Source: Desulfofustis limnaeus (GTDB lineage Bacteria; Desulfobacterota; Desulfobulbia; Desulfobulbales; Desulfocapsaceae). Taken from it: a DNA stretch of 64,000 nucleotides. The notes under the pieces are model-generated. The model ran no database searches. It saw only the letters and a list, made by a program, of their open reading frames with translations, and was not told where the DNA came from. A program made the translations under genes and the position numbers. This document shows positions 1-64,000 of this stretch, in pieces (the first letter of the stretch is position 1; each line of letters starts with the position of its first letter). The stretch lies in the NCBI RefSeq assembly GCF_023169885.1, contig NZ_AP025516.1, positions 620,001 through 684,000 on the forward strand, given 5' to 3'.

Positions 1-780
1 CAACTCTTCAGCCTGGCGCAGGAAACGGCGCAGAAAGGCGGCCTGGTTGGCCACCGAGGCCACCGCATCCTGGCGAATCCGGCCGTTGCTCGGCCACCCC
101 ACCTCGGCAATGACAATATCCTTGCCGGGGAAGGTGCGGTTGAGATGCTCGTAGCGGTCAATCACGTAATCGACGGCGCGGTCCACATGGATGCCTTCCC
201 AATAGGGAAGAATGTGCGTGGCGACAAAGTCGACGTGGTCGGCCAACTCTCGATTGGTATCCCAGATATGCCAGGGCTCTGCGGTGCTGACCGGGATATC
301 GAGGGCATCGCGGACCCGGTCCAGATAAGCTTGCAGTTGGTCGATGGTCACCTCTTCGCGGAGCAGTGCCTCGTTTCCGATGATGACCCGGATGACGTTC
401 TGATAGTACTGTTGCGCCAGCCTGATGACGGTCTCGATCTGTTCTTCGTTGGCCTCGAGATCCGGCCCGATCCAGGCGCCGAGCGTGACGTTGAGCCCGT
501 ATTGCCGGGCAAGAAAGGGCACATGTTGCTGGCTGCCGGCCACCGAATAAACCCTGATGGCGTTGGTTTTCCCGGCGAGCATCTGCAGATCGGCGTCGAT
601 TTCACTTTCGCTCGGCAGGTTCTGTTTGGCTGGGTCATTCCAGGGGCGCATCGGTGAAAAGGAAAAACCCTGGATCCGCTCCGGCCAAGCCGGTTCAATC
701 TCAGGGCGATTCAACAGGGCCCAGCAACTGGTGGATACAATCGCAACAGCGATGCAGATCAAAATATTTGTTCTGGTCAT
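1..780 (-). CDS. Glycoside hydrolase family 17-like protein (3' end outside window)
   Basis: The reverse strand stays open from an ATG at 780 to the window edge (260 codons, no stop), so the C-terminus is missing. The protein begins with a short hydrophobic leader ending in a Cys (SerThrSerCys near residue 19), a signal peptide or lipoprotein signal. It then shows GH17 hallmarks: GFSFSPMRPW near residue 40, IGNEALLREE near residue 140 with the expected acid/base Glu, and IAEVGWPSNG near residue 230 with the expected nucleophile Glu. GH17 proteins act on or transfer beta-1,3-glucan; in Proteobacteria many are fused to a GT2 beta-glucan synthase, which could follow outside the window. No good ribosome binding site precedes the ATG, so the start is uncertain. 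Confidence 0.85.
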   Translation of the reverse strand, partial: MTRTNILICIAVAIVSTSCWALLNRPEIEPAWPERIQGFSFSPMRPWNDPAKQNLPSESEIDADLQMLAGKTNAIRVYSVAGSQQHVPFLARQYGLNVTLGAWIGPDLEANEEQIETVIRLAQQYYQNVIRVIIGNEALLREEVTIDQLQAYLDRVRDALDIPVSTAEPWHIWDTNRELADHVDFVATHILPYWEGIHVDRAVDYVIDRYEHLNRTFPGKDIVIAEVGWPSNGRIRQDAVASVANQAAFLRRFLRQAEEL

Positions 781-1109
781 AGGGAAAATCCGGAGAGTTC
801 CGGAGCGAAGGGCCGATTACCGGTCCTAGTTCGTGGTCGGTGGCGGCGACGGTTTGAGCCGGGAAATTGTAAATGTTGGAGTTATGGTCTCTGTCCTTGC
901 CGAATTTCTCGCCGCCCACCGCGCTGACACGGTCGTTCGGTCGGATCGAGGATTCGGCTTGCTTTCGTCATTGCTGCCGAACGAACTACCAAAAACCAAA
1001 GCGTATTATGCCATATTTTTGAGGAAACGGAAATGATATTTTATTAGGTTTGTAACAATTCCGCTCCGTGTCATCGTATCCGAATGGCGACAAATGCTCT
1101 GCCGACTGG
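781..1109. other. Intergenic region
   Basis: About 330 bases lie between the GH17 gene start and the end of the EamA gene, both on the reverse strand. The part near 1000-1070 is AT-rich and probably carries the GH17 promoter, but I could not find a convincing -35/-10 pair. Short open frames here show no family resemblance. Confidence 0.5.
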
Positions 1110-2024
1110 TCAGGACATGAGCAGGTAGATGCCGAAGATAGCGGTGATGGTTCCGATGATGGCGCGGAGTGAAACATGCTCCCGATAGAGGAAGTAAGAG
1201 AAAGGGATAATGGCAATCGGCACCAGTGACAGGAAGGTGGCAGCGACTCCGGTAGCCAGATAGTGCAGGGACAGCAGGGAGAGTGAGACGCCAAGAAAGG
1301 GGCCGACCAGGGCGCCGGTGCTGGTGAATACCACTGCACGGCTGTCGGCAAGAGCGGATCTGACCAGAAACCAGCGCCGGCTGACGGTGAAATAAAGAGC
1401 GAAGCAGACAAAGGCGGCAATGGCCCTGATCTGGGTGGCGCTGACGGCGTCCAAGTAGTCGGTTTCGGTATGCATGCCGGCCTTGCTCAGGATGTAGCCC
1501 CCCGCCTGGCCGAGCATGGCCCCGAGCCCGTAGACGATGCCGATGGCGGTGACGGCCCGGGCCTGACGGCGACCGATCGGTACGGCGCGGGGCGCCCGCT
1601 CCATGATGACCAGGCAGACGCCGATCAGGGTGACGAGAATACCGAGCCACTGATGAGGGAGATAGCTCTCGTCCAGCAGCAGCCAGCCGATAACGGCTGC
1701 CGACGGGGCGGCCAGGCTGTGCAGCAGCATGGCGAGGCGAGGTCCGAGTTCAACGAGTGCTTTGAATAAAAAGATGTCGCCGATGAAAAATCCGACGATA
1801 CCGGAAAGACTAAGCAGCACCCAAGCGGACAGGGGAAAGCCGGTGGGCAGGGGAGAGCCATCGCGCACCAGGAGGAACACCGAAAAGAGCAGCAGGGCGA
1901 CGCTCAGGCGAATGATGTTCACCGGAGTGGCCCCCACTCGCCGCGAGGCGACTTCGAAACACTGGATGCTGATGGTCCAGCAAAGAACGGTGGTCAGCGC
2001 GATGGCTTCGCCGAAATAGTTCAT
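1110..2024 (-). CDS. EamA/DMT-family permease
   Basis: A 304-residue, strongly hydrophobic protein with about ten predicted membrane helices arranged as two EamA repeats, the usual size and layout for the drug/metabolite transporter superfamily. The second repeat begins near residue 155 after a basic loop (GRRQAR). The substrate cannot be told from sequence; members export amino acids, sugars, nucleotides or small metabolites. It lies 44 bases after the lytic transglycosylase gene on the same strand and may be cotranscribed with it. No clear Shine-Dalgarno precedes the ATG at 2024. Confidence 0.85.
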   Translation of the reverse strand: MNYFGEAIALTTVLCWTISIQCFEVASRRVGATPVNIIRLSVALLLFSVFLLVRDGSPLPTGFPLSAWVLLSLSGIVGFFIGDIFLFKALVELGPRLAMLLHSLAAPSAAVIGWLLLDESYLPHQWLGILVTLIGVCLVIMERAPRAVPIGRRQARAVTAIGIVYGLGAMLGQAGGYILSKAGMHTETDYLDAVSATQIRAIAAFVCFALYFTVSRRWFLVRSALADSRAVVFTSTGALVGPFLGVSLSLLSLHYLATGVAATFLSLVPIAIIPFSYFLYREHVSLRAIIGTITAIFGIYLLMS

Positions 2025-2068
2025 GGGGTTGTTGGGAGTGAAAAATGAGTGGCAGGAATGATTTTAGT

Positions 2069-4030
2069 TCACAAGGCAGGCAGGCAATCCACGGTGGTCA
2101 GCCACGACGAGCCGTTGGTCTTGTCGAACTTTTCCAGGAAAAGCTCGTCGCTTCGGTAGAGCTCGTTGGTTGTGTAGCGGGATGGAAATTTGTCGAGTTG
2201 GCGGGGCCCACCGTTGTAGAGCGAGTAAAGCCAGCCGGCCAGAAACCGTTCATCGCCACCGCCTTCACCGGAGAAGGCGGTGCGTTTAGGCGCGATGTAC
2301 CGGTTGAGATAAAGGCTCAGGATCTCCGCTCCGGCCAGGCTGTTGTAGCGAATATTCCACCGTAATTCCTGCATGTCGTAGATGCCTCGCCAGACTTTCT
2401 CGTTGATCTGCATGATACCGACCGACGTGTTGTTGTAGGAGAGTAGGTAGACAATCTTGTTGTCCTTCACCACAAACTGGCGAAAGCAGCTTTCCTGCCA
2501 GGCGGTGGCATGCATCATCCGGGAGAACCAGTCGGGGTTAAGGTTTGTCACCGTTATTTTGGCCTGCTGGGATCGGGTTGCTTCCTGTACGACTTTGTGC
2601 ACTTTCGGCAGCAGCTGCTCGGCACTGACGATGCCGGCTGTCCACTCGCGGATCTCATTCATGCCCGGCAGCGCGGCATGGGCGGCGCGTATGGTGAACA
2701 GGAGGGCCGTTGTCCGCTGCAGCAGGCCGGCCCCGTGCCGGAGCCATGATGCGTCGGGCGGCTCAGAGGGTGGGGGCTCGGGGGCAGCAGGATCGGTGGG
2801 GAATAGCTGGTCAGGTTCCGGCGTTGCCGGTGGCGCGGGCGGTACCGGCAACGTGTCGTCAAGGCCGAGGACCCGGCGCAGGCGTGGATCGACTCCCTCA
2901 CCTTCATTCAACGTTTCGTTGCTCAGCATGAGGGCCAGCCGATAAAAGCCGGCACGGCTGATCTCAACACCGAGTAGCGGTCCGATCTGATCGATTCCCG
3001 ACAGGGCGTCGGCGGCGGTGAAAAAACTGAGGTAGCCAAGCAGGTTATTGCTGTCACCCGGATCGAGATGGCGCCTGAAGAGGGGCCGGAGCACCTGCCA
3101 GGTCTGCATGAACTGGTCCCTGACGAACCGATCGGTCAGATGATTGTTGGTCAGCGCATCTTCGAATTCGTATCGGACCGTCAGCATGCTGTCGAGCAGC
3201 AAGTGCCGATCCGCCAGGCTCAGTGGTTTTTCGGATAGCCGGTCGATGAGGTGGACGAGCATGGCGTCCCAGCTCTTCCACAGAGCGATGATTTTGGCTT
3301 GCGCCTCTTCGCTGATGCCATCTTCTGCCGGTTCACCGGTTGGTGCCGCCGGCGGATGATCAACCTGAGCAAGGATGTCGACGCGCAAGTCGGTGGGGCT
3401 CAGTACCGGTCGGTCGGGATAGATGCTGTCCAGGATTTGCTCGGTGGAGCTGCTGCCATCATCGATGGCTTGGCTGAGCAGGAATTGCTTGAGATCACCA
3501 ACCGGTGGGGCCAGGTTGAGGGTGATACGGCCCAGGTAGGAATGGACGTGTTCCTTGATCAGGTTATACAGCAGTTCGACCAGCGGTACCGCTCGTCCGG
3601 AACGGTCCAACAAGGCCGAGTCGTGCGTCTGGAAGCGCAGCTGCCAGTGACGGTCGATAGCCGGTTGCTGCAGCAAGACCACAGAACCTTGCCAACCCAT
3701 GGGGGCCAGGCATCTTCCGGCAATCGGCGTGCCCCAGTATAGGGAAATGTCGGTCTGAAAACGCAACAAGCTGCCGTCGCTGCTTATCTGGGGGCGACTG
3801 AGGCGGATGTCGTTGCACCCTTGGTTCATCGAAACCACTCGTGCCTGTTCACCGGGTTCCGGATACGCCTGGTCGACAATCAGCGCGCGCAGCAGTTCCA
3901 TGTCCATGCTCATCGGTATCCGGACCGTTTCCGCTGCAGATGAAACGCTGGTTCCCAGAAGCAGAATCATCAGCAAGACGCCCACGAGGGGTGGTGTCGG
4001 CCTCTTACGTTGACGATGATGAGTGGACAT
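2069..4030 (-). CDS. Periplasmic lytic transglycosylase-like protein (SLT domain)
   Basis: A 653-residue protein with a basic N-terminus and a signal peptide (residues about 14-33, ending SSAAE). The first two thirds match no domain I recognise and include a Pro-rich linker near residues 395-430. The C-terminal region holds an SLT/lysozyme-like fold: TAWQESCFRQF with probable catalytic Glu513, followed by GIMQIN and an ILSLYLNRY segment. Such enzymes cleave the glycan strand of peptidoglycan in the periplasm. GGGAG lies about 10 bases before the ATG. The long N-terminal part is unusual for a simple Slt and may be a scaffold or regulatory domain. Confidence 0.8.
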   Translation of the reverse strand: MSTHHRQRKRPTPPLVGVLLMILLLGTSVSSAAETVRIPMSMDMELLRALIVDQAYPEPGEQARVVSMNQGCNDIRLSRPQISSDGSLLRFQTDISLYWGTPIAGRCLAPMGWQGSVVLLQQPAIDRHWQLRFQTHDSALLDRSGRAVPLVELLYNLIKEHVHSYLGRITLNLAPPVGDLKQFLLSQAIDDGSSSTEQILDSIYPDRPVLSPTDLRVDILAQVDHPPAAPTGEPAEDGISEEAQAKIIALWKSWDAMLVHLIDRLSEKPLSLADRHLLLDSMLTVRYEFEDALTNNHLTDRFVRDQFMQTWQVLRPLFRRHLDPGDSNNLLGYLSFFTAADALSGIDQIGPLLGVEISRAGFYRLALMLSNETLNEGEGVDPRLRRVLGLDDTLPVPPAPPATPEPDQLFPTDPAAPEPPPSEPPDASWLRHGAGLLQRTTALLFTIRAAHAALPGMNEIREWTAGIVSAEQLLPKVHKVVQEATRSQQAKITVTNLNPDWFSRMMHATAWQESCFRQFVVKDNKIVYLLSYNNTSVGIMQINEKVWRGIYDMQELRWNIRYNSLAGAEILSLYLNRYIAPKRTAFSGEGGGDERFLAGWLYSLYNGGPRQLDKFPSRYTTNELYRSDELFLEKFDKTNGSSWLTTVDCLPAL

Positions 4031-4246
4031 GGTCTATTGGCTCCCTGGTTGGCTGAAACGGGCTGTGCGATGGCATGGCGCCGGCCCTGAGGTGCTCGAG
4101 CGCCCATCGTATCGCGCCCCGTGGGCGACTGCAACAACTTTGCGTGGCTGAAAAAGACGATAACGGACATTGAAAAATCTCGGCATTCGACGCGAGTCGC
4201 GGCATGAGCTGCCGACGCACGCCGTTTGACCAAAGGGGAGACGGGT

Positions 4247-4636
4247 ATGCCCAGCGAAAAATATGAACAGGGAATGGCGGTGCGGCGTAAAGTCTTGGGC
4301 GATGAGTATGTTGATCGGGCAATCGCCGGTGCCACGGACTTCACTCGGCCGCTGCAGGAGTTGGTCACCGAAAATTGCTGGGGCGAGATCTGGACGCGCC
4401 CAGCCATCGACGACGCTACACGCAGCCTGATAACGCTGGCGACGCTGGCGGCTTTGCGGGCGACCACCGAATTGAAGGCCCATGTTCGCGGGGCCCTGCG
4501 TAACGGATGCAGCATTGAGCAGATTCAAGAGGTCTTGCTGCAGTCAGCGGTATACTGTGGCGTGCCGGCAGGTATTGAAGCTTTTCGCGCCGCCCGTGAG
4601 GTTGTAGAGGCCTGGCAGAAGGAAAACGGGGCCTAA
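4247..4636 (+). CDS. Carboxymuconolactone decarboxylase/AhpD-like family protein
   Basis: A 129-residue protein of PcaC-like length. The AhpD-like helical core is visible: RSLITLATLAALRATTELKAHVRGALRNG, then EQIQEVLLQSAVYCGVPAG. PcaC decarboxylates gamma-carboxymuconolactone, but most small members have no known substrate and no aromatic ring-cleavage genes lie nearby. The frame can begin at TTG 4226, but the ATG at 4247 follows AGGGGAG with six bases spacing and is the better start. The redox CxxC of true AhpD is absent, so peroxidase activity is unlikely. It is divergent from the transglycosylase gene and converges on the kinase gene ending at 4662. Confidence 0.85.
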   Translation: MPSEKYEQGMAVRRKVLGDEYVDRAIAGATDFTRPLQELVTENCWGEIWTRPAIDDATRSLITLATLAALRATTELKAHVRGALRNGCSIEQIQEVLLQSAVYCGVPAGIEAFRAAREVVEAWQKENGA

Positions 4637-4661
4637 CGGCAGCGGGATCGGGCCAGGTCCT

Positions 4662-6326
4662 TTATCGTTTCTGCGGCTCCGCCGGCGTGTGCGGCGCCAG
4701 TATGTCCTGCAGCAAGCGTGACAATTCCATGATGTTGAACGGTTTCTGAATAAAGCCATTGCAGCCGCGGGACATGATTGCCGCGGCCTGGCCGTTGATG
4801 CTGTAGCCGCTGCAGAGGACCACCGGCAGGTCCGGATAGTGGCTGCGGATCTTGTCGAATACCTTGCCGCCGTCCAGCCCCGGCATGATCAAGTCGACGA
4901 TGACCAGATCGATGGAGGGGGCGGATGCGGTCAACAGGTGCAAGCCTTTGTCGCCGCCATTGGCAATGATGGCCTGGTAGCCAAGCGCCGTCAGCATGGC
5001 TTGGCCGACATCGAGGATCATGTCCTCATCGTCGATCAGCAGGACCGTTCCCGATCCCTGCTGCAACTCTTGTTTGGCTTCCCGTTCCTCCATCGCCTCT
5101 CTGCTTGAGAGAGGGAGATGGACATTGAAGGTGGTTCCGTGGTTGATCTCGCTGTAGACGGTGATGTATCCCCCATGGTTTTTGATGATCCCATACGCGG
5201 ACGCGAGGCCGAGTCCGGTGCCACGCTGTTTGTCTTTGGTGGTGAAAAAGGGATCGAAGACCTGTTGCCGAGTTGCTTCATCCATACCGCACCCGGTATC
5301 GGTAATGGATAGGCGGGCGAACGTGCCGGGAGCGACATCATGAGCCCGGCTCCAGGACGGATCCAATTCTGTGATCCTCGTTTCGAGGAAAATCGACCCT
5401 CCATCGGGCATGGCTTGGGAGGCGTTGACGAAGATGTTGAGTAGGACCTGTTCGATCTGGTTGCGGTCCGCTTCGACCACCAGCGGCACCCCTAGAAAGT
5501 TCTGGTGGATGGTCAGTTCTTTGTGGGTCCTGCCGAACATCTGGGCGCTGCTGGAAAGCAGTTGGTGTAAGTCAATTGGTTTGGCTTCATATTTACCGCC
5601 TCTGGCCAGTCCCAGTAATTGCTTGGTTAAATTAGCGGCACTACGAATATGCTCCTCAATGGCCTGCAGGTGCGTTTGGCGCGGATCGTTGCCGGGCATA
5701 TCCACGGCCATCAGCGAGGCATGGCCTTGAATGCCCATCAAGAGATTGTTGAAATCGTGGGCAATACCCCCGGCCAGGGTGCCGATGGCTTTGAATTTGT
5801 TTGCTTCCCTGAGTTTTTCCTCGAGGCGGAAACGTTCGAGTTCCGCCTGTTTCTTCTCGGTGAGGTCGAGGCAGAGGGTATAGAAACCGGCCACCTCGCC
5901 AGCCCGATCGGTAACTGGTATGAAGCGGTTGTCCAGCCATTTTTCCGAATCATCGGGAAGGCTCATCGGCACCTCAAACTGGACGGTGCGACCGGAGAGG
6001 ACATCACCGATGTACGGAAGCAGTCTCTGATAATTGGTCTCGCCGACGATAACGCGCATTTCCTGGCCGATAACCTGTTCCCGTTGTATTGCAAAAGCTT
6101 GTTCGTACTGGTGGTTGACCAGAATGAAACGCTGGTCCGCATCCACGTACGATATGTAGGCCGGCAGCGAGTCGATAAGCAATTGTAGTCGTTGCTCGTT
6201 TTCCTTGGAAGCATCAAGTTGCTCTTTGAGCTGCGGGTAATAGCTCTTGCGTGTGGACTCGAGACTGAGCCCGAGGAACTTTTCGCGCGCCGACTGGAAG
6301 CGATCTCGATCGGGAGGGGTGGCCAT
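4662..6326 (-). CDS. PAS hybrid histidine kinase with C-terminal receiver
   Basis: A soluble kinase of about 554 residues. A coiled N-terminus leads into a PAS domain (about 45-160), then a HisKA segment with GGIAHDFNNLL (phospho-acceptor His near 190), an HATPase with TGCGMDEATRQQVFDPFFTT and GTGLGL, and a receiver with acceptor Asp near 478 (VDLIMPG) and the conserved Lys in IQKPF. There is no membrane segment, so it senses a cytoplasmic cue. ATG 6326 is chosen; GTG 6338 is also possible and neither has a strong ribosome binding site. It lies downstream of the Fe-alcohol dehydrogenase gene (stop 6357), so the two probably form an operon. No output regulator is adjacent. Confidence 0.9.
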   Translation of the reverse strand: MATPPDRDRFQSAREKFLGLSLESTRKSYYPQLKEQLDASKENEQRLQLLIDSLPAYISYVDADQRFILVNHQYEQAFAIQREQVIGQEMRVIVGETNYQRLLPYIGDVLSGRTVQFEVPMSLPDDSEKWLDNRFIPVTDRAGEVAGFYTLCLDLTEKKQAELERFRLEEKLREANKFKAIGTLAGGIAHDFNNLLMGIQGHASLMAVDMPGNDPRQTHLQAIEEHIRSAANLTKQLLGLARGGKYEAKPIDLHQLLSSSAQMFGRTHKELTIHQNFLGVPLVVEADRNQIEQVLLNIFVNASQAMPDGGSIFLETRITELDPSWSRAHDVAPGTFARLSITDTGCGMDEATRQQVFDPFFTTKDKQRGTGLGLASAYGIIKNHGGYITVYSEINHGTTFNVHLPLSSREAMEEREAKQELQQGSGTVLLIDDEDMILDVGQAMLTALGYQAIIANGGDKGLHLLTASAPSIDLVIVDLIMPGLDGGKVFDKIRSHYPDLPVVLCSGYSINGQAAAIMSRGCNGFIQKPFNIMELSRLLQDILAPHTPAEPQKR

Positions 6327-6356
6327 GTTCCGGTTCACGTTATTGTCATGGAGAAT

Positions 6357-7523
6357 TCAGAGATTCTGCCGGTACAGGGCTGCGATCTCTTCAGGATTTG
6401 ATTCTCTGGGATTGGTTGCCAGACAGGGGTCACGAAAGGCCATGTCGGCCAGACGAGGTAGGTGTTCGTCGCGCACGCCACGATCGCCAAGGCGTTGATT
6501 GATGCCGACCGCTCCACGCAGTCGAGCCACACTGGAGGCGATTGCCTGGGCCCTGGCCGACGGTGGAGTGGCATCGATCTGGAGACCCATCAACCTCCCC
6601 AATCGCTCGTATTTTTCGTCGGCAAACGGGTAGTTATAGAGGATCGCTTTTTCCAGCAGCAGGGCGTTGCATTCGCCGTGGGGTAAATCCATGCGGCCGC
6701 CGAGGGCATGCGCCATGGCATGAACGATACCGAGGCTGGCATTGGAAAAGGCCAGACCGGCCATCAGGCTGGCCATCATCATTTTGTCGCGATATCCAGG
6801 ATTTGTCAAATCATGGCAGGCCTTGACGAGATTGTCGAAAATCAGTTTTATTGCCGCTTCCGCAGCCATGTCGGTGAGCGGTGAGGAGGCGGTGGAGACT
6901 GCTGCTTCGAAGGCGTGACAGAGGGCATCCATACCGGTTGCAGCGGTCAACTCGACCGGCATGGTGGTGGTGGTCAGCGGATCGACCAGAGCGACGTCCG
7001 GGATGACCATCTTGCTGATGATGGCGATTTTTACCTGCCGAGAGGTATCGGAAATAATGGCGAATTGTGAGACATCCGCCGATGTTCCGGCGGTTGTCGG
7101 GATAAACAGCAACGGTGGTACCGGCTTGCCTACTTCATCGACTCCTTCGTATTCGGTGATGACGCCGCCATTGGTGACGACAACGCCGATACCCTTGGCG
7201 CAATCCATGGGACTGCCGCCGCCAACAGCAACGATCAGATCACAACCATGGTCCCGATAACGATCGGCGCCGGCCATCACTTCGTGGTCTCTTGGGTTGG
7301 GAGAGATGTCGGCGAAGGTGAACACATCGATGCCATTCTGTTTCATGCTGGTTTCGACCCGGCCGGCCCAGCCGTTGGCCAGCACCCCTGGGTCCGACAC
7401 GAGAAGGACCCGGGAAGCGCCGAGATTGCTGGCGTGGCGGCCGGCCAGTTCAAGGGAACCGGCGCCGTAAACGATCTCGGGGGCGAGAAATTTGCGGAGG
7501 TTGAAAAGAAGATGGCTATTCAT
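6357..7523 (-). CDS. Iron-containing alcohol dehydrogenase
   Basis: A 388-residue group III (iron-dependent) alcohol dehydrogenase. Seen are the NAD(P)-binding GGGSPMDCAKG, PTTAGTSADVS, and the metal-binding region: GMDALCHAFEA, SLGIVHAMAHALGG and LPHGECNA. The cytosolic enzyme interconverts alcohols and aldehydes; the exact substrate is unknown. The frame extends to 7568, but ATG 7523 begins the family-like MNSHLLFNLRKFLAPEIVYG and has GGAGAG upstream. The hybrid kinase gene follows within about 20-30 bases. This is one of three Fe-ADH-superfamily genes in the window, the others at 11382 and 46081. Confidence 0.93.
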   Translation of the reverse strand: MNSHLLFNLRKFLAPEIVYGAGSLELAGRHASNLGASRVLLVSDPGVLANGWAGRVETSMKQNGIDVFTFADISPNPRDHEVMAGADRYRDHGCDLIVAVGGGSPMDCAKGIGVVVTNGGVITEYEGVDEVGKPVPPLLFIPTTAGTSADVSQFAIISDTSRQVKIAIISKMVIPDVALVDPLTTTTMPVELTAATGMDALCHAFEAAVSTASSPLTDMAAEAAIKLIFDNLVKACHDLTNPGYRDKMMMASLMAGLAFSNASLGIVHAMAHALGGRMDLPHGECNALLLEKAILYNYPFADEKYERLGRLMGLQIDATPPSARAQAIASSVARLRGAVGINQRLGDRGVRDEHLPRLADMAFRDPCLATNPRESNPEEIAALYRQNL

Positions 7524-7730
7524 CGATGGCGCTCTCCGAGGGATCGTTACGGCGCTGGCGGTCGGCACCGGGTCAGATAATCTTAGTATCCATATCCACT
7601 CTGGGATTGTATGCTACCTTGCCAGGCTTGAGAAGACAATTATGGATTTTTCTCGACTGCTGTGGGAGAGGAAGAAGGATGCAGCCAGGCGATACCGGTG
7701 CGCAATCCGGCCGAAAGAGCGCCGGTGTCC

Positions 7731-8291
7731 TTACCAGGCCCGCACTTGTCCGGTATCCAAGTGAACAAAGTTTGAATCGGCATAGTAGCCGACCCCGCCG
7801 CGCCGCAGAGACCTGGCGATATCACGGAGTCTGCTGGTTTTCAAATCGGTGATGCGGACATCCAGGGCCTGGCCCTGCAGGTGGAGGCTCTTTTGCGCGA
7901 CACCATTGCTTTTTTGCCGTAACATGGCATTGGTTCGTGGTGAGCGATAACCGGAGATGACCTCGATGGTGCCGCTGCTGCCGGCTCGTCTCTGGACGTG
8001 ACAGAGTGTTTCCAGCAGGCGGAGATCGATGGGATGGCTTTCTCCGGTGCGATGGTCGCGTAGAAAGTGGTTGATGCGGCGAAGCGTTTTGCTGGAGCAG
8101 GATCCGGGATTGAATTCTATTTCGAGCGTTTCTTCGGTATGGGTATGAAAAAAACAAAGCGGATGCTTCGTGAACGCAGCACCTTGAGCGGGCAACGGCA
8201 GCGTGATCAGGGCGGCGACTGATAGCTGGGCAGCAGCGATGAGCAAGGAACGACGGGACAGGCGGAACTCTGAGCTTCTCTGGTTCGTCAT
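7731..8291 (-). CDS. DUF882/YcbK-like M15-type peptidase, Tat-exported
   Basis: A 186-residue protein beginning at ATG 8291, with a twin-arginine-type leader (LSRRSLLIAAA, residues about 11-22) ending near AQGAA. The mature part has the DUF882 pattern: SGYRSPRTNAML, HLQGQALDVRI and NFVHLDTGQVR, supplying His/Asp zinc ligands like D-Ala-D-Ala carboxypeptidases of family M15. Characterised relatives act on cell-wall peptides. The gene lies 19 bases after the L,D-transpeptidase gene, the classic ycbB-ycbK pairing, so an operon in peptidoglycan remodelling is likely. The open frame extends upstream to 8474, but that part overlaps the transpeptidase gene. Confidence 0.9.
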   Translation of the reverse strand: MTNQRSSEFRLSRRSLLIAAAQLSVAALITLPLPAQGAAFTKHPLCFFHTHTEETLEIEFNPGSCSSKTLRRINHFLRDHRTGESHPIDLRLLETLCHVQRRAGSSGTIEVISGYRSPRTNAMLRQKSNGVAQKSLHLQGQALDVRITDLKTSRLRDIARSLRRGGVGYYADSNFVHLDTGQVRAW

Positions 8292-8310
8292 GGTAGATGT
8301 CGGCTGAGGG

Positions 8311-10122
8311 TTATTGCCTGGCAGCAAGCAGGTGCAGCAGTTTTTCGTCTCTCTGATAAATATCGGCATTAAAACGGATTGTTCCGTTGTTGTCAACCCA
8401 TGCGGTCTGATACGTGATATGGATCGGCAGCCGCTCGCGAAGGGAAATGACCTTGCGCCGGCCACTGGCGACAATCTTGTCGATATCCTCCATGGTCCAG
8501 CCCTCGTTGTTCAGATCCAGGCAGAACAACGCCAGTTGCAGCGGTTGACTGACCCGGATACAGCCGTGACTGAATGAACGCGAAGCATGGTTGAAGAGAT
8601 CACGTGACGGGGTGTCGTGCAGATAGACGGAATGGTGATTGGGAAAAATGAACTTGACTCGGCCGAGAGCATTCCACGGTCCCGGGTCCTGACGCAGCAG
8701 ATAACGTGACATCTGCGCCGGCGTAACTTGGTTCCAGTCGATCGCGGTGGAATCGAGTTCGTGTGCGTCTGGCTGCCAGCTGGAAAAGAGACGGATTCGC
8801 CGCTCCGCCAGATGATGGGGATTCTTCCGCAGGGCCGGCAGCTCTTCGTTACGGGCGATGCTTGGTGTGACATTCCAGAACGGGTTGAACTCGAGATAGC
8901 GGATGGTGTCGGAAAAAACCGGCGTCTGGTGCTGCAGCTTACCGACGATCACCGGCAGATCGTGTATCACCTCGCCGTCGCGTACCGCTTTGAGGCGGTA
9001 GGCGGCGATGTTGACCATCAGGTAGGTGTCGCTGAGCTGGTGATCCTGCCAGCGCCATCTGGTCATGTTGGCACGGATGATAGCCACCAGTTCGGCAGGG
9101 GATCGGTTGAGCATGGCCAGGGTTTGTGGTCCGATGATGCCGTCGGCTGCGAGGCCGTGCCTGGTCTGAAAAGCACGTACCGCCTCGATCAATTGGTGGT
9201 GGTAATGATCGGTGGTCGAAAGATCGGCTGACAACCCGAATTCGTCAACCGTCAGCCGTTGTGCGATGAGGGTGAGGCGCCGGTCAGTGTCTCCGGGACG
9301 GATCAACGGGCCGTCGGGAATGGTTGGCCACTGGGCCGACAGTGCCAGCTTGCGGTAACGGTCGAGAGCCTCTTTCAGGCTGGTGTAGTAATGATGCTGA
9401 GGAGGGAGAGAATTCAGGTAGGCGCCAAGATCGCTGACCCCCAAAGCGAGCCGTACCGCCTGCACCGGGTCGAATTTGGTGTTGCCGGCGCTCAGAAATA
9501 GCTCCGGATCGGCATGGCGGAGCTTCATTTGACCGAAGCTCACATCATGGATGTATTTTGCAAGATTATAGGTCAGCAGCAGATCGAGATCGGCCAAGTC
9601 TTCCGGATGGTGCGATGACCAGAGCGATTCGATGGACGCCACCTCATAATCTTCCGGGACAAGTCCTTCTCGATACGATTCGCGCAAGCTCTCCAGGATG
9701 ATGGCAGCGGTTTCTGTCGGGCCGGCGGTGCTCACCCATAGCGGGCGGTTGCCCAATTCCGCGTAGATGGCGGCGAGACAGAATTCCCGTTGCTCGATGA
9801 GTGGACGCTGATCGTCCAGTGCGTACAGGGCCAGATCTACGCAGGACAGCTGTTCATTCAAGGCCGTGGTCAATGGATCTTCAGGGTCCTGGTCCGCCTG
9901 AGCGAGAAGCGGCGCGGAACTCAGTACCAATACGAGTCCAAGATAGAACGCGATCAGCGGTAGTCCAGAATAACGAAAACGGGAAGGAGTGGAAGGGGGG
10001 AGAGGTTTGCAGGTTCGACCGGGGGCGTATCTCATGTATAATAAAAATAAGTTGACGTAACGTGATGGTGATTGCTTCCTATTGCTAACAGAGGACTGCC
10101 CATTTGGCAAGGATTCAATCAT
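8311..10122 (-). CDS. L,D-transpeptidase (YcbB/LdtD-like)
   Basis: A 603-residue protein with one membrane anchor or signal segment (about residues 52-72), an N-terminal scaffold domain, a peptidoglycan-binding repeat (AVRAFQTRHGLAADGIIG) and a C-terminal YkuD catalytic domain with SHGCIRV, catalytic Cys near 521. These enzymes make 3-3 cross-links or attach proteins to peptidoglycan in the periplasm. Start choice: the frame opens at 10242, but ATG 10122 follows GGAAGGG with good spacing; ATG 10035 lacks a ribosome binding site. The YcbK-like gene follows in the same operon. Confidence 0.92.
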   Translation of the reverse strand: MIESLPNGQSSVSNRKQSPSRYVNLFLLYMRYAPGRTCKPLPPSTPSRFRYSGLPLIAFYLGLVLVLSSAPLLAQADQDPEDPLTTALNEQLSCVDLALYALDDQRPLIEQREFCLAAIYAELGNRPLWVSTAGPTETAAIILESLRESYREGLVPEDYEVASIESLWSSHHPEDLADLDLLLTYNLAKYIHDVSFGQMKLRHADPELFLSAGNTKFDPVQAVRLALGVSDLGAYLNSLPPQHHYYTSLKEALDRYRKLALSAQWPTIPDGPLIRPGDTDRRLTLIAQRLTVDEFGLSADLSTTDHYHHQLIEAVRAFQTRHGLAADGIIGPQTLAMLNRSPAELVAIIRANMTRWRWQDHQLSDTYLMVNIAAYRLKAVRDGEVIHDLPVIVGKLQHQTPVFSDTIRYLEFNPFWNVTPSIARNEELPALRKNPHHLAERRIRLFSSWQPDAHELDSTAIDWNQVTPAQMSRYLLRQDPGPWNALGRVKFIFPNHHSVYLHDTPSRDLFNHASRSFSHGCIRVSQPLQLALFCLDLNNEGWTMEDIDKIVASGRRKVISLRERLPIHITYQTAWVDNNGTIRFNADIYQRDEKLLHLLAARQ

Positions 10123-10386
10123 TTTTTCCCTTCCGCATCCCTTGTGGTGGAAATGGGCCAGCATCATCGATGCGGGATAAAGGCAGTCCTCTCGCGGCAC
10201 CACGGCTCCGGCATTTTTCCCTCGTCCGGCACCGAGTGACAAGGGCCTGGGTTACGGTGCAGAGGACATGTTTGATCGGTTCTTATGGGTGGTATCTCGA
10301 CGCGATGCTTGGTTGGACACGAGGGGGAGTTCGCCATGGGGGGCGGACAACCGCTGGACTGAAACGGTGCCCGAAAGAGGTGTGTG

Positions 10387-11370
10387 ATGCAGGAAATTGA
10401 TTTTTGCCGCGTGGGCGGTATCCGCGTTGGTCATGCCCAAGATCAGGAAGCCGCGACCGGCTGTACCGTAGTGCTTTGCGAATCGGGGGCAACCGCCGGT
10501 GTCGATGTTCGAGGTGGCGCTCCCGGGACCCGGGAGACGGACCTACTTCGCCCGGAGAACTTGGTGCAGCAGATTCATGCGGTCCTGTTGACCGGCGGCA
10601 GTGCCTTCGGTCTGGACGCCGCTGCCGGGGTCATGGCCTATCTCGAGGAGCGGCAGATCGGTTTTGCCGTGCAGGTGACCCATGTACCTATTGTCTGCGG
10701 TGCCGCGCTGTTCGATCTGAGTTTCGGTGATCACCGGATCCGGCCGGATCGGGAGATGGGTTATCGGGCCTGTATGAACGCCGGTGACCGTTCCATAGCC
10801 ATCGGGAGTATCGGGGCTGGTACCGGGGCCACCGTCGGGAAGATATGCGGTATGGGCCGGGCGATGAAGGGCGGAATCGGGGCTGCCGCCGTGGAGGTTG
10901 GCCCGTTGCGGGTCGGGGCGTTGGTCGCCGTCAATTGCCTGGGTGACGTGGTGGATCCGGACTCGGGCCGAATTCTGGCCGGATTGCGCAGCGAGGATGG
11001 CCGCAGAGTGTGCGGTACTGAAAACGTACTGCTCGACAACGTTGGCAACCCGACCAACCTGTTCAATGGCAACACGACCATCGGTGTGACTGTCACCAAT
11101 GGCCTATTCACCAAGGCAGAGATGACAAAAATGGCCTCCATGGCGCACAATGGATTGGCCCGAACCTTGCGCCCGGCCCATTCGATGTTCGACGGTGACA
11201 CTATCTTCGCCCTGTCCACCGGCACGGTCCGCGCCGATCTCAGTACGGTCGGAATGCTTGCTGCCCGGATGGTCGAGCGGGCGGTGGTTGCGGCCGTTCG
11301 CCGGGCCGGGTCTCTGGGTGGCCTCCCCGGCCATGGCGAACGGCGCTTGGGGCAATATTCAACATTATAG
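10387..11370 (+). CDS. P1/DmpA (S58) family self-processing hydrolase
   Basis: A 327-residue cytosolic protein of the N-terminal-nucleophile-like S58 family. Visible motifs: GGIRVGHAQD at the start, TGGSAFGLDAAAGVM near residue 75, GTGATVGK, and FNGNTTIGVTVTN with Thr230 as the probable nucleophile. In the family the chain cuts itself before this Ser/Thr, giving alpha and beta subunits. Here the residue is Thr after Asn, as in nylon-oligomer hydrolase NylC, not Ser as in DmpA. Relatives are aminopeptidases or amidases. ATG 10387 is preferred to GTG 10384 because AAAGAGG lies just upstream. It converges on the next gene and is divergent from the transpeptidase. Confidence 0.88.
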   Translation: MQEIDFCRVGGIRVGHAQDQEAATGCTVVLCESGATAGVDVRGGAPGTRETDLLRPENLVQQIHAVLLTGGSAFGLDAAAGVMAYLEERQIGFAVQVTHVPIVCGAALFDLSFGDHRIRPDREMGYRACMNAGDRSIAIGSIGAGTGATVGKICGMGRAMKGGIGAAAVEVGPLRVGALVAVNCLGDVVDPDSGRILAGLRSEDGRRVCGTENVLLDNVGNPTNLFNGNTTIGVTVTNGLFTKAEMTKMASMAHNGLARTLRPAHSMFDGDTIFALSTGTVRADLSTVGMLAARMVERAVVAAVRRAGSLGGLPGHGERRLGQYSTL

Positions 11371-11381
11371 CGGTTCACTTC

Positions 11382-12662
11382 CTACCAGTATTGCATGGCA
11401 TCCCGGAACAGGGCAGCTAGCTCTTCCGGCCCCGCCGGGCGCGGTGATAACTTGGTGACCCGATGCTGCGGCAGGGTCCCCTCCACCAGCCTCGGGATGT
11501 CTGTTTCGCTGAAGCCGACGGCTTTTAGACCGTTGGGGATATGGAAGCGTTTGAAGTAGCCGATCATGGTGTCGGCTAGTAATTCTCCCGCATCGGCCTC
11601 TTTGGCTCCGGAAATATCGGCTCCCAGCGCTGCCGCCGCCTCCAGGTGCCGTCGTGGAGCGGCCGGCCCGGTAAAGCGGAACACTGCGGGTGCGTTAAGG
11701 GCGACAGAGATGCCGTGCGGGATGAGCGGATGATCGGATTGATAATCGGGGGCGATATAATCCCTAACCATCCCGGAAACCGGGTAGGACATGCCGTGCG
11801 GCAGTGAAACCCCGGCATTGCCGAAACCGACGCCGGCGAAGGCGGCGGCCAGGGCCATCATGCCGCGGGCGTGCAGGTCGTGCGGTTGTTCCACGGCGGT
11901 GGCGAAATGGGCGGCCATGATTTCCATGGCCTTGATCGCCCACATATCGCTGATCGGGTTCGAACCCTGGTAGGCGGGCCGGTAGATCGGTCGTTCCGGG
12001 CGGGGCCTTTCGGTAAAAGGGATGGCAGTGTAGGACTCGACGGCGTGGGTGAGGATATCGAGAGCGGTGGAGGCAGTGATCATCGGCGGCATGGAAACGG
12101 TGTTGAGGGGATCGATGATGCCCAGGGTCGGTTTCAGCAGGCGTGAGGCGATGCCGGTCTTGGCGTGCATCGCCTCCAGATCGAAAATGGCCACGCCGGT
12201 TGTCTCGCTGCCGGTGCCGGCAGTGGTGGGGATGGCAAACAGTGGTTTCAGCGGTCCCGGCACCGGCTTACCTCTACCGATCGGCGCGTTGACGTAGTCG
12301 AGAAAATCGTCGGGGGGATAGGTCGAATAGAGGTTGGCCGCCTTGGCGGTGTCGATCACCGAACCGCCACCGAGGGCGATAAAGGAATCGACCCGGTTGG
12401 CGACGGCGAAATCGATGGCTTGCTTGAACGACGAATCGGTCGGTTCGACCCGAACCTGATCGTAGACAAGATATTCGACCCCTTCATCCTCCAATGTTTT
12501 TTTGACCGTGGTGGTCATGGGCAGGGCGGCGATATGCGGGTCGGTAACCAGCATTACTTTTCTCACGCCCAGATCCGTGACATCCATGCCCACTTCGGCA
12601 GTGATCCCCTCGCCGAACCTGATGGCTGATGCCGCCATTTCAAAGCCGATTTCCTGTTGCAT
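11382..12662 (-). CDS. Hydroxyacid-oxoacid transhydrogenase-like Fe-dependent dehydrogenase
   Basis: A 426-residue Fe-ADH superfamily protein closer to hydroxyacid-oxoacid transhydrogenase (ADHFE1/HOT) than to simple alcohol dehydrogenases. Clues are the N-terminal AIRFGEGITAEVGMD, the long length, GGGSVIDTAKAANLY, PTTAGTGSETTGVAIFD, a family-type insertion PERPIYRPAYQGSNPISD, and VSLPHGMSYPVSGMV. Animal HOT couples gamma-hydroxybutyrate oxidation to 2-oxoglutarate reduction; use for 4-hydroxybutyrate or another hydroxy acid here is inference. Its upstream region carries copy 1 of the palindromic repeat. The gene ends 11 bases from the convergent P1-family gene. Confidence 0.85.
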   Translation of the reverse strand: MQQEIGFEMAASAIRFGEGITAEVGMDVTDLGVRKVMLVTDPHIAALPMTTTVKKTLEDEGVEYLVYDQVRVEPTDSSFKQAIDFAVANRVDSFIALGGGSVIDTAKAANLYSTYPPDDFLDYVNAPIGRGKPVPGPLKPLFAIPTTAGTGSETTGVAIFDLEAMHAKTGIASRLLKPTLGIIDPLNTVSMPPMITASTALDILTHAVESYTAIPFTERPRPERPIYRPAYQGSNPISDMWAIKAMEIMAAHFATAVEQPHDLHARGMMALAAAFAGVGFGNAGVSLPHGMSYPVSGMVRDYIAPDYQSDHPLIPHGISVALNAPAVFRFTGPAAPRRHLEAAAALGADISGAKEADAGELLADTMIGYFKRFHIPNGLKAVGFSETDIPRLVEGTLPQHRVTKLSPRPAGPEELAALFRDAMQYW

Positions 12663-12682
12663 ACGTCGTACCTCGCGTTGTC

Positions 12683-12834
12683 TGATGGGAACCTTAAAAA
12701 ATTGCCATTTCGTCCAATCTCATCGTTGCGCAATCGAATTTTATCCTCGGAATATCACATGGAGGCCTGCGGTAAAATTCTCTTGCGCGCCTCGATCTTG
12801 AACGAAATTTCGAATTTTTCAAGGCCCCCTGATG
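12683..12834 (+). repeat. Dispersed palindromic repeat, copy 1
   Basis: About 150 bases, from CTGATGGGAACCTT to CCCCCTGATG. The two halves pair as a long imperfect inverted repeat: the left arm GGGAACCTTAAAAAATT matches the reverse complement of the right end GGGGGCCTTGAAAAATT, and inner GCGCAATCGAATTTTA matches GCGCAAGAGAATTTTA. Two further copies lie at 18365-18510 (same strand) and 20201-20351 (opposite strand). It sits between the divergent transhydrogenase and CobO genes, so it may also affect their promoters. Confidence 0.85.
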
Positions 12835-13073
12835 ATGAAGGAGATGTTCTCGGCTGGGCCGAGTTTCCGAGAGCAGCCTGATGGTTGTTCGAGATTGTAA
12901 TGATTTCCCGGCGCAACTACCAGAAAAAGCAACGGGCGAACCCTATCCCGCCGCCGATGATACCACAGAGCAAAGAAAACACCAGCTGCCGCAGCGTCGG
13001 AGAAGATCCGGTATTATTTGTATGGGAAAATAAAGAAAAAAGACAAGATACGGAGAAAGGAGCGAGCAGCGCT

Positions 13074-13631
13074 ATGGAAATAACGAAACTGGAGCCAAAA
13101 GAGCGGCGCGGGTTAGTGGTGGTACTCACCGGCCACGGTAAAGGCAAGACCACTAGTGCCATGGGCATGGTGCTGCGGGCGAGTGGGCATGGCATGCGGG
13201 TCTGCATTATTCAATTCATGAAGGGGGATCTCTACTCCGGTGAGTGGGACGGGGTCAAACTGCTTGGTGACCGGGTTGAACTCCATGTGACCGGTAAAGG
13301 TTTTTGTGGCATCCAGGGAAATCCCTACCCGTACGACGAGCATCGGCGCAACGCCCAGGACGCCATCGCGCTGGCCCTGGAAAAACTCCGTTCGGACCAG
13401 TTCGATCTGATGGTTCTGGACGAGATCAACAATGCCCTGCAGCTCAAACTGGTCGATCTGCAGCAGGTCATGGCCATCCTGGATGCACGCCCGCAGGGGC
13501 TGCATCTGGTTCTCACCGGCCGCGACGCCCATCCGGATGTCATTGAACGGGCCGATACCGCCAGCCGGGTCGACGAGATCAAGCATGCCTATCGCCGGGA
13601 CATCGAACCGCAGCCGGGTATCGACTATTGA
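13074..13631 (+). CDS. cobO: Cob(I)yrinic acid a,c-diamide adenosyltransferase
   Basis: A 185-residue BtuR/CobO protein: P-loop LTGHGKGKTTSAMG (about residues 18-31), the long helix MVLRASGHGMRVCIIQFMKG, LMVLDEINNAL, and the C-terminal ASRVDEIKHAYRRDIEPQPGIDY. It transfers the adenosyl group of ATP to Co(I) of corrinoids, making adenosylcobalamin precursors in the cytosol. The frame opens at 12885, but the first 63 codons have no family similarity; ATG 13074 follows AAAGGAG and begins just before the conserved core. No other cobalamin genes are in view, so it may serve salvage. Confidence 0.93.
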   Translation: MEITKLEPKERRGLVVVLTGHGKGKTTSAMGMVLRASGHGMRVCIIQFMKGDLYSGEWDGVKLLGDRVELHVTGKGFCGIQGNPYPYDEHRRNAQDAIALALEKLRSDQFDLMVLDEINNALQLKLVDLQQVMAILDARPQGLHLVLTGRDAHPDVIERADTASRVDEIKHAYRRDIEPQPGIDY

Positions 13632-14525
13632 TCAGAGGGGGCGCGGGCGTCGCTGACTCAGGTAAACCCCATAGAGAACCAGGGCCGAAGCGACGTATTG
13701 AGAGGGGGTGAACCGTTCTCCGAGAATGAGAAAACCGAGGATCACCGTAAAGACCGGGATCAGGTTGATATAGGCCGAGGCCTGGCTGGCCGGAATCTGG
13801 CTCACGCCGTAATTGTAGAGCAGATAGGCCCCCAGGGTGACGCAGCTGCCCAGGTACAAAACAGCCAGCGCCGGGACAAGATGGAATTCACGCGGCAGAT
13901 TGATGTCCGGCGAGACAAGGAAGCAGGCGAAAAACAGGGCCCCCACCCAGCATTGCACGGCAGTCAGGAAAAAAGGAGAATAGCGGGCGCTCAAGTGTTT
14001 GAGCGACAGGGTATAGCCGGCGGCGGCAACCATGGCCAGAAATTCGTGGAAATTGCCGAGCAGCGGTTGCGGGGCATCGGTGGACGCGTCCGCGGCGAGG
14101 CTCAGCCAGCAGGTGCCGGCGATTGCCACCCCGAAGCCGGTCAAGGTCTGCCGGGTCACCTTCTCCTTGAGGAAGGCCATGGCGCCGAAGGCAACCAAGA
14201 GTGGCAGCATGGCAGTGATCATCCCGGCCTGGGAAGCGCTGGTCAACTGCAGGGCTTTGGCTTCGAAGATGAAATAGATGCAGGGTTCGCAGATGGCCAT
14301 GAACAGAAGGTACTTGGCGTCGCCCCGGCGATAGGTGAAATTGCGGAGTTGCGGGACGAGAAAGGCGAAACAGAAGCTGCCCACCAGCATACGGCCCCAG
14401 ATCACCAGCATTGGGTCGTACCCTTTGAAGGCGAGTTTGAGGGCGATGAAGGAGCTTGCCCAGAGCACCATGGCACTGGTGAGACAGAGCACGGGGAGCC
14501 AGCGGGCTCGTTGTTGCGGAGACAC
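13632..14525 (-). CDS. EamA/DMT-family permease
   Basis: A 297-residue protein with about ten hydrophobic helices and two EamA repeats (first starts LCLTSAMVLWASSFIALK, second near residue 158). Starts at GTG 14525 with AGGA seven bases upstream. It is a separate paralogue of the gene at 1110-2024, with little identity beyond family features. Substrate unknown. The end abuts the cobO stop codon, the two genes converging without a visible terminator between them. Confidence 0.87.
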   Translation of the reverse strand: MSPQQRARWLPVLCLTSAMVLWASSFIALKLAFKGYDPMLVIWGRMLVGSFCFAFLVPQLRNFTYRRGDAKYLLFMAICEPCIYFIFEAKALQLTSASQAGMITAMLPLLVAFGAMAFLKEKVTRQTLTGFGVAIAGTCWLSLAADASTDAPQPLLGNFHEFLAMVAAAGYTLSLKHLSARYSPFFLTAVQCWVGALFFACFLVSPDINLPREFHLVPALAVLYLGSCVTLGAYLLYNYGVSQIPASQASAYINLIPVFTVILGFLILGERFTPSQYVASALVLYGVYLSQRRPRPL

Positions 14526-14736
14526 GTTCTATTCCTGTCGGTGGTGCGGCCACCGGTTGTGCCCGTTGACACGATGACCCGGGCAAAGCCGAGCAACATA
14601 GCACGGCGTGAAACGAATTGCTATTGCTGTTGGCAGATACCGTGAGGTATTTGCGATCAACGTGCCTTTGTTGCCGGCACGCGCTGGTCGACCTCCTCGA
14701 GCGGTCGGCCAGCGCAGGGTTGATGGTAACTGCCGG

Positions 14737-16452
14737 CTATTTGTCGATGTTCTCTTGGGGAACTGGAACCGGATCACCCTGGTGGCTCAGGTAGAGTGGA
14801 CCGAATCCGCCGGTGATCAGGCGATCCTGATGAAAGGTGCAGATTTTGTAGAAATAGCCGTCGTTGCCCTGAGCCAAAGCGGCCGCGGCGATATGCCGGG
14901 AGGCAACCGGGCTGTCGCCGCCACTGACCCGGTCTATCCACCAATCCTTGTCGACGATGTTGATTCGGTGGATTGGTGGCCAGCCGGCGTTGCCCAACAC
15001 TTTTTCCATCTCGGAGAGCAGGGCCTTGTCGACCATCTTGGGTACGGGCAGGGTGACCGCCTGGGCGACACCGGCGGCGATGGATTCGTGCAACTTGGCG
15101 TACGCGCCGAAATGGCCGCCTTCAATGATGAACTGGCCTTCAGCATAGGTTGTACCATAGTATTGGATAATGAAATGAACCGTGTGTGATCCGGGGGCCA
15201 GCTGTCCCAGATGATAAGTCAGTTCGTTGGGGCCCTGGCGCATGGTGGCCGTGCTCTTTCCGTACTCGACAGCTGGATTGCGGTAGGCCGTCATGGCGTC
15301 GGGGGCCGGGGCCACGTCGAAAAGCAGATTCTGCCCGGTGAGCAGAGCAGGATCTCGGACGGTAACCAGTTGGGCATGTATCTTTTTGCCGTCCATGGTG
15401 ACATCAACGCGGATCTGCGCTTCCCGGTCGTTGTTGTAAATGGCTGCCCATGGTTGGGTGGCGCGGATCAGGCCATAGATGTAGTCTCCGGCCTGGAAAT
15501 GGTCGCGCAGTCCGGAGGGGGCGGCCGGGTCGATTGGGGCGGTCGAGAACACGATGTCCCCGAGACTGGCCGCTGCTGCGGCTGATTTTTGTTGATAATC
15601 AGCATAGATTGCCTGGAAATTGTCCCGGTAGTTGTTCAGTTGACGAACGGTGGCTTCCGCCTCGGGGCAACTTTGCTGGTTGTACGAAGAGGAGTGGTAG
15701 TGGCCGAGTGTGGTCGTCGATTCGTCAAAGGCTGCTTTCCATCGTGCCATCTGCGCCTCGTCTTCCGTCGGATAGACATGTAGGGCCCGCTCTCCCTGGG
15801 TGAACGTCCGCAGCCTGGCATTCCAATCTTCACAAGAGACTTCGGCGCCGGTGGCTGCGAGGTCGGCCGACGGTTGGTCGGCCGCCGGCGTAGAGGAGAC
15901 GGTCAGGCTTGCAGCCAATTGCTCATAGCGTCGATAAACCGGCGCCACCTCAGGATGGTCAGGTGAGAACTGGCCGGCGTAACCCTTGTCGATCTCTTCT
16001 TTCAGCATTCGTGCGCTTTCCAGACGATTATGGGTGCTGTTGGTGGGTTTCCCGCCGTTGTCAATGAAGGATCGTTCCGCTTTGTCCAGTTCCGTGGAGA
16101 TCTTCTTCAGGCGGCTGACGACCCCACCCGGCAACTTTGCTGAAGGAGGTGCCACTGCCGACTGGTTGGCGACTTCTGGTTGTCCTTCGCTTCGTTGCTG
16201 CGGAGCGGGGGTGTGTGGTGGCTGTTCCTTTTCGAGTACACCGACGTCTTCGCCGAGCTTACGCGCCCCGGTGGACAGTTCTTCTCCGATTTTGCCGGCA
16301 CCGTCGGCAAGTTCACCACCAATCTTTTTTGCGGTATCACCCAACTGGTCGAGAAAGCCGGCAGCCTGACAAACGGAGGTTCCGGACAGTGCAACAGCGA
16401 TGCACACGATAAGCGACATACACGATAGAAACAACGAGCGACGAATGGTCAC
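14737..16452 (-). CDS. Secreted protein of unknown function
   Basis: A 571-residue protein with a clear signal peptide (MTIRRSLFLSCM, hydrophobic core, cleavage near CQAAG). After it comes a stretch of amphipathic repeats of the form GxKIGEELxxGAxKxGED (residues about 35-60), a Pro/Gln-rich linker, a helical middle with conserved-looking Cys (SCEDW, QSCPEAE), and a C-terminal part that may be beta-rich. I recognise no domain family. GTG 16452 is chosen because CAGGAGGA lies nine bases upstream and the signal peptide starts right there; the frame extends to 16674 without coding features. It stands alone on its strand; a periplasmic or surface role is inferred from the signal only. Confidence 0.75.
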   Translation of the reverse strand: MTIRRSLFLSCMSLIVCIAVALSGTSVCQAAGFLDQLGDTAKKIGGELADGAGKIGEELSTGARKLGEDVGVLEKEQPPHTPAPQQRSEGQPEVANQSAVAPPSAKLPGGVVSRLKKISTELDKAERSFIDNGGKPTNSTHNRLESARMLKEEIDKGYAGQFSPDHPEVAPVYRRYEQLAASLTVSSTPAADQPSADLAATGAEVSCEDWNARLRTFTQGERALHVYPTEDEAQMARWKAAFDESTTTLGHYHSSSYNQQSCPEAEATVRQLNNYRDNFQAIYADYQQKSAAAAASLGDIVFSTAPIDPAAPSGLRDHFQAGDYIYGLIRATQPWAAIYNNDREAQIRVDVTMDGKKIHAQLVTVRDPALLTGQNLLFDVAPAPDAMTAYRNPAVEYGKSTATMRQGPNELTYHLGQLAPGSHTVHFIIQYYGTTYAEGQFIIEGGHFGAYAKLHESIAAGVAQAVTLPVPKMVDKALLSEMEKVLGNAGWPPIHRINIVDKDWWIDRVSGGDSPVASRHIAAAALAQGNDGYFYKICTFHQDRLITGGFGPLYLSHQGDPVPVPQENIDK

Positions 16453-16850
16453 GGCACGTTCCTCCTGTTGAGGCTGGTGATGCTTGCAAGTAGGTGGGAT
16501 AAGGACTACGTTCTCTTCTCGAGCACGAGTATACCTAATGGAATAACAAATACCTAGACAATTGATGCTGCCAGTCGGTTTTTCTCGGCAGGTGAAAAAG
16601 CGAGCCGGGGAGTGGCGGTGGCGACGAGTCAGTAGCGCCCATGAACGGGTGCGACATATCGGGCAGGTAGCCAACCGTTCGCCTGTACCGGTACGGGACC
16701 CTTATCAACGAAATAAAATGAATTAATAAAAAGGGTTGTAGATACGGAACTGATCGACTAGGTTTGGCTCGGGAATCCGGTTCGCACGGGAGACCTCCTG
16801 GGCCGGGTTTGGGAAGAATACAAGATTGTTAACCTTATCAAGGGGGTGTC
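16453..16850. other. Intergenic region between divergent genes
   Basis: About 400 bases between the divergent secreted-protein and symporter genes. The stretch 16700-16745 is AT-rich and likely holds promoter elements, but I saw no convincing sigma-70 or sigma-54 pair and no recognisable glycine riboswitch ahead of the symporter. Confidence 0.5.
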
Positions 16851-18167
16851 ATGGAATTGCTTAACTGGCTAAGCGGTCTCGTTTGGGGTCCGCCGATGCT
16901 GATTCTGCTGGTGGGAACGGGAATATTCCTAACCATACGATTGCGCGGGTTGCAATTCACCAAGCTCATTTATTCCCATAAGTTGATTTTCACCAAGGAC
17001 AAAACCAGTGAGGGAGACATCTCTCACTATCAGGCACTGACCACCGCGCTTGCCGCGACCATCGGTACCGGTAACATCGCCGGTGTGGCCACCGCGATCT
17101 TTCTCGGTGGGCCGGGTGCGGTTTTCTGGATGTGGATGACCGGTCTGGTGGGAATGGCCACCAAGTACTCCGAAGCCATCCTGGCAGTCAAGTATCGGGT
17201 TACCGATAATCGCGGCGAAATGTGCGGCGGGCCGATGTATTACATCGAACGGGGACTCGGCTGGAAGTGGCTGGGCGTCTTGTTTGCTATTTTTGGGGCG
17301 GTTGCGGCGTTTGGTATCGGCAATATGGTACAGTCCAACTCCGTCGCCGATGCGGTCAGAACCAGTTTTTCCATCTCTCCGACGGTAACCGGCGTGGTCC
17401 TCGCCGTCTTGACGGCCCTGGTCGTGTTGGGCGGTATCAAGTCGATCGGCCGGGTAACCGCTTTCCTCGTGCCGTTCATGGCCTTGATCTACACCGTTGG
17501 CGGTCTGGTCATTATCATTATCAATTTTGCCGAAGTACCGGCTGCTCTTTCTTCCATCTTTACGGCAGCTTTTGGTGGTGAGGCCGCCTTTGGCGGTGCG
17601 GTCGGAGCCGCCATTCGCTACGGTGTTGCCAGAGGTGTCTTTTCCAACGAGGCCGGTCTCGGCAGTGCGCCAATCGCCGCCGCCGCTGCCCGGACCGATT
17701 ATCCCGGCCGGCAGGCCATGGTCAGCATGACGCAGACCTTCATCGACACCATTGTCGTCTGTTCGATCACCGCACTGGCCATTCTGACCAGCGGCGCAAT
17801 CGCCACTGGGGAGACTGGAGCGGCCCTGACCACTGCCGCTTTCAATGAAGGGCTGCCAGGTCAAGGAGGTATCATCGTGGCGATAGGGATAATCCTGTTT
17901 GCCTATTCGACGATCCTTGGTTGGTGCTATTACGGCGAAAAATGCATGGAGTACCTGTTCTCCGAAAAGGCCGTAATCTTTTATCGTGTTGCTTTTGTTC
18001 TGTTCGTCTTCGTCGGGGCCGTGGCCAAGCTCGACTTTGTCTGGACGTTTTCCGATGTGATGAATGGCCTGATGGCTGTCCCGAACCTTATCGGGCTGCT
18101 GGCATTGAGCGGGGTTGTGGTTGCAGAGACCAAACTGTTTCTCGACAAGACCCGGGGAGAGCGATAG
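16851..18167 (+). CDS. Alanine/glycine:cation symporter (AGCS family)
   Basis: A 438-residue integral membrane protein of usual AGCS length, with 10-11 helices. Family signatures include [21 protein letters not shown] near residue 60, [35 protein letters not shown] and [17 protein letters not shown] near residue 265. Members take up alanine or glycine with Na+ or H+. AAGGGGG lies a few bases before the ATG. A 38-base perfect palindrome follows 38 bases after the stop. Confidence 0.93.
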
Positions 18168-18205
18168 ACTTCCCGGTAACTCCGGATTTCCGTGTTCTTC
18201 CCGCT

Positions 18206-18243
18206 GCCGTTGCCCCGATTCGTCGACGAATCGGGGCAACGGC
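18206..18243 (+). terminator. 38-base perfect palindrome, probable terminator
   Basis: A perfect inverted repeat with 19-base arms, each arm running GCCGTTGCCCCGATTCGTC and its complement, with no unpaired loop in the DNA. As RNA it would fold to a very stable hairpin 38 bases after the symporter stop codon. No T-run follows, so it may act as a bidirectional or Rho-assisted terminator, an mRNA-stabilising hairpin, or a protein site. Confidence 0.55.
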
Positions 18244-18364
18244 GGATCCTCACCCTCCCGTCTTCTGGAATTTTCAGTGCCATTTTTCACAAGAATTGAT
18301 CCGGCGATCCGGTGACTGGCTTGGCTGTCAGGTGATTGTCGGATCTCCAGGCCGTTAACTGTGG

Positions 18365-18510
18365 AAGGGAACCGTGAAAATTGCCATTTCACCAGATCTC
18401 ATCGTTGTGCAAGCACATTGTGTCCTGGCAATCTCATGTCTATGCCTGCGGTAAAATTCTCGTGCGCGACTCGATCTTGAACGTACTTTCGAATGTTTCA
18501 ATCTCCCCGA
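18365..18510 (+). repeat. Dispersed palindromic repeat, copy 2
   Basis: About 146 bases matching copies 1 and 3 along their length: AAGGGAACCGTGAAAATTGCC at the left, GCCTGCGGTAAAATTCTCG in the middle, TCGATCTTGAACGTACTTTC near the right end. The outer ends are more diverged and the CTGATG borders of the other copies are missing. It lies upstream of the SCO1 operon, opposite in direction to copy 3 on the far side. Confidence 0.85.
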
Positions 18511-18700
18511 CAATCACTAGAAAAATATAAGGTCCCGCAGCTGGTTTTTCCTGGGGCCGGGACTCGTGATGCGGACGCGGGATGATTGCATCAGAAGCTG
18601 CGAAATGGTATCTATATGATTGGGGAAAGTGGGAGAAATGGCCGAAATGGTGGTGTTCCCGAACGGGTCTCTGGTGGGGACCATAGCTGAGGGGAGAAAG

Positions 18701-19312
18701 ATGAAGCGAGAGATGAGCGGTGTCCGACACGTCCTGGCGGCGATGGCGGCCGTTTTATCGATGCTACTGCTGTTAATCGGATGTGACGGCCGCACGGGAA
18801 CTGATTTGCCCGTTTTGGGGCAGGTCGACCGGGATTTCCTCTTTCATGATCAAGCCAACCAGCCGGTGACTCCGGCCCTGTTTGCCGGCAAGGTATATGT
18901 GACCGATTTCTTTTTTACCTCCTGCCCGTCCATTTGTCCCATCATGAAACGGCAGATGGTCCGGGTCTATGAGGTTTTCAGGGACGATCCGGATGTTCTT
19001 CTCCTGTCGCACAGCATAGATCCCGAGCATGACACGGTCGAGGTGTTGCGCAACTATGCCGACGGGCTTGGCATAGAGACGGATAAATGGCACCTGGTGA
19101 CGGGGGATCAGGAACAGATCTTTGCCATGGCCAAACACTATATGCTTGCCGCCATGAAGCACGACGAGGCGCCTGGCGGTTATCTGCACAGCGGTTCGTT
19201 TGTCCTTGTCGACAACCAGGGACGCATCCGGGGGTACTATGACGGTACGGATACGAAAGAGGTTGATCAACTCATTGATGATCTTAAAGGCCTGCTGCGC
19301 CGCCTGCGCTAG
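18701..19312 (+). CDS. SCO1/SenC/PrrC-like copper chaperone lipoprotein
   Basis: A 203-residue thioredoxin-fold protein. The N-terminus has a lipoprotein signal with lipobox LLIGC. The SCO motif SCPSICP supplies two Cys for copper, and the third ligand His is in LHSGSFVLVD near residue 170. SCO proteins deliver copper to the CuA site of cytochrome oxidase or act as thiol-disulfide reductases outside the membrane. ATG 18701 follows GAGGGGAG; the frame opens earlier at 18620. A cytochrome c and a lipoprotein gene overlap or follow directly. No oxidase subunits are in the window, so the partner is unknown. Confidence 0.9.
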   Translation: MKREMSGVRHVLAAMAAVLSMLLLLIGCDGRTGTDLPVLGQVDRDFLFHDQANQPVTPALFAGKVYVTDFFFTSCPSICPIMKRQMVRVYEVFRDDPDVLLLSHSIDPEHDTVEVLRNYADGLGIETDKWHLVTGDQEQIFAMAKHYMLAAMKHDEAPGGYLHSGSFVLVDNQGRIRGYYDGTDTKEVDQLIDDLKGLLRRLR

Positions 19313-19712
19313 CTGGCTGGTACCGGTGCTCGGGTGGTCTGTCCTGGCGCCGGCCGTTGCCGACGTTTACGCTGCAGAAGAGGCCGCGGTCGAGGCCGTT
19401 GCGGGCCAAGCCGTCTATATCGCGCACTGTGCACCGTGTCACGGAGACAATGGCGAAGGCTTCCGGAGAGTTTATCCTCCGCTCGCCGACAGCCGTTTCT
19501 TTACGACTGACCTCAATCGTCTGCCCTGCGTCATCCGTTACGGATTGCGGGGAGAGATAGAGGTCGGCGGTGTCGTCTTCGACCAGCAGATGCCCGGTAA
19601 TAGCCGCTTGACCAACGAGGACATGTTGGTGCTCATCGGCTATCTACAGCAGCGCTGGGGCGAGGTGGAACAGCTGGTGGATGTGGAGGAATGGTTGAGA
19701 ACATGCCGGTGA
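19239..19712 (+). CDS. Monoheme cytochrome c
   Basis: A small exported c-type cytochrome. After a signal peptide ending near VADVYA comes CAPCHGDNGEG (the heme-binding CxxCH) and a distal QQMPGNSRLTNED that supplies the axial Met, typical of class I cytochrome c. The gene starts inside the SCO gene in another frame. Two starts fit a signal peptide: ATG 19239 (basic n-region MTVRIRKR) and ATG 19278 (MILKACCAAC); 19239 is given, giving 157 residues, with low certainty. The 3' end overlaps the next gene. The role is probably electron transfer beside the SCO protein in the periplasm. Confidence 0.85.
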   Translation: MTVRIRKRLINSLMILKACCAACASWLVPVLGWSVLAPAVADVYAAEEAAVEAVAGQAVYIAHCAPCHGDNGEGFRRVYPPLADSRFFTTDLNRLPCVIRYGLRGEIEVGGVVFDQQMPGNSRLTNEDMLVLIGYLQQRWGEVEQLVDVEEWLRTCR

Positions 19713-20134
19713 CACACCTGAAAAATTGTTTTCCGACAGCCCTGCTTCTGGTAGTGAGTGCCGTACTCTTGGTCCTGATGGTTGGATGCCAGACGCGAGG
19801 TGAAAAGGAAAACCGGCTGCTGGCTGAAGAAGTGATGGCGATTCATGATGAGGCCATGGCCAAGATGACCCTGATCCACGAGCTGAAATTGCAGCTTGAG
19901 GAACTTGCCCAGACCAACGGCAATGAAGAGATAGAACAGGGGATCATTGCTCTTCAGCAGGCCCATCAAGGGATGATGACCTGGATGCGAGCCTATCGGC
20001 AGCCAATCAAAGAAGAGCTGGACAAGGTGCAAACACGGCAGTACCTGCTTGCGGAAAAAGAAAAGATTGTGCGGGTCCAGGTGGCTATTGAAGCTGCCAT
20101 CGACCGTGCGCAACAGCTCTTGTCAAGACAGTGA
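19703..20134 (+). CDS. Small helical lipoprotein of unknown function
   Basis: A 143-residue protein with a signal peptide and lipobox LMVGCQ. The mature part is highly charged and almost entirely helical (EEVMAIHDEAMAKM and similar), probably a coiled coil, with no domain I can name. The gene overlaps the end of the cytochrome gene. ATG 19703 is chosen because ATG 19691 lies against its GGAGG; both give the same mature protein. It is the third gene of the SCO1-cytochrome unit bracketed by repeats 2 and 3. Confidence 0.75.
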   Translation: MPVTHLKNCFPTALLLVVSAVLLVLMVGCQTRGEKENRLLAEEVMAIHDEAMAKMTLIHELKLQLEELAQTNGNEEIEQGIIALQQAHQGMMTWMRAYRQPIKEELDKVQTRQYLLAEKEKIVRVQVAIEAAIDRAQQLLSRQ

Positions 20135-20200
20135 TCAATCCTGCTGCGGGGCGAATGGTCACCACCGCGAGGAGAAAATGATCTCAGGAACTACTCGTGA

Positions 20201-20351
20201 CATCAGGGGAGCGTGAAAAATTCGAAAGTACGTTCAAGAACGAGGCGCGCACGAATTTTTTACCGCAGGCAGATATGCTATGTCGAGGATACAATGTGAT
20301 TGCGCAACGATGCGATTGGACGAAGTGGCAATTTTTCAAGGTTCCCATCAG
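20201..20351 (-). repeat. Dispersed palindromic repeat, copy 3 (inverted)
   Basis: About 150 bases on the reverse strand. It is closely similar to copy 1: on that strand it begins CTGATGGGAACCTTGAAAAA and ends CTCCCCTGATG, with GCCTGCGGTAAAA in the middle. It sits between the lipoprotein gene and the PAS kinase gene. A 65-codon frame runs through it, but the frame is not kept in the other copies. Confidence 0.88.
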
Positions 20352-20415
20352 TGGGCAACAGGTTCATGGCAATGAAGTGAATCGCGACATCTGAACGTTG
20401 TGCCAGTGAATCTGC

Positions 20416-22407
20416 GTGTCGTCACCTATGGTCGAACAGCGATTTCAGCACGATACTATTGTCGATAAAGAATCTTGTGTCAGGTTCGCCCCTTTCGCCG
20501 TTCTTGCGCTCACGAAAGAGGCAACGGTGGCGGGCGTCAACCCGGCCGGTGAACGGTTTGCCGGGCAGTCGGCGGAAACGCTGGTGGGGCGGCGGTTCGG
20601 TGAGGTGTTCTCGTGCACTAATGCCAAGATAAGCGGGGAGTGCGGGGCGAGAGAGGCGTGCCGGGACTGCCCGATGCGCGCCGCGATCAAACAGGTGCTG
20701 AATTCGGGCGCTCCACTGCATGATCGGGAAATCCGCCTGGACAACGATTCATCGGGAGGTCGCTCCAGATTCTATCTTGCTTCCGTCCTTCCCTCCTCCG
20801 TGGCGGGAGGTGAAGAACAGGTGCTAGCCGTCCTCAGCGACATAACGGAACGTAAGTTGATCGAATCCGCGCTGCGGGAGAGCGAGGAACGCTATCGGTT
20901 GCTGTCCGACGTGACCATGGAGGGCATCCTCATCCATAGGGAAGGCACCTTGCTGGATGCCAATGTCGCCCTGGCTCGCATGTTCGGTTACCAGCCGGGC
21001 GAGTTGCGGGGGCGCAATGTTATCGCCGAGGCGGTCCACGAGGAAGACCGTCCGCTCGTGCTGGCCAGGGTTGGCAAAGAATCCACCGAACCTTATGTGG
21101 TTCGCTGTTATCGCAAAAACGGCGATCTGTTTTACGCCGAATTCGAGGCTCGTAATATGGTCATTCGCGATGAAACAATGCGGGTGGTAGCGGTTCGCGA
21201 TGTCACCGAGCGTCGTCTTGCCGAACAGGCGCGCGAGCGTTTGCTGGAACAATTGCACCAGGCCCAGAAGATGGAGTCGCTGGGAAGTCTGGCCGGTGGG
21301 GAGGCTCATGACTTCAATAACCTGCTCCAGGCCATGAGCGGCAACATCCACATGCTTTTGAGAAACAGGGACGATGACAACCTAACCGAAAAGCGACTGC
21401 ACGTGGTGGCCGGAGCAATCGATCGTGCCGCCTATCTGGTCAGGCAGCTCCTACTGTTCAGTCGTAAAGCAGAATTACGTCGGCAGCCGGTCGATATTCG
21501 GCAAAGCATCGGGAGTGCTGTGGCCATGCTTGAGCGAACCATCCCGCGTATGGTCTCTTTCGAGCTTCGTCTTGATTCTGAGCTGCCGCTCATTCATGCC
21601 GATCCGATTCAAGTCGAACAAGTCCTGCTGAATCTGGCAACGAACGCTGTGGATGCCATGGCCGGCTGCGGCACCTTGACTGTCACCGCCGACAGCGTCG
21701 AGTTTTCCGATGAGCAGGCAGAAGGACACGGATTGCGGGCGGGCCACTTCGTGGTGTTGAGCATCGCCGACACGGGACAGGGCATGGATCGGGCAACCCG
21801 GGAACAGATGTTCGATCCCTTTTTCACCACGAAAGAGCCTGGCAAAGGGACCGGGCTGGGGCTGGCTTCGGTTTATGGTGTGGTCACTGGTCACGAGGGT
21901 GCCATCACCTGTAACAGCAGCCCTGGTGAGGGAACGACATTTACCATCTATTGGCCGGTGTCAGCCGAGCAACAAGTAATACCCGTTCAATTACCGGCAC
22001 TTGAGCGGCAGGGTACGGGGAGCGAAACCGTACTGGTGGTCGACGATGAAGCGCAAATCAGGGATTTGACGCGCGAGGTGCTGATCGACTTTAACTATCA
22101 GGTGGTGTTGACGGCGAGTGGCGAGGAGGCCTTGCAGGTGTTCGCCAAGCAGCCCGGGTCGGTGGACTTGGTTATTCTCGACATGAACATGCCCGGCATG
22201 GGCGGCTATCGTTGTCTGCAGGAACTGCGGCTGTTGGATCCAAGCGTGCCGGTGCTCATATCCAGTGGATACGCAGGCAGCGGGCCGGTCCAGGAAGCGC
22301 TGCAGGCCGGTGCCAGCGGTTTCATCGCTAAACCATATCTACTGACGGAACTGCTCAGCGTGGTCCGTTCTCTACTGGATGGTTCTCCGTCCAGGCACGT
22401 TGCTTGA
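20416..22407 (+). CDS. PAS hybrid histidine kinase with Cys-rich PAS and receiver
   Basis: A soluble kinase of 663 residues. The first PAS (about 25-140) contains five Cys in the pattern C-x9-C-x5-C-x2-C after SCTN, a PAS variant common in anaerobic Deltaproteobacteria and a possible redox or metal site. A second PAS (about 155-275) ends DVTERR. The H-box reads GGEAHDFNNLL (His near 298) with Glu where Ile or Val is normal. HATPase motifs ADTGQGMDRA and GTGLGL follow, then a receiver with Asp near 589 and IAKPY. GTG 20416 or ATG 20428 may be the start; neither has a good ribosome binding site. The promoter must lie in or beside repeat copy 3. Confidence 0.88.
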   Translation: MSSPMVEQRFQHDTIVDKESCVRFAPFAVLALTKEATVAGVNPAGERFAGQSAETLVGRRFGEVFSCTNAKISGECGAREACRDCPMRAAIKQVLNSGAPLHDREIRLDNDSSGGRSRFYLASVLPSSVAGGEEQVLAVLSDITERKLIESALRESEERYRLLSDVTMEGILIHREGTLLDANVALARMFGYQPGELRGRNVIAEAVHEEDRPLVLARVGKESTEPYVVRCYRKNGDLFYAEFEARNMVIRDETMRVVAVRDVTERRLAEQARERLLEQLHQAQKMESLGSLAGGEAHDFNNLLQAMSGNIHMLLRNRDDDNLTEKRLHVVAGAIDRAAYLVRQLLLFSRKAELRRQPVDIRQSIGSAVAMLERTIPRMVSFELRLDSELPLIHADPIQVEQVLLNLATNAVDAMAGCGTLTVTADSVEFSDEQAEGHGLRAGHFVVLSIADTGQGMDRATREQMFDPFFTTKEPGKGTGLGLASVYGVVTGHEGAITCNSSPGEGTTFTIYWPVSAEQQVIPVQLPALERQGTGSETVLVVDDEAQIRDLTREVLIDFNYQVVLTASGEEALQVFAKQPGSVDLVILDMNMPGMGGYRCLQELRLLDPSVPVLISSGYAGSGPVQEALQAGASGFIAKPYLLTELLSVVRSLLDGSPSRHVA

Positions 22408-22444
22408 GACGAGCCGTCTCTTTGCCGGTACCACCTTTGGCGGG

Positions 22445-23125
22445 TCAGCGATGAGCGGTGCGATCCTGACTCGCTGTTTGATTTTGCTCCACTTGTGCCG
22501 CTCTGGAAAACCATAAGGCGAGGAGGATATAGAGCGGAATAGCCAGTTCCAGGGTCTCTTCGTAGACCCGCAGGTAGGTTCTGGAGTCTCCGTAAAGCGG
22601 TGTGAGCAGCGCTCTGATCTCACTGGAAAAGCTGTCCAGGAGTTTGCTGACGACACCGCAGCCGAAGGCCAGTGCGACGGCGACTGCCGGGATCGCGCCG
22701 AGACGCAGGGACCTCAGGAAAGCAGGGATGCTGCGCCACAGGAACGGGGCTGTTATGGCGGCAATGGCAAGCATCAGGACAATCACTATGGCCTTCTCGT
22801 CGCCGGGTACTTCAGGGCTCAGGTAATAGCGGCTCTTGAGGATGCCCATGGTGGTGAACCGGGCATGAAGGTCGAGTTCGCGCGCGGCCAGCAACAGGAC
22901 CACGAAGGACGCAGTGAGATGCCAAGCCCGTGCCGATTTGAGGCCGCGTATCAGCAGCAGGCTGCAGGCCACCACGTAGAGGCCGACGGTCAGCGTCTCC
23001 ACCGGTCCGTTTTCGCGCACCAGTGCCGGGCCCTGTTCTCCGGGTAAAAAACTCATCACTGCTGCCGCCAGAAGGACAAGGGCGCCGGCCAGCCATAAGA
23101 GGGTCCTGGATTGCCTTGTATTCAT
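22445..23125 (-). CDS. Multi-pass membrane protein of unknown function
   Basis: A 226-residue protein with about six hydrophobic segments (first at residues 10-26). Between helices is a polar stretch ARELDLHARFTTMGILKSRYYLSPEVPGDEKA and, before the last helix, RVYEETLELAIPLYILLALWF. It contains no residues pointing to a catalytic family that I know. The gene converges on the PAS kinase and is divergent from the next small membrane protein. Confidence 0.75.
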   Translation of the reverse strand: MNTRQSRTLLWLAGALVLLAAAVMSFLPGEQGPALVRENGPVETLTVGLYVVACSLLLIRGLKSARAWHLTASFVVLLLAARELDLHARFTTMGILKSRYYLSPEVPGDEKAIVIVLMLAIAAITAPFLWRSIPAFLRSLRLGAIPAVAVALAFGCGVVSKLLDSFSSEIRALLTPLYGDSRTYLRVYEETLELAIPLYILLALWFSRAAQVEQNQTASQDRTAHR

Positions 23126-23493
23126 GTCTCTTCATCTCATGGGGGAACCACCTGTTTGTTGGTACGCCGTCTCCCCTGTTCTTACCATGATTGCAAAGAT
23201 CGGCCACCCTGAAAAAGACTGCCGTCTGGTCACATGATAACCGGTTGATGCCGCAAGAAATTATGTGTGATTTGCTTTTGTCAAGTGGAAAATATTCGTG
23301 ATTGCAGTGTGTTGGTGGAGTTCGGGCGATACTTATCACTCGACAGGAAGCTCGTTTGGATTTATAATAACACTTGTTGATTGTGCCATGGGAAGTATGG
23401 CGCGGCGCTAGCCTTAACCACCCCCATGCTGGGCGAGCCGACCCTTTCGGCTGTCGAGCGGGATGGTCCGCTATACTCTTATGGAGGATGAAC
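23126..23493. other. Intergenic region between divergent membrane-protein genes
   Basis: About 370 bases with a good forward promoter near 23340-23368 (listed separately). The part 23220-23320 is AT-rich and probably carries the reverse promoter for the 22445 gene. No other structure was seen. Confidence 0.5.
23340..23368 (+). promoter_or_regulatory. Probable sigma-70 promoter
   Basis: TCGACA (one mismatch to TTGACA) and a perfect TATAAT are separated by 17 bases. The predicted start is near 23375, about 120 bases ahead of the small membrane protein gene at 23494. Confidence 0.5.
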
Positions 23494-23877
23494 ATGTTCA
23501 TCTTGGCAAGTGTACTTCTTTGTTCTGGTGTGCTGCTCTTTTTCTTTTCGCTGCTGTCTTCCTGGAACCCCAAAAAGCCTTATCTCAGGAATCACTCGGG
23601 CGTTGCCGATGTCCTGGCCTTGGTGATCGTCACCTGCGTTTTCGGTGGCGCCATCAGCTTGTTCCTCGCTTTTCAGGTGCAGACCCCTTCCGTCACTGAT
23701 TACCTGGTTGGCGCGGCACTTCTCGCCGTCACCGTAGCACTTTTAAAGATTTTTCACGTTTTCGGCAAATTGGCGGCATTTTCTCGGGAAGCGGAAACCT
23801 CTCGGGTCATCTCCGGTCCGTTCAGCGGTGGGAAATCATCCGGGACTGCGCCCACCACCTATTCTAAAGCAGCCTGA
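23494..23877 (+). CDS. Small membrane protein of unknown function
   Basis: A 127-residue protein with three hydrophobic segments: residues 2-22, about 43-65 and about 70-92. A soluble tail follows (FSREAETSRVISGPFSGG). ATG 23494 has GGAGG six bases upstream, better than ATG 23488, which overlaps that same site. No known domain. A strong terminator follows, so it is a single-gene unit. Its link to the hydrogenase genes downstream is only positional. Confidence 0.7.
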   Translation: MFILASVLLCSGVLLFFFSLLSSWNPKKPYLRNHSGVADVLALVIVTCVFGGAISLFLAFQVQTPSVTDYLVGAALLAVTVALLKIFHVFGKLAAFSREAETSRVISGPFSGGKSSGTAPTTYSKAA

Positions 23878-23955
23878 TAGGCAATACGAAAGCAGTCCCG
23901 GTCAGTTCGACCCGCCTTTGGCGCCGGTGCGTCGGGTGTGGGGACGAAAATGAGC

Positions 23956-23994
23956 ATCGCCACGTTTTGGCAACAAAACGTGGCGATTTTTTTT
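23956..23994 (+). terminator. Intrinsic terminator
   Basis: Perfect 14-base stem ATCGCCACGTTTTG paired with CAAAACGTGGCGAT, a four-base loop GCAA, then a run of T. It ends the small membrane protein unit and insulates the hydrogenase cluster that starts at 24135. Confidence 0.9.
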
Positions 23995-24134
23995 ATGGTC
24001 GTCTGGAATTGTCCCGGAAAATCTTGTACAACTGAACCTCATCGAAGAGCTTTCGGCGCAGAGCCGAAAGTACTGGCGCCGGAGCGCAACAGCTCTTGCC
24101 GACGGCAGGCGTATTTCCATTTTGGACCGGAACT

Positions 24135-25082
24135 ATGATGCATCCACAGAAGACCGTATACTGGTTGCAGGGCGGGGGGTGCGGGGGGGATACCTTTTCT
24201 TTCCTGGGCAGTGAATTCCCTGATGTTATTGAATTGTTTCGGCGTCTAAACCTCCAATTGCTGTGGCATCCATCGTTGTCCAACAGCTCCCCCGCCGATC
24301 ATGAGTTGCTGCTGTCCAACATACTTACCGGCGAGCAGCCTCTGGACATCCTCCTGGTCGAGGGCTCGGTCATCTGCGGTCCGGCTGGTACCGGCATGTT
24401 TGATACCAAAAACGGCCAACCCAAGAAGGAGTTGATTTATAATCTTGCCGCCCAGGCCGGGCTGGTGCTGGCAGTGGGAACTTGTGCCTGTTTTGGCGGT
24501 TTCGGCAGCGATCAGGTTACCGAGGCCACCGGGCTGCAGTTCGCCAGAAAGGAGCGGGGCGGCTTGCTCGGCGTCAACTATCGGAGCAAGAACGGTCAAC
24601 CGGTCGTGAACCTGGCCGGTTGCCCCTGTCATCACGATGTCATTGTCGGGGCCTTGATCTCGGCGGCCACCGAAGTAGCCTGGGAACTGGATGAATATCA
24701 ACGGCCCATCGAATGGTTTTCCACCACGGTGCACCAGGGCTGTACCCGCAACGAATACCATGAATATCGGGTGGAGGAGTCGGATTTCGGTGAGATGGGC
24801 TGTCTCTTTTTTCACATGGGGTGCGCTGGTCCCTTGGTGCCGGGACCATGCAACAAGCTGTTGTGGAATCAGCAATCGTCGAAACCGCGCGCTGGCGTCC
24901 CCTGCTTCGGCTGTACCGATCCCGACTTTCCTCGAGCGACGCCGTTTTTCCAGACCCCCAATATCGAAGGGATTCCCATTTCTCTACCGATGGGTGTCAA
25001 TCGTGCCCATTACATGGTGTACAAAGGGATGGCGGCAGCGGCGGCCCCGGAGCATCTGAAAAAGCGAACGTCTAAAGTATAA
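24135..25082 (+). CDS. [NiFe] hydrogenase small subunit, cytosolic
   Basis: A 315-residue iron-sulfur subunit without Tat signal or C-terminal anchor, so cytosolic. The proximal-cluster motif reads WLQGGGCGGDT: the second Cys of the usual CxxC is Asp. Other proximal ligands lie in GTCACFGG and AGCPCHHD, each with an extra Cys. The HQGCTRNEYHE, HMGCAGP, GPCNKLLWN and PCFGCTDPDFP motifs give the other two clusters. A three-Cys/one-Asp proximal cluster is known from the actinobacterial-type (group 1h) enzyme of Ralstonia. The gene starts a five-gene unit with a hybrid kinase and a diguanylate cyclase, so a sensory hydrogenase is the favoured reading. ATG 24138 is an equally possible start. Confidence 0.93.
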   Translation: MMHPQKTVYWLQGGGCGGDTFSFLGSEFPDVIELFRRLNLQLLWHPSLSNSSPADHELLLSNILTGEQPLDILLVEGSVICGPAGTGMFDTKNGQPKKELIYNLAAQAGLVLAVGTCACFGGFGSDQVTEATGLQFARKERGGLLGVNYRSKNGQPVVNLAGCPCHHDVIVGALISAATEVAWELDEYQRPIEWFSTTVHQGCTRNEYHEYRVEESDFGEMGCLFFHMGCAGPLVPGPCNKLLWNQQSSKPRAGVPCFGCTDPDFPRATPFFQTPNIEGIPISLPMGVNRAHYMVYKGMAAAAAPEHLKKRTSKV

Positions 25083-25104
25083 CCAGCGCGGAGTACAAAG
25101 AATC

Positions 25105-26658
25105 ATGATTCTCAACACCACGGGTATTACCATTCCCGTCAACCGGGCTGAGGGTGACCTGGAGATCAGGGTGGAGATAGAGGATGGGGTGGTCACCGAT
25201 GCCTGGAGCGCCGGGACGATGTATCGGGGGTTCGAAACGATGATGCGCGGCCGGGGCGCTCTGGACGGCCTGGTGGTGACCCCGAGGATTTGCGGTATCT
25301 GCAGCCTCACCCATTTGACAGCGGCGGTCGAGGCGCTGGATGCGATCAGCGGCGTTGTGCCGCCCGACAATGCCCGTCGTCTGCGGAACCTGGCCTTGAT
25401 GATCGAAACCGTGCAGAGTGATGTGCGGCAAAGCATTCTCATGTTCATGGTCGATTTTGCCAACCGGCAAGCGTATCGCGGCCTGCCGGCGCTCGATGAG
25501 GCCTGTGCCCGCTATGCCCCCCTGTCTGGTCGGGCTGCCATCGAAGTGGTGCGCGAAACGAAACGGCTCCTGCAGGGAGTGGCGATCATCGGTGGCCAGT
25601 GGCCGCACACGTCCTTCATGGTACCCGGGGGCGTGACGTCCATGCCGGATATCTCGAAGATCCTGCAACTCCGGATCATCATCGAGCGTTTTACCGCATG
25701 GTATGAGAGGACCGTGCTTGGTTGCAGTCTGGAACGTTGGCAGGCGGTGGACAGTATCGCTGCGCTTGATGCCTGGCTGGAGGAGAGTGAACAGCATCGC
25801 AACAGCGAACTTGGCTTCTTCCTGCAGTTGGCCCGGCAAACCGGTCTGGCCGAGCTTGGCCGAGGCCCCAATTGCTTTCTCTCTTTCGGCAATCTGCCCC
25901 TCCCCGAGGATACCACCGTTTCGGGGCGGGGTGGGCGTTTCCAGCAGGCCGGCTGGGCGGAGGGAACGACGGTGCATCCACTGGATGCGACCAAGATCGC
26001 GGAAGATACCAGCCATGCATGGTTCGCTCCGAAAAAGGAACCGCTCCATCCCTACGACGGTGAGACCAAACCGTATGCCTCCGGCCACAGCGGTCAGGTC
26101 TATTCGTGGATCAAAGCGCCGCGCTATGGCGGCCGAGTCGTGGAGACCGGACCCTTGGCCGAGATGATAATCGATGGTCGACCGCTGTTTCTCGACCTGA
26201 TCGGGCAGCAGGGACCGAGTGTTCTGGTCCGGCAACTCGCTCGCTTCATTCGTCCGGCATATGTCCTTGATACCATGCACATCTGGATTGATGAATTGCG
26301 CCGGCACAGCATGGATTTCTTTTATCGATCGACTCGGGCCATTCCCGACGGGGAGGCGGCCGGTATGATCCAGGCGGCGCGGGGGGCTCTCGGCCACTGG
26401 GTGAAAGTTGAAGACGAACGGATCACTCACTACCAGATCATCACCCCGACTGCCTGGAATGGTTCTCCCCGGGATGCATCCGGTGCCAGGGGCGCCTGGG
26501 AGGCAGCATTGATCGGCACGCCGATTGACGACAGCGCCAACCCGGTGGCAGCCGGTCACGTCATCCGCTCCTTCGATCCCTGTCTGGTGTGCGCCGTCCA
26601 TTGCCTGGTGGGCGGCAGGAAGCGCGGACGAATGACTCTTGGGGTGGGTAACCGGTGA
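25105..26658 (+). CDS. [NiFe] hydrogenase large subunit
   Basis: A 517-residue catalytic subunit. Nickel-iron site motifs are both complete: RICGICSLTH near residue 65 and DPCLVCAVH near residue 493. After the final His comes an 18-residue tail (CLVGGRKRGRM...) that a maturation endopeptidase would remove, which fits the protease gene that follows. Classical regulatory hydrogenases (HupV/HoxC) lack such a tail. The protein is presumed to pair with the small subunit to split H2 in the cytosol. The gene begins 22 bases after the small subunit gene. Confidence 0.95.
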   Translation: MILNTTGITIPVNRAEGDLEIRVEIEDGVVTDAWSAGTMYRGFETMMRGRGALDGLVVTPRICGICSLTHLTAAVEALDAISGVVPPDNARRLRNLALMIETVQSDVRQSILMFMVDFANRQAYRGLPALDEACARYAPLSGRAAIEVVRETKRLLQGVAIIGGQWPHTSFMVPGGVTSMPDISKILQLRIIIERFTAWYERTVLGCSLERWQAVDSIAALDAWLEESEQHRNSELGFFLQLARQTGLAELGRGPNCFLSFGNLPLPEDTTVSGRGGRFQQAGWAEGTTVHPLDATKIAEDTSHAWFAPKKEPLHPYDGETKPYASGHSGQVYSWIKAPRYGGRVVETGPLAEMIIDGRPLFLDLIGQQGPSVLVRQLARFIRPAYVLDTMHIWIDELRRHSMDFFYRSTRAIPDGEAAGMIQAARGALGHWVKVEDERITHYQIITPTAWNGSPRDASGARGAWEAALIGTPIDDSANPVAAGHVIRSFDPCLVCAVHCLVGGRKRGRMTLGVGNR

Positions 26659-27098
26659 AAGCGACCATCATCTGCATCGGTAACCGCTTTGTTACCGCTG
26701 ATGCGGCCGGCCCGGCAGTTTACGATCGATTGCAGCAGCTTGCACTGCCAGAGCATGTCGAGGTGATCGACGGTGGCCTGCAAGGGCTGAATTTGTTGCC
26801 ACTGCTAGAACGGGGCGGACGCGTGGTGTTTGTCGATGCGGTACGCGGTTTCGCCGAGCCCGGCACCTTAGTCGTGTTGGACGGCGCTGAAGTGGCGGCT
26901 ACCGAGGGGGGTGAGCATTTCGGTCACGAGGCGGGACTGAGATACCTGCTGACGATCCTGCCGAAAGTCTGCGATGGGACTCTTCCGGAGGAAATAGCCC
27001 TGGTCGGTATCGAAGGGGCGTGGTCTCCGTCGTTGATTGATCAGGCGGCCGGGGTCAGCGTCAGGCTGGCGGTTAACGGACTTCAGGGATGCCGATAA
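26655..27098 (+). CDS. Hydrogenase maturation protease (HybD/HupD-like)
   Basis: A 147-residue protein of family M52 size. The nickel-sensing GNxxxxDxxG motif is seen as GNRFVTADAAGP, followed by VIDGGLQGLNLLPLL, VVFVDAVRG and GIEGAWSPSL. It should cut the C-terminal tail of the neighbouring large subunit once nickel is inserted. Starts at GTG 26655, overlapping the large subunit stop (GTGA), and ends by sharing a base with the kinase start (TAATG), so translation of the three is coupled. Confidence 0.85.
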   Translation: MKATIICIGNRFVTADAAGPAVYDRLQQLALPEHVEVIDGGLQGLNLLPLLERGGRVVFVDAVRGFAEPGTLVVLDGAEVAATEGGEHFGHEAGLRYLLTILPKVCDGTLPEEIALVGIEGAWSPSLIDQAAGVSVRLAVNGLQGCR

Positions 27099-29920
27099 TG
27101 GAGAGGGCCAGAAACGCTGCGCTGCAGCGGGAAATCGACATGCTGCGCCAGGAGATCAGAGTCGCCCGCGAAGCGGCTCAGCTCACCGCCGATTTCGTGG
27201 TCCGACAATTCGAGCAGACCGAGCGGATGCTGCGCCGGGTCCAAGTGGCCAACGCCGAGCGACAGGCGGTGCTCGATGCCGCCACGCAATTGTCGATCAT
27301 CGCCACCGACTTGGACGGGACCATCCGACTGTTCAGTAAGGGTGCCGCTACCCTGCTCGGCTATCGGCCGGCGGAGATGATCGACAAGCGCACGGTCCTG
27401 TCTTTGCATTGTTCCGAAGACTTGGTCCAGTACGGAGAAAAACTCAGTGGCATCGTCGGGGCCGACTTTCAGGACATGCGTGTTTTCGATCTGCTGGTCA
27501 AGCAAAAGCAGAGTCAGGCGCGGGAGTGGTCTTACGTGCGCAAAGACGGCACCCGTCTGCCGGTCAGTCTCTCCGTCACCAGCTTGCACAATCCAGACGG
27601 CAGAGTGGCCGGTTATCTCTTTGCGGCTATGGATATGACCTTGCAGAAAGAGATGGAGCGGGCCCTGATCGAGGCCAAAGAGGCGGCCGAGGCAGCCAAT
27701 GCTTCGAAGGGCGATTTCCTGGCCCGAATGAGCCATGAAATTCGGACTCCGATGAACGGCGTTATCGGTATGGCCACCTTGCTGGAGAAGACCGGCCTCG
27801 ATGTCAAGCAGCGCAGTTATGTGGAAAAGCTGATCGGTTCGGCCAACACCCTGCTGCACCTGATCAACGATATCCTCGATTTCTCGAAGATCGATGCCGG
27901 TCACCTGCGTCTCGAGCACGTGGCTTTCAACCTCGAGGACATTCTCGGCAACATTGCCAACGTGGTTGGCATGCAGGCGGAGAAAAAGGGGCTGGAATTC
28001 CTTTTTCGCATCGATCCCCGGGTTCCGAACCGGTTGATTGGCGATCCGCTGCGGCTGAGCCAGATTTTGATGAATCTGGCCGGAAACGCGGTGAAGTTCA
28101 CCGAGCATGGAGAAATAGTCGTATCTGCCCAGGTGGAAGACCAGAACCACAACGACCTAACGGTCCGTTTCTCGGTCAGAGATAGCGGCATCGGTTTGCA
28201 AGGAGATCAGGTCGACGCACTTTTTTCTGCGTTCAGCCAGGCCGATGATTCGATTACTCGGAAATATGGCGGTACCGGGTTGGGTCTGGCCATCTGTAAA
28301 CAGTTGACGGAGCTGATGGGGGGCAGGATCTGGGTGGAGAGTGAGCCGGGCAAGGGCTCTGAGTTTATTTTCACCGCCCGTCTGCAATGTGTGGAACGAC
28401 ATGACCCGGCCCGGACGATGCTCTTTGATCAACTGGTCGGGTTGAAGGCCTTGGTGGTCGATGACAACTCCATTGCCCGGGACGTGCTGTCGTCGATGCT
28501 GCGTTCCTTGAGAATCGAGGTCGATACCGCCGTGGATGGGGAATCGGCTCTCAGCCTGCTGGAACAGGCGACCCGGGACGGCGAGCCGTATGAAGTGGTC
28601 CTGCTCGATTGGATGATGCCGGGGATCGACGGTATCGAGACGGCCCGGCGCATCAGAGGGAACAAGGATATTTCGCGCATTCCCGCCATGCTGATGGTCA
28701 CCGCCAACGCCCGTGAGGATGCTTACATGGAGGCGAAGAATGCCGGGCTGGACGCCTTTCTGCTCAAACCGGTATATGCCTCCATCATGCATGACACCCT
28801 GCTCGACATCATCGGTGTCGAGACCCAGGTCAAGGTCAGCCGGATCGATGAGCACCGGCAGCAGGTGGACCTGGGCACGAGACGCGGTTCACGGATCCTG
28901 CTGGTCGATGATAACATCATCAATCAGGAGGTGGCTGCCGAGTTCCTGCAAAGCGTCGGTATGGAGGTTACCATCGCCGGGAATGGCCGGGAAGCGATCG
29001 AGATACTGAACCGGTCATCGTATGCCTTGGTGTTGATGGATATCCAGATGCCGGAAATGGACGGTCTCGAGGCCACCAGACGGATTCGTCGCCAGGAGCG
29101 TTTCCGGGATCTGCCGATCATCGCCATGACCGCCCACGCGATGACCGGGGATCGTGACAAAAGCCTGGCTGCCGGGATGAACGATCATATCACCAAACCG
29201 ATCGACCAGAAGGTCCTCTACCAGACTTTGCAGCGGTGGATACCGGCCGGGGAGCGAACCGGCTTGTCGACCCCGACGGTCGAGCAGCCGGCCGGCGACA
29301 GTGTAGTCATGCCGGAATTGCCGGGAATCGACAGCGACCAGGCGATCAGAGTGCTCAACGGCAACACCCGGCTGTTTCGTAAGATGCTCCATGAATTCAA
29401 ACATGAATATGCGTTGTTGCCGACTCGGTTGCGTGAGTTAAGCGAGACGGGGAGCTGGAGCGAGATAGGCGTGCTGGCTCATACCCTCAAAGGCGTGGCC
29501 GGTTACATTGGCGCTCCCGATCTCGGAGCGACTGCCCGGCAGTTGGAAGACGCCTTGAAGGAGGGACGGCGCGATGAGGCCGGCGGGTTACTCATCGCTT
29601 TCATCGATGCCGTCGACGCGGTGCTCTCAGCTTTGGCGGCGCTGCCGCCGTTGGTCGTCTCCCCACAACAGCCGGCTTCCCGATCTGAGAACCTCGATTC
29701 TGAACAGCAAGGCGAGCTGCTACGTGCTCTGATTGGGCAGCTGGAAAGGGGTGAGGCGGGTGCCGAACAAGGGTTTACAGAGCTTCGTGAACAGCTGCAG
29801 GTGGTCGGGGGCGAACCGCTGCTGCAAATGATCGAACAGAAGATCGACGATATCGAATATGAAGAAGCGGCGGCAGCTGCCCGCGAGCTGCTCATGCTTC
29901 TCGAACAACAGACGGAATAA
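27098..29920 (+). CDS. Soluble PAS hybrid histidine kinase with two receivers and HPt
   Basis: A 940-residue cytosolic kinase. Order: coiled N-terminus (1-65), PAS (about 65-185), HisKA with MSHEIRTPMNG (His near 213), HATPase (RDSGIGL, GTGLGLAI), receiver 1 (LLDWMMPGIDG, Asp near 504), receiver 2 (LMDIQMPEMDG, Asp near 647) and a C-terminal HPt with LAHTLKGVAGYIG (His near 795). There is no membrane segment and no obvious input domain beyond PAS, so a protein partner is plausible. ATG 27098 overlaps the protease stop as TAATG; ATG 27089 is too close to AGGG. The GGDEF regulator follows seven bases after the stop. I infer it reads the redox state of the upstream hydrogenase. Confidence 0.93.
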   Translation: MERARNAALQREIDMLRQEIRVAREAAQLTADFVVRQFEQTERMLRRVQVANAERQAVLDAATQLSIIATDLDGTIRLFSKGAATLLGYRPAEMIDKRTVLSLHCSEDLVQYGEKLSGIVGADFQDMRVFDLLVKQKQSQAREWSYVRKDGTRLPVSLSVTSLHNPDGRVAGYLFAAMDMTLQKEMERALIEAKEAAEAANASKGDFLARMSHEIRTPMNGVIGMATLLEKTGLDVKQRSYVEKLIGSANTLLHLINDILDFSKIDAGHLRLEHVAFNLEDILGNIANVVGMQAEKKGLEFLFRIDPRVPNRLIGDPLRLSQILMNLAGNAVKFTEHGEIVVSAQVEDQNHNDLTVRFSVRDSGIGLQGDQVDALFSAFSQADDSITRKYGGTGLGLAICKQLTELMGGRIWVESEPGKGSEFIFTARLQCVERHDPARTMLFDQLVGLKALVVDDNSIARDVLSSMLRSLRIEVDTAVDGESALSLLEQATRDGEPYEVVLLDWMMPGIDGIETARRIRGNKDISRIPAMLMVTANAREDAYMEAKNAGLDAFLLKPVYASIMHDTLLDIIGVETQVKVSRIDEHRQQVDLGTRRGSRILLVDDNIINQEVAAEFLQSVGMEVTIAGNGREAIEILNRSSYALVLMDIQMPEMDGLEATRRIRRQERFRDLPIIAMTAHAMTGDRDKSLAAGMNDHITKPIDQKVLYQTLQRWIPAGERTGLSTPTVEQPAGDSVVMPELPGIDSDQAIRVLNGNTRLFRKMLHEFKHEYALLPTRLRELSETGSWSEIGVLAHTLKGVAGYIGAPDLGATARQLEDALKEGRRDEAGGLLIAFIDAVDAVLSALAALPPLVVSPQQPASRSENLDSEQQGELLRALIGQLERGEAGAEQGFTELREQLQVVGGEPLLQMIEQKIDDIEYEEAAAAARELLMLLEQQTE

Positions 29921-29927
29921 TCAGGCG

Positions 29928-30869
29928 ATGTACGAGAATCCCCGAATCTTGATTGTTGACGACGAGAAAATGAATCTCAAGGTCCTTGCCGACCTGCTCA
30001 AGGAAGATTATGTGCCGGTATTGGCCCGTAACGGCGAACAGGCCATTCAGCATGCCTTGAGCGATACGCCGCCGGATCTCATCCTGCTCGATGTCATCAT
30101 GCCGCAGATGGGCGGGTACGAGGTTATCAAGTATCTGAAAAATAACGATAAAACAAAAAATATTCCGGTTATCTTCGTCACGGCTCTCAGTTCCACCGAG
30201 GACGAGGAGTTCGGTCTGCGTCTCGGGGCTGTCGACTACATCACCAAACCGTTCAGCCCGCCTATCGTCAAGATCCGGATCCGCAATCACCTACGCATCG
30301 TTCACCAGTATAAACTACTTGATCAGCTGGCACACCTCGATGGTTTGACGGAAATTTGCAACCGCAGACGTTTCGAAGAAGAGTTCAAAAAGGAATGGGA
30401 CCGGTCTCTGCGCAACCGATTGCCCTTCTCGCTGGCCATGATCGATGTGGACTATTTCAAACAATACAATGACCATTATGGTCATGCCATGGGTGATCTG
30501 GCTTTGCAGCGGATTGCCAAGGCCCTGTCCGAGGTGCTCAGGCGACCGGCGGATTTTATCGCCCGCTACGGTGGGGAAGAGTTTGTCATGCTGATGCCGG
30601 AAACCGACCACCAGGGAGCCCTGCAGGTGGCCGAACATTCCCTGAAAAAGGTGGTTGGCCTGGCAATCCCACATCATTATTCCCGGGCTGCCGATTACAT
30701 CACCGTCAGTATCGGCTTGTCGACCATCCATCCGGCAGTAGCAGCCTCACAGAAGACCTTCCTCGCCACCGCCGACCAAAATCTCTACCGCGCCAAAGAG
30801 GGTGGGCGCAACCGCGTCGTCGGGAGCGTTATCAGCCGTGATGCGGTGTCACTTCAACATCTTTGCTAA
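29928..30869 (+). CDS. REC-GGDEF response regulator (diguanylate cyclase)
   Basis: A 313-residue protein: receiver domain (ILIVDDE, acceptor Asp in LILLDVIMP near residue 54, Lys in ITKPF) and a GGDEF domain with IDVDYFKQYNDHYGH and an intact RYGGEEF near residue 215. An RPAD sequence lies exactly five residues before GGEEF, the expected I-site for product inhibition. The protein should make cyclic di-GMP when phosphorylated. The frame opens at 29859 inside the kinase gene; ATG 29928 begins the receiver. As last gene of the hydrogenase-kinase unit it is the likely output. Confidence 0.94.
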   Translation: MYENPRILIVDDEKMNLKVLADLLKEDYVPVLARNGEQAIQHALSDTPPDLILLDVIMPQMGGYEVIKYLKNNDKTKNIPVIFVTALSSTEDEEFGLRLGAVDYITKPFSPPIVKIRIRNHLRIVHQYKLLDQLAHLDGLTEICNRRRFEEEFKKEWDRSLRNRLPFSLAMIDVDYFKQYNDHYGHAMGDLALQRIAKALSEVLRRPADFIARYGGEEFVMLMPETDHQGALQVAEHSLKKVVGLAIPHHYSRAADYITVSIGLSTIHPAVAASQKTFLATADQNLYRAKEGGRNRVVGSVISRDAVSLQHLC

Positions 30870-31002
30870 ACCCGGATGCTCGTCTGGCTGCGGCTGTCCA
30901 TTTGGCGGATGGAGTCTGGTCGTGCTTCTTTCCAGGTGACAAAGACTCCGTCGCGTTGCTTGTATGCCAGGAAGTCTGAGGTTTTTCCAGGATCACCTCC
31001 GG

Positions 31003-31914
31003 TCATGATGACGAGGTGGTCTTCTCGGGTAGTGCGCCGATGGCGTGCAGAGCGCGTTGCACCTCTTCCAGAGCCTCTTCGCTCAGTGGAGCCTGGGGCG
31101 GCAGCGGGTCGCCAACCGGGTAGCCTTGCAGGTGCAGGCCGCCCTTGATGCAGGCGGCCAGATTGTAGCGAGCAAAAGCTTGGTTCAATCCCCAGAGGCG
31201 CCGTTGCAGGCGCATGGCGTTATCCCAGTCGGCACGACAGCAGAGGTTGTAAAGTTCAACGCTCTGCCGCGGCGCCAGACAAGCCGGTCCGGCCATCCAG
31301 CCGACGCCACCTATCATCATCACGCAAGCAGGGATATGTGCTGAGGCGGCGAAGATTTTCATTCGTCCTTCGACTCGATTGATGATCGACAGCAGGCGTC
31401 CGGTGTTGGACGAGGCGTCTTTGATGTAGCTGATGTTGTCGATATGGCTGAGACGGTCGATGGTCGGCAGGCTCAGGTCGGAACGTTGGAAATTGGGGTT
31501 GGTGTAAAGAACCACCGGCAGTGACACGCTATCGGCAATGGCCTTGAAATAACGGTACACTCCTTCGTCGGTAACCGGGAAGTAGGCTTCAAGAATGGCC
31601 AGAATTCCAGCGCAGCCCAGATCTTCATACGCCTTTGCCTGAGAGACGGCATCAGCTATGGTCGTTGCCGCTACCCCCGCCACGACCGGGACTCTTCCCG
31701 CTGCGGCGGCCAGTACGATTTCGACGATGCGCCGTCGTTGCGGCCAGGAAAGGTAAGCGAATTCGCCGGTGGAGCCGAGCGGCGTCAAGCCGTGGACGCC
31801 GGCTTTGATCAGGTCGTCACAGAGCCTGGTCAGGACTTCTTCGCTAATGTCACCGGATGGGCCGATCGGCGAGACAAGGTAGGGGAAAACGCCGTGAAAA
31901 GAGTGGTCACTCAT
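31003..31914 (-). CDS. DapA-family (dihydrodipicolinate synthase/N-acetylneuraminate lyase) protein
   Basis: A 303-residue class I aldolase/lyase. [19 protein letters not shown] matches the substrate-binding GGTGE region, [11 protein letters not shown] holds the catalytic Tyr, and [13 protein letters not shown] carries the Schiff-base Lys. Members condense or split pyruvate with an aldehyde; the lysine pathway enzyme is only one option and no lysine genes are adjacent. ATG 31914 is preferred to TTG 31917 because GGAG lies six bases upstream. It is the second gene after the small anchored protein at 32057. Confidence 0.88.
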
Positions 31915-32056
31915 CAATCGCTCCGAGTTTGCAAGGAAGAAGTGGACGGGGAAGCAGCGACCCGTGGTCCGTCGGTCGTGCCTGGTGCTGAGTCTTTGCC
32001 ACTATACCTGTGCCGCGTGGCGTCCGCAAGGGAGAGCCTCCAGAATCCACGCCATC

Positions 32057-32512
32057 TCATGGTCGGTCGGTGGTGGGAGCAAGACGACGGATGGTCGTGA
32101 CCGCCTCACGCGGGATCTCGGTGCGGATGCCCGATGCTGATGTGAGAATGAGCCGGTCGGGTTGAATGGTGAGGTGGGGGACGACCAACGAACCGCCGGA
32201 AGCGAGCTCTACGTAGTACAGGTATGCTCTGTCGGATTCGCTCGTGGTTTGTTCGTGGTCCTGCACCTGCCGAGTCGCCATCTCTCGGGTGACACGGTCA
32301 AGCATTTCGGCGGTGACGACCAGCTCGGTCTCAGGGGTTTTCGATTTGGTTGCGTGGAGCCACAGGGCGGTGTGCCGGTCCGGAGGGCTGGTGAGAACCG
32401 TCCGCCATGTCGCCGGTACCTCGAACAGCAGCGAAAACAGAAAAACAGTGAGCACAACTGCTGCTTTGACGGGGACCCCGATGATTGTAAGAGGCGGTGC
32501 CGGTTCGTTCAT
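32057..32512 (-). CDS. Membrane-anchored protein of unknown function
   Basis: A 151-residue protein with a hydrophobic segment at about residues 10-30 (no clear cleavage site) and a polar domain of about 115 residues, partly helical then beta-like near SLVVPHLTIQPDRLILTS. No known family recognised. It is divergent from pgl-zwf and upstream of the DapA-family gene, about 140 bases away, perhaps on the same transcript. Confidence 0.65.
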   Translation of the reverse strand: MNEPAPPLTIIGVPVKAAVVLTVFLFSLLFEVPATWRTVLTSPPDRHTALWLHATKSKTPETELVVTAEMLDRVTREMATRQVQDHEQTTSESDRAYLYYVELASGGSLVVPHLTIQPDRLILTSASGIRTEIPREAVTTIRRLAPTTDRP

Positions 32513-32571
32513 ATTTGATCGTGAGCGGTTCCGACGTTCCTGGCGAAAGACGGAACCGTTTGGGATGACGG

Positions 32572-32600
32572 TTGTTTTTTAATCGTTGTTTTGCTATACG
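32572..32600 (+). promoter_or_regulatory. Probable sigma-70 promoter of pgl-zwf
   Basis: TTGTTT and TATACG separated by 17 bases, about 40 bases ahead of the pgl start. The surrounding sequence is AT-rich compared with the genes. Confidence 0.4.
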
Positions 32601-32641
32601 GATGATAGGTGTTATCCGGAAAAAAATCCAGAGGGACAGAG

Positions 32642-33325
32642 ATGATCATTCGCGGCAGTCGAGCGGAGTTGGGACGGAAAGCGGCCGTGATTATCGCTGA
32701 GGCCCTCAGAAGCGTGTTGGAACAACGTCCGTTGGCGGTCCTCGGTGTGGTCGGTGGCTCGAGTGTCGGGGGCGTGCTTGGCCACCTGGGTGAGCAGCCG
32801 CTGGCCTTCAATCGCGTACACCTGTTCATGATCGACGAGCGATTGGTTCCACTTACCCATCCGGACTCGAATTTTCAGTTGGTGGCCTCTTTTGTCGAGC
32901 CGTATCTGCCGGAGGCAAACCTGCACCCCTATCACCATGACGAAGCTGATCCGGGGGCTTCGCTGGAACGCTATCGGCGCCTGTTGGTCGATTACGGCGG
33001 CCGTTTCGACGTGGCCTTGCTGTCGGCTGGCGCCGATGGTCACATCGCCTCGTTGTTCCCTGAACATGAAACGATTCGAAGCGACCAACCGTTCTTTTTG
33101 CTCACCGCAACCGCGCCGAAACCGCCGCCGGGGCGGATGAGTGCTTCAAAGACCTTGATCGGCAATGCCGGCAGTGTCGTCTTGTTGTTTTTCGGGCATG
33201 AAAAACGTGCCGCCTTCATCGATTTTCTCGCTGATGAACACGCTGTCGAGCACTGTCCGGCCAGGCTGGTGAAGCGCGTTTCCGAGCGGTTTATTCTCAC
33301 GGATTGTAGTGAAGGATCTGCATGA
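32642..33325 (+). CDS. pgl: 6-phosphogluconolactonase
   Basis: A 227-residue DevB/Pgl protein of usual length. Seen are VGGSSVGGVLGHL, VHLFMIDERLVPLTHPDSN near residue 60 and LLSAGADGHIASLFPEH, the family's loop with the GxDGHxxSLFP signature. It hydrolyses 6-phosphogluconolactone, step two of the oxidative pentose phosphate route, in the cytosol. ATG 32642 follows GAGGG with six bases spacing. Its stop overlaps the zwf start (ATGA). Confidence 0.93.
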   Translation: MIIRGSRAELGRKAAVIIAEALRSVLEQRPLAVLGVVGGSSVGGVLGHLGEQPLAFNRVHLFMIDERLVPLTHPDSNFQLVASFVEPYLPEANLHPYHHDEADPGASLERYRRLLVDYGGRFDVALLSAGADGHIASLFPEHETIRSDQPFFLLTATAPKPPPGRMSASKTLIGNAGSVVLLFFGHEKRAAFIDFLADEHAVEHCPARLVKRVSERFILTDCSEGSA

Positions 33326-34821
33326 AACAGGACAAACAATTGATCGTCATTTTCGGAGCCACGGGCGATCTGGCGAAAAGAAAGTTGCTGCCGGCTCTGC
33401 TGCGGCTGTTGCGCCGGGGGGAACTGGGAGCGGCAACGCCGATCGTTTGTCTGGGCCGCAAAGACCTTGCCACGGCGCAGTATTTTGAGTGGTTGCAGAT
33501 GGAGCGATTTCTTCCTGACGACGAACCTGAGGTATTGCAGCGGTTTGCCCGGTTGCTCCATTATCGCCGGTTTGATCTGGAATCTGGGACAGACCAGTGC
33601 TTGCGAGAGATCCTGGCGTCGTTTGCCGATGTCTTTGCTGCCGGAAACATGCTCTTTTATTTAGCCCTGCCAACGGACACCTTTACCGCTGTGGCACGTT
33701 TGCTCAAACCCCTCTTGCAGGGCCCCGGCTGGAAACGGGTGGTTTTCGAGAAGCCGTTCGGCTCCGACCTGCCCTCCGCTGAGCGGCTCAATGCGGTGAT
33801 TTCGTCGGCCATGAACGAGGAGCAGATCTTTCGTGTCGACCATTATCTTGGCAAGGAATTGGTGCAGAACATCCTTTTCCTTCGTTTCGCCAACGAGATC
33901 TTCTGCTGCTCCTGGAATCGTGATGCGATCGACAACGTTCAGATCACGGTGAGCGAGACCCTCGGCGTCGAAGAGCGTGCCGGATATTACGATGGCAGCG
34001 GCGCCATCCGGGATATGCTGCAGAATCATCTCCTCCAGTTGCTGTCCTTCACCGCCATGGAACCGCCCGGGAGTGGTAGTTCCGACGCTATCCGCGACGA
34101 GGCGGCACGAGTGCTTGAAAAGCTTCGCCGGCCCATGGCGGAGGACGTGGTGGTTGGTCAATATGGAGGAGGAGCGGTTGGAGATCAGGTCATCCGCCCG
34201 TATGTGCAGGAGGACGGTGTGCCTGCCGATTCATCCACCGAGACCTATGTGGCTGTACGCGCCTTTGTCGACACCCCGCGCTGGCAGGATGTGCCGTTTT
34301 ACCTGAGAACCGGCAAGCGGCTGGACCGTCGTTATGCAGAAATTCGGATCATCTTCAAGCAGCACCGCTGCGATGGGATGGTTCGTAACGATAAACCAAA
34401 TATGATCGTTATCCGAATCCAGCCCGACGAGGGGATTGCCCTGGCTTTCAATGTCCGTAGACCCGGTTCGGAAAACGAGTCCGAATCGGTCCTCATGGAT
34501 TTCTGTCATCATTGTCATTTTGGTCCGAACACACCGGAGGCTTACGAAGCGATCATGGCCAGCGTCATGCGCGGCGACCCGCTTTTGTTTACGCGTTGGG
34601 ATTGGCTGCAGGCGAGCTGGCGATACATTGATCAGCTTCGGGCGGTGATGCCGACGGTGGCAGTGTATCAGCCGGGAACCTCCGGTCCCGCTGAGGCCGA
34701 TGAATTGCTGCGCATCGATGGTCGGTCGTGGCTGCAGCCGATGTCGGAGCGCCGCCGCTTTACGATCGACACCCTTACCGGACGGGCCAGCGGCAGCCCC
34801 TTGCCCCTGAAAAGTGACTGA
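33322..34821 (+). CDS. zwf: Glucose-6-phosphate 1-dehydrogenase
   Basis: A 499-residue enzyme of usual length. The NADP-binding FGATGDLAKRKLLPAL starts near residue 10, VFEKPFGSD follows, and the active-site DHYLGKE begins near residue 173. It oxidises glucose-6-phosphate to 6-phosphogluconolactone, feeding NADPH formation. It is translationally coupled to pgl. 6-phosphogluconate dehydrogenase is not in the window. No terminator is visible after the gene. Confidence 0.95.
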   Translation: MKQDKQLIVIFGATGDLAKRKLLPALLRLLRRGELGAATPIVCLGRKDLATAQYFEWLQMERFLPDDEPEVLQRFARLLHYRRFDLESGTDQCLREILASFADVFAAGNMLFYLALPTDTFTAVARLLKPLLQGPGWKRVVFEKPFGSDLPSAERLNAVISSAMNEEQIFRVDHYLGKELVQNILFLRFANEIFCCSWNRDAIDNVQITVSETLGVEERAGYYDGSGAIRDMLQNHLLQLLSFTAMEPPGSGSSDAIRDEAARVLEKLRRPMAEDVVVGQYGGGAVGDQVIRPYVQEDGVPADSSTETYVAVRAFVDTPRWQDVPFYLRTGKRLDRRYAEIRIIFKQHRCDGMVRNDKPNMIVIRIQPDEGIALAFNVRRPGSENESESVLMDFCHHCHFGPNTPEAYEAIMASVMRGDPLLFTRWDWLQASWRYIDQLRAVMPTVAVYQPGTSGPAEADELLRIDGRSWLQPMSERRRFTIDTLTGRASGSPLPLKSD

Positions 34822-35203
34822 TGCTGCCGTCAATCGTCGCAGATGAAACCGCTTGACACCAATGTAGCACCCGGTTACCTTGAAAGTAATTAATGAATTG
34901 ATTAATCAATGCGCGCTCGGGTGCTGCATCGTAGTACCTGGAACTTCGTTGTTTTTCACCAGTTTCCCTGCTCATAGCGGTTGATTTTAGCGCTTCGATC
35001 TGTCACTATGGGCTCGTTATTCGTCCCGCAGAGGGGCAGGTCCTGCCGTGTTACGTCTTCGAGGGGTGGCGATGGCTGCCTTGGTGAGGGGATAGCGGCA
35101 CGAACCGGGAGCCGGTGAGCGAGATACGAAACGCTGTACCGGAGAATGACGTGAAACGGCGCTGTGGACGGTCGATCCGGTGGAACCATTACGAGAGTAA
35201 GAA
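34822..35203. other. Intergenic region before the redox module
   Basis: About 380 bases. It holds a possible sigma-70 promoter and a 14-base perfect palindrome near the start (listed separately), then about 290 bases of untranslated leader with no recognised riboswitch. The long leader is unusual and could be structured. Confidence 0.5.
34853..34910 (+). promoter_or_regulatory. Possible promoter with palindromic operator
   Basis: A perfect TTGACA at 34853 is followed, after 17 bases, by a weak TACCTT. Just downstream is the perfect 14-base palindrome ATTGATTAATCAAT (34897-34910), placed where a repressor would block initiation. It probably serves the ferredoxin-hexaheme cytochrome unit. Confidence 0.4.
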
Positions 35204-35956
35204 ATGAAAATCAAAGAACTGGAAGCCTTGCAAGCTGAATCTCCCGACACCCTGCCGTCCAGACAGCGACGGGATTTTCTGAAGATGGGGTTGGCGGTAA
35301 CCGGTGTTTACCTTGGTGGTGCCGTCCTGTCCCTGACGTCGGTCATCGACGCCCGGGCCGATAGCGTTGTTCCCAAGCGCGGGAAGTATCCCTACAGCCC
35401 ACATTACAGCATGGTTTTGCGGGAACATCTGTGTGTCGACTGTGAGCTGTGCAAAGATGCCTGCGTCAAGACCAACCATGTGCCGCCTTACGGCTTCCGC
35501 ACCACCATTCTCGAGCGAAGACGCGATATTGTCGATGGCGGTCAGGAAACCATTTTCATGCCGGTTCTGTGTAATCAGTGCAACCGTCCGCCATGCGTTC
35601 GCGTCTGTCCGACAACCGCCACTTGGAAAGACGAAAAGACCGGTATCGTGGTCATGAAGAATGACCGCTGTATCGGCTGTAAGACCTGTATGGCGGCATG
35701 CCCCTACAATGCCCGCTACTTTAACGAAGAAACGCGTGCTGTGGATAAATGTGACTTCTGCTGGGAAAGCAGATTGTCCAAAGGAGAGACCAACCCGGCC
35801 TGTGTGGAGGCATGCCCCGCCGATGTCCGGGTGTTCGGTGATCTGAGTGACCCGAAAAGCAGGGTCTACCAGCTTGTGCATTCCCCCGGTACGATTGTGT
35901 GGGTACTGCGTCCGGAAACCGGGGCCATTCCCAACGTATTCTATATCAATACCTGA
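35204..35956 (+). CDS. Tat-exported four-cluster ferredoxin subunit (HybA/HmcB/CbcT-like)
   Basis: A 250-residue iron-sulfur protein with twin-arginine signal RRDFLKMG (residues 22-29). Four Cys groups follow: CVDCELCKDAC, CNQCNRPPCVRVC, CIGCKTCMAAC with CPYN, and CDFCWESR...CVEAC, giving ligands for four [4Fe-4S] clusters. Such subunits carry electrons between an NrfD membrane partner and multiheme cytochromes on the periplasmic side. The next genes encode a hexaheme cytochrome and, after a gap, NrfD. Only GAGAG lies before the start as a weak ribosome binding site. Confidence 0.92.
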   Translation: MKIKELEALQAESPDTLPSRQRRDFLKMGLAVTGVYLGGAVLSLTSVIDARADSVVPKRGKYPYSPHYSMVLREHLCVDCELCKDACVKTNHVPPYGFRTTILERRRDIVDGGQETIFMPVLCNQCNRPPCVRVCPTTATWKDEKTGIVVMKNDRCIGCKTCMAACPYNARYFNEETRAVDKCDFCWESRLSKGETNPACVEACPADVRVFGDLSDPKSRVYQLVHSPGTIVWVLRPETGAIPNVFYINT

Positions 35957-36022
35957 GGTGCGTCGACAGACGTCACGCAACCATGAACCAATTATACCAG
36001 TGACGTTCGGGAGGACCGGACG

Positions 36023-36715
36023 ATGCGGGAGAAGGGAATGAAAAAGATACTAGCGTTTGCAGCGGCCGTTGTCGTCTTGGGAGCCTGTTTGGTAATCTCT
36101 GCGGCGGATCAGCCAGCGAGCGAGGCGGAGCCGTATGACGAGGATACTTATGGTCCGGAAAAAGAGATTGTCTGGAACCAGCCGGTCAAAGGTGTGACCT
36201 TCAGTCATAAACTGCACACGATGGACATCGGTCTTGATTGTGAATCGTGTCATGACGACCTGTTCGAGATGGAGGCGGGCGCTGCCGAGGCCAATGACGA
36301 TTTCACCATGGCGGCCATGGGGGAGGGCTTGTACTGCGGTGCCTGTCATGACGGCAGTTCTGCGTTCGACGTGAATTCCCAATGTGGTTCCTGCCACCTG
36401 GAGCCGGAGAACCCCATCGTTTGGACTAAACCGGTCAAGGCGGTGATCTTTGAACACAAAACTCACTCGCAAGACCTTGGCCTGGACTGTGAATCGTGCC
36501 ACGACGATTTGTTCGTCATGAGGGCTGGTGCTGCCGAGGAGGCCGACGACTTCGTCATGGCCGCTTTATACGACGGCAAGTACTGTGGTGCCTGCCATGA
36601 CGGAAGTACCGCGTTTGCCTCGGACACCCGATGCACCACTTGCCATATCGGCGTCAGGGGGTACGCCCGGATGACCGGTGAAAGCACCTCTGCCGAACAC
36701 GACACCCAGCATTAA
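36023..36715 (+). CDS. Hexaheme c-type cytochrome made of two triheme (c7-like) domains
   Basis: A 230-residue exported cytochrome with signal peptide MKKILAFAAAVVVLGACLV; a Cys in LGAC could even be lipidated. Six CxxCH motifs appear: CESCH, CGACH, CGSCH, then again CESCH, CGACH, CTTCH. The two halves are clear duplicates (GLDCESCHDDLF, AGAAE, DDF, MAA, CGACHDGS). Each half resembles the c(7)-type triheme domain. Extra His such as FSHKLH and FEHKTH give sixth ligands. It probably passes electrons between the ferredoxin/NrfD complex and periplasmic partners. ATG 36023 has GGGAGG upstream; ATG 36038 is also possible. Confidence 0.92.
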   Translation: MREKGMKKILAFAAAVVVLGACLVISAADQPASEAEPYDEDTYGPEKEIVWNQPVKGVTFSHKLHTMDIGLDCESCHDDLFEMEAGAAEANDDFTMAAMGEGLYCGACHDGSSAFDVNSQCGSCHLEPENPIVWTKPVKAVIFEHKTHSQDLGLDCESCHDDLFVMRAGAAEEADDFVMAALYDGKYCGACHDGSTAFASDTRCTTCHIGVRGYARMTGESTSAEHDTQH

Positions 36716-36729
36716 ACTCGCCTTATTCG

Positions 36730-36759
36730 GAGGGTCCGGTGCAAAGCCCGGACCCTCCG
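36730..36759 (+). terminator. Hairpin, probable terminator of the cytochrome unit
   Basis: GGAGGGTCCGG pairs with CCGGACCCTCC around a short loop, 15 bases after the cytochrome stop codon. Only a short T-run follows some 18 bases later, so efficiency is uncertain. Confidence 0.6.
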
Positions 36760-37170
36760 CCACCTGTCTGCTCCTCATCATTTTTGTCCCGATCAGATTC
36801 AAGGTAATCGCCTCGCTGAGGGCGCATTTTGCTTCCTGAACTTCGGGGGCGATCTATTTGTTTAGTATCATGTAGTTTTTTAGTCCACCTCGAGAGTTCT
36901 TCTTGCATTGGAAAGCAGCGATTCTCGGAGAGTGAACGACGGTTCATTTTATCTATTCGTAATTATTTAAAAATTTCAGCTAGTGAAAGCGGGCTAACTA
37001 TGCGCCCATTTAGTCTTACCGATGGGCGCACTCTGCGTCTTATGGGGAGAACTTTCTTGCTAATGAACCCCTGAATTTAAGCATTTTAGATAAAGATTAA
37101 CAAATTTATCGTTTTTTATATCAAAACCTTACGTTGATATCCTCGTTGGATCGAGCCATGTAGGAAAAGG

Positions 37171-37187
37171 TTGGCACATCCCTTGCT
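37171..37187 (+). promoter_or_regulatory. Sigma-54 (RpoN) promoter
   Basis: TTGGCACATCCCTTGCT matches the -24/-12 consensus TGGCAC-N5-TTGCW, with GG and GC ten bases apart. It lies 50 bases ahead of the small membrane protein gene at 37237 and points toward it and NrfD. An enhancer-binding activator would be needed; none is encoded in the window. Confidence 0.85.
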
Positions 37188-37236
37188 TTATAGAAGGCAA
37201 AGCTTAGTGGCAACAACTCTTACGAAGGAGGCTCCC

Positions 37237-37458
37237 ATGGCCGCAACCTATCTGAACACCGCATCGAACGTATCGCTTTCCCCAGTCCTGATCGGTGAGC
37301 GATGGCGCGAAAAGACAAGTGAATACTTCTGGTTCTCAGTGTGCTTCGCGTTGTTTCTGGTGCTTGGGCCTTTCGCCGCCCCGATCGCCTTGGGGTTTGT
37401 TTTCAGTAACCACAGCATCAACGCGGATGCGGTTGAGCCGCGCCGTCTCGATGAATAA
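37237..37458 (+). CDS. Small single-helix membrane protein next to NrfD
   Basis: A 73-residue protein with one hydrophobic helix (YFWFSVCFALFLVLGPFAAP, residues about 28-47) that may extend to about 55. ATG 37237 follows a perfect AGGAGG. It is the first gene after the sigma-54 promoter and lies 43 bases before NrfD, so it is probably a small subunit or assembly factor of that complex. No family recognised. Confidence 0.75.
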   Translation: MAATYLNTASNVSLSPVLIGERWREKTSEYFWFSVCFALFLVLGPFAAPIALGFVFSNHSINADAVEPRRLDE

Positions 37459-37501
37459 ATCGCGCATCGTTGTACAACAACATATTTCCTGAGGAGGAAC
37501 C

Positions 37502-38683
37502 ATGTCTCTGCAATCTCAAGCTGCCGTTATACAAGAAAGGGAGTTTCGCAAGCCGCAGTTCAATGTGTTACTGATGGCAATGCTGGCTCTCGTGGCCATC
37601 GGCATCTCAGCCGGAATCTATGCTCTTTACGTGGGGCATCATCACTCCCTCGGCGTTACCCGTGAAGTGCCCTGGGGAATAGCCATCAGCACCTATGCCT
37701 ATCTGGCGATCATCTCCACCGGTCTCTGCGCCTTGGCGGCTCTGAGTCATCTGTTCGGTGGTAACAACCTGGCGCCGCTGGCAAACCGGATGGTATGGTT
37801 GTCGATTGCTGCCATCATGGGCGCCTTTCTGGTTATTGGTTTGGAATTGGAAAACGTCTGGCGGATGCCGTTGGGGGTTATTCTCTATCCGAATCCCACG
37901 TCCAACATCTGGTGGATGGGCACATTGTACGGCATGGCGGTTGGTATCATGATGGTTGAGCTGTTTCTGATCGTCACCAGACGATACAAACTGGCGGTCA
38001 TTCTCGGTGTTTGTGCGGCGGTTACCGAGCTTTTCGCCAACAGCAATCTTGGCTCGGTTTTCGCTTCGCTCAATGCCCGGCCGTTCTGGTACGGTTCGCA
38101 ATTGCCCATCTTTTTCCTCGCTTCTGCATTTCTTTCCGGCGCTGCTGCCATCGTTCTGTTTACCCATGTCTCTTTCGCCTTGCGTCAGCGTTTTGTCAGC
38201 AAAGAGACTTTTGAAGCGATGCAGACCGGCGGCAAGGTCATGATGCTGATGATTTTTCTTATCGCTATCGCCACCGGGTGGAAGTTCCTCAACGCCATGG
38301 TCGGTTCGGAGTCTCTGGGAGAGGCTGCAGCCGTGTTGACCTCGGGCTCGCTGTCCAACAGTTTTTGGGTCTTTGAGATCGGCATCGGCCTGGCTCTGCC
38401 CTTTGTTGTCCTGCTCTTCACCAGACTGCAATCGGTTCAAGCCATGTCCTTGGCGGCGCTGATGATCCTTGTCGGCCAATTTTTCTCCCGCCTCAACTTG
38501 GTGGTGGCTGGTCAGGTGGTTCCGCAATTTCCTGGCATCGAAGGTGCCTCGCAATACAATCATTACGCGGCGACTGCCCCGGAATTGGCCATTGCCTTGA
38601 GCGGCATCGGGGTTCTTGGGGCCTGTTTCCTGATTGGCGAGTATTATCTCGGTGAGAGTTTCAGGCATCATCATGAGCAGTGA
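37502..38683 (+). CDS. NrfD/PsrC-like quinone-interacting membrane subunit
   Basis: A 393-residue integral membrane protein with about ten helices (first at residues 22-45). The pattern VPWGIAISTYAYLAIISTGLCALAALSHLFGG and the ENVWRMPLG loop are typical of the HmcC/NrfD/CbcU branch. Such subunits bind menaquinone and pass electrons to an iron-sulfur partner. With the ferredoxin and cytochrome upstream it forms a module like Geobacter CbcSTU or Desulfovibrio Hmc/Tmc. GAGGAGGAACC lies just before the ATG. The MerR gene follows 44 bases later. Confidence 0.92.
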   Translation: MSLQSQAAVIQEREFRKPQFNVLLMAMLALVAIGISAGIYALYVGHHHSLGVTREVPWGIAISTYAYLAIISTGLCALAALSHLFGGNNLAPLANRMVWLSIAAIMGAFLVIGLELENVWRMPLGVILYPNPTSNIWWMGTLYGMAVGIMMVELFLIVTRRYKLAVILGVCAAVTELFANSNLGSVFASLNARPFWYGSQLPIFFLASAFLSGAAAIVLFTHVSFALRQRFVSKETFEAMQTGGKVMMLMIFLIAIATGWKFLNAMVGSESLGEAAAVLTSGSLSNSFWVFEIGIGLALPFVVLLFTRLQSVQAMSLAALMILVGQFFSRLNLVVAGQVVPQFPGIEGASQYNHYAATAPELAIALSGIGVLGACFLIGEYYLGESFRHHHEQ

Positions 38684-38727
38684 GACGAGTCCCGGGTGCA
38701 CCCATGATCATAAGGAAGGAGGCCACC

Positions 38728-39099
38728 ATGATCGCTGAAGATGAAGCAATATTCACCATCGGAATGGCGGCGAAGCTGCTCGGTATCCACCAGAGAACCT
38801 TACGCAATTACGAGGATAGCGGGCTGGTTCGGCCGCAGCGAAAAGGAAAATGGCGTTACTATTCCATGCGCGATATCAAGTGGATCGAATGCCTGCGGGA
38901 GATGATCCATACCCATGGTATCAGTATCAATGCCGTGAAAAAGCTGCTTGCCTACACTCCCTGTTGGAATATTATCGACTGCCCCTTTGAAAAGCGGCAG
39001 CGGTGCAGCGCCTTTTTCTCCAACACGTTGGTTCCCAGCAAAATAAGAAGGCTGGAACCGCTGCCACAGCGAAAGAAAAAGAAAGTCGTGGCTTACTGA
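38728..39099 (+). CDS. MerR-family regulator with C-terminal Cys cluster
   Basis: A 123-residue protein. The N-terminal HTH is typical ([28 protein letters not shown]), followed by [17 protein letters not shown]. The C-terminal part has Cys at [15 protein letters not shown] and ends in a basic tail. Those Cys could bind a metal, an iron-sulfur cluster or sense redox state. ATG 38728 follows AAGGAGG. Being cotranscribed with NrfD it may regulate this redox module. A strong terminator follows, into which the group II intron has inserted. Confidence 0.88.
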
Positions 39100-39132
39100 T
39101 TATCCTCACTCTCAATCCATCCGCTGAACAAA

Positions 39133-39163
39133 CCCCCCTCACCGGCACGTGAGGGGGGTTTTT
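39133..39163 (+). terminator. Intrinsic terminator of the MerR unit; intron target
   Basis: CCCCCCTCAC pairs with GTGAGGGGGG around a six-base loop, followed by TTTTTGTTTC. The group II intron begins right after that TTTC. Insertion downstream of a terminator hairpin is the known target preference of class C introns. Confidence 0.92.
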
Positions 39164-39168
39164 GTTTC

Positions 39169-41054
<1,886 letters not shown>

Positions 41055-41155
41055 TGGTCGATTTGGTCAACCCATGGGCAACCTTTTTCTGATTTGTCCA
41101 TGATTCATGATTGAATGGAACCTGTCCGTTTGTGGGCACTTGTAAAGCAGAATCC

Positions 41156-41460
41156 TCAGTGATCTTCAAGAACCGTGGTATAGGCTTGATCGGTACGGTT
41201 CGGTTTTTCCGGATAATGCAGACGAAGCAGGCCGTGCTCAACCATCGGTTTGGTATAGCGTTGCCGGAGACTCTCCGGGTTACGGCGAACGAGTATAGAA
41301 ATTTCATTACGGGTAAGCCAACGCTCCCGGCACAGTTCCAGCAGAATCTTTTCCATCTTCTTAGGCGGCAGCCGACGTTGGTTCCAAGCTGGGGCGGCAA
41401 TGGCCAAATGTTCGTCACTATGTGGGGAGTGCCCTGGCTTATGTAGGGAGTGGTCGGGCT
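41156..41460 (-). pseudogene. 3' fragment of an AlbA_2/AAA_4-type ATP-binding protein gene
   Basis: The frame reads PDHSLHKPGHSPHSDEH, then IAAPAWNQRRLPPKKMEK, RERWLTRNEIS and LRQRYTKPMVEHGLLRLHYP, to a stop at 41156. That is the C-terminal tail of AlbA_2 (Schlafen-like) ATP-binding proteins often found next to type I restriction genes. It has no start of its own: the upstream part lies on the other side of the IS element (43171-43441). Joining the two across one copy of the target duplication restores the frame. Confidence 0.85.
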
Positions 41461-41466
41461 TAAGTA
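41461..41466 (+). repeat. Target-site duplication of the IS, left copy (TAAGTA)
   Basis: TAAGTA lies just outside the left end of the insertion sequence; the same six bases follow its right end at 43165-43170. Because the bases at the ends are partly symmetric, a shorter duplication (AAGT) with slightly longer terminal repeats is also possible. Confidence 0.75.
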
Positions 41467-43164
41467 GTGTCCGTCCGGAAAGGGCGATATTTTGTTAAAC
41501 ATCAAGGGACAAAACGGCGCTGCCTTGAAAGAGACGGCGATTTTCAACGCGCAGGCGGGCATGACACCCATTCCTAACACCATCAAGACGCCGATTTTTC
41601 GATCTGCAGACGCACCTCGGCTGTTTCGTCCCGGTACCTTCTTTTTTCTCGCTGCTCTCTCAGGCCGTGGCCAGCTGAATACGGGCCAGCACCGTGAGGT
41701 TGTAGGCAACAATCGCACTCCAGATATATGCCTTGAAGCCTTCCCAACCCGACCAGTTGCAACGCTTCAGCCCATAGCTTCGTTTCAACGTCGAAATGTT
41801 CGCCTCGATCCCGGCTCGAAAATTGCGCAACCGCCGATAAACCCACGTGCTCTTGGCCATGTCCACGATCGACAGACCGCGCTTCTTGGCAAAGACCACA
41901 TCCTTGACGTCTGCTGCCTTGGCTCCCGCCAGGTTCGCCTGCGAAGCAAAGCCGCCATCCGCCGTGCTCTGCCGGGGCGGGCGTCCATACCGCTCGATAT
42001 GCCGCTTCAACAACGGCAGAAACCGCTCGGCATCGGCCGGGTTGCCTCGTTCCACCAGGCAGTCAAGAATCAGGTTCGACGCACCGCCGGTCAGGAACAC
42101 CTTGTGCCCAAACTCCGTCTCACGCCGTCCTTTGACCAGGATGTCGGTGTGCGTCTCAAACAGCGACACGATCTTCTCCGACGCCGGTACCTGTTCACCT
42201 TTGAACACCCGTCGCTCGGTCTGGTCCATCACCCGCCGCAGCAGGTCAATGGCACGGGACAGTTTCTCGGCCAGCGCCCGGGCGTGAGTGTAGTCTTCAA
42301 TCGAGTCTCCGCCGAAGTCGGCAAGCTCGGGGATCGCCTGCTCCGCATAAGCGATCACGCGACCGGCATAGTGCAGCATATCCCGGTAGGCCGTCTGGCG
42401 TGTCTCCTGCTTGGTAGCGTTCTGGATGGACAGCAACCGCTTCTTCACCACCCGCCGATGATCGCTGCACCCATAGCCGGGACAGGGGCTGAGTTCCTTG
42501 CCCTCAAACAGCCAGCGGGTGATGACCCGGATCCCGTCCCAGAGCAACGTCGCATCGGTCGGCCGGTGGATATCCGTTTGGACGGCGGTGGAGTCGAGTC
42601 GGATCTTCCGGCCGTTCTCGATCTTAGCCTGCTGGGCGTAGGCGAGCAGAAACTGGTGAATCGCCAGCCAGGCCTCTTCGCTCAGGGCCTTGATATTTTC
42701 CTGCAGGGTCGATTTGGCCGGAAAGTGTCCCGGTTCAAGGCGGACGAAGCTGCGAAACGAATGGGAGTCGGCCAGATAATAGGCCAGATCATCGTAGCTG
42801 AGTTCGCGGAACTGTTTGAGGAGCGTGCAGCGGACTACCTGTTCGGCAGTCATGCCCTGGCGGCCGGTATCGGAGCGGCTTTTCTTGAGCAGATCGGCAT
42901 AGGCCTGGTCAAGCAGATGGTGGTCGGTTGCCAGGATGGCGTCCATCTGTTCCAGCTCACGAGGTCCGGGATGTTTGCCAAGAACCTCGAAGATCGTGGT
43001 TTGTGGATTGCGTTTTCTGCGCATGGACTCACCGATCAGATGGTAAATATCGAAACATATCGGTTGGTTGTCTCGCTCAGTGTAACAGATCGGCAGAAAA
43101 AATGCAGCCTGTTTTGTCAGGATTGTGAAACATTTTCAAACCGTTAGGGTTTCCGGACAGAAAC
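41467..43164 (-). mobile_element. Insertion sequence, ISNCY/ISDol1-like
   Basis: A 1,698-base element with one transposase gene. Ends: GTGTCCGTCCGGAAAG at the left and, reversed, GTTTCTGTCCGGAAAC at the right, an imperfect inverted repeat. TAAGTA flanks both sides. It sits inside an AlbA_2-type gene. The intact transposase, matching ends and clean duplication suggest a fairly recent insertion. The family name rests on memory of similar transposases and should be checked in ISfinder. Confidence 0.88.
41660..43024 (-). CDS. IS transposase (DDE type, ISNCY family-like)
   Basis: A 454-residue transposase. The N-terminal part (MRRKRNPQTTIFEVLG, GMTAEQVVRCTLLKQFRELSY) is a DNA-binding region; the DDE core includes KIRLDSTAVQTDIHRP (first Asp near 145), QSTADGGFAS (second Asp) and FRAGIEANISTLKRSYGL (Glu). 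The length is complete and no frameshift is visible. The gene is the only one in the element and fills most of it. Confidence 0.92.
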   Translation of the reverse strand: MRRKRNPQTTIFEVLGKHPGPRELEQMDAILATDHHLLDQAYADLLKKSRSDTGRQGMTAEQVVRCTLLKQFRELSYDDLAYYLADSHSFRSFVRLEPGHFPAKSTLQENIKALSEEAWLAIHQFLLAYAQQAKIENGRKIRLDSTAVQTDIHRPTDATLLWDGIRVITRWLFEGKELSPCPGYGCSDHRRVVKKRLLSIQNATKQETRQTAYRDMLHYAGRVIAYAEQAIPELADFGGDSIEDYTHARALAEKLSRAIDLLRRVMDQTERRVFKGEQVPASEKIVSLFETHTDILVKGRRETEFGHKVFLTGGASNLILDCLVERGNPADAERFLPLLKRHIERYGRPPRQSTADGGFASQANLAGAKAADVKDVVFAKKRGLSIVDMAKSTWVYRRLRNFRAGIEANISTLKRSYGLKRCNWSGWEGFKAYIWSAIVAYNLTVLARIQLATA

Positions 43165-43170
43165 TAAGTA
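43165..43170 (+). repeat. Target-site duplication of the IS, right copy (TAAGTA)
   Basis: Identical to 41461-41466. Deleting the IS with one copy turns the two gene fragments into one open frame reading DHSLLKPDHSLHKPGHS. Confidence 0.75.
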
Positions 43171-43441
43171 GGGAGTGATCAATCACCGGCAAGCGGTAAC
43201 GAGTCCACCGGCCCTGTCCCTCTTGTGTCAGGGTGCCTTTTGCCACCAGTGTCTGCAACAGCTTCGTCATATCGGCGGCATGCCCGCCGGTGATCTGCCG
43301 CATCCGGGCCTTGTCCACTGCTCTTTCCAGGTTCGCTGTTACCAGGGCCTGAACCTCAAGTTTGCTGAATCGTGAAAAGTCAGTCCCAAAAATCCGGCTA
43401 CCTGAACCAATGATTCCTCTGGTGACGATGAAATGGCTCAA
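43171..43441 (-). pseudogene. Middle fragment of the AlbA_2-type gene, broken by the IS
   Basis: The frame reads FSRFSKLEVQALVTANLERA, ARMRQITGGHAADMTKLLQTL, GRWTRYRLP and DHSL before the IS end. In intact relatives this follows about 350 residues with the AlbA_2 and ATP-binding parts, which are missing. A TTG overlapping the antitoxin-like stop could start a short peptide but no recognised start fits the family. So the gene lost its 5' part by deletion and was then split by the IS. Confidence 0.82.
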
Positions 43442-43620
43442 AGGTTGTCCTGCTGTTCTTCCACGATCTTCCCATCCTTGAGAACCGCCACTCCGGACCC
43501 AGCTCGTTTGGCCCTTTCTCGGGCTTTTTGCGCGGCGCGCTGCAGGGCGATTTCAGCCTTGATAAAATCCGGGTCGCGTTGCTTTTCATTCTGTTCACGA
43601 TCAGTGGTTTTGGTGCTCAT
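43438..43620 (-). CDS. Small antitoxin-like partner of the zeta-like kinase
   Basis: A 60-residue, highly charged protein: MSTKTTDREQNEKQRDPDF, a helical Ala/Arg-rich middle, and SGVAVLKDGKIVEEQ at the end. Small proteins with this ending often follow zeta-type ATPase genes. The start overlaps the upstream stop (ATGA), so the two are translated together. An antitoxin role is inferred from position and size only. Confidence 0.65.
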   Translation of the reverse strand: MSTKTTDREQNEKQRDPDFIKAEIALQRAAQKARERAKRAGSGVAVLKDGKIVEEQQDNL

Positions 43621-44138
43621 TCGTTCACTCCTTCTTCGATGTGCTGCGGGGCACTGCCGGAGTTATCATACAATGCCCATTCACTGACAATCGATTTATA
43701 TAAGGTATCAAAATTCCACAGTCCGCCCGCAAACCGCCTCCGGATAGTCGGCTCAGGCACATTATGACCGCCCTCTAGAACCCGTTGCCGGACACGGGCA
43801 ATAGCCAATTCAGGTGAAGCGAGCTGCAAAAAGAAGAGTTTGACGATGTAACCGCCCTGCCGCCAGCCGGGGATGAGCCTGGCATATCCTCGACCACTCA
43901 AGGTGGTCTCAAAGGCAAAACTTTCGCCCCGTCGGGAGTGCTGAAAAATTTCTTCGAGCATCAGACGCCCGGCTTTGAAGGCGGCCCGTTCCGGATCGAA
44001 AGGGGCGAGACCGGCGGCGATCAGGTCTGCATTCACAAAAATCGGGCAGTTGGCCTCCTTGGGCAGGAATTCTTCCGCGAAGGTGGTTTTCCCGGCCCCG
44101 TTGGGCCCGGCAAGGATGATGATCTTTTTCTCGTTCAT
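43617..44138 (-). CDS. Zeta-toxin-like P-loop kinase
   Basis: A 173-residue protein. The Walker A AGPNGAGKTTFAEEF is at residues 10-24; FVNADLIAAGLAPFDPERAA and FAFETTLSGRGY match the substrate region of zeta toxins, and RVRQRVLEGGHNVPEPTIRRRF is the conserved C-terminal helix region. Zeta toxins phosphorylate UDP-N-acetylglucosamine. AGAGG lies six bases before the ATG. The gene follows the chimeric restriction gene by 10 bases, so it shares a transcript with the remains of that system. Confidence 0.85.
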   Translation of the reverse strand: MNEKKIIILAGPNGAGKTTFAEEFLPKEANCPIFVNADLIAAGLAPFDPERAAFKAGRLMLEEIFQHSRRGESFAFETTLSGRGYARLIPGWRQGGYIVKLFFLQLASPELAIARVRQRVLEGGHNVPEPTIRRRFAGGLWNFDTLYKSIVSEWALYDNSGSAPQHIEEGVNE

Positions 44139-44148
44139 CGCATACCTC

Positions 44149-45423
44149 TTACGCTACCGTAACCTGGCCGTTCATCAACAGAGGCAGGAGCCAGTCGCGG
44201 AGATGGGTGAGGTGCTGGTTTTCCTTCGTGTTGTTGGCTATCCGTTCGAACGCGGGTTCAACAACTGCGGCGTATTTCTCGACAACGGCGGAGTCTGGGA
44301 TGGCAAGGAGGGTGCATTGAATGTCGTTTGAGACGATGGAGTTGAAGACCGAGCCTGAGGACTTCACCTGCAAATGGTGAATCAATTCCTTGGCAAGGAA
44401 GAACAGGTAGGTGTGACTGATACCGGGCTTGGCGCAAAGCGCATAGCACGATTGGTTCATTGCCATGTCGGAACCAGTCAAAACCAGCTTGCCGACTGAC
44501 CCTCGGGCCGTGATGAAGACGGTATCCTTCGCGAAAAGCTTGGTGCTGCTTTTTTTTAAGCCTTCCTCGGTGATGGAGTCTGCTGTTGAAAATTTAAACA
44601 TGGTGCCGTCGGCATCCGTGGGCGTAAAGAAAGGAATGTAGCCGTTCCAATATTCGGGGTTCTTTTTGGTCGGCGTGTCGGGTGATTTGTTGCTGGCAAA
44701 TTCCGGACTGTGCTTGATGACGCTGAGGTTATTGTCTTTGAGCACCTCGTTTTCAACCGAATCATCCTCGTGGGCCAGCAATTCTGATAGAAACAGTTCT
44801 TCCTCTTCCCTGAAATAGTTGAAGGTTGGCACGTCGTAAGACGGGCTGGCATAGAAAGCCCCCTCAATGAGCTGAGGCGAACCGTCGTCGTACTCCATGT
44901 TGGTGGAGAACACCATCAGCTGGGTGATGTTGAGAAAGCGCCGGAAGCGGGGATTGCGGCAGCGGGTGATGATGCGGTTGCGTTCTGCCAGTACGCCTTC
45001 ACGGTTGTTGAGTTTCTTGACCTCGATGAATACCAGCGGCATAGCATTGATGAGTAGGGTGATGTCGGGCCTGAATTCATCGTCACCGTTCTTGCAGGTC
45101 AGTTCCGTGACCACATGAAAGCTGTTGTTTGAGAACTCGGCGAGGTCTATCAGCCGGATACCAGAGCGCTCTGTGATCTTTTCATAGAAAGCCTTGCCGA
45201 GGGCCTCATTTTCCAGCAATAGTTTGACGTCGGTTAGCAGCTGATCAATATCGTCAGCATCCAAGCCGGAATTGATCTGGACCATAGCGGCGCGAAACAG
45301 GTCCGGAAAAATATTGGTCTCTTCATCCCATATCGCATTCTTGAGAGAAAGGTAACGATATCCAAGCCGCACCAAATGAAGAATGCAGGGGATTTTGACC
45401 CGTGAGTCTTCGCTGAAAATCAT
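44149..45423 (-). pseudogene. Chimeric HsdR-HsdS gene (type I restriction remnant)
   Basis: A 424-residue open frame that joins two unrelated halves. Residues 1-252 are the start of a type I restriction subunit: MIFSEDSRVKIPCILHLVRL, DEETNIFPDLFRAA, the nuclease motif RPDITLL...FIEVKKL, up to NNLSVIKHSPEFASNKSPDTPT, where HsdR normally goes into its helicase. From there it continues as the C-terminal target-recognition half of HsdS: NPEYWNGYIPFFTPTDADG to HLRDWLLPLLMNGQVTVA. The helicase and HsdM are missing. A deletion from mid-hsdR to mid-hsdS explains it; the junction is near 44667. No restriction activity is expected. ATG 45423 matches the family start; the frame continues to 45639. Confidence 0.85.
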
Positions 45424-46080
45424 CAGAGCAGCCTTGCCTGTTTCTTTTTTTATGTACAAAATACTCGAGCTGCCGCAGGTAGCGGTATGGCGGGCGGTGA
45501 AACCGAATAAGGCGAGCTGGGTCGCGCCAAAACGGGCCTCCATCCCCAGAGAGCTGCAGTTCAGCAGACCTAGGGCGCGCACTCTGTTCACCACTGAGAA
45601 GCCAAGCGCAGTCCACTGCTTGGGCTGCAAAGCACTCAAGAACCACTGGATGTACGTAGGACACTGAAACCATCTGGCAATATAGCATCTAGTGTCAGGA
45701 GTGCATCTCTAAATTCGAATAAGTTTCGACAGACTTGAAACAGCTCCGGCATGGACAAGCCAATAAGCTAGCACGGAGAATCGCCAACTGACTCTCGACA
45801 TTTTCTCCGTCTCTCCACAAAATGAGGACACGACCAGCAGCGAGGAGTTACCAATGATGGGCGTCAATAGCCCTCTTTGACTGAATCAGGAGCAGTTAGA
45901 ACGAAGGCCTCGGGCAGAGAGCAGACAATCGTCAGATCGGATGCCCCGATCAGAGGGGATTGAGACTGCGACCCACAGGGTGGGTAGGACGTTTGTCATG
46001 AGGACCGGGCGAGCTGGTTCTGGGCGTGGGATGAGGTGAGAACGAAGCGCTCACCTCATCGTCGGGTGCGGTACGCTTTG
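45424..46080. other. Intergenic region at the edge of the accessory region
   Basis: About 650 bases. 45424-45700 has open frames on both strands without family resemblance and may be a remnant. A solitary 36-base CRISPR-repeat-like sequence lies at 45931-45966. A hairpin near 46030-46060 ends the dehydrogenase gene. Otherwise I see nothing. Confidence 0.5.
46030..46060 (-). terminator. Hairpin after the Fe-dehydrogenase gene
   Basis: GATGAGGTGAG pairs perfectly with CTCACCTCATC around a nine-base loop, 20 bases after the stop codon of the reverse-strand dehydrogenase gene. No T-run follows, so termination efficiency is uncertain. Confidence 0.5.
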
Positions 46081-47268
46081 TTACCGTGCGGCCTTCAGTA
46101 CCTCGATAATGTCGTTTTCGCTCATAGGCGGACGGCCGGGGAGGCGACCTTTTTTGTCGTGGAGGACGCGCAGGGTATCCTGGGCGTAACGGGTGAAAAG
46201 TGAATCGTCGACAGGCAGTTCGGACAGGCGAGTGGGGCAACCGATGCTCTTGAGAAAGTCCTCGAAACGGTCGATGCCCTGCAGGGCGCAATCCAGATCG
46301 TCGGTGCCTTTGGCCGTGAAGCCGAAGATGCGTTCGGCGAACTGCACGAATTTGTCCGACCGGTGTCGTGCCGCAAAACGCATCCAGGAAGGATTGATGA
46401 CAGCCAGCCCGGCCGCGTGCGTGATGTCATGATAGGCGGACAGGGTGTGCTCAATCATGTGTACCGGAAAACCGCCGTTGGTGCCGGCGTTCACCCACCC
46501 GTTAAGGGCGACGATCGATGCCCATTGGACCTGCGTTCGTGCTTCCAGGTCTCTGCCATCGGCAACGGCTTTGGGTCCCCATTCCATGGCGGTGAGAATG
46601 ACGCCCTCGGCAAACCGGTCCTGAAGGGGCGTCGCGTCGACCCCGTTGAAGTAGGCTTCAGTCACATGGGTGAGCAGATCGCACACCCCATAGGCGGTCT
46701 GATCTCGAGGAACGCTGAGTGTGAGTTCGGGGTCGACCAGCGCCGCTTTGGGGTAGAGGCAGGGGGCCTGGACGAATGATTTCTCTTTGGTTTGCTCGTT
46801 GGAGATGACTGCGCCCATGTTCATTTCGGAGCCGGTGGCCGCCAGCGTCGGTACGGTGATGACGGGCAGGGCGCGGGTCGGGACATGGGGCCGGGGTTGA
46901 CCGTGATGGATCATGTCCCAGGGGTCGCCATCATAGTAGTAGGCGGCGGCCATGACCTTGGCGGCGTCCATGGTGCTGCCGCCACCCAGCGCGATGATCA
47001 CGTCGCAGCCCTGGTCGCGGGCGATTCGTGCACCGCGCTTGACCGTGGTGATTCTCGGGTTGGGTTCGACGCCGTCACATTCAGCGAAGCTCATGCCGGC
47101 GGCCTCAAGGCTCGCCGTAGCCCGGTCGAACGTGCCGTTTCGCTTGACGCTCCCGCCCCCGGTGACCAGCAACGCTTTTTTCCCGTACGTGCTGATCACG
47201 TCACCGAGGTGCGAAAGTTTCCCGGTGCCAAAGATGAGATGAGTGGGATTGTAGAATTCGAAGTTCAT
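46081..47268 (-). CDS. Iron-containing alcohol dehydrogenase (BDH/YqhD-like)
   Basis: A 395-residue Fe-dependent dehydrogenase beginning MNFEFYNPTHLIFGTGKLSHLG, the opening typical of butanol dehydrogenase/YqhD enzymes. GGGSTMDAAKVMAAAYYYDG, PTLAATGSEMN and HDITHAAGLAVINPSWM follow, with His residues for the metal. These enzymes reduce aldehydes with NAD(P)H in the cytosol. ATG 47268 follows AAAGGAGGG. It stands alone between the accessory region and the signalling cluster. Confidence 0.92.
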   Translation of the reverse strand: MNFEFYNPTHLIFGTGKLSHLGDVISTYGKKALLVTGGGSVKRNGTFDRATASLEAAGMSFAECDGVEPNPRITTVKRGARIARDQGCDVIIALGGGSTMDAAKVMAAAYYYDGDPWDMIHHGQPRPHVPTRALPVITVPTLAATGSEMNMGAVISNEQTKEKSFVQAPCLYPKAALVDPELTLSVPRDQTAYGVCDLLTHVTEAYFNGVDATPLQDRFAEGVILTAMEWGPKAVADGRDLEARTQVQWASIVALNGWVNAGTNGGFPVHMIEHTLSAYHDITHAAGLAVINPSWMRFAARHRSDKFVQFAERIFGFTAKGTDDLDCALQGIDRFEDFLKSIGCPTRLSELPVDDSLFTRYAQDTLRVLHDKKGRLPGRPPMSENDIIEVLKAAR

Positions 47269-47777
47269 TGAAACCCTCCTTTGATTTCCTGACGGGCAGT
47301 AGCCCTGTCTTCGGGGTGACAAGGCCAGACCAGTCTTGTGCATGATACTTGCTCAGGGCCTGAGAACAAACCTTTTCATCCGTACTGTCGGTTTCGCCGT
47401 TGTCCGCCATAGTTGTGGGAACAAGTTTGGGAGGCCTGATGATACGATTGTGTGCGGGCGTCTCCCGATAGAGCGCCCATCCAGACAATAAGCTGCTCCG
47501 GATCATTTGACATCTGTCGATTTTTAAGCGTAAGCTATTCCACAACTGCTTTTCGTTTGCGGTCTCTTTGGACACCAGGTGGAGTGCGTCCTGCATCTAC
47601 CGGTTCGATTCTTCGACAGGCGGTCGAGGGTAAAAGCAGCGGGCGGGCTTCAGGAGTGAGTGGCTCGCTCATCGCTGGATCGTCAACCGGGTCACGGTTG
47701 CTGCGCGATCTGACTAATCGGCAGATACGTTTCAATCGAGCTGCACAATTATAGGGTTGTCATAGACAAGGCTACCG
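47269..47777. other. Intergenic region
   Basis: About 510 bases between the divergent dehydrogenase and sensor kinase genes. I found no clear promoter pair, repeat or RNA; short open frames look random. Composition resembles flanking DNA. Confidence 0.5.
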
Positions 47778-49973
47778 ATGACAGGGATTGCCAGGCAGCG
47801 TTTGGAGAAAAAGAAAGGCAACCGAAGGCGCCGGTTTACCACGGTCTGGTTGCTGCTGGTGTCTCTTGGTCTGGTGTTGATCACGACCGGTTCCGGCCGG
47901 ACTGCCGAACAGGCCGTTCGGGTCGGTATCTATGACAACCCGCCCAAAGTATTTACCGACGAGTCCGGCCGCCCGGCCGGTATCTTTGTCGATATTTTCA
48001 GCGAGGTGGCGCGCCGGGAACGGTGGTCCCTGTCGTTTGTCAACGGCACCTGGGGCGAGGGGCTGGACCGTCTGGCGGCCGGGCAGATCGACCTGATGCC
48101 GGACGTCGCACTGACGGCGGAGCGCGACCTGCGCTTCGATTTTCACCGCATCCCGGTCCTTTCCTCCTGGTTTCAGGTCTATTCGCGCCAGGGAAGTGGT
48201 ATCACCTCCCTTGTTGATCTTGACGGCAAGACGGTGGTGGTGCTTGAGCAATCGGTCCAGCAACAGGCCTTTGAAACCCTGGTCGACGGGTTTGGGCTGC
48301 AGGTGACGATAGTGCCGTTGCCCGACTATCGTGCCAGCTTCGCGATGGTTGCCGACGGACGGGCCGATGCGGCCATCACCAACCGGTTTTTCGGTGTGAT
48401 GCATGCAGCCGAATTCGGTTTGCAGGATACGGCGGTGGTTTTCAACCCCTCCCACCTCTTTTTTGCCGCGCCGAACGGCAGCAACGGCGATCTGCTGGCG
48501 GCTATCGATCGTCATCTCGGCGATTTGAAGGGTGATCCGCAATCGGTCTATTATCGCTCACTGAAACGGTGGACGATGGAGGAGGTGCGGTTGAGCGTGC
48601 CGAGCTGGCTCAAAAACAGCCTCATCGGGGCGGGGGGAATCCTGGTTCTGGCCCTGTTCGGAAGTGCGGCGCTGCGCCGTCAGGTAAATGCGCGAACCAG
48701 GGAGATTGCCAGGCACAGCGAGCAGCTGCAGATCATGAACCGGATCCTGCGTACCACCGTGTCGCGATTGGATCTGGAACACGTTATCACCCACGCTCTG
48801 GACGGGGTTCTCGAACTGACCGGTTGTCCGGCCGGGGTCATGTATCTGCGAGACGGCAACACGGGTGAATTGCTGCCGAAGCGTTCTGTGGGTCTCGACG
48901 GGCAGGGGCATGAACTGACTCGACGTTATGCGGAAGCGTGCTATCAACAGCTGAGCAACGGTACCGGCGACCTGCGGGTCTGTGTTTTTCCGGGGACTGC
49001 CGGGCAACCGGCGACGGACCGCTCCGGCCTCGTCTTTCCGATCATCCTGCGCGACCGGGTGTTCGGGATGCTCTGCGCCGTGTCCGACAGGGCTGCACCC
49101 CTGACGTTCGACAGCCCGGAAATTGCCGAGGATATCTGCGTTGCAGTGGCGCTGGCCCTGGACAATTCACGTCTCTATGAGACCGTGCGGCAGCACGCGG
49201 TGGACTTGGAAAAGCAAGTTGTGGTACGTACCGCCGAACTGGCCACGGCGATGGAACGCGCCCAGGCGGCCGACCACCTGAAATCGGCTTTTCTCGCCAC
49301 CATGTCGCACGAGCTGCGAACGCCACTCAACTCAATCATCGGTTTTACCGGCATCCTGTTGCAGGAGTTGGCCGGTCCGCTCAACCAGGAGCAGCACAAA
49401 CAGCTGACCATGGTACGCGACAGTTCCCGTCACTTGCTTGCCCTGATCAACGACGTCCTGGATATTTCGAAGATCGAGGCCGGACAATTGACCCTCGACC
49501 CGTCCACCTTCGACGTGGCGCCTTCCCTCCGTCGCAGTGTCGATAGCGTCGCACCGCTGGCCCGGCAGAAAGGGCTCGAACTGCGGCTGGACATTGACGG
49601 GGGCGTAGCGACGCTCCATGCCGATCAGCGACGCTTTGAGCAGGTTTTGCTCAACCTACTCAACAACGGTATTAAGTTCACCGCCGAGGGGTTTGTCGAG
49701 CTGCGCTGTCGGTGTGACGGCGATCACTACCTGCTGACCGTCGCCGATAGCGGCATCGGTATCAACGAGGGGGAACTGGACGGGCTTTTTCAGCCATTTC
49801 ATCAAATCGACACCGGGTTGACGCGCAGTCACGAGGGCACTGGGCTCGGGCTGTCGATCTGTCGCAAACTGGTCGAAATGATGGGAGGCACCATCGGCGT
49901 CGAAAGCCGGTGGGGCGAGGGGAGTGTCTTTACCGTTCGTCTGCCGAGACAATCGGGAGGAAGCGATGCCTGA
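47778..49973 (+). CDS. Sensor histidine kinase with periplasmic SBP_bac_3 domain and GAF
   Basis: A 731-residue membrane kinase. A basic start and signal helix (about 17-37) lead to a family 3 solute-binding domain (about 45-265: VRVGIYDNPPKVFTDESGRP, GQIDLMPDVALTAERD, GRADAAITN). One membrane helix (about 278-297) connects to a GAF-like domain (about 325-465), a coiled coil, HisKA with MSHELRTPLNS (His near 511) and HATPase (ADSGIGI, GTGLGLSI). It should sense an amino acid-like or similar ligand outside the cell. AAGG lies six bases before the ATG. The response regulator overlaps its 3' end by 8 bases. Confidence 0.93.
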   Translation: MTGIARQRLEKKKGNRRRRFTTVWLLLVSLGLVLITTGSGRTAEQAVRVGIYDNPPKVFTDESGRPAGIFVDIFSEVARRERWSLSFVNGTWGEGLDRLAAGQIDLMPDVALTAERDLRFDFHRIPVLSSWFQVYSRQGSGITSLVDLDGKTVVVLEQSVQQQAFETLVDGFGLQVTIVPLPDYRASFAMVADGRADAAITNRFFGVMHAAEFGLQDTAVVFNPSHLFFAAPNGSNGDLLAAIDRHLGDLKGDPQSVYYRSLKRWTMEEVRLSVPSWLKNSLIGAGGILVLALFGSAALRRQVNARTREIARHSEQLQIMNRILRTTVSRLDLEHVITHALDGVLELTGCPAGVMYLRDGNTGELLPKRSVGLDGQGHELTRRYAEACYQQLSNGTGDLRVCVFPGTAGQPATDRSGLVFPIILRDRVFGMLCAVSDRAAPLTFDSPEIAEDICVAVALALDNSRLYETVRQHAVDLEKQVVVRTAELATAMERAQAADHLKSAFLATMSHELRTPLNSIIGFTGILLQELAGPLNQEQHKQLTMVRDSSRHLLALINDVLDISKIEAGQLTLDPSTFDVAPSLRRSVDSVAPLARQKGLELRLDIDGGVATLHADQRRFEQVLLNLLNNGIKFTAEGFVELRCRCDGDHYLLTVADSGIGINEGELDGLFQPFHQIDTGLTRSHEGTGLGLSICRKLVEMMGGTIGVESRWGEGSVFTVRLPRQSGGSDA

Positions 49974-50352
49974 ACTGCTGTTGGTGATCGAAGACAATCC
50001 GAACAATTTTTATTTGATGAAATTTTTGCTGGAAAAGCACGGCTATCTGGTGGTCGGTGCGGAAAACGGTCAACTCGGCATAGAACTGGCGTTGGCACGG
50101 CGGCCCCGGGCCATCCTGCTCGATATCCAGTTGCCGGAGATGGATGGGTACACCGTTGCCGGGAAGTTGCGCTCCCATCCCGAGCTGAAGGCCATTCCCA
50201 TCATCGCGGTCACCTCGTATGCGATGGCCGGCGACCGTGAGCGCATCCTCGCCGCCGGCGCCACCGCCTACATCGAGAAACCCATCAACCCGGACACCTT
50301 TGTCGATGAAATCAAAAGCATCTGTAACGGTTCGCCACAGAAAGGGACATGA
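49966..50352 (+). CDS. Single-domain response regulator
   Basis: A 128-residue receiver without an output domain. VIEDNPNNFYLMKF has the acidic pocket, ILLDIQLPEMDG holds acceptor Asp53, and IEKPINP the conserved Lys. ATG 49966 follows GGGAGG and overlaps the kinase stop. Such stand-alone receivers pass phosphate between kinases or to an HPt protein; the receiver-kinase hybrid gene begins three bases after its stop. Confidence 0.92.
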   Translation: MPELLLVIEDNPNNFYLMKFLLEKHGYLVVGAENGQLGIELALARRPRAILLDIQLPEMDGYTVAGKLRSHPELKAIPIIAVTSYAMAGDRERILAAGATAYIEKPINPDTFVDEIKSICNGSPQKGT

Positions 50353-50355
50353 GCA

Positions 50356-52389
50356 ATGCGTATCTTAGTTGTCGATGATCGACAGGATAGTCGTTATCTC
50401 CTTGAGGTATTGCTCACCGCGCATGGGCACCAGATCCTGACCGCCTGTCACGGGGCCGAGGCGTTGCAAAAGCTTGGACAGGAAGATGTCGAGCTGATTG
50501 TCAGCGATATCCTGATGCCGGTGATGGACGGTTTCCAGCTGTGTCAAACGGTGAAGAAAGACGAGACCCTGCGGCGCATTCCGTTTCTTTTTTATACCGC
50601 CACCTACACCGGGTCCAAGGACGAGGACTTGGCGCTGCGCATCGGAGCTGACGCTTTTTTGCAGAAGCCCTGTGAACCGGAGGTGTTCATTAACGTAATC
50701 AACAAGCTGGCTGTCGGCGGCGGCCGAGACGTTGCGACCGACCGGGAGTTGGCCGACGAGGAAGAGCTGCTGGTCTTGTACAACCAGCGCCTGGTCCGCA
50801 AGCTCGAACAGAAGATGGTCGAGGCCGAACGTGAAATCGAAGAGCGCAAAAAGGTGGAAGCGGCGCTGCGGCAGAGCCAGCAGCACCTGATGGCCGCGCA
50901 GCGCCTGGCCTCCATCGGCGATTTTACCTGGGATGTGGGCAGTGGGGAGGTGAGCTGGTCACACTCCCTGTGCGAGTTGCTCGGCTATGACGATCTCTTT
51001 TCTTTCGACCATCGGCAATTCGATGACACCCTGTATCATCCCGACGATCGTGACCGGGTCAGGCGCTGGCTCGAAGAATGTCTCCATTCCGGACAGGAGC
51101 GGCTGACGCCGCTGGAATACCGGGTCCTGCGCAAAGACGGGACGATCCGGTTCGTGCGTACCGTCGGTACCATCGATCGCAGGAGCGACAAGGGGCCGCA
51201 GGTGTTTGCCACCGTTCAGGATATCACCGAGACCAAGCTCATCGAAGCCCAACTGCTGCAGGCTCAGAAGTTGGAGTCGATCGGTCGGTTGGCCGGCGGG
51301 GTGGCGCATGACTACAACAACATGCTCAGCGTCATCATCGGCTATGCCGAACTGGCGTTGAGTCGGGTTGCAGAAGGTGACTCGCTGCGCAGCGATCTGC
51401 AGGAGATTCTGGCTGCCGCCGGCCGTTCTCGGGACATTACCCGGCAATTGCTCGCTTTTGCCCGCAAGGAATCGATTTCTCCCGTGGTGCTTGATCTCAA
51501 CGAGGCGGTGGGGGTCATGCTCAAGGTCCTGCGGCGGCTCATCGGCGAGGATATCGATCTGGTCTGGATGCCCGGGGCGGAGCTCTGGCCGGTAAAAATG
51601 GACCCGGCCCAACTCGACCAGATGCTGGCCAACCTCTGCGTCAATGCCCGTGACGCCATCGCCGATGTCGGCAAAATCACCATCGAGACCAAACGGGTGA
51701 CCATGGACCAGGCCTATTATGCACGACACCTCGACTCAGTGCCCGGCGATTTTGTCATGCTCGCCGTCGCCGATGACGGCTGCGGAATGGATCGGGCGAC
51801 ACTGGACCAGATTTTCGAGCCCTTTTTCACCACCAAGGACGTGGGCCGGGGGACCGGCCTCGGGCTGGCCACCGTCTATGGTATCGTTCAGCAGAATAAT
51901 GGATTTATCAACGTGTATAGTGAACCGAGCCAAGGGACGGTTTTTTCCATCTATCTGCCCCGCCACCGCGGTGCATTACTTGAACAAACGGTGGCGGAGG
52001 CTCCGCAGCAGTCAAACGGCAACGGGGAGCTGATTCTGGTGGTCGAAGATGAGGCCGCCATCATGAGGTTGACCGAGCGTATTCTCGGCTCCCTCAACTA
52101 CCGGGTAGTTATCGCCCGGACCGTGTCCGAGGCTCTGGGTCTGGCCCAGCGCCACGGAGATGAGTTGGCCCTGCTGATAACCGACGTGGTGATGCCGGAG
52201 ATGAACGGCCGCGACCTGGCTGATCGTCTCCGTTCCCGCCACCCGCACCTGAAATGTCTGTTCATGTCCGGCTACACCGCTGATGTGATTGCCCATCGCG
52301 GCATACTGGAACAAGATGTCCATTTCATCCAGAAACCCTTTTCGCGAAACGATCTGGCCCGCACCGTCCGGTCAGTCCTCGATGCGTAA
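50356..52389 (+). CDS. REC-PAS-histidine kinase-REC hybrid
   Basis: A 677-residue soluble protein. Order: N-terminal receiver (Asp near 51 in [11 protein letters not shown]), coiled coil (about 130-180), PAS (about 185-300, ending DITETK), HisKA with [11 protein letters not shown] (His near 318), HATPase ([19 protein letters not shown]) and a second receiver (Asp near 610 in [11 protein letters not shown]). It is the third gene of the 47778-52389 unit, so phosphate may flow from the membrane kinase through the small regulator to this protein. No DNA-binding output is present in the unit. Confidence 0.93.
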
Positions 52390-52486
52390 CGGGGTGGGCC
52401 TGGGGATCTGATGGTTGCGTGCGCCCTGTCCGGCTTTTCGACAGATTGGCTTTGGTGGCCGTAGATTGTGGGGGCCGATTTGGCGA

Positions 52487-54691
52487 TCATGCTTGCCGCG
52501 AATCGGCCAGGAGCGGTTGCAGAGCCAGCGCCAGATCCTTGATGAGCAGGGGTTTTTTCAGAAAGGCGGCGGCTCCCATCTGCAGGGTTTCCCGAACATC
52601 ATCTGTTTCCGCATAGCCACTGACGATCAGGGCCTTCTGGCCGGGGGAGACGCGCAGTAGCCGTTCGTAGGTCTCCCGTCCGCTGATGCCGGGGCTCATG
52701 ATCATGTCCAGGATCACCACCGCCACTGCTTGGTTGCGGACGAATTGAACCGCCTCCTCGCCATCGGTCACCGAAGCCGCCCGATAGCCGAGCTGGGTGA
52801 GCATGGAACTGGTGATCTGGCGTTGGGTGTCGGTGTCATCGACCACCAGGATTAATTCGCCGTTGCCGCGTAAAATGGACATATCGACAGTGGCCGGCTG
52901 CTGGCGCAGCGGCAGCGAGGTGGCAGGCAGAAAGACACAGAAGGTAGTCTCCTGACCGCTGCTCGAGACACGGATGAAACCGTGGTGGTCCTGGATCACA
53001 TTCCACACCACCGTCAGGCCGAGGCCGGTCCCGCTCCGTCCCATCACCTTCTTGGAATAGAACGGCTCGAATATCTTCTCCTGGTCCTGGTCGGCGATTC
53101 CTTTGCCTTGGTCGGTAACCGTCAACATCGCGTAACGGCCTTCGGGGAGTTCCACGTCCTCGGCGTCTCGGTCGATCTCCCGATTGGCCGTAGCGATAGA
53201 GACAACGCCGGAGGAGTCGGTGGCCTCGGCTGCATTGGTAACCAGATTCATCAAGACTTTTCGGATATGGGCCCGAGACCCTATGATGGTGAAGAGGGTG
53301 AGGTCGAGGTTGCAGGCCAGTTCGACGCCGGGGTGGTGTCGGGACAGCGTCTCGAACTCGGGAGAGCGCAAATACTCCTCAACGATGGCGTTGAGGTCAA
53401 GGGGCTCTTTTTCGACGGCAACCCCGCGGGCCACGGTCAGCAGATCACTGACAATGGCGGCGGCGCGCAGGCCTGATTCCCGGATCAGCTCTATCGGCCG
53501 GCGCAGCTTGTCATCGGCTTTCAGATCCAACAGCAGCAGGTCGGGATAGCTGACGATGCCGGAGAGAATGTTGTTGAGATCATGGGCAACCCCGCCGGCC
53601 AGCAGACCGAGCGATTCCATCTTTTTGGCCCGGGCTTCGATCCTGCGGCTTTCCTCGAGCTCCTTTTCCCGGCGATTGCGTTCAGTGACGTCGCTGAGGG
53701 TGGTGATGAGTCCGCCATCGGGGAGGGGCACCGCTCGGAATTCGATATCCTTGACCAGACCGTCCTTGCACGTGACTTGGTATTGGCAGGCCGCTCCGTT
53801 ACGGCTGTTGTTTTTCCAGTGGGCGATCACCGTTTGCCGGTAGACGGGGTCCGGGTAGGCCCGGGACGGCCAGCTGTGCATGTTTGTCAGGTCTCCGGAC
53901 CCGTATCCGGTTATCGCGGTAAAGCCGGTGTTGAGCGTGAGGAGATTTCTCGTGCGGTCCCAGACCGCTATGCCTTGCGGTACACTCTGCAGGAGGCTGT
54001 CGAGCAGATCGTGCTGCCGCTGCAATTCTGCTTTCGCTTCCGACTCGCGGATGGTGGCGCTGCGTTGGCGAATCAGTAGGAAAACCAACAAACAGACAAG
54101 CAGAACGGTGAAGATAAACAGCGCGTTGACGCTCAGTTGAAACGTTTCGAGCCGCTGTCGTTGGCTGTCCAGAATCATCTGCGCAGCGCTCTGTGAATTG
54201 GCCTTGATGGCCGAGGCCTTGGCGAAGGCCTCGGAGATCCTGGAGGCGATAACATTCAGCGTGACGTGCGAATCGGGGCTCCAGCCGGAAACTCCTTCCG
54301 CAAGCCAGATGCGTACATCGACGATGGCCGGCGCGGCAACGGCATGAAAGGAGGAGGCGTGGATCAGGTTGTCCTTGACGTAGGTATTGCGCAGGTCAAC
54401 GATGAGGCGGTGGGCCGTGTCGACGTCGGCCCGCAACCGGGCCACATGCACTTCGTCTGCCGCAACGGCGGCGATACGCGCTGAGGTGGCCACGCTGTTG
54501 AGGCTGTCGAGAGCCGCACTCAACGAGTTGAGTTCAATAAGCAGGGTTGAAGGCAGGTTTTCCTCGATGGATTGGAGGGTCTTATTGGTATAGACAATCG
54601 CCCCGGTCGAACAGAGGAGGATGGCCACGATGGCCGCAACCAGCGGACCATGGGCGAAAGCGAAGAGGTGTTGTTTGCCGAAGAAGTTCAC
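52487..54691 (-). CDS. Membrane hybrid histidine kinase coupled to TAXI binding protein
   Basis: A 734-residue kinase. Two membrane helices (about 15-35 and 190-212) enclose a helical periplasmic domain of about 155 residues. Inside are PAS (about 235-345), HisKA with GGVAHDLNNIL (His near 370), HATPase (TDQGKGIADQD, GTGLGLTV) and a receiver with Asp near 662. The receiver reads LDMIMSPGISG, with an extra Ser compared with the usual MPG. The start is GTG 54691, which overlaps the stop of the upstream TAXI binding-protein gene (GTGA), so the two are made together. I infer that the binding protein loads the sensor domain. Confidence 0.92.
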   Translation of the reverse strand: MNFFGKQHLFAFAHGPLVAAIVAILLCSTGAIVYTNKTLQSIEENLPSTLLIELNSLSAALDSLNSVATSARIAAVAADEVHVARLRADVDTAHRLIVDLRNTYVKDNLIHASSFHAVAAPAIVDVRIWLAEGVSGWSPDSHVTLNVIASRISEAFAKASAIKANSQSAAQMILDSQRQRLETFQLSVNALFIFTVLLVCLLVFLLIRQRSATIRESEAKAELQRQHDLLDSLLQSVPQGIAVWDRTRNLLTLNTGFTAITGYGSGDLTNMHSWPSRAYPDPVYRQTVIAHWKNNSRNGAACQYQVTCKDGLVKDIEFRAVPLPDGGLITTLSDVTERNRREKELEESRRIEARAKKMESLGLLAGGVAHDLNNILSGIVSYPDLLLLDLKADDKLRRPIELIRESGLRAAAIVSDLLTVARGVAVEKEPLDLNAIVEEYLRSPEFETLSRHHPGVELACNLDLTLFTIIGSRAHIRKVLMNLVTNAAEATDSSGVVSIATANREIDRDAEDVELPEGRYAMLTVTDQGKGIADQDQEKIFEPFYSKKVMGRSGTGLGLTVVWNVIQDHHGFIRVSSSGQETTFCVFLPATSLPLRQQPATVDMSILRGNGELILVVDDTDTQRQITSSMLTQLGYRAASVTDGEEAVQFVRNQAVAVVILDMIMSPGISGRETYERLLRVSPGQKALIVSGYAETDDVRETLQMGAAAFLKKPLLIKDLALALQPLLADSRQA

Positions 54692-55701
54692 GGCCGGTTG
54701 TCCAGTCTGCTGTGGTAGTACCGCTCGGCGCCCGGATGCAGCGGAATGGTGAGGCCGGTGCGCGCGGATTCGACAGAGATCTGTTTTCCCTGCGGGTGGC
54801 CTTGCCGCAACAGTGCTGCGGTTCTGTCACTGAACAGGATTTCGGTCAAGGCCTGGGCGAGGGTGTCATCCAGATCGCTGCTGACCACGAAGAGGGCGTA
54901 GACCTCGACGGTCGGTGTCACTGGGATGCCGGGATAACTGGTAGCGTCGATGACGCCGGGCGTCAGGTGGGGATAGGTAGCGTGAATTTTCCCGGCAATT
55001 TCCGGGGCAATCGGCAAAAGTCTCACTCCCACCGGTAACAGGGTGGTCACGGCCTCCATCGGTACCCCGGCCATCATCGAAAAACCGTCCAACTGACCGT
55101 TGCGCATCTTGTCGTCGGTGAACGCCGGTTTCAGATATTGGGGGCGCAGATCGTCTTCGCTCAGCCCGTGTGCGGCAAGCACCGCATTGGTGACCTGCCG
55201 GGTCCCCGAACCGAGCTCGTCAACCGAGATTCGCTTGCCGCGCAGATCACCAAAAGATTCGATCCCCGCATCGCTACGGACGACCATCTGGAATTTTTCC
55301 GGATACAGGCTGGCGATCGCCCGCAGTTTGCCGGAATCGGCAAGCGTTGCAAAATTCCGTTGCCCGTTGTAGGCGTCTGCGGCGACGTCGGCCTGGACGA
55401 GGCCGGCCTCCAGTTCTCCGATAATTACCGCCCGGGCGTTTTCAATCGATCCGGCTGAATTCTGGGCTACGCCGACTATCCCGTGGAGTGGTGATTCGGG
55501 ATCCCGAGCCTGTTCGGTAATGGCCAGGGCGATCAATTTGCCGATCGGATAGTATACACCGGTACTGCCGCCGGTACCGATGCGAAAGATCTGCAGGGCA
55601 TGGGCAGAAGAAAAGCTGAGGAGCAACGTGATGGCTACGGTTCCGATTACATAACGAACAGAGCGGCGCTGTCCGGTGCCGGCTGATAAGGGTAATGCCA
55701 T
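54688..55701 (-). CDS. TAXI-family solute-binding protein
   Basis: A 337-residue exported protein. Signal peptide at residues about 15-36 (ending AHALQ), then FRIGTGGSTGVYYPIGKLIA, the hallmark of TAXI binding proteins, and ISVDELGSGTRQVTNAVL and HPGAERYYHS. TAXI proteins usually feed TRAP transporters for dicarboxylates or similar. No TRAP membrane gene is next to it; instead it is fused by translation to a histidine kinase gene. GGAGG lies five bases before ATG 55701. A sensory role is inferred. Confidence 0.92.
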   Translation of the reverse strand: MALPLSAGTGQRRSVRYVIGTVAITLLLSFSSAHALQIFRIGTGGSTGVYYPIGKLIALAITEQARDPESPLHGIVGVAQNSAGSIENARAVIIGELEAGLVQADVAADAYNGQRNFATLADSGKLRAIASLYPEKFQMVVRSDAGIESFGDLRGKRISVDELGSGTRQVTNAVLAAHGLSEDDLRPQYLKPAFTDDKMRNGQLDGFSMMAGVPMEAVTTLLPVGVRLLPIAPEIAGKIHATYPHLTPGVIDATSYPGIPVTPTVEVYALFVVSSDLDDTLAQALTEILFSDRTAALLRQGHPQGKQISVESARTGLTIPLHPGAERYYHSRLDNRP

Positions 55702-56084
55702 GACCACCTCCGTAGCTGTTTTCCCTGAAAGCATGGGGGCTTAGCGTCTGCTTCTCAGAAGAACTGTAGCACAGCGAAGCGGAGAAAGCAAAAGGGGAGC
55801 CTTGAGCCCGAGCGGGGAGACGGGTTGGGAGAAGCTATCGGCTTCTTGAAAAATGCTCAGTCTGCCTGAAGATCGTTCTGTGGGCGCTCGTATCGGAAGG
55901 GCTATTGACGGGTTTGGTGACGGCCATTACTATCGCCTGAGATGGTAAGAGCGTCGTAGCAAAAAAAGAGGTGCGGCGCCTCGTTACCTGTCCCCTGCAG
56001 GTGCACCTGAGAAGGGGTACGGGCGGCGCTTTTCTGTCTGGGAGCAGAGCAGATGGTACAACGAGCAGCGCAGAGGAGATAATC
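55702..56084. other. Intergenic region between TAXI gene and TerC-family gene
   Basis: About 380 bases between divergent genes. It has small inverted repeats (AGAAGC/GCTTCT at 55830-55846; AGGTGCACCT near 56000) and GGGGAG motifs. I looked for a Mn-sensing yybP-ykoY riboswitch, which often precedes TerC-family genes, and could not confirm it. Confidence 0.45.
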
Positions 56085-56828
56085 ATGTTGGCATGGATAG
56101 TTTCCCCCGAGGCCTGGGTGGCGTTGGGTACCCTGGTTGCACTCGAGATCGTTCTGGGCATCGACAACATCGTTTTCATCTCGATCCTGGTGGGCCGGTT
56201 GCCGCCGGCCAACCGAAACCTGGCGCGCAACCTCGGACTCGGTCTGGCCATGTTGACCCGGCTGGCCTTGCTGTTCAGTCTGGTCTGGGTCATGGGTCTG
56301 GTGGAGCCGCTGTTCACCGTTCTGGGTCGTGAAATCTCGGGGCGCGACCTGATTCTGATCGGCGGCGGGCTGTTTCTGTTGGCCAAGTCGACACACGAGA
56401 TCCATCACAGCCTGGAAGTCGTTCAGGAGCAGCACAAGCAGGCCGGTCACGCCAGCTTTTACAGCGTTCTGGTACAGATTGCCGTGCTCGATATCGTCTT
56501 CTCGCTGGACTCGGTCATCACCGCCGTCGGCTTGGTCGAACACCTGTCGATCATGGTCATCGCCATCATCGTTGCGGTCGGGGTTATGCTGCTTGCTGCC
56601 AAACCGATCAGCGAATTCGTCGACGCCAACCCGCCGATCAAGATGCTCGCCCTGTCCTTTCTGCTGTTGATCGGTTTCACCTTGGTGGCTGAAGGGTTTG
56701 ACGTGCATGTGCCGAAAGGCTATATCTATTTCGCCATGGCCTTTTCTCTGGGTGTGGAAGTGCTCAACATGCAGCTGCGCAAAAAAAAGGCGGTCGAGGT
56801 CATCCATCTGAGCAAGCAGATCGAGTAG
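56085..56828 (+). CDS. TerC/YoaE/Alx-family membrane protein
   Basis: A 247-residue protein with about seven helices. LEIVLGIDNIVFISILVGRLP near residue 20 and VLDIVFSLDSVITAVGLVEH near residue 140 are the paired acidic motifs of the TerC family. Relatives export Mn or Ca, some loading exported metalloenzymes. GAGGAGATAATC precedes ATG 56085; the frame opens earlier at 55971 without coding features. A hairpin follows the stop. Confidence 0.9.
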   Translation: MLAWIVSPEAWVALGTLVALEIVLGIDNIVFISILVGRLPPANRNLARNLGLGLAMLTRLALLFSLVWVMGLVEPLFTVLGREISGRDLILIGGGLFLLAKSTHEIHHSLEVVQEQHKQAGHASFYSVLVQIAVLDIVFSLDSVITAVGLVEHLSIMVIAIIVAVGVMLLAAKPISEFVDANPPIKMLALSFLLLIGFTLVAEGFDVHVPKGYIYFAMAFSLGVEVLNMQLRKKKAVEVIHLSKQIE

Positions 56829-56835
56829 CCGCAGC

Positions 56836-56879
56836 AAGACAGAGCGTTCCAGCGGCGCGTTGGGATCCGGCTCTGTCTT
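56836..56879 (+). terminator. Probable terminator after TerC-family gene
   Basis: AAGACAGAGC pairs perfectly with GCTCTGTCTT around a 24-base loop that has its own small stem, followed by a short T-rich stretch. It lies 8 bases after the stop codon. Confidence 0.55.
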
Positions 56880-56946
56880 TCGATTTGCCCATTGGTCAAC
56901 GGGTCTTATAATAGAGTCATCAACCTCAACCGAAAAGGAGTCAACC

Positions 56947-57141
56947 ATGACGTCGAAGACCTCGCCACAAATGAGCCCAGCCGGTGATCCTTACTGGAAA
57001 TGCGGAAAATGCGGCAGAACGGTCCAAGCGCCGAAACCGCCGGAGATCTGCCCAAGCTGTAAGGAGCAGTGCGATTTCAAGGACGTGACCTGCTACACGC
57101 CGGACTGCGGTGGTCCGGGCAACATCGATCAGCGCTTCTAG
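56947..57141 (+). CDS. Rubredoxin-like zinc-ribbon/iron protein
   Basis: A 64-residue protein. Two Cys pairs, WKCGKCG and ICPSCKEQC, resemble a rubredoxin or rubrerythrin C-terminal knuckle; a further CYTPDCGGPGNIDQRF tail with two Cys is a recurrent ending in Deltaproteobacterial homologues. It probably binds one iron and passes electrons in the cytosol. AAAAGGAG lies just before ATG 56947. Confidence 0.82.
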   Translation: MTSKTSPQMSPAGDPYWKCGKCGRTVQAPKPPEICPSCKEQCDFKDVTCYTPDCGGPGNIDQRF

Positions 57142-57524
57142 ACAATCAAGGACCAGGGACCGGCAGACCGCAGAGCGGAACGACTCGTCGAGCCTTGGTC
57201 TTGCCTTTTCCCTCCCCCCTCATTACCTCTGCCGACCCATAACCTCTGAGCTCAGGTTCGTAATTGCCTGACAACGACAGCGTGCCATGCGACGGTGTGG
57301 GACACCTCAGCTGATACAGCTGTCCCACGGTCGTGGGGCCGATCTTCCGTCGCAGGGAGTTGCTTTTGGTAATTCTCGGGCTGTTTGCGGAAAAGAATTG
57401 CCCGATGCGGCAGAGGCATGAATAGTAAAGTCTCTCGAGTCCGTCAGCTGGATTCTTACCCCCTATCAGAACCAGGTTCCGACGGCTGTCCCGTCGACCT
57501 GAGCAGGCTACGGCGGGGCAGGTT
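57142..57524 (+). other. Structured leader/intergenic region before the Mo cluster
   Basis: About 380 bases before the molybdopterin-binding protein gene. Two hairpins stand out: CAGG/CCTG at about 57252-57271 and a strong one, GTGGGACA with TGTCCCAC (57297-57328), extendable by CGAC/GTCG. A Moco riboswitch here would make sense by context, but I could not match its consensus. Confidence 0.45.
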
Positions 57525-58547
57525 ATGAAGGCGATTCCGGTGCAGGAAGCAGTCGGCATGGTCCTCTGTCACGATATTACGCGCATCGTGCCGGGAGAGA
57601 TGAAAGGACCGGTCTTCCGTCGAGGCCACATCGTTGCTGCGGAAGATATCGACACCTTGCTCGATGTGGGCAAGGCCACCCTCTACGTCTATGATCCGCG
57701 GGACGGCTTTGTCCACGAGGACGACGCCGCCCAACGCATCGCCCGGGCGATCGCCGGCCGGGGTATCGTCTTGAGTGAACCGGCGGAAGGGAAGGTGACG
57801 CTGACCGCCGCCCGATCCGGGTTGCTACGCATCGATGTCTCTGGGTTGCATCGGCTCAACGGCATCGAAGACGTGACCGTTGCCACCATTCATTCTCACC
57901 AGATGGTGTCGGCGGGGCGCAAACTCGGCGGCACCAGGGTCATCCCGCTGGTGGTTCCGGAAGAACTGATCTGTCTTGCAGAAGAAATCGGCCGCCAGCA
58001 CACCCCGCTGATCGAGGTCGCGCCGCTCAAGGCGGCCCGGGTCGGGATCGTTACCACCGGGAGCGAGGTCTTTCATGGCCGGGTAAAAGACGGGTTCGGC
58101 CCGGTCCTGCGGCGCAGGTTTGCCGAATTGGGATGCTCGGTGGATGAGCAGGTCTTCGTCTCCGACCAAGTGGAGATGACGGCGGCGGCCATCCGGTCGA
58201 TGCAGACGAAGGGGTATGATCTGATCTGCGTCACTGGCGGCATGAGTGTTGATCCCGACGATCAGACACCGGCCGCCATTCGCCGGACCGGCGCCCGAGT
58301 CGTCAGTTACGGTGCGCCGACGTATCCCGGCGCCATGTTCATGCTCGCCTATCTCGACGAGATACCCGTCGTCGGTCTGCCCGGATGCGTGATGTATTAC
58401 CGGGCCAGTATTTTCGATCTGGTCGTTCCCCGACTTCTGGCCGGGGAACGCTTGACCAGGCCGGACATCGTCCAGTTGGGCCATGGCGGTTTCTGCGAAG
58501 GGTGCGAAACCTGCCACTATCCGGTCTGCGGGTTTGGCAAACGTTAA
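57525..58547 (+). CDS. MoCF (MoaB/MogA-like) molybdopterin-binding protein with C-terminal Cys motif
   Basis: A 340-residue protein. The N-terminal half (MKAIPVQEAVGMVLCHDIT) resembles a MoeA-like domain; the MoCF-biosynthesis fold follows with ARVGIVTTGSEVFHGRVKD near residue 170, VTGGMSVDPDDQTP near 240 and IPVVGLPGCVMY. The tail GGFCEGCETCHYPVCGFGKR has four Cys and may bind a metal or cluster. The gene sits 45 bases before the molybdenum aldehyde oxidoreductase gene, so a role in making or inserting its cofactor is likely. Confidence 0.88.
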   Translation: MKAIPVQEAVGMVLCHDITRIVPGEMKGPVFRRGHIVAAEDIDTLLDVGKATLYVYDPRDGFVHEDDAAQRIARAIAGRGIVLSEPAEGKVTLTAARSGLLRIDVSGLHRLNGIEDVTVATIHSHQMVSAGRKLGGTRVIPLVVPEELICLAEEIGRQHTPLIEVAPLKAARVGIVTTGSEVFHGRVKDGFGPVLRRRFAELGCSVDEQVFVSDQVEMTAAAIRSMQTKGYDLICVTGGMSVDPDDQTPAAIRRTGARVVSYGAPTYPGAMFMLAYLDEIPVVGLPGCVMYYRASIFDLVVPRLLAGERLTRPDIVQLGHGGFCEGCETCHYPVCGFGKR

Positions 58548-58592
58548 ACGAAACAGCGCGAGTCAACATAGTTTCCACAGGGAGGAAGAGGC

Positions 58593-61307
58593 ATGATCAA
58601 AAAAGAGATCGTCGTAAACGGTGTATTTCGGAGAATGGTGGTCGATGGGGAGCAGAGCCTGGCCTCGTTTATCAGGGAAAACCTCGGTTTGACCGGCACC
58701 AAGGTCGGGTGTGATCAGGGGCAGTGCGGCGCCTGCAGCGTTCTCGTGGACGGCAAGGTGACCCGGTCCTGCGCCATGAAGATGAAGCGGGTGGCGGACG
58801 GGGCCCGGATTACCACCATTGAGGGAATCGGTACCCCCGACCACCTGCACCCGCTGCAGATGGCTTGGATGGCACATGGTGGCGCCCAGTGCGGTTTCTG
58901 CACGCCGGGCTTCATCGTGTCCGCCAAGGGGTTGTTGGACACCAACGGTGACCCGACCCGGGAAGAGGTACGGGAGTGGTTCCAGAAAAACAGCAATGCC
59001 TGCCGCTGCACCGGTTACAAGCAGCTGGTGGATGCCACCATGGACGCCGCCAAAGTGCTGCGCGGCGAGATGAGCGCCGATGAGCTGGCCTATAAGATCC
59101 CGGCGGACGGCCGGATCTGGGGCACCACGTACCCACGGCCGTCGGCGCTGGCCAAGGTCACCGGTACCTGCGACTATGGCGCCGACCTGGGTCTGAAACT
59201 GCCTGCCGATACCCTGCATCTGGCCCTGGTTCAAGCCAAGGTGTCGCACGCCACGATCCTTTCCATCGACACCTCCGAGGCCTCGCTGATGCCTGGCGTG
59301 GTGAAGGTACTGACCCACAGGGACATCAAGGGCAAGAACCGGATCACCGGCCTGATCACTTTCCCGTCCAACAAGGGCGACGGGTGGGATCGGCCGATCC
59401 TGTGCGACGAGAAGGTCTTCCAGTTCGGCGACGCCATCGCCATTGTCTGTGCCGCCACGCAGAAGCAGGCCAGAGCGGCGGCGGAGAAGGTCAAGGTGGA
59501 GATCGAGGAGCTGCCCGCCTATATGAGCGCCCCAGCGGCCATGGCCGAAGACGCCATTGAGATCCATCCCAGTACCCCCAATATCTATTTCGAGCAGCGG
59601 ATCGCCAAGGGTGACGAGACCGCCCCGATCTTCGAGAAGGCCGCCGTGGTGGTCGAGGATGATTTTTATGTGGGCCGTCAGCCGCACATGCCGATCGAGC
59701 CCGACGTCGGATTCGCTTATGTCGACGAGAACGGCAAACTGGTCATCCATTCCAAATCGATCGGCCTGAACCTGCATCTTTACATGATTGCTCCGGGACT
59801 CGGGGTGGAGCCGGAAAAAATGGTCATGGTGCAGAACCCGGCCGGCGGTACCTTCGGCTACAAGTTCAGCCCGACCATGGAGGCCCTGGTCGGGGCCGCG
59901 GCACTGGCCACCGGCCGGCCGGTCTTCCTCGGCTACGACTACTTCCAGCAACAGACCTACACCGGCAAGCGCTCGCCGTTTTTCATCAACCTGCGATTGG
60001 CGGCGAACAAGGACGGCACACTGCTGGGTATGGAGAGCGACTGGTCCGTCGACCACGGCCCCTACTCCGAGTTCGGCGACCTGCTCACCCTGCGCGGCGC
60101 CCAGTTCATCGGCGCTGGCTACGATATTCCCCATATCCGCGGTCTGGGCCGAACGGTCTGCACCAACCATGCCTGGGGCTCGGCGTTCCGGGCCTACGGT
60201 TCACCGCAGTCGGAGTTTGCCTCCGAGGTGCTGATGGACGAACTGGCCGAAAAGCTGGGCATGGACCCGCTCGAGTTGCGCTACAAGAACGTCTATCGCC
60301 CCGGTGCCACCACGCCCACCGGTCAGGTGCCGGAAGTGATGAGCCTGCCCCACCTACTCGACGTCCTGCGGCCCAAATACGAGGCGGCCAAGGCCCAGGC
60401 CAAAGCGGCGTCGACCGCCGCGGTCAAACGGGGTGTCGGCATCTCGCTGGGGGTCTATGGCAGCGGTCTTGACGGTCCGGACAGCGCTGAGGTGGATGCG
60501 GAACTGAATGGTGATGGCACGGTCACCGTCTTCGCCACCTGGCAAGATCACGGGCAGGGCGCCGACATGGGCGTCCTGGCCACGGCTCACGAGGCGTTGC
60601 GCCCGCTCGACCTGGCCCCGGAAAAGATCAACCTGGTGCTCAACGACACCAGCCGCTGCCCGAACGGCGGACCGTCCGGCGGCAGCCGTTCCCAGGTGGT
60701 GATCGGCCGCGCCATCAAGGCCGCCTGCGACCTGCTGGTAGCCGGCATGGCCAAAGGAAACGGGTACCGCAGCTATGACGAAATGGTGGCGGACAAGATC
60801 CCCACCAAGTACCGCGGCACCTGGACGGCACCGGCCACCGCCTGCGACGAGAACGGGCAGGGCAGTCCCTTCGCCTGTTATATGTACGGTGTCTTCATGG
60901 CGGAAGTGGCGGTGGAGATGGCCACCGGCAAGACCACCGTGGAGAAGATGACGCTGGTGGCCGATATCGGCAAGATCGCCAACAAGCTGTTGGTGGACGG
61001 ACAGATGTACGGCGGCCTGGCCCAGGGCATCGGCCTGGCGCTTAGCGAGGATTACGAGGATATTAAAAAGCACTCGACCATGCGCGGCGCCGGCTTTCCG
61101 TACATCAAGCAGATCCCGGATGACATGGAGCTGCACTATGTGGAGGAGAGCCGACCGGAAGGCCCGTTCGGCGCCTCCGGCGTCGGCGAGTTGCCGCTGA
61201 CCTGTCCCCATGCGGCAATCATCAATGGTATCTACCACGCTTGTGGGGTGCGTATCACCCAGTTGCCTGCCCTGCCTGAGAAGGTGCTGGCCGGTTTGAA
61301 CCGTTAA
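58593..61307 (+). CDS. mop: Molybdenum aldehyde oxidoreductase (MOP)
   Basis: A 904-residue member of the xanthine oxidase family, the length of Desulfovibrio gigas MOP. The N-terminal [2Fe-2S] domain has Cys at 40, 45, 48 and 60 (CDQGQCGAC), as in that enzyme; the second cluster is in QCGFCTPG and CRCTGY. The molybdenum domain shows GGTFGYKFSP, WGSAFRAYGSPQSE, GGPSGGSRSQVV and GASGVGELPL with catalytic Glu866. There is no FAD domain, so electrons go to another carrier. It oxidises aldehydes to acids. GGGAGGAAGAGG precedes the ATG. A strong hairpin follows the stop. Confidence 0.96.
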   Translation: MIKKEIVVNGVFRRMVVDGEQSLASFIRENLGLTGTKVGCDQGQCGACSVLVDGKVTRSCAMKMKRVADGARITTIEGIGTPDHLHPLQMAWMAHGGAQCGFCTPGFIVSAKGLLDTNGDPTREEVREWFQKNSNACRCTGYKQLVDATMDAAKVLRGEMSADELAYKIPADGRIWGTTYPRPSALAKVTGTCDYGADLGLKLPADTLHLALVQAKVSHATILSIDTSEASLMPGVVKVLTHRDIKGKNRITGLITFPSNKGDGWDRPILCDEKVFQFGDAIAIVCAATQKQARAAAEKVKVEIEELPAYMSAPAAMAEDAIEIHPSTPNIYFEQRIAKGDETAPIFEKAAVVVEDDFYVGRQPHMPIEPDVGFAYVDENGKLVIHSKSIGLNLHLYMIAPGLGVEPEKMVMVQNPAGGTFGYKFSPTMEALVGAAALATGRPVFLGYDYFQQQTYTGKRSPFFINLRLAANKDGTLLGMESDWSVDHGPYSEFGDLLTLRGAQFIGAGYDIPHIRGLGRTVCTNHAWGSAFRAYGSPQSEFASEVLMDELAEKLGMDPLELRYKNVYRPGATTPTGQVPEVMSLPHLLDVLRPKYEAAKAQAKAASTAAVKRGVGISLGVYGSGLDGPDSAEVDAELNGDGTVTVFATWQDHGQGADMGVLATAHEALRPLDLAPEKINLVLNDTSRCPNGGPSGGSRSQVVIGRAIKAACDLLVAGMAKGNGYRSYDEMVADKIPTKYRGTWTAPATACDENGQGSPFACYMYGVFMAEVAVEMATGKTTVEKMTLVADIGKIANKLLVDGQMYGGLAQGIGLALSEDYEDIKKHSTMRGAGFPYIKQIPDDMELHYVEESRPEGPFGASGVGELPLTCPHAAIINGIYHACGVRITQLPALPEKVLAGLNR

Positions 61308-61316
61308 TCCCTGCCA

Positions 61317-61352
61317 CCCTCCGGCCGCCGTCGCGGCCGGAGGGCTGTTTTG
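61317..61352 (+). terminator. Terminator-like hairpin that contains the next gene's ribosome binding site
   Basis: CCCTCCGGCCG pairs perfectly with CGGCCGGAGGG around a six-base loop, followed by CTGTTTTGTT and then the ATG at 61355. GGAGGG in the 3' arm is the only candidate Shine-Dalgarno for that ATG, so the hairpin could both end part of the mop transcripts and hide the ribosome site. Confidence 0.7.
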
Positions 61353-61354
61353 TT

Positions 61355-63640
61355 ATGGAGCAGAGTGAACTGCGGGCTTGGGAATCCCGCTGCATACAAG
61401 AAGAGCCGCCCGGCTGCCGGGCCGGCTGCCCGATCGGCGTCGATGCCCGCGCCTTTGTCTTGGCCATGGGCCGTGACGATCTGCGCGGCGCCCGGGCGAT
61501 ACTGGACAAGACCATGCCGTTGGCCGGCGTCACCGCCCGCCTCTGCGAAGCACCGTGTGAGCGCTTCTGCAAGCGGCAAACGATCGGTGGGCCGCTGGCG
61601 ATCGGGAGGCTGGAGCGGTTCTGCGCCGGCGCCACCGAGGCGGTCGGAAAGATCCTGCGGTTGCCGGCACGAACAAAGCGGGTGAGTGTCGTCGGGGGGG
61701 CGCCGAGCGGCCTGACGGTCGCTTTCGATCTGGCAAAGAAGGGCTACCCGGTGACCGTTCTGCATGGGCCCGACGGTCCGGGCGGTTGGCTGCGGCATCT
61801 GCCCGAAACGGTTCTGCCCGGAGCGGTTCTGGCCGGGGAGGTCGAGCGGTTGCGCACCTTGGGGGTCTTATTCCAGGAGAGTGCCGATCCGACCGCCTGG
61901 GTCACCGGGGATATCCCCGGTGATGCCTGGTATGTCGGCGGTGACGACCCTCTGGCGGCTCCGCTTGCTCGGCGCCTCGGTGACGTGGATCCCCGGACCC
62001 GGGCCTTTGCGTGCGTCGGTTGGTTCGGCGGCGGGCTCACCCCCCTGTCCGCTCCCTACCGGTTTATCACCGCCTGCGCCGAGGGCAGGGAAGCGGCCGT
62101 TTCCGTTGATCGCTATCTGCAAGGCGCGTCGTTGACCGCCAGTCGGGTCGAACCGCGTCACGGTCATACGGCCCTCTTCACCAACATCGACGGCATCGCC
62201 CCGGTAGAGCGATTGGAGCCTGCCGCTGGCGCCGGCTATGATCGGTCCGAGGCGTTGCGTGAGGCCCGGCGCTGTCTGGACTGTCAGTGTCTCGAGTGTG
62301 TCCGCCACTGTGTCTATCTCCAGGAATTCAAGGGGTACCCGAAGACCTATGCGCGCCAGGTGTACAACAACTCGGCTATCGTCAAGGGCACTCATCTGGC
62401 CAACCGGTTGATCAATTCCTGCTCCCTGTGCGGGCAATGCACCATCTTGTGTCCCCACGATTTTTCCATGGCCGAGCTCTGTCACCAGGCCCGTCAGGTC
62501 ATGGTGCGCGAGGGGCGGATGCCGCCGTCCGCGCACTGGTTCGCCTTGGAGGAGATGGCCTCGGTGCGCGACGCCTCTCTTGCTTGCCATGCCGTCGGCA
62601 CCACACGAAGCCGGTACCTCTTTTTTCCCGGCTGCCAGTTGGTCGGAATCCGGCCCGAGCAGAGTCTGGCGCTTTACGACCTGCTGCGGGAGATGGAGAC
62701 GGAGACGGGGCTCTGGTTCGACTGCTGCGGCGCCCCGGCCCGGTGGTCGGGCCGCGCCGCCGAGGCAGGCGATCAGGGCAATCGGTTGCTACGGGTCTGG
62801 GAGGAGATGGGGCGGCCGCAGGTCGTGACCGCCTGTTCCAGTTGCCTGCAGTTGTTTCGCGAGCATCTCGCCCAGATTCCCGTCGACTCGGTCTGGAACC
62901 TGCTGGCCGGGAGATGTTGGCCGCCCGACAGGAGCCATGCGCTGAGTGCCACCCCCCTGGCGCTGTCCGATCCGTGCACATCGCGCCACGACACGGTAAC
63001 GCGTGGCAGCGTCCGATCCTTGCTGCAGGGCATCGACCAAGTGCTGGCACCGCTGGCCATGTCCGGCGCCTTGACCGAATGCTGCGGCTTCGGCGGCCTC
63101 ATGGAAAACGCCAATCCTGCCCTGGCCCGCCGCGTCTGCGAGGAGCGGGTCGCCCAGTCGCCGGCGCCGTTTCTCACCTATTGCGCCATGTGCCGGGATC
63201 AGCTGGCTCGGACCGGCAAGCCGACCTATCATCTGCTCGACCTGTTGATGCCGAAAACGGCCCGAGACCCGGCTGAAACGCCTGCTTCTCCGTCACAGCG
63301 GCGGGTCAACCGGCGGCAGTTCGTGGATCGGATTCGAGCTGCTCGTGGGGACGGCCCGGCTGAAGAGGCCGAACCCTGGCATCGGGTCCGGTTACTCCTG
63401 TTCGATGGAGCCTCCGCGCTCCTGGAACAGCGCCGTATCCTCGAGGATGACCTGCGCCAGGTATTGTGGCAGGCGGTGCAACAGCGCAACGGTTTCATGC
63501 ATGGCAGCGACGGACGCCAACTGGCGTCGGCCACGATCGGACCGGTGACGTTCTGGGTCGAGTATTTTGTGGAGGAGGGGGCCTGTCGGGTCCTCCGTGC
63601 CTGGAGTCATCGGATGCGCATCGCCGGGAGGAAGGGATGA
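61355..63640 (+). CDS. Dicluster-binding pyridine nucleotide-disulfide oxidoreductase-like protein with CCG domains
   Basis: A 761-residue multidomain redox protein, like DVU_1558 next to the D. vulgaris aldehyde oxidoreductase. The N-terminus matches the GltD iron-sulfur domain (GCRAGCPIGVDA, CEAPCERFC). A nucleotide-binding fold follows but reads VVGGAPSGL, a weakened GxGxxG. Then come CLDCQCLECVRHC and CSLCGQCTILC for [4Fe-4S] clusters, and two HdrB-like CCG units (FPGCQLVG, DCCGAPARW, TACSSCL; SDPCTSR, ECCGFGG). A C-terminal tail of about 115 residues lacks Cys. It may take electrons from MOP. Its stop overlaps the next start. Confidence 0.9.
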   Translation: MEQSELRAWESRCIQEEPPGCRAGCPIGVDARAFVLAMGRDDLRGARAILDKTMPLAGVTARLCEAPCERFCKRQTIGGPLAIGRLERFCAGATEAVGKILRLPARTKRVSVVGGAPSGLTVAFDLAKKGYPVTVLHGPDGPGGWLRHLPETVLPGAVLAGEVERLRTLGVLFQESADPTAWVTGDIPGDAWYVGGDDPLAAPLARRLGDVDPRTRAFACVGWFGGGLTPLSAPYRFITACAEGREAAVSVDRYLQGASLTASRVEPRHGHTALFTNIDGIAPVERLEPAAGAGYDRSEALREARRCLDCQCLECVRHCVYLQEFKGYPKTYARQVYNNSAIVKGTHLANRLINSCSLCGQCTILCPHDFSMAELCHQARQVMVREGRMPPSAHWFALEEMASVRDASLACHAVGTTRSRYLFFPGCQLVGIRPEQSLALYDLLREMETETGLWFDCCGAPARWSGRAAEAGDQGNRLLRVWEEMGRPQVVTACSSCLQLFREHLAQIPVDSVWNLLAGRCWPPDRSHALSATPLALSDPCTSRHDTVTRGSVRSLLQGIDQVLAPLAMSGALTECCGFGGLMENANPALARRVCEERVAQSPAPFLTYCAMCRDQLARTGKPTYHLLDLLMPKTARDPAETPASPSQRRVNRRQFVDRIRAARGDGPAEEAEPWHRVRLLLFDGASALLEQRRILEDDLRQVLWQAVQQRNGFMHGSDGRQLASATIGPVTFWVEYFVEEGACRVLRAWSHRMRIAGRKG

Positions 63641-63846
63641 GTCTGAGTTTTCTGCCTGAGGACATGAACTGGCTATGCGAGTCCTGTCGCCAGCCGCTGC
63701 AGCCCGGTCCGGTGGAACTGCACTATTTGGGCAGTGTGTTCACGGTGGAACTGCCGGTGTGCCCGTCCTGCTCCCGGGTTCTGATCATGGAGGAGCTTGC
63801 CTGCGGCCGGATGTTGGAAGTGGAACAGTTACTCGAGGATAAATGA
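63637..63846 (+). CDS. Small CxxC redox protein (DVU_1557-like)
   Basis: A 69-residue protein with two CxxC knuckles: WLCESCRQPL and VCPSCSRVL, separated by a short beta-rich stretch; a rubredoxin-like or zinc-ribbon metal site is likely. ATG 63637 follows GGGAGGAAGGG and overlaps the upstream stop; its own stop overlaps the methyltransferase start (ATGA). Tight coupling points to a shared role in the aldehyde oxidoreductase cluster. Confidence 0.85.
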   Translation: MSLSFLPEDMNWLCESCRQPLQPGPVELHYLGSVFTVELPVCPSCSRVLIMEELACGRMLEVEQLLEDK

Positions 63847-64000
63847 AGCCGCTGCACCTTTCTGCCCCGGTGCGCCAGGGACTCGGAAGCTGCCTGCGAC
63901 CCGGAGGCTTGGTCTTGACTGAACGGATGCTCGCTCTGGTTCGGCTGCCGATCAACCCGGTCGTGCTCGATGCCGGCTGCGGTCCCGGGGCAACGCTGCA
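63843..64000 (+). CDS. SAM-dependent methyltransferase, DVU_1556-like (5' part only)
   Basis: Open from ATG 63843 to the window end (52 codons and a partial one). It reads MKPLHLSAPVRQGLGSCLRP, then LTERML and VVLDAGCGPGATL, the SAM-binding motif I of class I methyltransferases. The start overlaps the preceding stop. In D. vulgaris a methyltransferase of this type follows the same two genes, which supports the call. Confidence 0.82.
   Translation, partial: MKPLHLSAPVRQGLGSCLRPGGLVLTERMLALVRLPINPVVLDAGCGPGATL

Follow-up and report, generated by a model that had tools for sequence, protein, structure and literature searches.

Is a [NiFe] hydrogenase that is followed directly by a histidine kinase and a diguanylate cyclase a sensor of H2, and if so, which part of the partner would receive its signal? 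This question is raised by a five-gene unit of Desulfofustis limnaeus, a relative of sulfate reducers. Signal transfer from a sensory hydrogenase is unsettled even for HoxBC-HoxJ, according to the available portions of PMC6978683 and PMC10073562. The window, i.e., the whole stretch of DNA analysed, comprises 64,000 nt (GCF_023169885.1, NZ_AP025516.1, positions 620,001–684,000, forward strand). ORF listing and Pfam revealed five intact ORFs, all on the + strand at 24135–30869, with the following features:

23956..23987, no strand assigned: terminator-like boundary upstream of the unit (perfect 14-bp stem, then a T-run)
24135..25082, + strand: [NiFe] hydrogenase small subunit (SSU), 315 aa (PF14720, PF01058)
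25105..26658, + strand: [NiFe] hydrogenase large subunit (LSU), 517 aa (metal-binding motifs RICGIC and DPCLVCAVH)
26602..26655, + strand: C-terminal tail of the LSU, 18 residues after the last metal ligand (DPCLVCAVH), read from the sequence and putatively cleaved
26655..27098, + strand: hydrogenase maturation protease of the HycI/HupD type, 147 aa, GTG start (PF01750; TIGR00072 above its cut-off)
27098..29920, + strand: soluble hybrid histidine kinase, PAS-HisKA-HATPase-REC-REC-HPt (ORF and Pfam)
27260..27649, + strand: PAS domain of the kinase (Pfam, residues 58–187 of the 943-residue ORF)
29384..29629, + strand: HPt domain of the kinase (Pfam, residues 766–847)
29928..30869, + strand: REC-GGDEF diguanylate cyclase, 313 aa from ATG 29928 (GGEEF, RxxD I-site, REC aspartate)

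The LSU and protease genes overlap by GTGA, the protease/kinase junction reads TAATG, and the cyclase gene begins 7 bases past the kinase gene. The listed kinase ORF (943 residues) opens 9 bases earlier, at 27089; the start is most likely ATG 27098, as many relatives likewise begin with MEK, and the resulting 940 aa agree with the length given in a first-pass annotation of this DNA. The same annotation had described five same-strand genes with these two junctions and had named their domains; the ORFs confirmed the former and Pfam every one of the latter. Compared with Desulfofustis glycolicus (L009), all five genes are under protein-type constraint, with 0.04–0.14 differences per codon at the second position and 0.45–0.51 at the third. 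Terminator-like sites in the window are not significant by count (7 found, 6.1 expected in shuffles); the stem upstream of the unit is the longest among the seven.

The first-pass annotation had also raised the concern that related hydrogenases might usually lack the kinase and GGDEF neighbours. This is not the case: in the LSU clade around the window, all five genes occur in the same order in 21 of the 22 loci that are readable that far. More widely, with few exceptions, the readable relatives carry a gene for a signalling protein next after the hydrogenase. Ten loci of the first listing were removed as duplicates of contigs fetched again, and in L023, L025, L113, and L123 a contig end, a broken frame, or the gene calling kept the partner out of the scoring. 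Cyclic di-GMP outputs recur as REC-GGDEF, GGDEF, GGDEF-EAL (L127), REC-HD-GYP (L124), and GAF-HD-GYP (L092, L118), the link to the hydrogenase being weaker in L092 and L118, where the HD-GYP genes come after other genes. Several lineages, e.g., L086 and L087–L099, have a kinase and no nearby cyclic di-GMP gene.

The best solved relatives of both subunits are those of Huc (7uur/7utd; E about 1e-112 and 1e-82), which we take to be a group 2a hydrogenase; the LSU scored 380 bits against Huc and 239 bits against the next kind, which places it in the group 2 kind. In a quick LSU tree, used for grouping only (24 of 65 inner branches open, long branches flagged, the truncated L023, L025, and L123 omitted), the window LSU groups separately from both HoxC and Huc. 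The 18-residue tail and a protease of its own, both noted in the first-pass annotation, were confirmed, and the tail is presumably cleaved upon maturation. This arrangement is common: the tail is present in 58 of 69 scored loci, 41 of which carry the protease gene directly after the LSU gene. Strict coupling of tail and protease was considered and dropped, since 12 of the 58 tail-bearing loci have no protease nearby and, although none of the 11 tailless loci shows one, several of these lie on short contigs; the link is only a tendency. Kinship with Huc and a tail with its protease, as in catalytic hydrogenases, are what one would expect of a metabolic uptake enzyme, with kinase and cyclase regulating it or neighbouring processes and never contacting it. 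We consider this unlikely: the five-gene unit contains no electron-acceptor gene (ORF listing and Pfam), a signalling protein is the regular next gene, and it is the N-terminus of that protein, not an enzyme part, that is conserved.

At the output end, the sites are intact. The cyclase retains RPADFIARYGGEEF and LILLDV (GGDEF active site, I-site, REC aspartate), as expected for PleD-like REC-GGDEF proteins, so that the intact active site and I-site reported earlier hold. RxxD, GGEEF, and the REC aspartate are found in 21 of the 22 tested rows of this architecture, the window among them; the remaining row (L071) is cut by a contig end. Judged from its sequence, the unit probably encodes a [NiFe] hydrogenase of the kind listed as HydDB group 2c, soluble and sensory, which would pass H2 through a kinase phosphorelay to cyclic di-GMP. 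Given the intact sites, phosphate would travel from His to REC to HPt to the REC domain of the cyclase.

What is sensed might instead be the redox state or O2, via the FeS clusters, rather than H2. The cluster ligands are indeed unlike those of HoxB, with SSU position 19 being Asp in 51/51 rows of the window type, Cys in HoxB and L026, and Asn in Huc. However, Asp 19 is shared by L107, L124, and the multi-PAS lineage and is hence not peculiar to the window type, and the LSU retains its NiFe ligands along with the maturation protease, neither of which a pure redox sensor would need. We therefore regard this reading as distinctly improbable and keep H2 as the signal.

As to the point of contact, the kinase PAS had been put forward earlier as the site to test. 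It is not favoured here and was set aside because several partner types have no PAS: L100 is GGDEF only, and L116 and L095 have none in Pfam. The element in common lies ahead of the PAS:

27116..27244, + strand: N-terminal motif of the kinase, a predicted helix common to the partners of this hydrogenase type; candidate H2-adaptor or docking module

A predicted helix of ~44 residues opens the post-hydrogenase protein in 52 of 64 loci. The enzymes behind it vary from hybrid kinases, distantly related kinases, and PAS-less kinases to a GGDEF domain alone, the helix being joined straight onto GGDEF in the L100–L105 lineage. Six GGDEF proteins outside the 15-sequence seed matched it with E values between 3.9e-16 and 6.6e-10 in the search of the 64 partners. 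The other 12 partners do not have it. Groups without the helix are the HoxJ lineage, a multi-PAS lineage, and the members linked to SpoIIE or to GGDEF-EAL, and it is also missing at one broken locus; neither HoxJ (P0001) nor the GGDEF-EAL protein of Ideonella (P0002) has it. The SpoIIE- and GGDEF-EAL-linked N-termini look similar by eye, yet score 3.2 and 1.6 bits and are not claimed as diverged helices. Nor is a second, HoxJ-like N-terminal type claimed for L107 and L124, for which a HoxJ + L026 + L027 profile gave 6.4 and 11.1 bits.

As the helix was first noticed in proteins chosen as hydrogenase neighbours, the only independent test is whether it is absent elsewhere. Whole-genome searches located 53 places, 51 of which adjoin such a hydrogenase; of the other two, one lies by the hydrogenase's protease at a contig end and the second at a contig edge that is unreadable. 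In the order sample, 36 of 257 genomes carry the helix, at 41 places in total, and 35 of these genomes are among the 45 that bear an LSU. In the phylum sample, 11 of 395 genomes carry it, at 12 places, and every one of them is among the 12 LSU-bearing genomes. Within the class of the Sulfuricella genome, the helix was found in 1 of 274 genomes, namely that genome itself. Three places were odd, two adjoining LSU fragments and one sitting at a contig edge. No helix unlinked to the hydrogenase was found in these order, phylum, and class samples, and in the window genome nothing but the window helix itself matches at E ≤ 0.001. In the L025 genome, in which the LSU frame is broken, the helix was not found at E ≤ 0.01 despite the same SSU tail.

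Conservation by itself does not single out the helix. In the window's kinase lineage, its mean identity is 0.78 (PAS 0.66, HisKA 0.82) and its window ranks 127th of 400. AlphaFold2 places a helix at kinase residues 3–66, but with pLDDT <50 for residues 25–66. The sequence is helical and heptad-like, which would also suit a generic signalling coiled coil or the merely inherited start of orthologous kinases, either being uninformative on docking. Co-inheritance of the PAS in L119, L121, and L122 (113–120 bits) fits such a history, as does the L100 GGDEF domain, which is most like the window cyclase (158 bits, next 149), so that parts of the L100 and window proteins share ancestry. The helix, however, precedes distant kinase cores and kinase-free GGDEF and has no unlinked occurrence in the searched genomes. 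In L085, L086, L119, L121, and L122, the kinase cores score 18–34 bits against the window core and the helices 73–88 bits. Stripped of the helix, the L085 kinase finds 74 matches in the window genome; the top one, at 277 bits, lies elsewhere, and the window kinase comes last (25.8 bits), whereas the two helices match at 85 bits. Mere inheritance is thus an unlikely account of the helix. Its association with the hydrogenase persists across output enzymes, and the element that docks onto the hydrogenase to receive and transmit the H2 signal is most likely the helix rather than the PAS.

A candidate counterpart was found on the SSU:

25002..25052, + strand: C-terminal tail of the SSU, residues 290–306 (RAHYMVYKGMAAAAAPE), conserved and without metal ligand; candidate docking surface

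Among 293 17-residue windows it ranks ninth for conservation (51 small subunits). The SSU structure model is too poor for mapping it (mean pLDDT 54.7). In the proposed mechanism, H2 at the NiFe site would alter the state of the SSU-LSU complex, which would hold the N-terminal helix, probably via the SSU tail and the distal-cluster region; H2 would then rearrange the helical dimer and thereby the kinase. We lean towards a portable H2 adaptor, in which the helix, docking on the SSU tail, could serve as the front end of almost any dimeric signalling enzyme. Because the helix is joined straight to GGDEF in L100–L105, the hydrogenase would there control the cyclase without any kinase. In this shortest form, it would switch GGDEF directly, and as the partner has no PAS, kinase, or electron-accepting cofactor, the signal would be conformational.

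A short element ahead of different enzymes is a specific, testable answer to the question of hydrogenase signal transfer, and the helix-GGDEF proteins offer a minimal two-part system for H2-controlled cyclic di-GMP. If the proposal is true, the helix gives group 2c, so far putative, a defining molecular feature and could be built as it stands into synthetic H2 sensors.

Among known systems, Huc of mycobacteria (group 2a; 7UTD, 7UUR, 7UUS) provides the closest solved structures for both subunits, and its Sphingopyxis relative L126 shares the LSU tail and nearby protease. Unlike the window, L126 has no adjoining signalling gene, and the SSU tail of Huc differs from the one conserved in the window type.

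HoxBC-HoxJ of Cupriavidus necator H16 (group 2b; L125, pHG1) likewise has SSU and LSU followed by a soluble PAS kinase, and shares the RICGIC-type L1 motif with Ile as well as the Asp at the HoxC D15 position. HoxC, however, ends at its last His (tail of 0 residues, window 18) with no protease gene nearby; a group 2b (HoxBC/HupUV) large subunit has no cleavable C-terminal extension, as stated in the accessible part of PMC10073562. Moreover, the HoxB tail differs from that of the window type, the regulator adjoining HoxBC is of the sigma-54 DNA-binding type, and HoxJ has no helix, whereas the window kinase is a hybrid one carrying REC-REC-HPt, not of the HoxJ/HupT type.

The closest match is [NiFe] group 2c, listed in HydDB as "Diguanylate cyclase-linked (putative)" (PMC5037454): in the portions available of this source and of PMC4853749, a group 2 type hydrogenase adjoins a diguanylate cyclase, and H2 sensing towards cyclic di-GMP is proposed. 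The class trait of a cyclase or phosphodiesterase in the unit is present in the window as REC-GGDEF. The window L2 motif, SFDPCLVCAVH, is one residue off the SFDxCLVCTVH printed in the part of PMC4853749 at hand, and the CTVH form is found in other members, e.g., L117–L123 and L024. The window differs from the class, as far as these portions describe it, in interposing a hybrid kinase phosphorelay between hydrogenase and cyclase. That the unit is a variant of this known, putative class is well supported. The reading of the first-pass annotation, H2 sensing with cyclic di-GMP output, remains the best one, but it was not unproposed. The pairing of hydrogenase with cyclic di-GMP had been suggested before; what is new is the adaptor-like helix described here for the window type, common to different signalling enzymes, of which no report was found in the open-access literature, searched only partly in helix-specific words. 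The helix is a further difference from the class as listed.

The five genes named in the first-pass annotation were all found as described when open reading frames and junctions were checked, and Pfam matches confirmed every domain it had listed. All five carry protein-type constraint relative to Desulfofustis glycolicus. The genome comprises 4.23 Mb on one contig. The features concerned are as follows.

20416-22407, + strand: PAS-PAS hybrid kinase with a receiver (REC), upstream of the unit
23956-23987: perfect 14-bp stem and T-run, upstream of the unit
24135-30869, + strand: small subunit (SSU), large subunit (LSU), maturation protease, hybrid kinase (PAS-HisKA-HATPase-REC-REC-HPt) and REC-GGDEF protein
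27116-27244, + strand: predicted N-terminal helix of the hybrid kinase, about 44 residues, a candidate docking module

Terminator-like sites show no excess in the region (7 versus 6.1 in shuffles). The upstream kinase is separated from the unit by other open reading frames and the terminator-like stem.

One contig scan yielded 19 relatives. Whole-genome searches (E <= 1e-100) detected an LSU in 45 of 257 order genomes and in 12 of 395 sampled from the phylum. After removal of ten duplicates, 68 loci were annotated, together with three reference loci. A quick LSU tree of 68 rows placed the window within a set of 25 (support 97), 23 of which contain a hybrid kinase and a REC-GGDEF protein and two a simple PAS kinase (L085, L086). 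The 23 rows had been labelled from gene content; the clade and not the label serves as the test. In L071, L084, and L085 the contig ends ahead of any visible cyclase, leaving 22 readable rows. The neighbourhood was conserved: 21 of these 22, the window counted, keep the small subunit, large subunit, protease, HPt-bearing kinase, and REC-GGDEF protein in the same order, the HPt being a separate reading frame in L021 and the L116 kinase giving no PAS and a single REC match in Pfam. The sole exception, L086, has no cyclase.

Outside this set, the hydrogenase and a signalling gene stay together, but the enzyme differs. Pfam was run on 28 proteins (10 and 9 partner-side, the others neighbours); the remainder were typed by length and profile matches to the window domains.

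Table. Signalling proteins at related hydrogenase loci (L numbers).
L087-L099 except L092: HK-REC
L092, L118: HK-REC, with GAF-HD-GYP farther along
L100-L105: GGDEF protein directly after the protease
L024, L119, L121, L122: PAS kinases
L106: PAS-SpoIIE
L108-L115: multi-PAS kinase, tail-less LSU
L124: hybrid kinase and REC-HD-GYP
L127: GGDEF-EAL
L026, L027, L125 (Cupriavidus necator HoxBC-HoxJ): HoxJ type

Because no cyclic di-GMP gene was found nearby in several lineages, the general function would be H2 signalling, with cyclic di-GMP as one recurrent output. The PAS-SpoIIE phosphatase-type protein at L106 (7154-8563), right behind the hydrogenase and its protease, suggests output via a PP2C-like phosphatase. 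The loci L108-L115, which combine a tail-less large subunit with a multi-PAS HK-REC partner lacking the helix, possibly represent a third way of coupling. In each of four order genomes (G504, G480, G482, and G546) two of these systems occur, and their output proteins differ (L068 and L099, L084 and L094, L076 and L095, L085 and L093), as though a single gas fed two pathways. The HK-REC type hydrogenase of L093 is immediately preceded by a pair of fructose-1,6-bisphosphatase genes that belong to different families (831-3647), and reading frames of comparable size (about 620 and 315 residues) lie ahead of several other loci of this lineage.

Side by side, the partner N-termini share one motif, L..EN..LR.E.RVAREAA.ITA.LVV.QF...E..L. 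A profile seeded with 15 kinase N-termini picked by pattern matched 52 of the 64 partners, the weakest of them at 29.9 bits, including six GGDEF proteins outside the seed (E 3.9e-16 to 6.6e-10). Twelve partners gave no match (L026, L027, L106-L112, L114, L115, and L124), and neither HoxJ nor the GGDEF-EAL protein of Ideonella carries the helix. Pfam assigned no family over it in the window kinase or L100.

The part behind the helix varies. Compared with the window kinase, the kinases of L085, L086, L119, L121, and L122 score 18-34 bits over the core versus 73-88 bits over the helix, and the L100-L105 proteins do not match the core. Without its helix, the L085 kinase gives 74 matches across the genome that holds the window, and the hydrogenase-linked kinase ranks last among them. 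The L100 GGDEF domain, by contrast, finds its best match in the window cyclase (158 bits; runner-up 149), in keeping with an abridged version of this pathway and also with common descent. Within the window kinase lineage, conservation is 0.78 for the helix, 0.66 for PAS, and 0.82 for HisKA, and the helix window ranks 127th of 400. AlphaFold2 modelled a single helix from 3 to 66 with low confidence. Neither the conservation figures nor the model strengthens the docking interpretation.

Genome searches with an alignment of 21 helices, two of them GGDEF-linked, were run on overlapping samples. At E <= 0.001 the order sample gave 41 places, spread over 36 of 257 genomes, and the phylum sample 12 places, spread over 11 of 395, while in the class of the Sulfuricella genome 1 of 274 had the helix; at E <= 0.01 it occurred in two of four chosen genomes. 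Of 53 distinct places, 51 lie beside a large subunit: 48 have one close by on the same contig, one (G637) is the L024 locus, and two (G439:C230, G352:C24) adjoin LSU fragments. In G636 a protease gene is adjacent at the contig end, and the LSU of that genome ends another contig; in G431 the helix begins 164 bases from the contig edge, leaving its setting unreadable. No readable non-hydrogenase setting occurred among the 53. The helix was absent from 10 of the 45 LSU-bearing genomes of the order and 1 of the 12 of the phylum, all from lineages named above (the multi-PAS family and G405, G407, and G180). The L025 genome, whose LSU frame is broken, gave no helix at E <= 0.01.

The small-subunit tail (residues 290-306), RAHYMVYKGMAAAAAPE or close variants, holds no metal ligand and ranks ninth in conservation among 293 windows (51 small subunits); those outranking it all surround the distal-cluster motif HQGCTRNEYHEY. 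The tails of HoxB and other lineages differ from the window type. The HoxB C-terminal peptide is needed to bind HoxJ. All window-type rows form one lineage, therefore the association of tail and helix counts once.

The genes and their sequence conservation are observed, and each functional step of the following mechanism is inferred. H2 would activate the hydrogenase, the helix, docked on the small subunit, would read its changed state, a helical dimer would pass the signal to the kinase, and phosphotransfer (His-REC-HPt-REC) would set the cyclase. Since the helix-GGDEF and helix-HisKA proteins have, to our knowledge, no known cofactor-binding domain, a conformational signal seems likelier than a transfer of electrons to the partner.

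Among solved structures, Huc provides the best relative of each subunit. The window large subunit retains the NiFe ligands and an Asp aligned with HoxC Asp15; between the first two ligands it has Ile, as do HoxC and Huc, versus Val in L001, the same genome's own group-1-like enzyme. Small-subunit position 19, a proximal-cluster ligand in standard enzymes, is Asp in all 51 window-type rows, Cys in HoxB and L026, and Asn in the Huc relative. Another LSU gene of this genome, outside the window (G000:C1:3196414-3197667; L007, L003), has an in-frame TGA within the matched frame and possibly encodes a selenocysteine-containing [NiFeSe] hydrogenase.

In the HydDB table, group 2b is listed as linked to histidine kinases and group 2c, putatively, to diguanylate cyclases (PMC5037454). 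The window L2 motif, SFDPCLVCAVH, differs from the published 2c consensus SFDxCLVCTVH (PMC4853749) at one position; group 2c is provisionally taken as the most likely class of the hydrogenase. The first-pass annotation knew of no worked-out system of this build. Class and likely role had been proposed before. The open-access literature searched, in small part for a helix or coiled coil, held no description of the hybrid-kinase relay, of its conserved five-gene form or, foremost among these, of the shared helix and its specificity across genomes.
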